A DNA stretch of 25,486 bases from a virus, in IMG/VR virus record IMGVR_UViG_3300046463_000168, positions 1 to 25,486 of that record; one strand, written 5' to 3'. Of this stretch, positions 1 through 25,486 are shown piece by piece. The notes below the pieces were generated by a model. It searched no databases. It saw only the letters and a program-made list of their open reading frames with translations, and was not told where the DNA came from. Each line of letters opens with the position of its first letter. Position 1 is the first letter of the stretch. Position numbers and translations under genes: made by a program.

Positions 1-74
1 TGCGAGTCCACCAGTTCAGCGCGTGAGAGGCGCACGTTCGTTTTGATGTGGCGGAGGTCGAGGTTCTTTAGCAT
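1..74 (-). CDS. Start of a small phage protein, cut by window edge
   Basis: Only the first 24 codons are present; the reading frame runs off the left edge. The protein begins MLKNLDLRHIKTNVRLSRAE, which is basic and polar with no recognisable domain. Its ATG lies inside the last codons of the upstream gene (68-190), in a different frame, so translation is probably coupled. It is the last visible member of the leftward early operon. Function unknown. The gene is supported by the tight overlap and the open frame to the edge. Confidence 0.55.
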   Translation of the reverse strand, partial: MLKNLDLRHIKTNVRLSRAELVDS

Positions 75-190
75 GTCGGTCTCGCAGAAAGCAGAAGCAG
101 GATCACGGTGACGGCACCCATCGCGGCAAGGCCGGCGAGAAAGCCGTATGCCTGGTCGATGCTGCGCAGGTCGCGCTCGGTGGGCTTCAT
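68..190 (-). CDS. Small single-span membrane protein (40 aa)
   Basis: A 40-residue protein with a charged N-terminus (MKPTERDLRSIDQAYG) followed by one hydrophobic segment at about residues 17-35, rich in Leu, Ala, Val and Ile, so it probably sits in the inner membrane with a very short C-terminal tail. Its start codon overlaps the stop of the upstream gene as ATGA, and its own end overlaps the start of the next gene. This two-sided coupling is the main evidence that such a short frame is real. It belongs to no family I recognise. In this operon position phages often carry small modulators of the host or of superinfection, but nothing in the sequence proves that. Confidence 0.6.
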   Translation of the reverse strand: MKPTERDLRSIDQAYGFLAGLAAMGAVTVILLLLSARPTC

Positions 191-426
191 GCGGCACCTC
201 GGGCGGCGAGCATGGTGTCGGCGATCGCGTATGCGTCTGCGGCCGCATCGTTTGCCCCGGTGAAATCAGAAGGTTTCCACTCTTGGGACAGCATTCCCTG
301 CATCGCCTTCGCCGCGAAGTAGTCCCGGAGCGTCATGCCCAAGTAGATGAATCCCGGCTTGTTCTCTTCTATGGTCGACGGGAAAGCAGGGCCGCCAGTC
401 GCGTTGATAAATTCGTCGCGTTCCAT
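187..426 (-). CDS. Conserved phage hypothetical protein (79 aa)
   Basis: The protein starts MERDEFINATGGPAFPS and carries the motif GMTLRDYFAAKAMQGML near its middle (about residues 31-47). The combination of a GGPAFP element with a (G)MTLRDYFAAKAM element is common in small early proteins of phages of Gram-negative bacteria; to my knowledge it has no assigned function. I chose ATG 426 because a GGGAG ribosome-binding site lies nine bases upstream and the upstream gene ends just before it (TGAaATG). An in-frame ATG 33 bases further upstream would run into the upstream gene and lacks this spacing. It overlaps the membrane protein gene downstream by four bases. Confidence 0.8.
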   Translation of the reverse strand: MERDEFINATGGPAFPSTIEENKPGFIYLGMTLRDYFAAKAMQGMLSQEWKPSDFTGANDAAADAYAIADTMLAARGAA

Positions 427-427
427 T

Positions 428-793
428 TCAGTGCTCCCACGAAGCAAGTTCACGATCAATCTTTGCCATCCATTCCATCGCTATGACCTCGCTGTCCTGC
501 TCGATGAACATGTGAATCAGCGCGCGGGCCATGACGCCGACGACGGCCATGTCACCGGCCAGCACGTGAGCCCGCATGACGCTAGCAGCGGCTTCTGTGA
601 TGCTCTGGAGGCCGCACACGATGTCGGTGGGAGACATTTCTGCCATGCGCTTGACGATCAGCTCTTGCGTGCGCGCGGCTATCATTTCGTCCCTCGACTC
701 CTCGCTATCAATCGCGTTGTCGAGCTTGGCCTTGGCGCGGTCGATCTCGTACTCCGCCATCGCCTTGATCTGCTTGCTGTCGATCATGTTCAT
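428..793 (-). CDS. Hypothetical early protein, mostly helical (121 aa)
   Basis: A 121-residue acidic, methionine-rich protein that reads as almost entirely alpha-helical. Residues 1-50 are charged (with an EYEIDRAKAKLDNAIDSEES stretch), and a hydrophobic helix with the segment MAVVGVMARALIHMFI lies at about residues 82-97. No known domain recognised. The start is MNMIDS at 793, with a second ATG two codons later. The open frame extends further upstream to 943, but there it is a Ser/Thr/Arg-rich shadow of the 46-codon gene in another frame, so I rejected that longer start. The gene lies one base after the stop of its upstream neighbour, indicating translational coupling within the leftward operon. 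Confidence 0.7.
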   Translation of the reverse strand: MNMIDSKQIKAMAEYEIDRAKAKLDNAIDSEESRDEMIAARTQELIVKRMAEMSPTDIVCGLQSITEAAASVMRAHVLAGDMAVVGVMARALIHMFIEQDSEVIAMEWMAKIDRELASWEH

Positions 794-794
794 G

Positions 795-935
795 TCAGCA
801 CCACACGATCTGGTCATAGCCAACCGAGCGCACAAGGCGCGAGTTGACGTACTGGTCGAAGTGCGAAACGAACCGGAGGATGTAGTTCGAAGCGTGGCGC
901 GCGCTGCGCAGGCGGTCGAAATCGGTGTAGAGCAT
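795..935 (-). CDS. First gene of leftward early operon (46 aa, unknown)
   Basis: A 46-residue protein, MLYTDFDRLRSARHAS followed by an aromatic, basic stretch ending DQIVWC. It is preceded by a good ribosome-binding site (AGGTGA, six to seven bases before ATG) and is the first frame after the strong leftward promoter at 967-994, with a 5' leader of only about 25 bases. Nothing identifies its function. Its size, position and basic character fit a small early regulator or host-takeover protein, but that is only a guess from location. Confidence 0.65.
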   Translation of the reverse strand: MLYTDFDRLRSARHASNYILRFVSHFDQYVNSRLVRSVGYDQIVWC

Positions 936-966
936 CTGGTCACCTCGTGTCGTGTTGTTGAGATGA

Positions 967-994
967 ATTATACGACAGTGAATAGATGTGTCAA
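967..994 (-). promoter_or_regulatory. Leftward early promoter, consensus sigma-70 (PL analogue)
   Basis: On the minus strand the -35 box TTGACA (994-989) and the -10 box TATAAT (972-967) both match the sigma-70 consensus exactly, separated by 16 bases. Transcription would start near 960 and reach the AGGTGA ribosome-binding site of the 46-codon gene. It lies just downstream of the terminator closing the repressor operon, the same arrangement as lambda PL relative to cI-rexAB. A promoter this strong must be held off in a lysogen, consistent with the repeats that overlap it. Confidence 0.85.
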
Positions 995-1010
995 TACATC
1001 AATGAATAGA
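979..1010. promoter_or_regulatory. Candidate left operator (OL) overlapping PL
   Basis: Two copies of TGAATAGA lie 24 bases apart (979-986 and 1003-1010). Between them is an inverted repeat, GATGT-6-ACATC (985-1000), lying over the -35 box. TGAATAGA occurs again inverted at 2758-2751 and the shorter TGAATA at 2706 and 2783 in the cI-cro region. Shared sites at both early promoters are expected of CI or Cro binding, but the true operator consensus is not proven. Confidence 0.45.
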
Positions 1011-1018
1011 ATTTGACG

Positions 1019-1042
1019 AAAAAAAGCCTCCCGTAGGGAGGC
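1019..1042 (-). terminator. Intrinsic terminator of repressor-moron operon
   Basis: GCCTCCC (1026-1032) and GGGAGGC (1036-1042) form a perfect 7-bp stem with a 3-base loop, followed on the minus strand by seven U residues (1025-1019). It closes the cI, Adhesin_E-like and lipoprotein operon and insulates it from the PL promoter that begins about 25 bases further on. Confidence 0.9.
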
Positions 1043-1067
1043 GTTGGTCGGGAGCGTCCCGGCTTGA

Positions 1068-1478
1068 CTATTGGGATAGTCTCCGGTTGTAGCCTCTGCA
1101 TCCCCCGATATTGCCGTTGTACTGGTACGACCTGATCCGATCGGCCGTATCAACCTCCAAGTCGATTTCGCAGTTATACCCGACTGCCATTGGTACAAAG
1201 GAGGTCGTATTTCCGACCACGTGGGCGGTGCCGAATCGGTTAAAGGCAGTCGCAGTGCCATACGTCGTCTGGGGCATCGCGATTACGCCGGTAGAGTTGG
1301 AGGACCATACATAGACGTGGTGGCCAGCGATTTGACGCTCGGCATTGGGGTAGCCGAGCCTATTGATTGCAACGTCTAGAGGCTCGCCGATAAGCGTCCC
1401 CAAGTTTTGTTGAAAACCACCCCAGGTCATGCAGCCGGTAAGGAGTGCCGGCAGTGCGAAAATCGCTATTCGTTTCAT
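1068..1478 (-). CDS. Exported lipoprotein, lysogen-expressed candidate
   Basis: A 136-residue protein with a classical lipoprotein signal: short basic start (MKR), hydrophobic core and lipobox LLTGC with the acylated Cys at residue 16. The residues after the Cys (MTWGG) have no Asp at +2, so outer-membrane sorting is likely. The next section, about residues 26-60, has a G.LIGEPLDVAINRLGYP pattern followed by a VYVW strand, which resembles the short BamE/SmpA-like fold of small lipoproteins. Two further cysteines near the C-terminus may pair. It is the last gene of the leftward cI operon and is followed by a strong terminator, with no promoter of its own that I can see. It probably alters the lysogen's envelope; superinfection exclusion is one possibility, not shown. 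Confidence 0.8.
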   Translation of the reverse strand: MKRIAIFALPALLTGCMTWGGFQQNLGTLIGEPLDVAINRLGYPNAERQIAGHHVYVWSSNSTGVIAMPQTTYGTATAFNRFGTAHVVGNTTSFVPMAVGYNCEIDLEVDTADRIRSYQYNGNIGGCRGYNRRLSQ

Positions 1479-1527
1479 GGTCTCTTCGATTGTTTTTGGA
1501 TATCTTTAGGCACAACCCGGCGCCCCA

Positions 1528-1539
1528 GACCGGTAAATC
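1528..1539 (-). repeat. 12-bp direct repeat, copy 2 (upstream of lipoprotein gene)
   Basis: Reads GATTTACCGGTC on the minus strand. It is identical to the last coding bases of cI (1981-1992). In both places the repeat is followed downstream by AGAGACC directly joined to the ATG of an exported-protein gene. The pair brackets the Adhesin_E-like gene. Confidence 0.8.
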
Positions 1540-1556
1540 GCACAGCAGAAGATGGA

Positions 1557-1967
1557 CTATCGCGCGCAGGCAAGACTAACGACTGACTCCCCCATGCTGC
1601 CGGGTGCTGGGTCAGTGAGAAACGCTCTCGCCTGAGCATCGGTGTTCATCAACTGGCCAGACTGGGCGCCCCTCAGTTCCGGGCCGCTAAAAGACTGGGC
1701 TTGAAGGAGGGAAAACTGCCGATTTTTGCAGTCCACTAGAAACTGCTGTCTTAGCGAAGAAAAAAACCCGAAGGACGGTTCGTATTGTTGGGTTGGGTAG
1801 GTGATATAGGTCCAGACACGGGCAAAGCCGCTTCGGGTCGCCAGCGATGCTGCCTCGACATAAGAGGTCGACCCATCGTTTCCTGCGAAAAACGGCTGCC
1901 AATTTGCAGCCGAAGCGCATGACATGGCTGCCGCGGTCACGATGCCAACGGCTATTTTTTTGAGCAT
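1557..1967 (-). CDS. Secreted Adhesin_E-like protein
   Basis: A 136-residue protein with a Sec signal peptide (basic MLKK, Ala-rich core, cleavage after ASA near residue 20). The mature part has the layout of the surface-adhesin E-like family: an early Trp strand, a YVEAASLATRSGFARVW segment with conserved Trp, a central QFLVDCKNRQF Cys and a C-terminal Cys in LACAR, which can form a disulfide. The family assignment is by eye. The protein should be periplasmic or surface-associated. It starts seven bases after the cI stop, behind a GAGAGACC leader, so it is surely co-transcribed with cI and made in the lysogen. It occupies the position of lambda rexA. An envelope change that favours the host or blocks other phages is an inference. 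Confidence 0.75.
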   Translation of the reverse strand: MLKKIAVGIVTAAAMSCASAANWQPFFAGNDGSTSYVEAASLATRSGFARVWTYITYPTQQYEPSFGFFSSLRQQFLVDCKNRQFSLLQAQSFSGPELRGAQSGQLMNTDAQARAFLTDPAPGSMGESVVSLACAR

Positions 1968-1973
1968 GGTCTC

Positions 1974-2687
1974 TCATCCCGACCGGTAAATCACTTCGCC
2001 AACGATGTGCACGAACTGCAGCAGCTCAGGCGCAACGATCTTGTCTGGATAGGCCGGATTGTATGAATGCAGGACCAAGCCGCCGCCGGCCTGCTTGAAT
2101 ACCTGCTTCACGAGCGGCTCATCATTGAAGTAAATCGCGTACCGCTCACCGTCGCGGATGCTGGTCGCGGCCGTGTTCACCATGAACACATTACGGTCAT
2201 ACAGGTACGGTTCCATGCTGTCGCCGCGCGATATGAGGAGCTTGCAATCCTTCGGATTGACGCCCTTCGCCTTGAAAAACGCTGAATTGAAGGGCAGCGC
2301 TCGCTTTTCACGAACTTCCCACTGGATCAAGCCATCCCCCGCCGAAAAGTGATAATCGAAGCGGTCGATCCAGATTCGTTCGTCGTCCGGCTCCAAGTCC
2401 TCCGGATTGTCCCAGACGGCAACGTTTCCCAGTTCCTGGGAAAGAGGTACTTTGTGCGCACTTTTCGGTGAATTGGGTCCCGGGCCCGCGCCATCTGTCA
2501 GCCACTCAACGTTGACCGATAAGGCTTGGGCCAATTTCCTGACGTTCTGCAGGTCCGGGTTCGGCGTGACTCCCTTCAATATCCGATTGATTGTTGGCTG
2601 AGGAACGCCAGAAGCGCGAGCAAGCGCGCTTTGGCTTTCGAATCCCCTAGTCTTCATTGCCTCGTCGAGGCGCGTCGCAATATCCAT
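1974..2687 (-). CDS. cI: CI-type lysogeny repressor, S24 self-cleaving
   Basis: A 237-residue repressor. Residues 1-65 form an HTH_3/XRE DNA-binding domain, with the recognition region SALARASGVPQPTINRILKG at about 20-39. The C-terminal half is a peptidase S24 (LexA-like) domain with nucleophile Ser157 in RGDSMEP and general-base Lys194 in PLVKQV. The likely autocleavage site is Ala116-Gly117 in SAGDG. Damage-induced RecA would trigger cleavage and prophage induction. I chose the ATG at 2687: upstream in-frame starts (2759, 2735) add an unstructured tail outside the HTH, and a promoter candidate ends six bases before 2687. It is the first gene of the leftward operon with two exported proteins, and is divergent from cro. 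Confidence 0.93.
   Translation of the reverse strand: MDIATRLDEAMKTRGFESQSALARASGVPQPTINRILKGVTPNPDLQNVRKLAQALSVNVEWLTDGAGPGPNSPKSAHKVPLSQELGNVAVWDNPEDLEPDDERIWIDRFDYHFSAGDGLIQWEVREKRALPFNSAFFKAKGVNPKDCKLLISRGDSMEPYLYDRNVFMVNTAATSIRDGERYAIYFNDEPLVKQVFKQAGGGLVLHSYNPAYPDKIVAPELLQFVHIVGEVIYRSG
1981..1992 (-). repeat. 12-bp direct repeat, copy 1 (3' end of cI)
   Basis: GATTTACCGGTC on the minus strand encodes part of the final residues (IYRS) of CI. Its exact duplicate is at 1528-1539, beyond the Adhesin_E-like gene. Confidence 0.8.
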
Positions 2688-2693
2688 GGCTGG

Positions 2694-2723
2694 AATATAC
2701 GCAACTGAATAATGGGCCGGCAA
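2694..2723 (-). promoter_or_regulatory. Candidate PRM promoter for cI, leaderless
   Basis: On the minus strand, TTGCCG (2723-2718) and TATATT (2699-2694) are separated by 18 bases. The -10 box ends six bases before the A of the cI ATG, so transcription would begin at or very near the start codon. No convincing ribosome-binding site precedes this ATG, which fits a leaderless message like lambda cI from PRM. The weak -35 box fits a promoter needing activation. A TGAATA site (2706-2711) falls in the spacer. Confidence 0.45.
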
Positions 2724-2742
2724 GTTCCTATCCATTCCCGCA

Positions 2743-2770
2743 TTGACGGATCTATTCATCGTCGTATAGA
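2743..2770 (+). promoter_or_regulatory. Candidate rightward early promoter (PR analogue)
   Basis: TTGACG (2743-2748) and TATAGA (2765-2770) have a 16-base spacer, the same spacing as the PL candidate. Transcription would start near 2777 and give a leader of about 28 bases to the cro-like ATG at 2805. It is divergent from and overlaps the region controlling cI. Confidence 0.6.
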
Positions 2771-2788
2771 CTTCTGTATAGGTGAATA
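2751..2788. promoter_or_regulatory. Candidate right operator (OR) between cI and cro
   Basis: TATTCA (2753-2758) and TGAATA (2783-2788) form an inverted pair around PR. Inside it, TATAGA-CTTC-TGTATA (2765-2780) is an imperfect dyad lying over the -10 box. The outer hexamer is the one also found at the PL region. Which dyad is bound by CI and which by Cro cannot be told by eye. Confidence 0.4.
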
Positions 2789-2804
2789 ACTTACGGAAAT
2801 CGAC

Positions 2805-3023
2805 ATGGATACGCGCACCCCTTCGGAGCTGCTGACCGAGATCAAAACGACGACGAAGCTCGGCGAAATCGCACTATCGAAGCTGCTCGGCATTTCTCAG
2901 CCGACCGTCAATCGCATCCTCAACGGCAAGAACTGTTCGTCGACCGCTCTGCTCGCGATCCAGCGCGTGCACGCAGAGCGAGCGAAGTACGCCCCCGCAG
3001 AAGCCGAACAAGCCGCCGCCTGA
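2805..3023 (+). CDS. cro: Cro-like DNA-binding protein (72 aa)
   Basis: The first rightward gene, divergent from cI. The 72-residue protein is a single helix-turn-helix domain: residues 17-42 (GEIALSKLLGISQPTVNRIL) match the HTH of CI closely, sharing the SxPTVNRIL / PQPTINRIL recognition helix. The C-terminus is Ala/Glu-rich and unstructured. This similarity implies that both proteins read related operators, as in the lambda Cro/CI pair. The ribosome-binding site is weak (ACGGAAA). The role as Cro (shutting off PRM and early promoters during lytic growth) rests on position, size and the shared recognition helix. Confidence 0.85.
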   Translation: MDTRTPSELLTEIKTTTKLGEIALSKLLGISQPTVNRILNGKNCSSTALLAIQRVHAERAKYAPAEAEQAAA

Positions 3024-3124
3024 CCAGCAGCGCTATCCGAGAGCGTCCACGAAGGCGCCCGGCAAACGACACACATGCTCCACCGGGGGCACTTCAAGTG
3101 AACGACAAACAGATAGGTGAGGCA

Positions 3125-3361
3125 ATGGCACGAGGACGCACCAGCGGCACGCTCGGCAAGCTCACGGCCGAGATCAAGACGATCGTCGACGACGACACGA
3201 AGGACGAGTTCAGTCGGCTTGCGACGGTCGAAGGATTGAGCATCTCCGAGTACATGCGCGATCTGATCATGATCCACGTGCACGGCCGCGACCGTCTGGC
3301 CAGATTACATCGCGCGCGGCTCGACCGGATGGCGGGAATAGGGCTGGATGATGGCGAGTAG
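3125..3361 (+). CDS. Ribbon-helix-helix-type small regulator
   Basis: A 78-residue protein in which a short strand (EIKTIVDDD) is followed by two helices (TKDEFSRLATVEGLSISEYMRDLI), the layout of a ribbon-helix-helix (Arc/MetJ-type) DNA-binding fold, then a basic C-terminal helix (HGRDRLARLHRARLDRMAG). I chose ATG 3125 over GTG 3098 because an AGGTGAG ribosome-binding site stands five bases before it. It lies between the cro-like and CII-like genes, so a role in early regulation is plausible but unproven. The C-terminal basic tail could also bind DNA. Confidence 0.75.
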   Translation: MARGRTSGTLGKLTAEIKTIVDDDTKDEFSRLATVEGLSISEYMRDLIMIHVHGRDRLARLHRARLDRMAGIGLDDGE

Positions 3362-3478
3362 ACGCCGTCCCGATGGCTGCGTGGCTGTCCGCATGAGTAG
3401 GTTCCCCGCTTTTTTATTGGTGTTGCATCGGACTGTAAAGACCGGCGCTGCACTGCACCACATACGCTCGGAGCAATC

Positions 3479-3937
3479 TTGAATACAACCGACGCGGCGC
3501 ACGCAGTTGCGCACGACTACCAGCACGGCGGCACTGACGCGCTCGCGCTGCGCATGGGCCTTTCTTCCGGCGCGCTGCTGCGCAATAAGGTGGTGCTCAA
3601 CCGCGGCCCCGACAACCGCAATCACCTGACTCTCGTCGAAGCGGTGCGCATGACGGAGATCACTGGCGACCGCCGGATTCTCGAAGCGTGGGCGCGCGAG
3701 CTTGGCCTGGTCGTGATCGAACTGCCCACGCCTGAGAACTGCGCTGACGCTGATGTGATCGAGCTGATGGCGCAGACGTGGGAGACGAACGGTGACATTG
3801 GCCGCGAGGTGAATGCCATCTTCGCTGATGGCCGCGTCGAGCAGCGGGAGGTTCAGCGCCTCAAGGACCGAGTCTGGAAGCATGTGCGCACCGTGTTTGG
3901 TCTGGCCGGCCGCATTGCTGGCATGGCGGAGAAATAG
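3479..3937 (+). CDS. CII-family phage regulatory protein (Phage_CP76)
   Basis: A 152-residue protein with the pattern of the phage regulatory CII/CP76 family: an N-terminal Y-x-GG-x-x-ALALRMGLSSGALLRNK HTH at about residues 14-38, then HLTLVEAVRMTEITGDRRIL at 48-67, followed by helical segments. Such proteins act as transcription regulators in the lysis-lysogeny decision. The start is TTG at 3479, backed by a GGAG sequence seven to nine bases upstream; no ATG lies near the N-terminal motif. It directly precedes the replication genes (three-base gap), the same order as lambda cII-O-P. The 117 bases before it contain no other gene and no promoter I trust. Confidence 0.85.
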   Translation: MNTTDAAHAVAHDYQHGGTDALALRMGLSSGALLRNKVVLNRGPDNRNHLTLVEAVRMTEITGDRRILEAWARELGLVVIELPTPENCADADVIELMAQTWETNGDIGREVNAIFADGRVEQREVQRLKDRVWKHVRTVFGLAGRIAGMAEK

Positions 3938-3940
3938 GCC

Positions 3941-4876
3941 ATGCGCGACTACTCGAAGGTCAGTCCGAAATTCTGGATCGGCGATACCGGCAAGAAGCTG
4001 AAGAAAGCGGGCGCCGAAGCGGTGGTAGTCGGTCTTTACCTGATGACTTCACCGCACTCGAACATGCTCGGCCTGTATTACCAGCCCGAATTGTTGATCG
4101 CTCACGAGACCGGATTGGGCTTCGAAGGGGCTTCGAAGGGGCTTCGAAGCTGTATCGAATGCGGGTTCTGCGCCTACGACGCCGGGTCGGAAATGGTTTG
4201 GGTGTTCGAAATGGCAAGTTATCAGATTGCCGAGAGCCTTTCTGCGAGCGACAAGCGCTCTGTCGGTGTCCAGAACGAATACAACGCGCTGCCTGAAAAC
4301 CCTTATCTGGCGGGATTCTTCGACAAATATCAGACGGCCTTCAACCTCACGAAAAAGAGGGAAATGAAGGCTTTTGACCTAAGCCCCTCGGAAGCCCCTT
4401 CCAAGCCCCATCGAAGCCAAGAGCAGGAACAGGAGCAGGAACAGGAACAAGAGCAGGCACAAAACCCATTGTCGATTTCGAATCCGAAATCACACGTCGC
4501 CGACGAGATTTTCGCGTACTGGCAAAAGCGCATGGACTCACCGCGCTCGAAGCTGGACGACAAGCGACGCAAGGCGATAAAGCGCGCCCTCGACATGGGC
4601 TACACGCCCGCAGAACTTTGCAAGGCTGTTCGTGGTTGCTCGCTCACGCCGCACAACATGGGCCAGAACGACCGCGGCGAAAAGTACAACGGCCTCGATC
4701 TGATCTTCCGTAGCGCTGACCAGATCGACCGCTTCATCGCCAACGACACGACGCCACCGCGCGCCAACGGTCAAGCGAACGGCGTGCTGGCGCACAACGA
4801 GGCCGTGATAGCCGCATTCCTCGCTGATGCGCCGGGCGCTGCCCACGATCCGATGACTATCGACATGGAGCACTGA
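3941..4876 (+). CDS. O-like phage replication initiation protein
   Basis: A 311-residue protein in three parts. Residues 1-145 look like a winged-helix replication-initiator domain (with KFWIGDTG...VVGLYLMTSP, then LLIAHETGL). Residues 148-180 are a low-complexity linker with a run of six Glu-Gln pairs. Residues 185-270 form a C-terminal domain (IFAYWQKRMDSPRSKLDDKR, then GCSLTPHNMGQNDRGEKYNG, then IFRSADQIDRFI) that is widespread in replication proteins of such phages. It is followed by a G39P-like loader gene, an O-P type pairing. Unusual 11-bp repeats lie inside its coding sequence, as do iterons in lambda O. The O-like role rests on domain layout and synteny rather than on a close match. 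Confidence 0.75.
   Translation: MRDYSKVSPKFWIGDTGKKLKKAGAEAVVVGLYLMTSPHSNMLGLYYQPELLIAHETGLGFEGASKGLRSCIECGFCAYDAGSEMVWVFEMASYQIAESLSASDKRSVGVQNEYNALPENPYLAGFFDKYQTAFNLTKKREMKAFDLSPSEAPSKPHRSQEQEQEQEQEQEQAQNPLSISNPKSHVADEIFAYWQKRMDSPRSKLDDKRRKAIKRALDMGYTPAELCKAVRGCSLTPHNMGQNDRGEKYNGLDLIFRSADQIDRFIANDTTPPRANGQANGVLAHNEAVIAAFLADAPGAAHDPMTIDMEH
4117..4149 (+). repeat. Three perfect 11-bp tandem repeats (iteron candidates)
   Basis: GGGCTTCGAAG repeats three times without mismatch. Each copy holds the 8-bp palindrome CTTCGAAG. The period, close to one helical turn, would place bound proteins on the same face. Because 11 is not a multiple of three, each copy is read in a different frame; three copies (33 bp) preserve the frame of the replication gene. 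Confidence 0.9.
4381..4418 (+). repeat. Second 11-bp-period array, inverted relative to first
   Basis: AAGCCCC recurs at 4381, 4392 and 4403, with a partial fourth unit (AAGCC) at 4414, every 11 bases, separated by four variable bases. The unit is close to the reverse complement of the GGGGCTTCGAA unit at 4117-4149, so the two arrays could pair or bind the same protein in opposite orientations. Confidence 0.8.
4421..4456 (+). repeat. Hexanucleotide tract GARCAR x6
   Basis: Six in-frame GAGCAG/GAACAG/GAACAA units encode a Glu-Gln repeat in the linker of the replication protein. Synonymous changes between units show it is not a very recent expansion. Changes in unit number would keep the frame and alter only linker length. 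Confidence 0.9.
4474..4491. repeat. Perfect 7-bp inverted repeat in initiator gene
   Basis: GATTTCG (4474-4480) and CGAAATC (4485-4491) are separated by four bases. It lies at the end of the repeat-rich stretch and is a possible protein-binding dyad. Confidence 0.7.
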
Positions 4877-4879
4877 GCC

Positions 4880-5626
4880 ATGCAAAACGCCGACAAAGCC
4901 GAATTCGTCAAGACGCTCAACCTCTGCTACGCGACGTTGCTCAAGCCGCTGCCGCCGGTTGAGTCGCTCTCGCTGTGGTTCACGATCCTTGAGCCGTATT
5001 CGATCGAGCAGGTGCGCGCCGCGCTGTCGCAGCACATGCGCGAAAGCAAGTTCCCGCCGGTGCCCGCCGACGTCGTCACGCGCCTGCCGAAGGAGTCGGA
5101 CGGCCGGCCCGATGCCAACGAAGCATGGGCGATCGCACTGCGCAGCCGCGACGAGCGCGACACGGTCGTGTGGACGCAGGAATGCGCAGAGGCTTTCTCG
5201 ATCGCATCTGCGGTGCTCGACGGCGGCGATGAAGTCGGCGCGCGTATGGCGTTCAAGGCGGCATACGAGCGCCTCGTCGAGAAGTCGCGCGCTGCCGGTG
5301 CCAAGCCGCAATGGCTCATGTCGCTGGGCCACGATCCGGCGCTTCGCGAAGCCGCGGCGAGCGACGCCGTTCGTACTGGCCGTCTGTCGATTGCTCATGC
5401 CCAGGCGGTCGTGCCCGCGCTGGCCGCGCCAGCATCCACCGATGACCCGCGCAAGGCCGAGGAAGGGCTAGCACGGCTGCGCGCAATGGTTGGTGGCATT
5501 CCGAGCACCGCCGAGAAGATCGCGCGCGCTCGTGAGCATGAAGCGGCCATGCAACGCGCCATCCTCGACGCGGGCAAGCAATCCGCCGCCCGTCTCGTCG
5601 CTGCCTACCGCGCGAGCCACGCATGA
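4880..5626 (+). CDS. G39P-like replicative helicase loader
   Basis: A 248-residue protein. The first 75 residues (KAEFVKTLNLCYATL, LSLWFTILEPYSIEQVRAAL, ESKFPPVPADVV) have the pattern of the helicase loader/inhibitor domain of phage SPP1 G39P, which brings the host or phage helicase to initiator-bound origins. The remainder is Ala/Arg/Glu-rich, helical and variable. It follows the O-like gene by three bases, matching a lambda O-P style initiator-loader pair, and overlaps the next gene by four bases (ATGA). Confidence is high for the gene and fair for the role, which rests on the N-terminal pattern and synteny. Confidence 0.75.
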   Translation: MQNADKAEFVKTLNLCYATLLKPLPPVESLSLWFTILEPYSIEQVRAALSQHMRESKFPPVPADVVTRLPKESDGRPDANEAWAIALRSRDERDTVVWTQECAEAFSIASAVLDGGDEVGARMAFKAAYERLVEKSRAAGAKPQWLMSLGHDPALREAAASDAVRTGRLSIAHAQAVVPALAAPASTDDPRKAEEGLARLRAMVGGIPSTAEKIARAREHEAAMQRAILDAGKQSAARLVAAYRASHA

Positions 5627-5937
5627 GCGAACAGACGTCCGACACCTGCGCCGCCTATGGCTGTCCGATGCTGGGCGTCTACGGCATCAGCGGCAAGTGG
5701 TACTGCGCATGCCATTTCAACGCCAATCCGGCTATCAGCGATGCGATCACGGCCGAGTTGCACCGGCAAAAGCCGCTCGTCGACCAGATCGTTTCGCTGC
5801 GTCGCTGCGGCAATGCCGACCGCGGACTCGAATCAAGCCTCATCGAGATCGTGCGCGAAATCGGCCAGCAACCGCCGCTGGCGCCCGTCACAGGCCCGGA
5901 GCGCGGACAACCGCACTTCTCGGAGGCAGATGCATGA
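5623..5937 (+). CDS. Small Cys-rich putative zinc-binding protein
   Basis: A 104-residue protein. The N-terminal 35 residues contain C-x5-C, then WYCACHF, giving four cysteines and a histidine (CAAYGCP...WYCACHF) that could bind zinc. The rest is helical and polar (ITAELHRQKPLVDQIVSLRR, LESSLIEIVREIGQ). The start ATG overlaps the stop of the helicase loader gene as ATGA, so the two are translationally coupled. Its place between loader and resolvase suggests a role in replication or recombination, but no family was recognised. Confidence 0.8.
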   Translation: MSEQTSDTCAAYGCPMLGVYGISGKWYCACHFNANPAISDAITAELHRQKPLVDQIVSLRRCGNADRGLESSLIEIVREIGQQPPLAPVTGPERGQPHFSEADA

Positions 5938-5987
5938 ACCGATTTCCGCACGCCCAAAGCACCGGTCTGGAGGCTTTGACATGTTGA
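5934..5987 (+). CDS. Possible 17-codon coupling peptide before rusA
   Basis: ATG 5934 overlaps the stop of the upstream gene (ATGA) and the frame encodes 17 residues (MNRFPHAQSTGLEALTC), ending seven bases into rusA. The rusA ribosome-binding site lies inside it. It may simply carry ribosomes across the gap to rusA rather than make a functional peptide, or the overlap may be chance. Confidence 0.3.
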   Translation: MNRFPHAQSTGLEALTC

Positions 5988-6454
5988 CGGTCACGCTACC
6001 TTGGCCCGTCTCGGCAAACGTCTACTGGCGCACGCGCGTCGTGAAGGGCGTCGCCATGACCTACGTTTCGGCGGAGGCGAAGGCGTTCAAGGCTGACGTC
6101 ACGCGCCTGCTGCGCGCCGCTGGCTGTCGTGCTCCGCTCGCCGGCCGCGTCGCTGTCGCGCTCACGCTGTACCCGCACCGCCCGCAGGACTGGCAGAAGC
6201 GTCAGCGCAAGCTCGGCGCCGCATGGGATGACGGCGTGCGCTCTATCGACCTCGACAACGCGATCAAGGTCACGCTCGACGCGATGAAGGGCGTCGCGTT
6301 TGAGGATGACGTCTGGGTGCGCCGGATTCTTGCCGAGCGCGCAGAGCCCGATGGCGAGGCCCGCTTGATCGTGACCATCACGCAGATCGACGCGCCGGCG
6401 CCTCAGGCCGCGCTTGATCTTCCGCAATCCCTTTTTGATCCCTTGGAGGTTTGA
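5981..6454 (+). CDS. rusA: RusA-type Holliday junction resolvase
   Basis: A 157-residue protein matching RusA. It starts with a short strand and SANVYWRTRV, and the catalytic core SIDLDNAIKVTLDAMKGVAF carries Asp90, Asp92, Lys96 and Asp100, followed by Asp109-Asp110 and the strand VWVRRI, as in the acidic active site of RusA. It cuts four-way junctions during phage recombination and resolves branched DNA before packaging. About 25 residues extend past the usual end (PQSLFDPLEV); the LF pair faintly resembles a clamp-binding tail but lacks the full motif. I chose ATG 5981, with GGAGG eight bases upstream, rather than the longer frame from 5657, which is a shadow of the two preceding genes. Confidence 0.92.
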   Translation: MLTVTLPWPVSANVYWRTRVVKGVAMTYVSAEAKAFKADVTRLLRAAGCRAPLAGRVAVALTLYPHRPQDWQKRQRKLGAAWDDGVRSIDLDNAIKVTLDAMKGVAFEDDVWVRRILAERAEPDGEARLIVTITQIDAPAPQAALDLPQSLFDPLEV

Positions 6455-6456
6455 CC

Positions 6457-6579
6457 ATGCGACCACGCCTGACCCTGATCAACGGCGAGTGGTTTTGCAT
6501 CGGCACGGCGGCTGTTTCGCGCGGTGCAACGATGCGCGATGCCTACGCGCGCTGGTACGCCATGCGCATCTTTGCATGA
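6457..6579 (+). CDS. Small conserved phage protein (40 aa)
   Basis: A 40-residue protein, MRPRLTLINGEWFCIGTAAV followed by a basic, aromatic C-terminus (ARWYAMRIFA). It has a strong ribosome-binding site (GGAGG, about eight bases before ATG) and starts two bases after the rusA stop. The compact strand-turn-strand then helix look recurs in small early proteins of Burkholderia-type phages. Function unknown. Confidence 0.75.
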   Translation: MRPRLTLINGEWFCIGTAAVSRGATMRDAYARWYAMRIFA

Positions 6580-6589
6580 GGCGCTTCGT

Positions 6590-6808
6590 ATGAAGCCAAC
6601 GATCAACAGCACGACGACTGCGGTCGTCACCGTCTCAGTGCGCGTGCAATGTGGCTCATGGGGTCCTGACTGCACGATGGAGCAGGTTCTCAGGCAGGCC
6701 AGCGAGGAAGCCGCCGGGCGCGTGCGTCGCTTGATCCAGGGCGATACGCGCGTCCAGCTGCTGTCGATCGATGCCGCTGATGTTGCTACCAAAGTGGAGC
6801 GCCGATGA
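6590..6808 (+). CDS. Hypothetical early protein (72 aa)
   Basis: A 72-residue protein with a Thr/Val-rich N-terminal strand region (TTTAVVTVSVRVQCG), then a helix (MEQVLRQASEEAAGRVRRLI) and a C-terminal strand-like segment. No known domain. The start at 6590 has GAGG eight bases upstream; the longer frame from 6524 overlaps the previous gene and was rejected. Its stop overlaps the next start by four bases (ATGA). Confidence 0.75.
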   Translation: MKPTINSTTTAVVTVSVRVQCGSWGPDCTMEQVLRQASEEAAGRVRRLIQGDTRVQLLSIDAADVATKVERR

Positions 6809-7119
6809 ACACCCTCCAGATCGCCGGCTCTTTGCCCCGCGACCCTCAGTTCCGCGCCTTCGTCTCTCAATACATGGTGCCGCCGCGAGAGCCGACCGTC
6901 GACGAAGCCGCGGCGTTCATCCGGGCCGCGTGTCACGTCGAGAGCCGCCGGCAGCTTGTCGAGGACCGCGCGGCAGAGCAGCGGTTTCACCGATTCATTC
7001 GCCAGCAGTTTGTTGCGTGGCGTTCAAAGCAGTCCCAACCACAGAGGAAGCAGCATGAGCTACGCAACATTCCCCGGCAACGCCGATGCAGTCGCGCTCG
7101 GCATGGGTCCGATAACTGA
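6805..7119 (+). CDS. Hypothetical early protein (104 aa)
   Basis: A 104-residue basic protein with PRDPQFRAFVSQYMVPPREP near the N-terminus and a helical centre (DEAAAFIRAACHVESRRQL). It is coupled by an ATGA overlap to the upstream gene. Its last 21 codons overlap the next gene in another frame, so the C-terminal tail after about residue 84 (Arg/His/Gln-rich) may be a non-functional extension. The FR..V plus HVESRR pattern might fit a small nucleic-acid-binding or nuclease-inhibitor protein, but I assign no function. Confidence 0.7.
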   Translation: MNTLQIAGSLPRDPQFRAFVSQYMVPPREPTVDEAAAFIRAACHVESRRQLVEDRAAEQRFHRFIRQQFVAWRSKQSQPQRKQHELRNIPRQRRCSRARHGSDN

Positions 7120-7414
7120 CGCTGGAGATAAGTCGAGCGCTCAGACTGAAATGCCCAAGTACGAATGCCACAAGCGCGTGTGGGCGCTGAAGATCAAGGC
7201 CATCCGCCAGACCGATGGCGAATCGAACTTCGATGGAGGCAGCTGGCTGCTCGACGTCGAGGAGCCCGGCTATGCGCCGATCGAGGTTTCTCACCGCGAC
7301 TACGTTCTGAAGCACTCGCCGCACGCTGGCGGCTACTACGTCGTCTATGCGGACGGCTACAAGTCGTTCTCGCCGGCCAAGGCATTCGAGGATGGATACA
7401 CGCGGGTCCGATAA
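7055..7414 (+). CDS. Conserved phage hypothetical protein (119 aa)
   Basis: A 119-residue protein. The first 35 residues are a variable region; the rest is a compact, aromatic, conserved domain (YECHKRVWALKIKAI, GSWLLDVEEPGYAPIEVSHR, then GGYYVVYADGYKSFSPAKAF). This domain is frequent in phage early regions and has no assigned role that I know. ATG 7055 has GAGGAA eight bases upstream and lies inside the end of the previous gene. It is the last gene before a weak terminator and a large inverted repeat. Confidence 0.85.
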   Translation: MSYATFPGNADAVALGMGPITDAGDKSSAQTEMPKYECHKRVWALKIKAIRQTDGESNFDGGSWLLDVEEPGYAPIEVSHRDYVLKHSPHAGGYYVVYADGYKSFSPAKAFEDGYTRVR

Positions 7415-7419
7415 GTCAA

Positions 7420-7440
7420 GGCCGAAATAGGCCGTTTTTT
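7420..7440 (+). terminator. Weak intrinsic terminator-like hairpin
   Basis: GGCC (7420-7423) and GGCC (7430-7433) pair across a six-base loop, followed by a run of six T (7435-7440). The stem is only four base pairs, so termination would be partial. It lies in the 102-base gap between the gene ending at 7414 and the membrane protein gene at 7517. Confidence 0.45.
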
Positions 7441-7454
7441 AGCGCAATAAAGGC

Positions 7455-7493
7455 CGGAGGAAATAGGCCCCGAAATCGGGTGTATTTCCTCCG
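7455..7493. repeat. 11-bp perfect inverted repeat with inner hairpin
   Basis: CGGAGGAAATA (7455-7465) and TATTTCCTCCG (7483-7493) are exact reverse complements. The 17-base interior holds a second dyad, CCCGA-AA-TCGGG (7469-7480). The RNA would fold into one long two-part hairpin. No T run follows on either strand, so it is not a typical terminator. It may be a processing site, a small structured RNA or a protein-binding site. Confidence 0.85.
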
Positions 7494-7516
7494 AAAACCA
7501 AACGGAGAAACCAGAC

Positions 7517-7705
7517 ATGAAATTCACATTCCCCCTCGCGCTATTCCTGCTGTTCCTCGGGCTGAAGCTCGGCGGCGTTATCGCTTGGTCATGGGTTTGG
7601 GTGACGGCGCCGCTGTGGGTTGGCATGGCGATCGCCTTGATCGTGCTGCTGTTCGCGCTGGTTGCGTTCACCGTGACAATCATCGCCGCGACGGGGAGGA
7701 AATAA
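7517..7705 (+). CDS. Small two-span membrane protein
   Basis: A 62-residue, almost wholly hydrophobic protein with two membrane segments (about residues 4-22 and 35-58) linked by GVIAWSWVWVTAPLW. This resembles small phage proteins annotated under the 'transmembrane Fragile-X-F' (Tmemb_185A-like) name, which is a label of weak similarity and not a function. ACGGAGAA stands ten bases before ATG. It lies in an early position, not next to lysis genes, so a holin role is not supported. Confidence 0.8.
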   Translation: MKFTFPLALFLLFLGLKLGGVIAWSWVWVTAPLWVGMAIALIVLLFALVAFTVTIIAATGRK

Positions 7706-7707
7706 CG

Positions 7708-7890
7708 ATGAGCTGGATTCTGCTGATCTTCATCCACGCCGGAATCATGTCGCACAACGACGACGTGTCGATTACGACGGCGCGCTTCTACAACGAGAAC
7801 GCGTGCAAGACGGCCGGGCAAGAGGTCGCGAAGCTGAGCAACTCGACCGTTCAGAGCACGAAGTTCGTTTGCATTCACGACGGCGTTTGA
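7708..7890 (+). CDS. Small exported or anchored protein, two cysteines
   Basis: A 60-residue protein with a short hydrophobic start (MSWILLIFIHAGIM), then a polar domain with Cys33 and Cys55 that could form a disulfide outside the cytoplasm. It follows the two-span membrane protein by two bases, behind a GAGGA site, so the two may act together at the membrane. Similar short proteins occur in other proteobacterial phages without a known role. Confidence 0.75.
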   Translation: MSWILLIFIHAGIMSHNDDVSITTARFYNENACKTAGQEVAKLSNSTVQSTKFVCIHDGV

Positions 7891-7969
7891 CTGAGCACCA
7901 CGCCACGCCGACGCGCACTCGGCCGCTCTGGTCATCTGCGGACGATGACCGAAAACAACGGGGGAAGGG

Positions 7970-8170
7970 ATGAACTTATTCGGCGGAACATGGCGCATAT
8001 CGAGGCGGTTCGTGCAGCTCAACGAGGGCGGTTATGTCTGCGGCCTGTCGTGGTCGTGGCAGAAGGGCTGGTTCGACGCATGGTTCAAGCTGCCGATCCG
8101 GAGCGCGCGCAGCGTTCGCGCGACACGCTGGCCGGGCGGTGAGTGGCGTTTTGGACGGGGAGCGACATGA
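7970..8170 (+). CDS. Hypothetical early protein (66 aa)
   Basis: A 66-residue, Trp-rich basic protein: GGYVCGLSWSWQKGWFDAWF in the middle and a basic C-terminus. A GGGGGAAGGG stretch precedes ATG 7970. It overlaps the next gene by four bases (ATGA). An overlapping frame from 7945 is less convincing. The 79 bases upstream (7891-7969) hold no other gene or clear signal. Function unknown. Confidence 0.7.
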   Translation: MNLFGGTWRISRRFVQLNEGGYVCGLSWSWQKGWFDAWFKLPIRSARSVRATRWPGGEWRFGRGAT

Positions 8171-8511
8171 AGGCCAACTATCTGCAAAACAGCATGCGGA
8201 TCTACGCCCAGCGCACGCATTGGGGATCGATAGAGGTTCGCTTCGCCTGCCAGTTGCTTCCCGGCAATCAGACGGCATGTGCGAAGCCGGTCGAGTTTGA
8301 GGCAGTCGAGAACGGAGCATGGGTAGAGCCGACGATGGTGCTGGGGCACGACGAGGCGCAGCAACTGATCGATGAGCTTTGGCGAAGTGGCCTGAGACCA
8401 ACCGAAGGCGCGGGCAGCGCGGGCCAGCTTGCGTCGACGGAGCGCCACCTTGCGGATATGCGCGCGATCGCCTTTCACAAACTCGGCGTGCCAGAGAAAA
8501 CGGGGAAGTGA
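8167..8511 (+). CDS. Conserved phage hypothetical protein (114 aa)
   Basis: A 114-residue protein with strand-rich N-terminal half (RIYAQRTHWGSIEVRFACQL, FEAVENGAWVEPTMVLGHD) and a helical C-terminal half containing EAQQLIDELWRSGLRPTEG and LADMRAIAFHKLG. The pattern of a short beta domain followed by 'AQQLMDELW..GLRPTEG' is frequent in early genes of phages and has no assigned function that I know. ATG 8167 has GGGGAG eight bases upstream; the GTG at 8143 is a poorer alternative. It overlaps the next start by one base. Confidence 0.8.
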   Translation: MKANYLQNSMRIYAQRTHWGSIEVRFACQLLPGNQTACAKPVEFEAVENGAWVEPTMVLGHDEAQQLIDELWRSGLRPTEGAGSAGQLASTERHLADMRAIAFHKLGVPEKTGK

Positions 8512-8888
8512 TGAACGACGAAATCGACGAACTCCTCATCGACTGGTACGACTACGAGGCCGAATACACGCCGAAGCTCGGCCACGAGAGGGCGTCGGCC
8601 ATGTGCCGCGACTACCGCACGCGCTGGCAGGATTCGGACGATCTAGCCGACCGTGCCCAGGCGAACGCGCGCAAGCTGGTCTGCGAGGCGGTTGGAATGT
8701 GCGTTCAGAAGCTCGATCTGCGCTATCGCGTCGCCATCCAGACCGTCATGCGCAACTGGCGCGGCGGGGCAAAGGTGTTCAACTCGATCCGACTCGACGG
8801 CGATCCGGAGGTGATCTACCAGGAGGCGAAGCGGGCGCTCGCGCCGATCCTGTATGAACGCGATTTGATCGAGAGGGCATCGGTATGA
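8511..8888 (+). CDS. Possible late-gene antiterminator (Q-like)
   Basis: A 125-residue helical protein: DELLIDWYDYEAEYTPKLGH, then MCRDYRTRWQDSDDLADRA, KLDLRYRVAIQTVMRNWRGG and a C-terminal helix. The WYDWxxxY...G pattern, the RYRVAI..VMRN..GG segment, the size and the location (last early genes, just before a promoter-terminator pair and the terminase genes) fit a Q-type antiterminator that lets RNA polymerase pass late terminators. No zinc-finger cysteines of the best-known Q class are present, so the assignment is tentative. It starts one base inside the end of the previous gene and overlaps the next by four bases. Confidence 0.75.
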   Translation: MNDEIDELLIDWYDYEAEYTPKLGHERASAMCRDYRTRWQDSDDLADRAQANARKLVCEAVGMCVQKLDLRYRVAIQTVMRNWRGGAKVFNSIRLDGDPEVIYQEAKRALAPILYERDLIERASV

Positions 8889-9064
8889 AGCCTCCGAAAA
8901 CACAGGCTCAGCTCGACGATGAGCGAATCCAGCGCCAGCACAGGAAGGCGCTATTCAGAGGGCGCACATCTGGCGAGCCCACCCGATCCCATCTGGCGTA
9001 CAAGGTGTTCGAGCGAGAGAAGACCAAATCAGAAATCCTTGACGATTTGGAAAATATGGACTAA
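8885..9064 (+). CDS. Small basic/acidic hypothetical protein (59 aa)
   Basis: A 59-residue protein with no cysteines: a Lys/Gln-rich helix (MKPPKTQAQLDDERIQRQHR), a basic turn, and an acidic C-terminus (ILDDLENMD). It is joined to the upstream gene by an ATGA overlap and ends just before the early-late boundary. The candidate late promoter lies over its last codons. Function unknown. Confidence 0.7.
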   Translation: MKPPKTQAQLDDERIQRQHRKALFRGRTSGEPTRSHLAYKVFEREKTKSEILDDLENMD

Positions 9065-9067
9065 GTT
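9039..9067 (+). promoter_or_regulatory. Candidate late promoter (PR' analogue)
   Basis: TTGACG (9039-9044) and TAAGTT (9062-9067) are 17 bases apart. The -35 box is good and the -10 box matches three of six consensus positions. Transcripts would start near 9074 and meet a strong terminator at 9119-9151, the same layout as lambda PR'-tR', where Q is required to reach the late genes. Confidence 0.4.
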
Positions 9068-9118
9068 TCGCAGCGTAGCGGGAGAGGTGTGCCCGCAGAA
9101 GACCAAATTCATCCCTGA

Positions 9119-9151
9119 AAGCCCGCAGGCATCCAGCCTGGCGGGCTTTTT
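9119..9151 (+). terminator. Strong intrinsic terminator at early-late boundary
   Basis: AAGCCCGC (9119-9126) pairs with GCGGGCTT (9141-9148); an inner AGGC/GCCT stem (9127-9130, 9136-9139) extends it around a five-base loop, followed by T residues (9147-9151). It separates early from late genes. Confidence 0.88.
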
Positions 9152-9169
9152 CCATTTGGAGAGCCCGAA

Positions 9170-9781
9170 ATGCGCAAGTCCCTGCTGATCGCCTGCCTCA
9201 GTGCCTGTCTGCCCATGTTCGCTGTCGATGGTGAGGCCGGCGCCGCGCCGCTACCGGATGATGCAGCCCCGAGCAGCACAGAGCCCGTTCAGACGGCCAC
9301 TTCGGGAAACGCTGCTGGTGGTGCCTCGCAGGACGTGCAGTCGCCGGCACTGACCTCTGCCGCCGATGCCGCAGCGACGGCCAGCGCTGAGGTGGCGCAA
9401 GCGGGGGAGTCGGCATCTGGTGCTGTCTCGCAACCGGCGCTCTCGACTTCCTCGGGGGCTGAAGCGGGAAACGACATGTTGCCGCCTGCTGGCGCGTCTA
9501 CGGCGGCGGAATTGCCTGCTGATGGGACGCCGCTCGTCCCAAACGCCGATGCATCGCCTGCGGCAAGCGGACCCGCAAGCGACATTGCATCGTCTGTCCA
9601 GATTGCACCGCTCGACGCAGGCACAGGGGCGGCCCAACCCGCAATCGTTCATCCCGCTCATTCGTTCGCTGACCGGATCCACTCGTTGGCGTTCACGCTC
9701 GAAGGCTCGGGGGATTCGATGCTCAGTCGCATGGGCTGGGAGATCGGCAAGCTGGTCGCCGCTATCAAGTCGGTCCTGTAA
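9170..9781 (+). CDS. Ala/Pro-rich late protein of unknown role (203 aa)
   Basis: The first late gene. The 203-residue protein begins with a hydrophobic segment (MRKSLLIACLSACLP) then MFAVDGEAGAA at residues 16-26. About residues 27-150 are low complexity (Ala, Ser, Pro, Gly, Asp; disordered). The last 45 residues form a folded-looking end with HSFADRIHSLAFTLEGSGDS and an amphipathic helix (MGWEIGKLVAAIKSVL). The N-terminal 16-22 block aligns exactly with the scaffold gene (14349). It is preceded by a GGAG site. The hydrophobic start may act as a signal or membrane segment, but the parallel with the scaffold argues it could instead be a phage-specific N-terminal tag. Function unknown. Confidence 0.75.
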   Translation: MRKSLLIACLSACLPMFAVDGEAGAAPLPDDAAPSSTEPVQTATSGNAAGGASQDVQSPALTSAADAAATASAEVAQAGESASGAVSQPALSTSSGAEAGNDMLPPAGASTAAELPADGTPLVPNADASPAASGPASDIASSVQIAPLDAGTGAAQPAIVHPAHSFADRIHSLAFTLEGSGDSMLSRMGWEIGKLVAAIKSVL

Positions 9782-9797
9782 CGGCTCACCTTTCGAC

Positions 9798-10181
9798 ATG
9801 GCCGGACGCCCGACGAAGTACAAGGCTGAGTTCGCTGAGCTGGCGATGAACTATTGCCTGCTCGGCGCGACGGACCCTGAGATAGCCGGTTTCCTTGGCG
9901 TCGGCCTGCGCACGGTGATGGACTGGAAGAAGGCGCATCCGGACTTCGCCGAGGCGATGAATCACGGCAAGGCGCATGCGGATGCGAAGATGATCGGCGC
10001 AGCATACCGCAGCGGCCTCGCGGGCAACGCGACGATCCAGATCTTCTGGCTGAAGAACCGGCTTGGCTGGCGCGATCGCGTCGACCATGCCATCGGCGGG
10101 ATCGACGGAAAGCCCATCGACCTGAACCTCACGGTCGAATTCGTCAAGCCGAAGGACCCGAAGCCGAAGGATCAGGCGTGA
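9798..10181 (+). CDS. terS: Terminase small subunit
   Basis: A 127-residue protein beginning MAGRPTKYKAEFAELAMNYC, then a helix-turn-helix (GATDPEIAGFLGVGLRTVMDW) that is typical of small terminases of this class, followed by a helical oligomerisation region (NHGKAHADAKMIGAAYRSGL) and a basic C-terminus (KPKDPKPKDQA). It recognises the packaging site and hands DNA to the large subunit. ATG 9798 is chosen over the longer frame, which is a shadow of the upstream gene. Its stop overlaps the start of the large subunit (GTGA), confirming the pair. Confidence 0.9.
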   Translation: MAGRPTKYKAEFAELAMNYCLLGATDPEIAGFLGVGLRTVMDWKKAHPDFAEAMNHGKAHADAKMIGAAYRSGLAGNATIQIFWLKNRLGWRDRVDHAIGGIDGKPIDLNLTVEFVKPKDPKPKDQA

Positions 10182-11425
10182 GCATCCAGTTCCCCGAAAA
10201 GCTCTCGTTCCTGTTCGACGAGGCGCGGTACAAGGTCGCCTACGGCGGCCGGGGCAGCGCCAAAAGCTGGTCATTCGCTCGCGCACTGCTGCTCGAAGGC
10301 GTGCAGGCGCCCATGCGCATCGGCTGCTTCCGCGAAGTGCAGAAGTCGATCAAGGATTCGGTCCACAAGCTCCTGAAGGACCAGATTCAGGCGATGGGCC
10401 TTGGTCAGTTCTACGAGGTGCTCGACGCGTCTATTCGCGGGCGCAACGGTACGGAGTTCCTCTTTGCCGGCCTCGCCGATCACTCGGTCGAATCGATCAA
10501 GTCATATGAGGGCATCGACCGCGCGTGGATCGAGGAGGCGCAGTCGGTCACGAAGCGTTCGTGGGAAGTGCTCCTTCCGACCATTCGCAAGAGCGGCTCG
10601 CAGATCTGGATCACGTTCAACCCGGAACTCGAAAGCGACGAGACGTATCAGCGCTTTGTCATGAATCCGCCGCCGCGCTCGATCGTGGCCGAGGTCAATT
10701 ACAACGACAATCCGTGGTTCAACGAGGAACTCGAAGCCGAGCGCCAGCACTGCCTGCAGACCGATCCGGAAGGCTACAAGAACATCTGGGGCGGCAAGTG
10801 CAAGCCGGCCGTCGCGGGCGCGATTTACTACGAGCAGATCGCCGCGGCGCAGGCCGAGGGCCGCGTCTGCAACGTGCCGTACGACCCGATGCTGAAGGTT
10901 CATGTCGTGTTCGACCTTGGCTGGAACGATGCGATGGCGATCTCGCTCGTGCAGCGCAGTGCGTCAGAGATTCGCGTGATCGAGTACATCGAGGACTCGC
11001 ACCGCACGCTCGATCAGTATTCGTCCGATCTCCGCGCGAAAAGCTACAACTGGGGAAAGCTGTTCCTGCCGCACGACGGCCGCAACCGCGACTTCAAGAC
11101 GGGCAAGAGCGCGCAGGAAATCATGGAGGCGTTCGGGTGGAGCGTCAGAATCACGCCGAATATGTCCGTCGAGGATGGCATTCGCCTGACGCGCATGACG
11201 TTCCCGCGCCTCTACTTTGACAAGAACAAAGCCGGCCGCCTGGTCGAGTGCTTCAAGCGTTATCGCCGCGCGATCAACCAGACGACCAACGAAGCCGGCG
11301 CGCCCCTGCATGACGAGTTCTCGCACGGCGCCGACAACGGCCGCTACATCGCTGTGAATGCCGAGAGCATGAGCAATGAGGAATGGGGCGGCGAACTCAA
11401 CTACCCACGGATGAACTACGCCTAA
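10178..11425 (+). CDS. terL: Terminase large subunit (PBSX/Terminase_3 type)
   Basis: A 415-residue packaging motor. Walker A GGRGSAKS is at residues 23-30, Walker B IDRAWIEEAQ at 113-122 with catalytic Glu119 or Glu120, and coupling motif ITFNPE at 145-150. The nuclease domain has acidic residues in VFDLGWND (Asp246, Asp251), LPHDGRN (Asp300) and HDEFSHGADN (Asp379, Asp386). It cleaves concatemers and drives DNA into procapsids through the portal. It starts with GTG (overlapping the small-subunit stop) and overlaps the portal start by one base. Length and motif order match the PBSX-type large terminase family. Confidence 0.95.
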   Translation: MSIQFPEKLSFLFDEARYKVAYGGRGSAKSWSFARALLLEGVQAPMRIGCFREVQKSIKDSVHKLLKDQIQAMGLGQFYEVLDASIRGRNGTEFLFAGLADHSVESIKSYEGIDRAWIEEAQSVTKRSWEVLLPTIRKSGSQIWITFNPELESDETYQRFVMNPPPRSIVAEVNYNDNPWFNEELEAERQHCLQTDPEGYKNIWGGKCKPAVAGAIYYEQIAAAQAEGRVCNVPYDPMLKVHVVFDLGWNDAMAISLVQRSASEIRVIEYIEDSHRTLDQYSSDLRAKSYNWGKLFLPHDGRNRDFKTGKSAQEIMEAFGWSVRITPNMSVEDGIRLTRMTFPRLYFDKNKAGRLVECFKRYRRAINQTTNEAGAPLHDEFSHGADNGRYIAVNAESMSNEEWGGELNYPRMNYA

Positions 11426-13776
11426 TGGCCGACCGCACACGCATGACCGAAGAGGAACTGGGCACGATCGTCGATGCCGAGTTGCGTCAGTCGATCGCCT
11501 ACATGGGCGGCCGGCTGTCCGAAATGCGCCGCAAAGCCGAGTACTACTACCTCGGCGAGGCCGTCGAAGATCTCGCGCCCCCGCCCGTTCCTGACCGCTC
11601 CGCCGTTGTCTCGACTGACGTGTCCGACGCGGTCGAATGGACGCTCCCGGCGCTGATGGAAATCTTCACCGCGGGCGATGACGTCGTGGAGTTCCAGGAG
11701 CGCCGGCCCGAGGACGTCGCGGGAGCGCAGCAGACCACTGAGGTATGCAACTACGTCCTCTATCAGCAGAATCCCGGCTGGGCCATCCTGCACGACTGGA
11801 TCAAGGATGCGCTCCTGCAGAAGAACGGCATCCTCAAGGTCTGGTGGGAAAACAAGACCGACGAGACGCGCGAGGAATACGAGAATCTGACCGACGCGCA
11901 GTTGGCGATGCTGCTGCAGGATCCGGAAGTTGAGCCGGTGGAGCACAGCGTCTATCCGGACGCCGACGCGCTGCAGGCCGCGCACGTTCAGTACGAGCAG
12001 GCGATGCAGATGTGGCAGCACGCCATGCATCAGTTTCAGATGCAGATGCAACAGCATCAGGCCAGCATGCCGCCGCAACAGCCCGGCCAGCCGTCGCAAC
12101 CTCAGCCCCAACCCCCGCAGCAGCCGCAGCCGCCCGACCCGTCACAGATGCCGCAGCTGCACGCCGTAACACTCAAGCGCACGCGCAAGAATGGCAAGGT
12201 GTGCATCGAGAATGTGCCGCCCGAGGAATTCTTCATCTCGCGCCGCGCCAAGACGATCCCGACCGCGCCTTTCTGTGGCCACCGCAAGCAAAAGACGCTG
12301 TCCGAGCTGCGCGCCGACGGTTACGAGAACGTCGACGATCTGTCATCGGATAGCGACGGTGATCTGAACGCCGAGCGCATCGAGCGCATGTCGTTTGACG
12401 ACGATTATGCGTGGACCGGCTCAGATGGCGCCGACAGTCTCGACCCGTCGGCGCGCGTCGTGTGGATCAGCGAATGCTATCTGCAGGTCGACTACGACGG
12501 CGACGGCATTGCCGAGTGGCGCAAGGTCACGCGCGCCGGCAACAAGACGCTGCGCAACGAGGAATGCGACGGGCCGCCGTTCATCAGCAACAACGCCATC
12601 CGCCTGCCGCATCGCTTCTTCGGTCTGTCGCTGGCTGACCTCGCCATGCAGTCACAGCGCATCGGCACGGATCTCTGGCGCTCGATTCTCGACAACATCC
12701 ACCTTCAGGTGAACGGCCGCACGTTCGCGGTCGAAGGTCAGGTGAATCTCGACGACCTTCTGACGACGCGGCCCGGCCAGATCGTGCGCATCAAGCAGCA
12801 GGGCGCTGTCGGCCCGCTGCAGCAGGGCATGGCCGACCTCGCGGGCGCATACCAGGCGCTCGAATACAACGACACGGCCAAGCAGGAACGCACCGGCGTG
12901 ATGAAGCTCACGCAGGGCTCGGACGCTGACATCCTGAACACGACGTCGAGCGGCAATGCGCGCATGACGAACCGCTCGGACATGCGCATCAAGCTCATCG
13001 CGCGCGTGATCGCCGAAGGCGGCATGAAAGACCTGTTCCGCATGATCCAGAAGCTGCTCGCGCAGTATCAGGACAAGGCGATGACGATCAGGCTCACCGG
13101 CGGCTGGGTCAATGTCGATCCGCGCGCGTGGAAGAACGAATACGACATGGTCGTGAACGTCGGCCTTGGCACTGGCGACAAGACGCAGATCGTGCAGCAC
13201 ATCATGACGGTTGCCGCGGCGCAGAAGGAAGCGCTCACCATGGGCGTCGCGACTCCCGAGAACGTCTACAACCTGCTGAAGAAGCTCCCGCCTGCTGTCG
13301 GTATGAAGAACGCCGACGACTTCTTTACCGACCCGTCGAAGCAACCGCCCAAGCCGCCGCAACCGCCGATTGAACTGCAGAAGATCCATGCGAAGGGGCA
13401 GGCCGATGCGCAGCTTGAATCGCAGCGCCAGAAGTTTGAGACCGAGAAGGCGCAGGGCGAACAGCAGCTAGAGGTGCTGAAAGCTCATCTGGCTCAGCAG
13501 ACCGCTCTATTGGAGCAGCGCGCGCAGGCGGAGCAGGCGGAGCAGCAGAACCAGCTTGAGGCGCAGCGCGAGCTGCTCAATGCGCACATGGAGCAGCAGA
13601 ACCAGCGCCTGCAGATGGCATTCGATGCCCAGATGGAAGCCATTCGGAGCAGCGTTGCCGTTCAGATCGCCCAGATCGGCGCCGCGAGCCGCGTTGAGGT
13701 AGCCGAGGCGAGCGCCGCGACCACACTGCAGAACGCGCAAATTGCCGCGGCCAATCAGGCCAGCACCCAGGAGTAA
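11425..13776 (+). CDS. Portal protein, P22-like, with Pro/Gln insertion
   Basis: A 783-residue portal protein, long like P22 gp1. The N-terminal wing/stem region includes YYYLGEA and VVSTDVSDAVEWTLPALMEIF at about 60-81. The core has TLKRTRKNGKVCIENVPPEEFFISR and a large domain ending in YDMVVNVGLGTGDKTQIVQ. Residues about 640-783 are Gln/Ala-rich coiled coil that would form the C-terminal barrel reaching into the capsid. An unusual insertion at about residues 180-245 is Gln/Met/His- then Pro/Gln-rich, with the core continuing after it. It forms the ring through which DNA enters and leaves. ATG 11425 overlaps the terminase stop (TAATG); the frame from 11383 is longer but overlaps the terminase. 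Confidence 0.92.
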   Translation: MADRTRMTEEELGTIVDAELRQSIAYMGGRLSEMRRKAEYYYLGEAVEDLAPPPVPDRSAVVSTDVSDAVEWTLPALMEIFTAGDDVVEFQERRPEDVAGAQQTTEVCNYVLYQQNPGWAILHDWIKDALLQKNGILKVWWENKTDETREEYENLTDAQLAMLLQDPEVEPVEHSVYPDADALQAAHVQYEQAMQMWQHAMHQFQMQMQQHQASMPPQQPGQPSQPQPQPPQQPQPPDPSQMPQLHAVTLKRTRKNGKVCIENVPPEEFFISRRAKTIPTAPFCGHRKQKTLSELRADGYENVDDLSSDSDGDLNAERIERMSFDDDYAWTGSDGADSLDPSARVVWISECYLQVDYDGDGIAEWRKVTRAGNKTLRNEECDGPPFISNNAIRLPHRFFGLSLADLAMQSQRIGTDLWRSILDNIHLQVNGRTFAVEGQVNLDDLLTTRPGQIVRIKQQGAVGPLQQGMADLAGAYQALEYNDTAKQERTGVMKLTQGSDADILNTTSSGNARMTNRSDMRIKLIARVIAEGGMKDLFRMIQKLLAQYQDKAMTIRLTGGWVNVDPRAWKNEYDMVVNVGLGTGDKTQIVQHIMTVAAAQKEALTMGVATPENVYNLLKKLPPAVGMKNADDFFTDPSKQPPKPPQPPIELQKIHAKGQADAQLESQRQKFETEKAQGEQQLEVLKAHLAQQTALLEQRAQAEQAEQQNQLEAQRELLNAHMEQQNQRLQMAFDAQMEAIRSSVAVQIAQIGAASRVEVAEASAATTLQNAQIAAANQASTQE

Positions 13777-13794
13777 CCATGGCGAGGACCCAAA

Positions 13795-14094
13795 ATGATC
13801 GATCCAGAACAAAAGCTGCTGCAGGAAATGGACCGCGGGCAACAGGCGCGGGATCTGCTGGAGCATCCGCTGATGCAGGAAGCCTTCTCGACGATTCGCG
13901 AGACCTATCTGGCGCAGTGGGAGAGCAGCCCGGCGCGGGACTCGGAGGGCCGGGAGAAGATCTGGACGTATCTCAAGCAGTTGGAGACGGTCAAGGCGCA
14001 CCTGTCGACGGTGCTGGAGACGGGCCGGATGGCGACGGAGCAGCGCAGTCTGATGGAGCGCATGAAAGCTGGTCTGCGTTCGCGGGTCGCCTGA
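13795..14094 (+). CDS. Conserved structural-region protein (99 aa)
   Basis: A 99-residue protein, entirely helical: ELLQEMDRG-type start (MIDPEQKLLQEMDRGQQARD), LMQEAFSTIRETYLAQWESS, then PARDSEGREKIWTYLKQLET and a C-terminal helix. The 'W..SPARDSEGREK.W' pattern is widespread in tailed phages between portal and scaffold genes; its function is not established as far as I know. A GAGG site precedes ATG. A 157-codon frame starting at ATG 13779 overlaps it in another frame; its first hundred residues are Ala/Gly/Asp-rich and look non-coding. Confidence 0.82.
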   Translation: MIDPEQKLLQEMDRGQQARDLLEHPLMQEAFSTIRETYLAQWESSPARDSEGREKIWTYLKQLETVKAHLSTVLETGRMATEQRSLMERMKAGLRSRVA

Positions 14095-14252
14095 CTGCCA
14101 TCGAGAACGATCAGCACAAGCATCGTCGCATCGTGCGCGTATGGCACCCACAGCCGGACGGAGACCTCTGGTACGGCACCTATGGCAACGCGCCGATCGA
14201 AGCCGGCCCGCAGGCCGTTCAGTGGCACGACGGCGAGACGCACGACCTCTGA
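14091..14252 (+). CDS. Small structural-region protein, no standard start
   Basis: The frame encodes a clearly protein-like segment (TAIENDQHKHRRIVRVWHPQ, then DGDLWYGTYGNAPIEAGP) ending at 14252. No ATG, GTG or TTG lies in frame close to this region; the nearest start is ATG 13779, upstream of the previous gene. The CTG at 14091 overlaps the previous stop as CTGA and would give 53 residues. Alternatives are a -1 ribosomal frameshift from the previous gene, since this frame lies at -1 to it, or the 157-codon frame from 13779. The start given is my best guess. Function unknown. Confidence 0.5.
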   Translation: MTAIENDQHKHRRIVRVWHPQPDGDLWYGTYGNAPIEAGPQAVQWHDGETHDL

Positions 14253-14270
14253 TGTACCGAATCCACAACG

Positions 14271-14303
14271 AAGCCCGCTCGGAGCGATCCAGCGGGCTTT
14301 TTT
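14271..14303 (+). terminator. Strong intrinsic terminator before scaffold gene
   Basis: AAGCCCGCT (14271-14279) and AGCGGGCTT (14291-14299) form a perfect 9-bp stem with an 11-base loop, with T residues 14298-14303 at its end. The core stem AAGCCCGC/GCGGGCTT is identical to that of the terminator at 9119-9151. Confidence 0.88.
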
Positions 14304-14348
14304 CATTGCTAGCCGCTACCCGCAAGGGCGCGAAAAAGGAGTTGCACC

Positions 14349-15338
14349 GTGAATATCTCGAAGCTGCTTAAGAGCCTGTTCCGTTCGATGATGATGTTCG
14401 CCGTCGAGGGCGAAGGCGGTGGCGCAGCGCAGGCCGACGCCGATGCACCGGAGAACGATAACGACGTCATGAGCCTGCTGTCCGAGATAGTCGGCAATGG
14501 CAAGAGCGAAGAAGCGCCCGAAGCCAGTGACGATGCGCAGGAGCCGACTGAGGCAGAGAAAGCCGAGCAAGCCGCCGCGCAGGAAGCCGCCGAGAAGAAA
14601 TTCAAGCTCAAGGTGAATGGCGAGGACCGCGAATACACCGAGGCAGAACTCATTGTTGCCGCGCAGAAGGCAGACGCCGCCGCACAGAAGTTCGAAGAAG
14701 CCGCGAATCTGCGCAAGCAGGCAGAGCCGGAACTGGCCGCCGCGCGACAGGAGCGCCAGCAACTCAAGCAGGCGCTCGACGTTTTTATCCCGCAGTTGCA
14801 GCACCTGTTGCAGGTCGGCGCACCCGACCCGCAGCTCATCAACAGTGACCCCCAGGAGTACATGCGGCAGAACTACGCCTATCAGGCGCGTGTGGCCGAA
14901 TTGCAGCAAGCGCAGGCGGCGCAAGCCGAACTCACGCGACGCGAGCAATTCGAGCAGGCGCAGCAACTGAAGGTGCGTGCTGTCGATGAGCGATCGAAGT
15001 TGCTCGATGCGATTCCTGAATGGAAGGACCCGGCCAAAGAGAAGGCGGGCGCAGACGCGGTCAGTGGATACCTGGAGAAATCAGGCTTCACGGCCGATGA
15101 AATGAGCCGGCTTTATGACCACCGCCTGGTGGTGCTTTCTCACAAGGCGATGCTGTACGACCAGATGAAAACCCAGCAGGCGCAAGTGAACCAGCGTGTC
15201 GAGAAGTTGCCGCCGCGTGTCGAGAAGCCAGGCAATGGCGTCCGACCGGGCGACGGCCGCACGCAGGCCATGCGAAACCACGCCCAGAACGGAACCGTGG
15301 AATCCGGCGCCGCAGCCATCCTCAATTTCTTGGATTAA
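14349..15338 (+). CDS. Scaffolding protein candidate
   Basis: A 329-residue protein between portal and major capsid genes, the place of phage scaffolds. It has the typical layout: an acidic disordered N-terminus, a short beta motif FKLKVNGEDREYTEAEL at about residues 81-97, then a long Glu/Gln/Ala coiled coil from about 100-200, and a C-terminal helical part (WKDPAKEKAGADAVSGYLEK and RVEKLPPRVEKPGNG) ending in a small AAAILNFLD helix. Scaffolds direct capsid assembly and then leave or are cleaved. The start is GTG with AAGGAG seven bases upstream. Residues 16-22 (MFAVEGE) align exactly with those of the protein at 9170. The role comes from position and composition. Confidence 0.8.
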   Translation: MNISKLLKSLFRSMMMFAVEGEGGGAAQADADAPENDNDVMSLLSEIVGNGKSEEAPEASDDAQEPTEAEKAEQAAAQEAAEKKFKLKVNGEDREYTEAELIVAAQKADAAAQKFEEAANLRKQAEPELAAARQERQQLKQALDVFIPQLQHLLQVGAPDPQLINSDPQEYMRQNYAYQARVAELQQAQAAQAELTRREQFEQAQQLKVRAVDERSKLLDAIPEWKDPAKEKAGADAVSGYLEKSGFTADEMSRLYDHRLVVLSHKAMLYDQMKTQQAQVNQRVEKLPPRVEKPGNGVRPGDGRTQAMRNHAQNGTVESGAAAILNFLD

Positions 15339-15344
15339 ACGCAA

Positions 15345-16283
15345 ATGACAGCCCCGACTAATACCCTCCAGACGTACCAGGCCGTTGGCAACCGCGAAGA
15401 TCTGACCGACGTCATCTATCGCATTGCGCCGACCGACACGCCGTTCATGAACGGTATCGGCAAGAACAAGGCGAAGTCGACCTTGCACGAATGGCAAACG
15501 CAGGATCTCGCGGCCGCAGCCAACAACGCACAGGTCGAAGGTGACGATGCAACGGCAGATCCCGCAACGCCGTCTGTGCGCATCAACAACCGCACGCAGA
15601 TCTCGCGCAAAACCGTGATCGTATCGGGCACGCAGAGCGACGGCATGGACCCGGCAGGCCGCAAGGACGAGCTCGCCTACCAGATCAGCCTCAAGGGTCT
15701 GGAGCTCAAGCGGGACATGGAAACGGCGCTCACGCAGAACGCCACGACCGTGACCGGGTCGTCCAGCGTGGCTCGCCAGTTGCGCGGCCTCGAAGGCTGG
15801 GTGGCGACGAACAACGACCTGGGGGCGGGCGGTGCGGCTCCGAACTACGGCACGAACACGGCCGCCACCGATGGCACCGCGCGCGCGTTCACCGAGGCGA
15901 TGCTGAAGAACATCATCCAGCTCTCGTGGGCGCAGGGTGGCAATCCCGGCACGATCATGCTGGGCGGCACGCAGAAGCAGACATTCTCGACCTTCACCGG
16001 CTCGTCGACCCGCTTTGACAAGGGCGAGGACAAGCAGCTGACGGCCGCGATCGACGTCTACGTGTCGGACTTCGGCACGCTCAAGGCGCTCCCGAATCGC
16101 TTCCAGCGCGCGCGCACCGTGTTCGTGCTGGAGATGGCCCGGTGGAAGACGTCCTTCCTTCGCCCGATGAAAACCGTACCGCTGTCGAAGACCGGCGACT
16201 CCGAAAAGCGGATGCTGATCACCGAGTACACGCTTGAGGCCGGCCAAGAGAAAAGCGGCGGCGCAATCCGCGACGTTCTGTAA
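15345..16283 (+). CDS. Major capsid protein, SU10-type (DUF5309-like)
   Basis: A 312-residue protein with the pattern of SU10-type major capsid proteins: TYQAVGNREDLTDVIYRIAP, then TPFMNGIGKNKAKSTLHEWQ, NAQVEGDDATAD, a QISRKTVIVSGTQ strand, then ELAYQISLKGLELKRDMETA and later strands such as PGTIMLGGTQKQTF and FLRPMKTVPLSKTGDSEKR. It adopts the HK97 fold by family knowledge. It follows the scaffold gene by six bases and is followed by an intrinsic terminator. It forms the icosahedral shell. I am sure of the role and family; the close relative was matched only by recall. Confidence 0.92.
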   Translation: MTAPTNTLQTYQAVGNREDLTDVIYRIAPTDTPFMNGIGKNKAKSTLHEWQTQDLAAAANNAQVEGDDATADPATPSVRINNRTQISRKTVIVSGTQSDGMDPAGRKDELAYQISLKGLELKRDMETALTQNATTVTGSSSVARQLRGLEGWVATNNDLGAGGAAPNYGTNTAATDGTARAFTEAMLKNIIQLSWAQGGNPGTIMLGGTQKQTFSTFTGSSTRFDKGEDKQLTAAIDVYVSDFGTLKALPNRFQRARTVFVLEMARWKTSFLRPMKTVPLSKTGDSEKRMLITEYTLEAGQEKSGGAIRDVL

Positions 16284-16308
16284 CCAACAGAGTCTCCACG
16301 CGGTACTT

Positions 16309-16336
16309 GGGGTGTCCTTCGGGGCACCCCTTTTTT
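16309..16336 (+). terminator. Strong terminator after capsid gene, UUCG loop
   Basis: GGGGTGTCC (16309-16317) pairs with GGGCACCCC (16322-16330), giving nine pairs including one G-U, closing an exact UUCG tetraloop, followed by six T (16331-16336). UUCG loops make very stable hairpins. It lies between the capsid gene and the next head gene, 14 bases before that ATG. Confidence 0.93.
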
Positions 16337-16349
16337 ATTGGGGCATCGA

Positions 16350-16640
16350 ATGCATACGCAGATCTTCGCGACCGGCAAGACACTCACGACGGGTGCTGCA
16401 TCGGTCAATACAACGCTCCCGGTGACCGTCAACGGCACGCCCGCGAAATGGGTTCGCATTGCCTCGACCGCAGCGGCCTACGTGAAGGTGGGCCCGGCCG
16501 GTATCGCTGCAGTCGCGGGCGACGTGATGGTGCAGCCGGGCGACTCGATCAAGCTGGCCGTGGCCGGCGCAACCACAATCGCAGCGATCCAGGTATCGGC
16601 GGCCGGCACGGTGCAGATCAGCGCCTGCGAGGAAAGCTGA
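16350..16640 (+). CDS. Small beta-rich virion protein, possible decoration
   Basis: A 96-residue, Ala/Thr/Val-rich protein made of short strands (FATGKTLTTGAASVNTTLPV, KWVRIASTAAAYVKVGP, SIKLAVAGATTIAAIQVSAA) with few charged residues, the look of a compact all-beta capsid accessory protein. It directly follows the capsid gene and its terminator. I chose ATG 16350 over the TTG at 16338. A decoration or capsid-stabilising role fits but is inferred only from position and fold type. Confidence 0.75.
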   Translation: MHTQIFATGKTLTTGAASVNTTLPVTVNGTPAKWVRIASTAAAYVKVGPAGIAAVAGDVMVQPGDSIKLAVAGATTIAAIQVSAAGTVQISACEES

Positions 16641-16641
16641 C

Positions 16642-16929
16642 ATGCTGAGCACGCGCCTGCACTACGTGCCCGAGACGGACACGACGGCCATTGAGCGCAT
16701 TCAGGACTGCACGCCCATCGTCGAGCACGCCAAGGCGCTGCACAACGAGGGCATTCACGGCTCAAGTGAAATGCGCCACGCCGCGCGGTTTCCAATGGTG
16801 ATCGTCGAGCGCTACTGCAACGAGAAGGGCATCGGCTTCGACGAGTTCATGCAGGCCGAAGAGCATTTGCGCGCGATGCTGGCTGATCCCGCGCTGGCAG
16901 CGTTCCGCGTGTGGGGTGGCAAGGTATGA
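16642..16929 (+). CDS. Conserved phage head-region protein (95 aa)
   Basis: A 95-residue helical protein with IERIQDCTPIVEHAKALHNE, then GIHGSSEMRHAARFPMVIVE and a C-terminal WGGKV. The 'TERIQDCTPIVE..KALHNEG' pattern recurs in the head region of short-tailed phages; its exact role is not established as far as I know. It starts two bases after the previous stop and ends in an ATGA overlap with the adaptor gene, so the two are coupled and may be made in similar amounts. A completion or accessory role is a guess. Confidence 0.8.
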   Translation: MLSTRLHYVPETDTTAIERIQDCTPIVEHAKALHNEGIHGSSEMRHAARFPMVIVERYCNEKGIGFDEFMQAEEHLRAMLADPALAAFRVWGGKV

Positions 16930-17534
16930 GCATCGTCGACTACCCGAGCCTTCAGGCGTCGCTCGCGAGCTGGCTGCACCGCTCGGACCTCACCGCGCAG
17001 ATTCCGGACTTCATCATGCTCGCCGAGATGAAGATGAACGGCGATCTCGAAGCGCGAATGATGGACAGCATCACGACGATCAATACGGTGCCCAACGCGT
17101 CGTATGTGCCGCTGCCTACCGACATGATCGAACTGCGCCGGATGGCGATTCCCGGCTATGCGCCGCTCGAATATGTCTCGCCCGATCAGTTCGACATCGA
17201 ATACGGCTCGCAGGTAACCGGGATGCCGCGGCTTTTCACGGTCATTGGCGCAAACATCCAGTTCACGCCGACGCCTGACGCTGCCTATGCGATCGAGACG
17301 ACATACCGGCAGCGCATTCCGCCGCTGTCGGCGAGCAATCCGACGAACTGGCTTATCACGAGCTATCCGAACGCTTACCTCTGGGGCGCGCTGGTCTCGG
17401 CTCAGCCGTGGCTGGCAAGCGACGACAGGCTAGGGACGTTCCAGACGCTCTACCGTGAAGCCGTCGACCAGATCAACAAGATTGACTGGTGCTCGGGCAC
17501 GACGCTAGTCATGCGCACCGACAGGAGGGGTTAA
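16926..17534 (+). CDS. Head-tail adaptor protein (gp4-like, SU10-type)
   Basis: A 203-residue protein beginning MSIVDYPSLQASLASWLHRS with an N-terminal helical segment (IPDFIMLAEMKMNGDLEARM), a beta region (SYVPLPTDMIELRRMAIP, FTVIGANIQFTPTPDAAYAI), then a C-terminal helical part (NPTNWLITSYPNAYLWGALV). This is the layout of the phage adaptor family related to P22 gp4, which binds the portal and caps the packed head. ATG 16926 overlaps the previous stop (ATGA). The longer frame starting at 16911 was rejected. Family assigned by pattern and position. Confidence 0.85.
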   Translation: MSIVDYPSLQASLASWLHRSDLTAQIPDFIMLAEMKMNGDLEARMMDSITTINTVPNASYVPLPTDMIELRRMAIPGYAPLEYVSPDQFDIEYGSQVTGMPRLFTVIGANIQFTPTPDAAYAIETTYRQRIPPLSASNPTNWLITSYPNAYLWGALVSAQPWLASDDRLGTFQTLYREAVDQINKIDWCSGTTLVMRTDRRG

Positions 17535-17537
17535 GAC

Positions 17538-18002
17538 ATGCCACTCGAAACAGGCACCTATATCAGCGATCTGGTTCCGACGAATCCAGATCCGACCGAC
17601 AATGAAGCATACGGCGCGCAGCATTTGCAGCTCATCAAGGCGACGCTGAAGAACACCTTCGCGGGCATCACCGGCGCCGTGACCGTCACGCAGGCAGACG
17701 TCAACGCCGTGCAGGGCGCATCAACCACCGGCGCGACGTTTCGCGTGGTCACGCAGCCAGTCAGCGACAACTCGACGAACGCCGCGTCGACCGCCTATGT
17801 GAACCAGAAAGCGTTCCAGGCTGCGTTGCCTGCGCAGGGCGGCAACGCAGGAGGCGCGCTGGTGACCAATGGATCTGCAGCATCGTGGGCTGTGAACACA
17901 TCGGGTCTTAATGGCCAGGTCCTGACTAATAACGCGGGAAACGTCGCATGGGCACCTCCCGCGAATCCGGATTTCCTTCTCATGGCTCAAGGAGTCGTCT
18001 AA
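17538..18002 (+). CDS. Tail fiber-type N-terminal appendage protein
   Basis: A 154-residue protein starting with a fiber-anchor pattern (GTYISDLVPTNPDPTDNEAY, then HLQLIKATLKNTFAGITGAV), followed by short strands typical of fibrous phage proteins (VSDNSTNAASTAYVNQKAFQ, GGALVTNGSAASWAV). This N-terminal type attaches fibers or spikes to the virion. Its small size and lack of a receptor domain suggest that it is a connector or short fiber. A strong AGGAGG site lies before ATG 17538. It precedes the appendage genes below. Confidence 0.75.
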   Translation: MPLETGTYISDLVPTNPDPTDNEAYGAQHLQLIKATLKNTFAGITGAVTVTQADVNAVQGASTTGATFRVVTQPVSDNSTNAASTAYVNQKAFQAALPAQGGNAGGALVTNGSAASWAVNTSGLNGQVLTNNAGNVAWAPPANPDFLLMAQGVV

Positions 18003-18863
18003 ATGACCACCCAAGCACAATATGCGACAGCCCCCAAGGTCGGGACCGGCACTGTTACGACTGGCGATACGTCGCGCACTGCGCCGACAAACGTGGTTCC
18101 CGTCTTTACTGCCGGCGTGAATGGCTCGCGGATCGACCGCATCAACATGGCAGGGATTGGTGCCACGCTCGCGTCCATGCTTCGCCTTTTTCTGGTCCCG
18201 GGAGCAGTGGGGCCGGCAATCAGCAGCATCACGTTTTCTGGCACGACCGCAACCGTAACGACGGCTGTCGCGCACGGCCTGTCGACCGGCAATCTTGTGA
18301 CGGTCCAAGGCGCCGCACCAAGCGCCTACAACGTCACGAACACGGCCATTACGGTGACCGGCGCCACCACGTTCACCTACACGATGGGATCGACGCCTAC
18401 CGCGAATGCCACCACGGCCGGTAGTTTCGCCAGCACGCCCGCCACTCCGACCTACGCTCTGTGGCAGGAGATTGCAGTGTCGACGGTCACGCCGCTGGGC
18501 AGCGCGAGCTTTACCGGATCGATCAGTGGATCAACACTCACCGTCTCTGCCATGACCTCGGGGTCGATCCAGGTGGGCCAGACGGTGAATGGCACCGGTG
18601 TGACGGCCGGTACGACCATCACAGCCCTCGGAACCGGCACTGGAGGAACTGGCACCTATACAGTGTCGGCGTCCCAGACCGTTGCCAGCGAAGCGCTCAC
18701 GACCTCGAACACCGTGCAGGTCTTCTCCGCAGACCTGTCCTTGTCGCTTCAACCGCAGCGCATGCCGCTCATTCTCCCGGCCGGCTGGTCTTTGCGCGCC
18801 TCGGTCAACGACACACAGACGTCGAGCGGCATCAATGTCACGGCTTTCGGCGGGGACTTCTGA
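18003..18863 (+). CDS. Virion protein with inserted beta modules
   Basis: A 286-residue Thr/Ser/Gly-rich protein. The core (residues 1-70, about 142-165 and 232-286) is a beta-sandwich-like head or tail accessory domain with [20 protein letters not shown] and [20 protein letters not shown]. Two repeat-like beta modules are inserted: residues 72-141 ([38 protein letters not shown]) and 166-231 ([38 protein letters not shown]). Both module types are common in phage surface proteins. It starts immediately after the previous stop and overlaps the next gene by one base. Confidence 0.75.
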
Positions 18864-19783
18864 TGAATCCGGGCCTGTTTGGGTTTCCTGATGGCATCGT
18901 CCCGCCCAATGCGAAGTCGCAGATTTTCACGTCGAGCGGGCCGTTTAATCCGCAGCCGGGAGCGTCGGTTTATTTCGTTGACTTAATTGCGGGCGGTGGC
19001 GGCGGTGGCGGCACATCGACGTCAACCGCAGGTGCCGGAGGGGGTGGGGGCGGGGCTCGATGGCAAAAAATCATTCATGCCTCTTTGGTTGGCTCTCCCA
19101 TACCGGTAGTCGTTGGCGCGGGGGGCACCGGTGGTCTGCCCGGCGGAAACCCAGGCACCAGCGGCGGTAACACTTCTTTCGGAGGCTTCATCACCGTCTA
19201 TGGCGGAGCGGGCGGCCCGAACGGGAATGGCGTCGGAGGAGGCGGAGGCGGAATTGCATCTGCCGGATCAGGCGGAGCAGGTGGTGGGCCGTGTTATGTG
19301 GCTGCAGGAGGGTCAACCAATGCGGCGAATACCAATGTATTGGGCGGTGCCGGCGCTGGATTTAATCAAAACGGCGCCCAAGGTAATGCCGAATGGGGCG
19401 GCGCAGGAGGAGCCAATACTGGTACCGCCTTCCCTGGGGGGTCATCGTTATTCGGCGGCGCAGCTGGTGGCTGCGGCGGCTACGCATCGACGCCCGCAGG
19501 AATGGCCGGTGGTGTAAATGGCGCCTATACATCTGGCGGAGGCGCTTCAGGCGGAACAGCCGCAGCGGCCGGTAATCCGGGGGCAAATGGTGCAAACGCG
19601 AACGCTTTGGGCGTGGGAGCCCAAGGCGGCGGGGGTGGAGGGTATGGCAACACTACCGCAGGCGGAAACGGCGGAGCGGGCGGCATTCCCGGATGTGGCG
19701 GGGGCGGCGCAGGGCAAGGAACAACTGTCGGAGGAACCGGTGGCTCTGGTGGCCGCGGCGAAGTCCGCGTCTACTGGTGGTAA
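18863..19783 (+). CDS. Glycine-rich tail appendage protein
   Basis: A 306-residue protein. The first 45 residues hold an anchor ([20 protein letters not shown], then ASVYFVDLIA). The rest is about 40 percent Gly with repeated GGxGG runs, Asn and Ala interspersed, and short aromatic or hydrophobic staples, ending RGEVRVYWW. This resembles glycine-rich phage tail tip or adhesin proteins that can fold as polyglycine-II sandwiches. The VYFVDLIAGGGGGGG start pattern and the Trp-Trp end recur in such proteins. It is probably involved in host contact, but a receptor role is not shown. It follows the 18003 gene by overlap (TGATG). Confidence 0.8.
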   Translation: MNPGLFGFPDGIVPPNAKSQIFTSSGPFNPQPGASVYFVDLIAGGGGGGGTSTSTAGAGGGGGGARWQKIIHASLVGSPIPVVVGAGGTGGLPGGNPGTSGGNTSFGGFITVYGGAGGPNGNGVGGGGGGIASAGSGGAGGGPCYVAAGGSTNAANTNVLGGAGAGFNQNGAQGNAEWGGAGGANTGTAFPGGSSLFGGAAGGCGGYASTPAGMAGGVNGAYTSGGGASGGTAAAAGNPGANGANANALGVGAQGGGGGGYGNTTAGGNGGAGGIPGCGGGGAGQGTTVGGTGGSGGRGEVRVYWW

Positions 19784-19792
19784 GGAGACGAC

Positions 19793-20185
19793 ATGCGCGC
19801 AGCAATCATTGAAAACGGCGTGGTCGCCAACATCATCGAAGCCGATAATCTCGGCGTTTTTCCGGGCCTTGTTGACGCGACCGGCGCTGACATTGGCGAT
19901 CTGTGGGACGGCTCGGTATTCACGAAGCCGCCGCCGCTACCGCCCGTAGTTCCGGCGTCTGTCAGCCGCGCCCAAGCTCTCGCCGCGCTCTCGAATGCGG
20001 GACTGCTCACGCAAGCGCAAGACGCTGCAAACGCCTCGACGAATCCGCTCGTGCCAATTTTCTGGGACAACGCGCAGACCTTCGACCGCACCAGCGCGAC
20101 TGTCGCAACGCTCGGGGCAGCGCTTGGCCTCACCGATGCCCAGATCGACAGCCTGTTCATCGCCGCGTCGACCATCACCGCCTGA
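19793..20185 (+). CDS. Virion-associated protein, fiber assembly-like
   Basis: A 130-residue protein with N-terminal MRAAIIENGVVANIIEADNL and DIGDLWDGSVFTKPPP, the pattern of short phage proteins found next to tail fibers, then a Pro linker and a C-terminal helical domain (SRAQALAALSNAGLLTQAQD, NPLVPIFWDNAQTFDRTSAT, GLTDAQIDSLFIAA). A strong AAGGAG site precedes ATG. It may be a fiber chaperone or a minor structural protein; the sequence does not decide. It follows the glycine-rich gene. Confidence 0.75.
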   Translation: MRAAIIENGVVANIIEADNLGVFPGLVDATGADIGDLWDGSVFTKPPPLPPVVPASVSRAQALAALSNAGLLTQAQDAANASTNPLVPIFWDNAQTFDRTSATVATLGAALGLTDAQIDSLFIAASTITA

Positions 20186-20192
20186 GGCCCAG

Positions 20193-20441
20193 ATGAAGCA
20201 ATGGATCTTCCAGCTGCTGATCGCGCTCGACCAGTTGATGAACGTGTGCAGCACGCCGTTCTCGCGCGATGCCTGGGCCGATGAGACATTCTCGGCGCGC
20301 TGCTGGCGATTGCGACAGAGACAACCGTGGAAAGTGCTAAGGGCCGTCGTTGACGGCCTTTTCTTTTTCACGCCCAACCATTGCGAAGGCGCGTTCCAGT
20401 CCGAAAAGACGCGCGCTTACTCGCCGGTCGAGGAACGCTGA
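20193..20441 (+). CDS. Conserved phage protein (82 aa) with internal hairpin
   Basis: An 82-residue protein beginning MKQWIFQLLIALDQLMNVCS, then DAWADETFSARCWRLRQRQP, VVDGLFFFTPNHCEGAFQSE. The 'ADETxSARxWR...D.LFF..NHC' pattern is common in late regions of phages; I do not know its role. The hydrophobic N-terminus might be a membrane segment. A strong terminator-like hairpin lies in its coding sequence at 20342-20368. Its stop overlaps the start of the next gene (TGATG). Confidence 0.75.
   Translation: MKQWIFQLLIALDQLMNVCSTPFSRDAWADETFSARCWRLRQRQPWKVLRAVVDGLFFFTPNHCEGAFQSEKTRAYSPVEER
20342..20368 (+). terminator. Terminator-like hairpin inside coding sequence
   Basis: GGCCGTC (20342-20348) and GACGGCC (20352-20358) form a perfect 7-bp stem with a three-base loop, followed by TTTTCTTTTT (20359-20368). 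It lies within the gene 20193-20441. It may be a true partial terminator or a by-product of the encoded VVDGLFFF sequence. Confidence 0.5.
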
Positions 20442-22006
20442 TGCCGCTCGCGCCTTTCAAGGAAATGGGCTCGGCGGGCCTGAACCGCGATGTATTCGCG
20501 CCCGACACGCAGCCGAGCGAATGGACCGCCGGCCGCAATCTGCGTTTCCGCGATGGCTATGCGGAGAAGATGCAGGGACATGCAGCGATCTACGGTGCGC
20601 CGCAGGTCCCGCCCTATGCCGTGTTCCCGACGAACGGTGTGGCGGGCCGCTATTGGGTCTACTGCGGCCTCCAGAAGGTCTACGCGGTCCAGAACACGAC
20701 GCACACGGACATCACGCGGCAGACTTCGGGCGCCGATGTGCTCTATACCGGCACGGCAGCCAACAAATGGAATGGCGGCGTCCTGACTGGCGTCCTGTTC
20801 CTGAATAACGGCGTGGACGTGCCGCAGTTCTGGGGCGGCGATCCGGCGGTGAAGATGGCGAACCTCACCGGGTGGCCGGCTGGCTACACGTGCAAGGTGC
20901 TGCGCCCGTTCCGCAACTTCCTGATGGCGCTGAACGTCTCGAATGGTCCGTCCAACTTTCCGACCATGGTCAAGTGGTCGACCGAAGCCGATCCGGGCAC
21001 GCTGCCGGCCACGTGGGACGTTACCGATGCGACGCATGACGCCGGTCAGGTCGATCTCGCTGACACGCCTGATGTGATCGTCGACGGCCTGTCGCTGGGT
21101 CAGAACTTCGTCGTCTACAAAGAGGGCTCGACGTGGCTCGCGCAGTACTCGGGTCAGCCGTACATTTTCAACTTCGCACCTCTCTCGAAGCAGGCCGGCG
21201 CGCTCGCGCAGAACTGCGCAGTCGAGTTCCCCGGCGGCCACGCGGTGCTTACGCAGGGCGACATCGTCGTGGTGGACATCGCGGGCAATGTGACGTCGAT
21301 CGCCGACGCGCGCATTCGCAAGTACCTGTTCAACTCGATCGACTCGACCAACTACGGCAACTCGTTCGCGGTCGCCAACCTGCGCCGCAACGAAATCTGG
21401 TTCTGCGTGCCGAAGATCGGCGCGACGTGGCCGAACATGGCGATGGTCTGGAACTGGAAATCCAACACGTGGGGCACGCGCGATCTGCCGAACGTCTCAC
21501 ACGCGAATTCAGGCGTGATCGTCTACGCGCAGGGCAACTCGTGGCAGGTTCAAACCACGCCATGGAATCTCGAAACGAAGGCATGGGGGCAAAACGAATA
21601 CACCCAGGCAACACCGCGCCTCGTGCTGGCATCGGCCAATGACAACCTGATCTATCTGGCCGACGTCGGCGAAACGTTCGGCGCGGCCGCGATGACGGCC
21701 AACTGTGAAAAGACCGGGATCACGTTTGACGCGCCCGAGCGTCTGAAGCTGATCACGGAAGTGCGGCCGATCATCGACGCGCCGGCCGGGACCGTGGTGA
21801 ACGTCTATGTCGGCGGCCAGACGGATGCCGAGGCGCCGATCACCTGGACCGGGCCATTCCCGTTCACGGTTGGCACATCGCTGAAGGTCGACACCATATC
21901 CGCGCCGTGCGCGCGCTATGTGGGCGTGAAGTTCGAAACCACTGCTATCTGCACGTGGCGCGTGAAGCAGTTCACCGTCAACGCGCAAATGATGGGGCTC
22001 TACTGA
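20441..22006 (+). CDS. Tail hub/stabilisation protein, P22 gp10-like
   Basis: A 521-residue, mostly beta protein. It opens MPLAPFKEMGSAGLNRDVFA then EWTAGRNLRFRDGYAEKMQG, and continues with aromatic strands and repeated Asp-turn motifs (FRNFLMALNVSNGPSNFPTM, SLGQNFVVYKEGSTWLAQYS, ARIRKYLFNSIDSTNYGNSF, MAMVWNWKSNTWGTRDLPNV) that suggest a propeller-like fold. Its place after the adaptor and appendage genes, its size and the 'NLRFRDGY..K' opening fit P22 gp10-type packaged-DNA stabilisation or nozzle proteins. ATG 20441 overlaps the previous stop. The longer frame from 20381 was rejected. The functional name rests on synteny and general likeness. Confidence 0.82.
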   Translation: MPLAPFKEMGSAGLNRDVFAPDTQPSEWTAGRNLRFRDGYAEKMQGHAAIYGAPQVPPYAVFPTNGVAGRYWVYCGLQKVYAVQNTTHTDITRQTSGADVLYTGTAANKWNGGVLTGVLFLNNGVDVPQFWGGDPAVKMANLTGWPAGYTCKVLRPFRNFLMALNVSNGPSNFPTMVKWSTEADPGTLPATWDVTDATHDAGQVDLADTPDVIVDGLSLGQNFVVYKEGSTWLAQYSGQPYIFNFAPLSKQAGALAQNCAVEFPGGHAVLTQGDIVVVDIAGNVTSIADARIRKYLFNSIDSTNYGNSFAVANLRRNEIWFCVPKIGATWPNMAMVWNWKSNTWGTRDLPNVSHANSGVIVYAQGNSWQVQTTPWNLETKAWGQNEYTQATPRLVLASANDNLIYLADVGETFGAAAMTANCEKTGITFDAPERLKLITEVRPIIDAPAGTVVNVYVGGQTDAEAPITWTGPFPFTVGTSLKVDTISAPCARYVGVKFETTAICTWRVKQFTVNAQMMGLY

Positions 22007-22254
22007 TGGCCTATATCCCCGCTCAGCCGCCGTCCGATCCGAAGCAGATCCCGAACTATCTGCAATCCGAGTTCCAGAAGATCGCGCTCGCGCTCGCCGG
22101 CCAGTCGCCCGCTGTTCGCTATGAGCAGCAGGCCGTGCTGCCAAAAAAACCGCGTGAGGGTGACACCGTTTATTTCGCAGCGAACGTTACCGCGCCGTCG
22201 ACTGCGGCTGCGCTCTATCAATATCGGTCCGGTAGCTGGACCAAGATCGCATAA
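22006..22254 (+). CDS. Small conserved tail-region protein (82 aa)
   Basis: An 82-residue protein beginning MAYIPAQPPSDPKQIPNYLQ, with a helix (EFQKIALALAGQSPAVRYEQ), then strands with VYFAANVTAPSTAAALYQYR and a C-terminal WTKIA. This short IPxYL... then LYxYRxGSW layout is widespread directly after gp10-like genes in phages; the function is not established as far as I know. ATG 22006 overlaps the previous stop (TGATG). It is probably a minor virion component. Confidence 0.8.
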   Translation: MAYIPAQPPSDPKQIPNYLQSEFQKIALALAGQSPAVRYEQQAVLPKKPREGDTVYFAANVTAPSTAAALYQYRSGSWTKIA

Positions 22255-22265
22255 GGACTTTCAAC

Positions 22266-22844
22266 GTGAAGAATTTCATCAAAATTGCGCAAGGCGTCGA
22301 CGTCACGCCGTTAGCTCTGCAGCTGCATCAACACCCTGAGTTGTGGAATGTCGATATGGAACGGCTCGGGCCGAATGGGCCTCACCATGACAGCGACGAC
22401 ATTTGGGTCCGATATAACGACAAGACAGAATGGTTGAAGTCTGGCGATTGGTCGACGTTCAATAATGAACACGATCCCGTATGGTATCCGGCTGCATATG
22501 CTTTGCCCGCACTACGGCCGCTCGTGTTCGACTTGGCACGCCGAGTAGAAGCTGAGCGGATCGGTGGAATCTTTATCTGGCGCGTAAAGCCAGGCCACCA
22601 AATCTACCCGCATAAAGACTTCGGCTGGCACGTCGAGTATTACGACAAGTTCAATATCTGCATCCAGTCAGCACCTGGCGCCGCTTTCGTGTACGAGGGC
22701 GAACGGATTGAAGACCGACCGGGTGATGTGCACCGGTTCGTGAATACCGAGAATCATTCTGTGATCAATACGAGCGACCAAGACTATATCGTGATGTGCG
22801 TCTGTCTGAGAGTTCACGATTACGAACGGAGGTACAAGCGGTGA
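22266..22844 (+). CDS. Aspartyl/asparaginyl hydroxylase-like oxygenase
   Basis: A 192-residue protein with the double-stranded beta-helix motifs of 2-oxoglutarate/Fe(II) oxygenases of the aspartyl/asparaginyl hydroxylase type. RVKPGHQIYPHKDFGWHVEY contains the metal HxD pair (His116, Asp118). The far strand PGDVHRFVNTENHSVINTSD contains the second metal His (His164, with His156 nearby), and Arg182 in CLR is a candidate 2-oxoglutarate ligand. The family hydroxylates side chains using O2 and 2-oxoglutarate. The substrate here is unknown; a virion protein or a host factor would fit. It starts with GTG (AAGGA upstream) and overlaps the cupin gene by four bases. Its lower GC (about 47-50 percent in lines counted by eye, against about 58 percent or more nearby) suggests recent acquisition. 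Without motif-level alignment the assignment is good but not certain. Confidence 0.75.
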   Translation: MKNFIKIAQGVDVTPLALQLHQHPELWNVDMERLGPNGPHHDSDDIWVRYNDKTEWLKSGDWSTFNNEHDPVWYPAAYALPALRPLVFDLARRVEAERIGGIFIWRVKPGHQIYPHKDFGWHVEYYDKFNICIQSAPGAAFVYEGERIEDRPGDVHRFVNTENHSVINTSDQDYIVMCVCLRVHDYERRYKR

Positions 22845-23179
22845 CTGCTATTGATCTGGATTCCATATTGGGCGTGATGCACTTTTTCCCGACAGAGGGA
22901 AACCCTGTGTATATGCGCCGGATGCAAGCCAAGGAAGGCCACGTAATCGGTTCGCATCGGCATAACTACGAGCATTACAGCATTTTGTGCCAAGGCCGTG
23001 TGCGCTCAGAGATTGGCGGGCAAGTGCGCGAATACGAGACTGGAGACGTAATCACTATCCCAGCCGGAATTGAACACAAAATTACTGCGCTCACGGACAT
23101 TATCTGGTTTTGCGTGCATGGGACCTCGGAAACTGATCGAGAGAATATCGACGAAGTATTGATTCAAAAAGGGGCTTGA
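22841..23179 (+). CDS. Small cupin-domain protein
   Basis: A 112-residue single-domain cupin. Motif 1 is GSHRHNYEHYSILCQG (His39, His41, with Glu44 or His45 as further ligand candidates) and motif 2 is GDVITIPAGIEHK at residues 68-80, which fits G(X)5PXG(X)2H exactly with His79. These residues should bind a metal ion. The catalytic or binding role cannot be set from sequence; cupins act as oxygenases, isomerases or metal-dependent binding proteins. The GTG start overlaps the oxygenase stop as GTGA, with CGGAGG upstream, so the two products are coupled and probably act on the same process. It lies before the ejection-type gene. Confidence 0.85.
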   Translation: MTAIDLDSILGVMHFFPTEGNPVYMRRMQAKEGHVIGSHRHNYEHYSILCQGRVRSEIGGQVREYETGDVITIPAGIEHKITALTDIIWFCVHGTSETDRENIDEVLIQKGA

Positions 23180-23180
23180 T

Positions 23181-24494
23181 ATGCCAGCAGCTTGGATAGG
23201 CGCGGGTGCAGCGGTGATCGGGGCGGCTGGGAGCCTCTCGGGGGGCGACGGAGGAGGCTCGACGACGAGCACGCAGACGATGAGCCTCGACCCGGCCATG
23301 CACGGAATGCTGTACGGGTTCACGGACAGCACCGGGGCTCAGCATCCGGGCCTCGCAAATAGCACTTACAACATGCAGTGGACCCCGCAGAACGCGGGCC
23401 TCGCGCAGTTCGGCAACGACGCGAATTCATATCTCGGCTCTGGCGCACCCCTTGGCCTTCTCGGCCACTCGCTGAACACCGCGAACGGCATGCTCGGCTG
23501 GAGCCAGCAGACGCCGACGATGAACGCGGCATCGATGCAGGCGGCCGGAATGAATGCGGCACAGGGCAACGCCGCGCAAATCAATGCGCCGAACCAGAAC
23601 GGTATCAACCTGGCTCCGACGTATCAGAACATGCTGAGCGGCGCGTCCGGCAACAACCCGTATCTGAGGGGTCAGATTCAGCAGGGTATCGATCAGGCGA
23701 ACGACGCCTACAACAACTCGATGACCAACGCGACGCGCAACCTGACGCAGAACGTGTTGCCGGGGATCAATTCGGGGGCGGTGGCCGCCGGTGGTTATGG
23801 CGGCTCGCGGCAGGGCATCGCGCAAGGCAACGCCATCGGTCAGTACGGCACCGCGCTCGCGCAGGCAGGCGCGCAGATGGGCATGAACAATCAGGATGCC
23901 GCCGCGAATGCTCAGGCCAACACCTACATGCAGGGTCAGTCGAATGCTCTGTCTGCGCTCAACAACCTGTCGAATCAACAGTATGGCGTGGCGTCGCAGA
24001 ATGCCAGCCTGCAGCAGGGTATGAATCTCGCCAACCTGCAAAACCAGCAGCAGGCGAACGCGACGAATGCCGGCTTCCAGCAACAAGCCGGGCTCACGAA
24101 TGCGCAATTGACGCAGCAGGCGGCGCAGTCCAATCAGCAATCGAACCTCTCGACGAACGCGCTCAACAGTTCGAACGCGCTCGGTGCAATGAGCCAGATC
24201 GGCAGCTTGACCGGCCAGATCTATAACTACGGCTCGACACAGAACGCCTATCCGTTTTGGCAACAGCAGCAGGTCACGAACATGCTTTCACCATTCACCG
24301 GGCTGGGTGGCTCCGTTTCGCAGACCACACCGTATTTCACAAATCCGGTTGGTAATGCGGTCGGGGGCGCGACGGCGGGCCTCGGGCTTTATAACGCCTA
24401 CAAGAATGCGACTGGCTCGTCCAACTCATCGGGCTTCAATCCGTCTTACCAGTCGGCCTATTCCGGCTTCGACGACCCCTCCAATTACGGTTAA
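23181..24494 (+). CDS. Ejection-type internal virion protein
   Basis: A 437-residue protein with a short hydrophobic N-terminus (MPAAWIGAGAAVIGAAGSLS) and a long Ala/Asn/Gln-rich helical body with repeated Q-x-N and NAxNAQ-like elements (for example NAAQGNAAQINAPNQNGINL and NNQDAAANAQANTYMQ). It has no enzymatic motif. Such Gln/Asn-rich proteins after the tail genes in short-tailed phages are internal virion proteins that leave with the DNA and help it cross the envelope. It directly follows the cupin gene (one-base gap) and precedes a second protein of the same general type. Role from position and composition. Confidence 0.78.
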   Translation: MPAAWIGAGAAVIGAAGSLSGGDGGGSTTSTQTMSLDPAMHGMLYGFTDSTGAQHPGLANSTYNMQWTPQNAGLAQFGNDANSYLGSGAPLGLLGHSLNTANGMLGWSQQTPTMNAASMQAAGMNAAQGNAAQINAPNQNGINLAPTYQNMLSGASGNNPYLRGQIQQGIDQANDAYNNSMTNATRNLTQNVLPGINSGAVAAGGYGGSRQGIAQGNAIGQYGTALAQAGAQMGMNNQDAAANAQANTYMQGQSNALSALNNLSNQQYGVASQNASLQQGMNLANLQNQQQANATNAGFQQQAGLTNAQLTQQAAQSNQQSNLSTNALNSSNALGAMSQIGSLTGQIYNYGSTQNAYPFWQQQQVTNMLSPFTGLGGSVSQTTPYFTNPVGNAVGGATAGLGLYNAYKNATGSSNSSGFNPSYQSAYSGFDDPSNYG

Positions 24495-24503
24495 GGAGCG
24501 CAC

Positions 24504-25486
24504 ATGGGACTTCTAGACGGTTTGATGAACGATCCGACGACGCTCGGCCTGCTGTCCGCCGGCACGAACATGATGGCGGCCAGCGGCCCGAGTCGGATGC
24601 CGGTTGGTTTCGGTAGTGTGCTCGCGCAGGGGCTTCAAGGTACGGTCGGCGGGTATCAGGGGGCGATCGATCACCAGTACGATCGCATGTCGAAGGCGCT
24701 GCAGTTGCAGAACCTGCAGTATCAGGCGAACAAGAGCGGCCTGCTGAACAGCATTCTGCAGGGCGCATTTTCGGGGCCGCAGGGAGCACCGGCGCAGGCG
24801 AGCGCGCCGCAGACGCGTGGCACTGGCATTCCGGTGCTCGACGCGGGCGGCATGGCGTCCGGCCCGGATGCATCAGGACCCGGCGTGACCTCGGCACCGG
24901 TTCCCGGCATTGGCGCCGCGGCTCAGGCGCCGCAGGCCGATGTGCCCGCAGCGCCGCAACCTCAGGCCGCGCCCGCTGCCGCACCGCAAGCCGGCGGCCT
25001 GTTCGGCAGCATTCCGACTCAACAGGCAGGGCTCGCGCTCGCGCTATCGCCGGATAAGCTCGTCGACAGCATGCTTGCCCAATACTCGCCGACCGATTTC
25101 CAGAAGCTGCTGCGCGCGTCCGGCATTGATCCCAGCAGCACGCTCGGCAAGCAAATGATTCAGCAACAGGTCGCCAAGCTGAACAACATGCCGCTGCAGG
25201 CGTTTCGCGGTGGTGGCTTTGCGTACAACCCCGCGACAGGGTCGATGCAGCAACTGCCGCAAGTTCCCGAGGGCTATACGGCAGTGCAGGGGCCAAATGG
25301 CTGGCAGATCGTGCCGGTGGCCGGTGCGAACGATGCTATCGCTGCATCTGCTGCGGCGAAGGCGGGCGGTGAGGGTAGCGTCTTGCCATTTTCGGGTGTC
25401 GATGCGCAAGGCAACCCTCTGCCGGTCACGAATCGGACTTCTGCCGCGACCGGGGGCGCATTCGGCAATCAGCCGCCGCCGATCCC
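24504..25486 (+). CDS. Second ejection-type virion protein, cut by window end
   Basis: At least 327 codons, open to the right edge, so the C-terminus is missing. It starts MGLLDGLMNDPTTLGLLSAG, then GGYQGAIDHQYDRMSKALQL, a coiled-coil stretch, a Pro/Ala-rich linker at about residues 90-170, and GGFAYNPATGSMQQLPQVPE. The MGLLDGLxNDP...GLLxAGxxM opening is typical of short-tailed phage internal proteins with long helical bodies. GGAG precedes ATG. It is likely an ejection protein that acts with the preceding gene product, but the missing part prevents a firm name. Confidence 0.78.
   Translation, partial: MGLLDGLMNDPTTLGLLSAGTNMMAASGPSRMPVGFGSVLAQGLQGTVGGYQGAIDHQYDRMSKALQLQNLQYQANKSGLLNSILQGAFSGPQGAPAQASAPQTRGTGIPVLDAGGMASGPDASGPGVTSAPVPGIGAAAQAPQADVPAAPQPQAAPAAAPQAGGLFGSIPTQQAGLALALSPDKLVDSMLAQYSPTDFQKLLRASGIDPSSTLGKQMIQQQVAKLNNMPLQAFRGGGFAYNPATGSMQQLPQVPEGYTAVQGPNGWQIVPVAGANDAIAASAAAKAGGEGSVLPFSGVDAQGNPLPVTNRTSAATGGAFGNQPPPI

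What the first reader, a model, noticed from the sequence alone, without database searches (positions are those of the whole stretch)
1068..1967. Two exported proteins in the rexAB position of a CI operon
The order CI, secreted Adhesin_E-like protein, lipoprotein, strong terminator, then PL matches lambda cI-rexA-rexB-PL, but the cargo is envelope-targeted. With no other promoter visible they should be made in the lysogen from PRM. Envelope cargo fits lysogenic conversion or superinfection exclusion; this is inferred from position and export signals.
Basis: partly seen in the sequence, partly recalled or inferred. Interest (0 to 1): 0.7.

Follow-up and report, generated by a model that had tools for sequence, protein, structure and literature searches.

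The report
Swappable envelope genes behind phage repressor
This bacterial virus carries two genes for exported envelope proteins directly behind its dormancy-keeping repressor gene, and its relatives carry different envelope-protein genes at the same spot, so the site looks like a swap-in bay for proteins that remodel the surface of the infected cell while the virus is dormant, probably to keep rival viruses out.

Summary
On the - strand: S24-type CI (1974-2759), 6 nt, secreted Adhesin_E protein (1557-1967), lipoprotein (1068-1478), terminator (1042-1026), PL (994-967) inside an operator shared with the cI-cro gap. No other good promoter lies between. Comparison turns this into more than a rex-like position. 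In nine related phages the cI 3' end and the terminator-OL-PL block are conserved, while the DNA between is swapped: eight slots hold different cargo, one is empty. All ten cargo genes carry export or membrane signals, against 14 of 108 other genes there. In all eight occupied slots cargo starts 2-19 nt after the cI stop. cIs 94-96% identical carry different cargo. The same cargo families also sit behind two other repressors with other operators. Adhesin_E folds like Haemophilus protein E; the lipoprotein folds like BamE and belongs to a phage-borne family. A cI-tail fragment is repeated before the lipoprotein, suggesting stacked cassettes. Best reading: a lysogeny-expressed cassette bay for envelope proteins, most likely surface-level superinfection exclusion; expression is strongly inferred, function untested. 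The cI-N interval of lambdoid phages is a known cargo hotspot (rexAB, bstA), so this is a new variant of a known kind.

The parts
1974..2759 (-). CI repressor with HTH and S24 peptidase domain (the true start may be internal, near 2687)
   Evidence: Pfam Peptidase_S24 3.8e-17 and HTH_3 3.4e-10; phrog_4 transcriptional repressor 8.3e-42
2694..2723 (-). PRM-like promoter of cI (TTGCCG-18-TATATT)
   Evidence: consensus match only
2728..2758 (.). OR-like operator sequence in the cI-cro gap
   Evidence: 24 of 31 identical to the OL stretch 979-1009
2743..2772 (+). PR-like promoter towards the cro-like gene at 2805
   Evidence: consensus match only
1557..1967 (-). Cargo gene 1: secreted Adhesin_E-family protein (136 aa), starts 6 nt after the cI stop
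   Evidence: PF16747 E 5.8e-16; model matches H. influenzae protein E; signal peptide
1893..1912 (-). Terminator-like hairpin plus U5 inside the start of cargo gene 1 (possible attenuator or chance)
1981..1992 (-). 12-mer GATTTACCGGTC at the 3' end of cI (source of the repeat)
1528..1539 (-). Second copy of the 12-mer, in front of the lipoprotein gene; AGAGACCATG is repeated too (1965-1974 and 1476-1485)
   Evidence: 1 of 20000 dinucleotide shuffles of the gap shares any 12-mer with the cI tail
1068..1478 (-). Cargo gene 2: lipoprotein (136 aa, lipobox LLTGC), phrog_3716, BamE/SmpA-like predicted fold with a long beta hairpin
   Evidence: E 4.5e-21; model pLDDT 84; BamE Z 8.2 and about 7
1026..1042 (-). 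Intrinsic terminator closing the cI-cargo operon
   Evidence: conserved position in 9 lineages
979..1009 (.). OL-like operator sequence overlapping PL
967..994 (-). PL (TTGACA-16-TATAAT)
   Evidence: 12 of 12 consensus matches; conserved in relatives

Best explanation
The two genes occupy an exchangeable cassette slot in the repressor operon of a temperate podovirus-like phage of Burkholderiaceae. Transcription from PRM reads through cI into the cassette and stops at the terminator before PL, so the genes are on when the prophage is silent, while PL, under the same operator, is off (strongly inferred, about 0.85). Cassettes are swapped by recombination between the conserved cI 3' end and the terminator-OL block, and sometimes stacked: a piece of cI tail is left in front of the lipoprotein (shown as sequence; the mechanism is inferred). 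The cargo is exported to the periplasm and outer membrane (predicted). Its most likely job is surface-level superinfection exclusion: the BamE-fold lipoprotein docks from the periplasmic side on an outer-membrane barrel that serves as a phage receptor or entry point, and the small secreted Adhesin_E protein masks or blocks a second envelope site (inferred, about 0.5 for exclusion as the main role).
For: Slot: conserved cI end and terminator-OL-PL around unalignable cargo in nine lineages, with a natural empty slot in L013. cI stop-to-cargo gaps 2-19 nt in 8 of 8 occupied slots; L011/L012 cIs 96% and L010/L014 cIs 94% identical with different cargo; L012's nearest cargo relative is L014, not its cI sister L011. 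Export signals 10/10 against 14/108. The same cargo behind unrelated immunity: phrog_3716 lipoprotein in L102 behind a non-S24 repressor with other operators; lipoproteins A and B behind a third CI in L136/L137, the lipoprotein A gene 81% identical in DNA to L014's over 258 bp while the window CI and this third CI share 29% aa. Only PRM- and PL-like promoters. Purifying selection: lipoprotein A, L012 against L014, dN 0.21, dS 1.6. The phrog_3716 family is phage-borne: 14 viral loci, 9 phage records, 3 of 144 Paraburkholderia genomes. Folds: BamE-like, protein E. Precedents: cI-bstA transcribed as one operon (PMC7067206); Ltp lipoprotein in a lysogeny module excludes phages (PMC3952083).
Against: No transcript data. 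A terminator-like hairpin lies early in the Adhesin_E gene. Over a wider set of related CIs the slot is often empty or different: of 29 loci, 13 have a gene of 60 aa or more starting within 20 nt of the cI stop (11 exported), 6 have a T-run 39-52 nt after the stop and no such gene, 10 have neither. Lipoprotein A and Adhesin_E have many chromosomal relatives (104 and 31 of 144 genomes), which fits general envelope functions as well as exclusion. BamE Z-scores of 7-8 can reflect a common arrangement only (note), and no BamE Pfam match was found. The export rules were written by me after seeing the slot genes.
Confidence: 0.6

Rival explanations
1. Lysogenic conversion for host fitness: the cassette adds an adhesin-like protein and an envelope lipoprotein that help the lysogen attach to surfaces or endure envelope stress; phage exclusion is not the point.
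For: Adhesin_E fold matches H. influenzae protein E, an adhesin (recalled). Relatives of Adhesin_E and lipoprotein A are host chromosomal genes (31 and 104 of 144 genomes).
Against: The phrog_3716 lipoprotein is rare in hosts (3 of 144) and common in phage loci, among them Rhizobium Autographiviridae where it follows the terminase gene. Adhesin_E is a broad domain found also in proteins not shown to be adhesins (recalled); the secreted protein has no visible surface anchor.
Confidence: 0.27
2. Independent morons with their own control: the genes happen to lie behind cI but are transcribed from their own promoter, perhaps in lytic growth.
For: Phage-borne homologs elsewhere lie on the strand opposite to flanking phage genes (5 of the 12 loci read) or after TerL (4 of 12), so the family can live outside repressor operons. 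Internal hairpin 1912-1893.
Against: No site with 9 of 12 or more promoter matches between cI and PL apart from PL itself; 2-19 nt gaps in 8 of 8 occupied slots.
Confidence: 0.12
3. Lysis-related or lysogeny-stability proteins, for example spanin-like or lysis-inhibiting envelope proteins.
For: Small exported proteins and a lipoprotein occur in phage lysis cassettes (recalled).
Against: Position in the repressor operon, not a late operon; no lysis-family match for the two window proteins; variable cargo would not suit a core lysis role.
Confidence: 0.05
4. The slot is passive: any DNA can land behind cI, and the excess of exported genes is sampling among a few related phages.
For: The set is small; the wider CI set includes non-exported or absent cargo; the classifier is crude.
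Against: Six distinct cargo families, all exported, against 14 of 108, Fisher p 1.5e-5; recurrence behind two other repressor types, in one of them with an added non-exported gene; signal-bearing or TM genes also behind related repressors of QDWS, ABMM1, BUCTT20 and as second gene in TRS1 (4 of the 7 records tested; Mcat4, Mcat6 and qsb1 not).
Confidence: 0.1

Closest known systems
Lambda cI-rexAB operon
   Same: Two genes between cI and a terminator/PL, expected from PRM in the lysogen.
   Different: RexA is a cytosolic DNA-binding protein and RexB an inner-membrane protein (PMC11077077, abstract in listing; PMC8585504, passages); here one secreted protein and one lipoprotein, with no Rex match in the Pfam scan.
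BstA of Salmonella prophage BTP1 and the cI-N hotspot of lambdoid phages
   Same: Cargo behind cI, co-transcribed with it (PMC7067206, passages); the cI-N interval is described as a mosaic hotspot, citing Degnan 2007 (PMC8585504, passages).
   Different: BstA acts on phage DNA replication inside the cell; here the repertoire is envelope proteins in phages that are not lambdoid by their portal and terminase matches.
Ltp of Streptococcus phage TP-J34
   Same: Lipoprotein encoded in the lysogeny module on the repressor strand, made in the lysogen, blocks DNA injection (PMC3952083, passages).
   Different: Gram-positive host, cytoplasmic-membrane anchor; ltp follows a metalloproteinase-motif gene after crh; no fold or sequence relation was tested.
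phrog_3716 lipoproteins (Yersinia YeP4-6, Rhizobium RHEph01/21, Uetakevirus ZX5)
   Same: Same protein family as cargo gene 2.
   Different: There not in a repressor operon: after TerL or near structural genes.
H. influenzae protein E (Adhesin_E)
   Same: Same Pfam domain and predicted fold.
   Different: 11-14% identity over the Foldseek alignments; binding residues and surface exposure not shown.
BamE / SmpA-OmlA lipoproteins; TpgA N-terminal domain
   Same: Predicted core fold (Z 8.2, about 7, and 5.5) and lipid anchor.
   Different: Long beta hairpin, no Pfam match at E 1, 7-15% identity.

Membership tests
Adhesin_E (PF16747) | Profile match over the curated cut-off along the whole domain | tested here: met
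   59.1 bits vs 23.7, profile 1-109/109
Adhesin_E (PF16747) | Protein E fold | tested here: met
   Foldseek to 3zh7_A E 2.6e-4, prob 1.00
Adhesin_E (PF16747) | Adhesion to host surfaces | not testable with these tools
   needs binding assays
phrog_3716 phage lipoproteins | Profile match and lipobox | tested here: met
   E 4.5e-21; C16 conserved in 12 of 12 sequences of A8
BamE / SmpA_OmlA | Pfam profile match | tested here: not met
   0 families at E <= 1
BamE / SmpA_OmlA | Fold | tested here: inconclusive
   best Z 8.2 (rmsd 6.0, 77 aligned) and 7.3 (rmsd 3.4, 72 aligned); Z this low can be a common arrangement
RexAB exclusion system | Position between cI and PL | tested here: met
RexAB exclusion system | RexA and RexB homology | tested here: not met
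   Pfam scan gave Adhesin_E alone for gene 1 and nothing for gene 2; that Pfam holds Rex models is recalled
Moron | Own promoter and terminator | tested here: not met
   terminator yes, own promoter not found
Superinfection-exclusion lipoproteins (Ltp, Llp, Cor type) | Excludes phages when expressed | not testable with these tools
   plating needed
Lysogeny-expressed cargo slot (cI-N hotspot type) | Conserved flanks with exchanged content | tested here: met

The most novel reading that the evidence does not exclude
These soil Burkholderiaceae phages keep a dedicated bay behind the repressor that stocks envelope proteins almost exclusively: a shared pool of exclusion cassettes (BamE-fold lipoprotein, Adhesin_E protein, lipoproteins A and B, a 3-TM protein, others) that moves between unrelated immunity types by recombination at the cI tail and the terminator-operator block, and that can be stacked, leaving pieces of cI tail between cassettes. 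The lysogen's outer surface would then be set by the immunity region, each cassette closing a different receptor.
Probability: 0.33. Interest if true: 0.78.

Novelty: new variant of a known kind. Interest (0 to 1): 0.6.

Why it matters
It would extend the cI-adjacent cargo hotspot, known from lambdoid phages for intracellular defence (rexAB, bstA), to a repertoire of envelope proteins in an unrelated group of phages, and give a simple rule for finding surface-acting exclusion genes: read the gene within 20 nt of a repressor stop. It also offers a first testable role for phrog_3716, a phage lipoprotein family of unknown function, as a protein that may dock on outer-membrane barrels.

Tried and rejected
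Close DNA relatives in the phage collection: only the repressor domain matched, in two records. The Adhesin_E protein gave no match in annotated phages and none in genome contigs by peptide patterns. Solved-structure sequence searches with either cargo gave nothing. NCBIfam gave only sub-threshold matches for all three proteins. A weak PHROG match of lipoprotein A to the Cor exclusion family (E 0.028) sits among other chance-level matches and covers the lipobox region; not used. Chromosomal Adhesin_E loci: none of 30 (L062-L091) has a repressor of this CI type within about 1.5 kb, so host copies do not share the arrangement. The pattern hit L043 carries a PL-like motif but no repressor of this type and no recognisable slot; dropped. 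A crude motif search for an integrase near the L033 prophage found nothing; the Pfam integrase search did. In one search the dN/dS line 'cI window vs L010' was made on misaligned frames and is not used. Lysis cassette and DNA-targeting defence were considered and set aside on position and export signals.

Literature: no paper describing envelope-only cargo behind cI in Burkholderiaceae phages, a phage role for Adhesin_E, or a BamE-like phage lipoprotein came up (open-access library only; in fact matched the string 'adhesine'). Papers: passages read of PMC8585504, PMC3952083, PMC12894663, PMC9936078, PMC7067206; PMC11077077 seen as start of abstract in a listing; Degnan 2007 seen only as cited.

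Full report
What is there. The window is an IMG/VR virus record of 25,486 bases. On the - strand, cI (1974-2759) is followed after 6 nt by a secreted 136-aa protein (1557-1967), after 78 nt by a 136-aa lipoprotein (1068-1478), then a strong terminator (1042-1026) and a 12/12 PL (994-967). The repressor has HTH and S24 domains; a cro-like gene (2805-3023) and a CII-like gene (3479-3937, Phage_CP76 E 2.4e-36) complete a lambda-like switch. The sequence around PL (979-1009) is 24/31 identical to one in the cI-cro gap, so the same repressor should hold both. Related phages are temperate: the record of L011 holds an integrase, the L033 relative lies in a 418-kb Paraburkholderia contig with an integrase about 30 kb away, and the contig of the cI relative in G002 holds one too; the records of L016 and L102 gave no match. 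No integrase search was run on the window. The host is inferred from these relatives; the window record itself names none.

The two proteins. Gene 1 passes Pfam Adhesin_E with a wide margin, and its model (pLDDT 85 from three sequences) finds H. influenzae protein E as the top PDB hits. Gene 2 has a lipobox, falls in phrog_3716 (unknown function), and its model (pLDDT 84 from 12 sequences) aligns best to BamE (Bartonella Z 8.2, E. coli about 7 with 72 residues) and, lower, to the TpgA N-terminal domain bound to a trimeric autotransporter barrel (Z 5.5); secreted SCP-domain and beta-lactamase-inhibitor-like proteins score in the same range (Z 7-8). Foldseek itself gave no match at E 0.001 for gene 2, and gene 2 has no Pfam match, so 'BamE-like fold' is the limit of the claim.

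The slot. CI relatives from viral and genome collections show what lies behind cI. Nine lineages share the PL/OL block: the window (with its near twin L009), L010, L011, L012, L013, L014, L015, L016 and L033. Their cI 3' ends and terminator-OL-PL blocks align; what lies between does not. Contents: window, Adhesin_E plus phrog_3716 lipoprotein; L010, 96-aa three-TM protein; L011, 96-aa lipoprotein (B) plus Adhesin_E; L012 and L014, 115-aa lipoprotein (A); L015, Adhesin_E; L016, 117-aa protein with N-terminal signal or anchor; L033, 95-aa secreted protein; L013, nothing. Cargo starts 2-19 nt behind the cI stop in 8 of 8 occupied slots. cIs of L011 and L012 (96% aa) and of L010 and L014 (94%) carry different cargo, and L012's nearest cargo relative is L014's (76%), not its cI sister's: cargo and repressor have different histories.

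Same cargo, other immunity. L102 has a non-S24 repressor without homology to this CI and other operators, yet behind it sits a phrog_3716 lipoprotein (40% to the window's), then a 99-aa gene without export signal, a terminator and PL. There the lipoprotein starts about 205 nt after the repressor stop, so coupling is looser. L136 and L137 have a third CI (29% aa to the window's), behind it lipoprotein B and lipoprotein A with overlapping ends, a terminator and another PL; their lipoprotein A gene is 81% identical in DNA to L014's over 258 bp while no DNA match covers the cI. So cassettes cross immunity types.

Export excess. With fixed rules, 10 of 10 cargo genes in the eight occupied slots carry export or membrane signals against 14 of 108 other genes called in ten of the same stretches (Fisher 2e-8, or 1.5e-5 if cargo is collapsed to six families). 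The rules were written after the slot genes were seen, the gene caller is crude, and related phages are not independent. Over all 29 CI loci examined, with L028 and L032 probably repeats of L027, 13 have a gene of at least 60 aa starting within 20 nt of the stop, of which 11 are exported (not L025, L054); 6 have a T-run 39-52 nt after the stop and no such gene (L013, L017, L018, L019, L023, L031); 10 have neither (L020, L026, L027, L028, L030, L032, L053, L056, L057, L058; in L056 and L057 a TM-bearing gene starts 43 and 36 nt after the stop). Nine further CI loci (L034-L038, L050-L052, L055) were not run: by name, length and identity they repeat others; L021 holds only 46 residues. In seven annotated phages with more distant repressors tested, the gene behind the repressor has a signal or TM in QDWS, ABMM1 (216-nt gap) and BUCTT20, the second gene in TRS1, and not in Mcat4, Mcat6, qsb1; an eighth record fetched, L122, was not scored.

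Stacked cassettes. The gap before the lipoprotein repeats a 12-mer of the cI tail (GATTTACCGGTC, 15 of 17 bases with its neighbours by eye) and the leader AGAGACCATG. Only 1 of 20,000 dinucleotide shuffles of the gap shares a 12-mer with the cI tail, and no other place in the window does. The simplest reading is that the lipoprotein once lay directly behind a cI and that Adhesin_E came in front of it with its own piece of cI end. This is inference.

Expression. Between cI and PL there is no promoter-like site of 9/12 or better; the PRM-like site is just upstream of the likely cI start. Co-transcription is therefore the default, with the BTP1 cI-bstA operon as measured precedent (PMC7067206). 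A terminator-like hairpin with U5 lies 55-75 nt into the Adhesin_E gene; translation coupled to cI might override it, or it may tune the cassette. This cannot be settled from sequence.

Function. For exclusion: lysogeny-phase expression, envelope location, exchange between closely related phages, a lipoprotein family that is phage-borne (9 phage records; 14 viral loci; 3 of 144 Paraburkholderia genomes), including Rhizobium Autographiviridae where it follows the terminase gene, and strand-isolated copies between phage genes in 5 of 12 loci read (gene labels there are my reading). For conversion: Adhesin_E and lipoprotein A have many chromosomal relatives (31 and 104 of 144). I put exclusion as main role at about 0.5 and host-fitness conversion at about 0.27.

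Novelty. Cargo behind cI is known: rexAB, bstA, RexABpp (PMC8585504, PMC7067206, PMC12894663), and an exclusion lipoprotein in a Gram-positive lysogeny module is known (PMC3952083). An almost purely envelope repertoire shared between three immunity types of Burkholderiaceae phages was not found in the searches made. I rate it a new variant of a known kind.

Noticed in passing
window 1893-1912 (-): Terminator-like hairpin with U5 inside the Adhesin_E reading frame, a possible attenuator of the cI-cargo transcript.
   Followed up: partly
window 1528-1539 and 1981-1992 (-): 12-mer of the cI tail repeated in front of the lipoprotein gene, with the leader AGAGACCATG also repeated.
   Followed up: yes
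L013 5843-6259, L102 5142-5573: Behind PL, two phages with different repressors share a membrane protein (FLISAxG...LLYGCPQYxVYSQRMDGEAELAQANYSKQ); the early region is shared across immunity types.
   Followed up: no
L092 (G127) 6084-6946 and L100 3590-4444: phrog_3716 lipoprotein preceded by another small secreted protein (104-106 aa); in G127 next to a gene that looks like a contractile-tail tube protein. The lipoprotein often travels with a second exported gene.
   Followed up: partly
L103, L104, L105, L107, L109 (viral contigs); L004 (Yersinia phage YeP5): phrog_3716 lipoprotein lies on the strand opposite to apparent terminase and structural genes, a classical moron placement.
   Followed up: partly
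L025 4495-5277: The one sizeable cytosolic gene tightly behind a related cI (260 aa, DUF3800-like by eye).
   Followed up: no
L123/L143 (G009) and 104 of 144 Paraburkholderia genomes: Lipoprotein A of the slot is related to a widespread chromosomal lipoprotein of the host genus, up to 48% identity.
   Followed up: partly
window 187-459 (-): Gene behind PL matches phrog_2201 (E 1.9e-20) and a regulator family (phrog_30599, E 1.4e-7).
   Followed up: no

Follow-up and report, generated by a model that had tools for sequence, protein, structure and literature searches.

Exchangeable oxygenase and cupin cassettes predict the first exposed residue of the adjoining phage ejection-type protein

In hundreds of phages, the type of cassette that occupies one slot between the tail-region and ejection genes predicts, as judged from sequence, the first residue exposed at the N-terminus of the ejection-type protein encoded next to it. 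The cassettes found in this slot are exchanged among phages, residue 2 of the downstream protein follows the cassette, and conservation of that residue is specific to each cassette class. The case considered here is a pair of genes, encoding an oxygenase and a “four-His cupin”, in a 25,486-bp IMG/VR virus record, the whole of which is referred to as the window. We would give an even chance to the reading in which the two genes form an exchangeable cassette that matures the first ejection protein at its N-terminus; the N-terminus as the substrate, and the chemistry that would be performed on it, we infer. The relevant features of the window are as follows.

20438 to 22006, plus strand: head-tail hub or stabilisation-type virion protein in a P22 gp10-like position (PHROG 3287, E = 3.8e-113)
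22009 to 22254, plus strand: small tail-region gene, 81 aa, directly 5' of the cassette (weak match to PHROG 8092, E = 0.0012; synteny)
22266 to 22844, plus strand: oxygenase, 192 aa, GTG start (PF05118; alignments; AlphaFold2; PDB fold match)
22841 to 23179, plus strand: four-His cupin, 112 aa, GTG start (PF07883; ligand conservation; AlphaFold2; PDB cupin folds)
23181 to 24494, plus strand: putative first ejection-type protein, 437 aa (sequence; slot homologues)
23184 to 23186, plus strand: Pro2 codon, CCA, for the residue that covaries with cassette type (covariation)
24504 to 25486, plus strand: second gene of the ejection block, running off the window end (position; distant similarity to the same gene in L144, L154 and L106)

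The oxygenase and cupin reading frames share the four bases GTGA, as a first-pass annotation of this DNA had reported, and the 437-aa protein, which begins M-P-A-A-W-I-G-A-G, starts 1 nt past the cupin stop. The same annotation had placed the pair in a late-gene slot between tail-region and ejection genes, which the PHROG 3287 gene upstream bears out, with the downstream ejection role drawn from relatives. A family search with the 437-aa protein of the window returned no match of its own, and the gene is taken as a putative ejection gene because of where it lies and because, at the corresponding slot of relatives, the gene that follows belongs to PHROG 598 or 21132 (“DNA ejection”; L013, L003) or to PF24072 (T7_gp14; L026). 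By synteny, the position directly 5' of the cassette is likewise occupied by small genes in relatives.

The oxygenase scores above the curated cut-off for PF05118 (“Asp_Arg_Hydrox”; E = 2.7e-5, 24.5 bits against 22.6), and its relatives score 31-64 bits against the same family. Its HxD...H metal triad lies at His116, Asp118 and His164, where the first-pass annotation had placed these residues, and is retained in 145/145 unique homologues including the window; Arg49 and Lys128 are also conserved in the alignments. The AlphaFold2 model is confident (pLDDT 93.9), with L-proline cis-4-hydroxylase as its top fold match in the PDB (4p7w, E = 1.7e-9, TMq 0.66), followed in order by a nucleoside-antibiotic beta-hydroxylase, proline-3-hydroxylase and AspH. 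Proline hydroxylases are likewise the top match of a sequence profile (E = 8e-6), so that by both sequence and fold the closest solved relatives are the proline cis-3- and cis-4-hydroxylases; the best match in a viral library is a Caudovirales “aspartyl/asparaginy/proline hydroxylase”. L-proline cis-4-hydroxylase (4p7w) and proline cis-3-hydroxylase type II (1e5r) carry the HxD...H ligands in the same order at about 14-17% identity, but their Arg 10 residues past the last His is Tyr174 in the window. These solved enzymes also act on free proline rather than on a peptide N-terminus, and action of the window oxygenase on proline is suggested by the Pro2 covariation alone.

The residue at this position, overlooked in the first-pass annotation, bears directly on cosubstrate use. 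The position 10 past the distal His, usually a 2-oxoglutarate (2OG)-binding Arg, is Arg in most relatives and Tyr in the window and its clade, where Asn130 accompanies Tyr174, giving K128/N130/Y174 (KxN...Y) as against the RxH...R of AspH. The equivalence of Tyr174 with Arg735 of AspH is based on the +10 spacing together with a profile alignment to 1e5r. In AspH, R735 binds the C5 carboxylate of 2OG, the R735Q substitution costs the enzyme a factor of more than 3000 in kcat/Km for 2OG, and the R735W enzyme is inactive with 2OG while accepting some hydrophobic 2-oxoacids (PMC12816917). As Tyr174 and Asn130 replace 2OG-binding residues of AspH, cosubstrate use and catalysis in the clade of the window are uncertain, and the oxygenase is best described as a putative 2OG enzyme. 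The AspH family shares the Pfam match and the fold, yet AspH itself, a hydroxylase of Asp and Asn in EGF-like domains, has only two His as metal ligands, with R688, H690 and R735 around 2OG, whereas the window protein has the full HxD...H, the substitutions just described and no TPR domain.

The cupin is recognized by PF07883 (“Cupin_2”; E = 1e-11, 44.8 bits, curated cut-off 27.2) and has a four-His site composed of His39, His41, His45 and His79. Cupin motif 1, G(X)5HXH(X)3,4E(X)6G, is present with one change, His45 for the usual Glu, and motif 2, G(X)5PXG(X)2H(X)3N, with another, Ala83 for the final Asn; the first-pass description of the second motif as an exact match thus holds for G(X)5PXG(X)2H but not for the textbook terminal residue. 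The ligands are conserved in 100-102 of 102 homologues, a C-terminal WFCVHxTxET motif is conserved too, and the AlphaFold2 model (pLDDT 92.3) matches cupin folds in the PDB. With PF05118 and PF07883 both above their cut-offs and both folds confidently predicted, the structure predictions and family alignments proposed earlier as checks agree with the original assignments; loss of metal ligands in close homologues, which had been named as a result that would argue against an enzymatic system, did not occur in either protein. Four-His Cupin_2 proteins such as TM1459 have in common with the window cupin the fold, the His-for-Glu change in motif 1 and motif 2, but differ in that the window protein has the additional C-terminal motif WFCVHxTxETD and a place in the phage slot.

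Among phage proteins the cupin matches PHROG 24280 (E = 2.7e-12) and PHROG 12032 (E = 3e-12), typified by a protein of Vibrio phage VPMS1. These are clear relatives in the same slot before the ejection gene, but they lack His39 and His79, having instead a ligand-less KR motif that the window cupin, with both His kept, does not share, and their ejection proteins start MS or MA, not MP. Such ligand-less cupins are publicly named “tail fiber adhesin” or “short tail fiber” (PHROG 24280/12032; Vibrio phage VPMS1 MS_018; Xanthomonas phage Elanor). A tail-fibre role for the cupin was considered and set aside, as it rests on the names in the PHROG records, with sequence and position giving it no support. 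A related four-His cupin also occurs in the replication region of Xanthomonas phage Mallos (ON189047; L007:5947-6312), apart from ejection genes, which indicates that the four-His cupin family has other uses.

The first-pass annotation had proposed that oxygenase and cupin form one joint system, and had named a finding that the two are almost always apart as one that would speak against it. The cupin adjoins the oxygenase in 20/20 of the viral contigs first fetched with the oxygenase and, when the best-scoring 80 matches to each alignment query are de-duplicated at 90%, a sampling in which closer relatives are over-represented, at 41 of 44 non-redundant oxygenase loci (38 oxygenase-first, 3 cupin-first). 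The association is not reciprocal, however: in the same sample the oxygenase is adjacent at 18 of 35 cupin loci and absent at 14-16. The joint system therefore stands as a frequent adjacency rather than a requirement, and an obligate two-component enzyme is rejected, since the cupin often has no oxygenase beside it and a related oxygenase has a GNAT acetyltransferase as its partner. At one locus (L136:4234-4992) a 252-aa protein (WSPLCGIELKDVAIYNMEPLYDG...) with no family match lies between oxygenase and cupin.

The two genes travel as a module. Identity to the window is 71-93% for the oxygenase and 59-70% for the cupin in nine other viral contigs (L009-L012, L029, L031, L034-L036), and a Paraburkholderia phenoliruptrix prophage (L174) shares the same range; no other late gene of the window has a homologue at E<=1e-3 in these nine contigs or in L174. 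The sole likeness in the flanks is to the first ~20 residues of the ejection protein in L174 and L099, 85% over 5% of the protein. Prophage copies of the pair are found in both Paraburkholderia and Cupriavidus, among them those of P. phenoliruptrix LMG 22037 (L174) and Cupriavidus basilensis KF708 (L176).

The lower GC content of the pair that had been remarked upon is confirmed, at 0.528 for the oxygenase and 0.500 for the cupin against 0.61-0.66 for the neighbours, with GC3 of 0.63 and 0.55 against 0.70-0.84. GC is below that of the flanks in 82/86 related loci, by a mean of 3.4 points, the window at -11.6 points being extreme. A low GC content is thus general to the pair and partly intrinsic, and alone is no sign of recent arrival. 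Recent acquisition is further weakened as an explanation by synonymous sites that are saturated relative to a 93%-identical copy: compared with L009, the oxygenase has a dN of 0.048 and a saturated dS of 2.4, which marks it as old and under strong purifying selection.

The slot itself accommodates several alternatives to this pair. Oxygenase and GNAT occupy it together in Pseudomonas phage PfAn1 and Limnohabitans phage DC33, GNATs alone fill it in other phages, and a longer cupin without His39 and His79 fills it in VPMS1 and many others. At L078, L086 and L094, sulfotransferase-like P-loop proteins (GLPRSRTAWLA), which PHROG 10855 names hydrolase, replace the cupin and lie ~600 bp 5' of the oxygenase. 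The DC33 record (PQ492659, L004) is assigned to the Inoviridae, a label that looks wrong for a 39-kb genome with a terminase-like protein and an oxygenase and GNAT ejection slot. HNH-endonuclease-like reading frames sit exactly at the junction of cassette and ejection gene in two cases (L091:4592-5060, L282:3400-4000), as if at a landing site. Phage T7 likewise has a small gene, gene 13, between tail gene 12 and ejection gene 14, and its gp14 begins M-C; gp13, however, belongs to a different family (PF11090/PHROG 308) that neither window protein matches. At another locus (L026:4552-5956) a T7 gp13-type gene (PHROG 308) is followed by oxygenase, cupin and a T7_gp14 homologue, so that the pair is no simple replacement for gp13.

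An M-P start of the downstream protein was first noticed at nearly every locus with the pair. For counts of residue 2, loci were fetched also with the ligand-less cupin, GNAT-B and GNAT-E, all were classed by one script, and unique N-termini were counted. Where a four-His cupin is present, with or without the oxygenase, Pro2 is found in 101 of 103 cases, the two others being L091, with its inserted HNH reading frame, and L007 (Mallos), with the cupin elsewhere in the genome. Ligand-less cupins lacking His39 and His79 go with Ser2 (54/68) or Ala2 (11/68) and never with Pro, and a group that the script left untyped, listed beside them, has Ser2 in 13/14. Oxygenase with GNAT-B is associated with Val2 (57/64) or Ala2 (4/64), GNAT-E with Cys2 (52/53) and GNAT-D with Ser2 (4/5). 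Outside the four-His cupin classes Pro2 occurs in 0/205, three oxygenase-only loci (Pro in 2/3) being left aside. Exceptions at L091, L282, L385 and L430 are start-codon miscalls or insertions of HNH reading frames; MG (L004), MT (L179) and MF (L338) seem genuine, and L180, L292 and L414 are further exceptions. Four oxygenase and GNAT-B loci (L505, L509, L510, L414) lack an ATG where the ejection gene is expected to begin; for three of these GTG would be the start (Ala2), and L414 is without an evident start.

The least biased control consists of 80 loci retrieved through a single homologous ejection-protein query trimmed of residues 1-30. Here Pro2 is found in 11/11 with oxygenase and cupin (all MPWGFAA) and in 0/69 otherwise, where the starts are MV, MA, MS or MC. 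Further prophage loci from bacterial genomes, some of which may be in IMG/VR too, give Pro2 in 5/5 with oxygenase and cupin and in 0/16 with a ligand-deficient cupin, and Cys2 in 5/5 with GNAT-E; at one of these prophage loci (L501) a cupin that keeps three of the four His but lacks His79 precedes an ejection protein with Ser2. Pro2 follows the intact cupin even without the oxygenase, and the oxygenase in company with GNAT-B goes with Val or Ala.

Two broad explanations for such a rule are that the cassette products recognize the N-terminus and that cassette and N-terminus are simply carried together. The latter is the main rival, unlikely in our estimation but of real weight: the downstream breakpoint of recombination would fall within the ejection gene, at the onset of homology, the first codons would travel with the cassette, and the enzymes would act elsewhere. 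Passive carriage of this type could also yield a perfect association, the N-terminal motifs are class-specific over several residues, and in transfers within the clade of the window the first ~20 ejection residues are the only flanking stretch still alike. To distinguish constraint from carriage, ejection-protein bodies from residue 36 on were grouped by single-linkage clustering into 22 clusters. The oxygenase and cupin class spans 7/22, one of them being the L091 HNH exception, and the residue-2 rule is valid over several unrelated clusters. One cluster, of 217 members, holds all cassette classes; on a FastTree tree of 214 of these, read by parsimony (clustering, tree and parsimony all being rough), there are at least 53 changes of cassette class, and the cupin/non-cupin and Pro2/non-Pro2 states change 17 times each, against 37 when shuffled. 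Within this family Pro2 occurs in 40/40 with the cupin class and 0/174 otherwise.

Carriage leaves unexplained why position 2 is frozen class by class. Entropy at Pro2 is 0-0.11 bits; at positions 3-14 it is mostly 1.3-2.6. The Pro is encoded by all four of its codons. Overlap of reading frames is rejected as the cause, since in 94/101 the upstream frame does not extend over codon 2. Nor does carriage account for the difference in residue 2 once the cupin loses its ligands. The class-specific constraint on the exposed residue thus points to recognition by a cassette product. Covariation is also seen between the ejection tip and oxygenase residues 130/174, W3 occurring with Arg174 and an aromatic residue 5 with Tyr174 (counts 41/7/0/17), but because residue 174 changes just twice on the oxygenase tree, this coevolution is suggestive only.

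From these patterns the N-terminus of the ejection protein is probably a ligand or substrate of the cassette, by either modification or binding; enzymatic modification of it stands at about evens, and its identification with proline hydroxylation is offered tentatively. The target that had been proposed in general terms, a virion or host protein, is by covariation narrowed to the likely candidate of the N-terminus of the next gene's product. Pro at position 2 permits removal of Met1 by Met-aminopeptidase, as do Ser, Ala, Val and Cys, and these last four, unlike Pro, are typical acceptors of N-terminal acetylation. In the favored mechanism, host Met-aminopeptidase would remove Met1 to expose Pro2, the four-His cupin would recognize the N-terminal Pro and then act on it, and the HxD...H oxygenase would hydroxylate the same proline or an adjoining residue. 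As Pro2 is found in cupin-only phages while the oxygenase also occurs with Val or Ala, the cupin is the likelier reader of Pro, with the oxygenase adding hydroxylation on or near Pro2. The finished tip would lead an Ala-rich hydrophobic segment and might help to protect the ejection protein, to package it or to insert it into the membrane. In other phages the same slot is used for a GNAT, alone or with an oxygenase, or for a metal-less cupin, with tips of Cys, Val/Ala or Ser/Ala; on this reading acetyltransferases would finish the tip where it is Cys, Val or Ser, and cupin and oxygenase where it is Pro. More generally, podovirus-type phages may carry interchangeable N-terminal-modification cassettes for which the residue left after Met removal serves as a code matched to the enzyme (Pro going with the four-His cupin/oxygenase, Val/Ala with oxygenase and GNAT-B, Cys with GNAT-E, Ser with others), a generalization for and against which the case seems to us equally strong.

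Recognition could also proceed without catalysis, the cupin, or an oxygenase or GNAT fold, acting as a chaperone or assembly partner that binds the nascent ejection N-terminus for solubility or for guidance into the head. Metal-less cupins, too, obey a residue rule (Ser/Ala), which implies that not all classes need chemistry for the association; the T7 protein at this slot, gp13, appears in Pfam as a probable scaffold protein (PF11090), and the 2OG-binding residues are altered in the clade of the window. We nonetheless consider pure binding distinctly unlikely, since it would not require a triad kept in every oxygenase homologue or four His that are nearly universal in class-A cupins, and since the acetyltransferases occupying the same slot suggest chemistry.

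Less probable still, and by a wide measure, are auxiliary metabolic or host-directed roles, in which the oxygenase would hydroxylate, for example, free proline or lipid A and the cupin would act on a related small molecule. The lipid A enzyme LpxO belongs to PF05118, and the closest solved enzymes use free L-proline. Phage 2OG oxygenases are usually treated as auxiliary metabolic genes (PMC3037559, PMC9599517); these pelagiphage and cyanophage 2OG-Fe(II) oxygenases are marine-phage 2OG families often found beside a partner gene (ferrochelatase), and the passages that treat them report neither a cupin nor a relation to an ejection N-terminus. Against a metabolic role, the genes considered here lie nearly always in one structural-gene slot, before an ejection-type gene whose residue 2 follows the enzyme type. 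Finally, the Asp/Asn hydroxylation first proposed, in which an AspH-like enzyme with the cupin as partner would modify Asp, Asn or other residues of a virion or host protein, is not favored and seems most improbable: despite the PF05118 score, a fold match to human AspH (5apa, TM 0.61) and the conserved partner cupin, the nearest structures are proline hydroxylases, the KxN...Y set departs from that of AspH, the covarying residue is Pro2, and no Asp or Asn in the ejection N-terminus covaries with the cassette.

The first-pass annotation knew of no described system with this pair in this position, and full-text searches of open-access papers found no report of the pair, the slot content, the cassette exchange or the N-terminal rule. 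The protein families involved are already known, each window protein being a further member; what would be new is the matching of enzyme to tip as a system. Ejection proteins precede all other phage proteins into the host envelope. Should the residue-2 rule stem from modification of their tips, it would assign a function to an entire slot whose genes lack annotation (and, by analogy, to the position of T7 gene 13), it would supply a phage proline-hydroxylase-like enzyme and a four-His cupin with a substrate, and it would correct the “tail fiber adhesin” names given to these cupins in public families. Enzyme and tip swapped together would then represent an undescribed axis in the evolution of phage entry, possibly one that answers differences in host membranes or defences.
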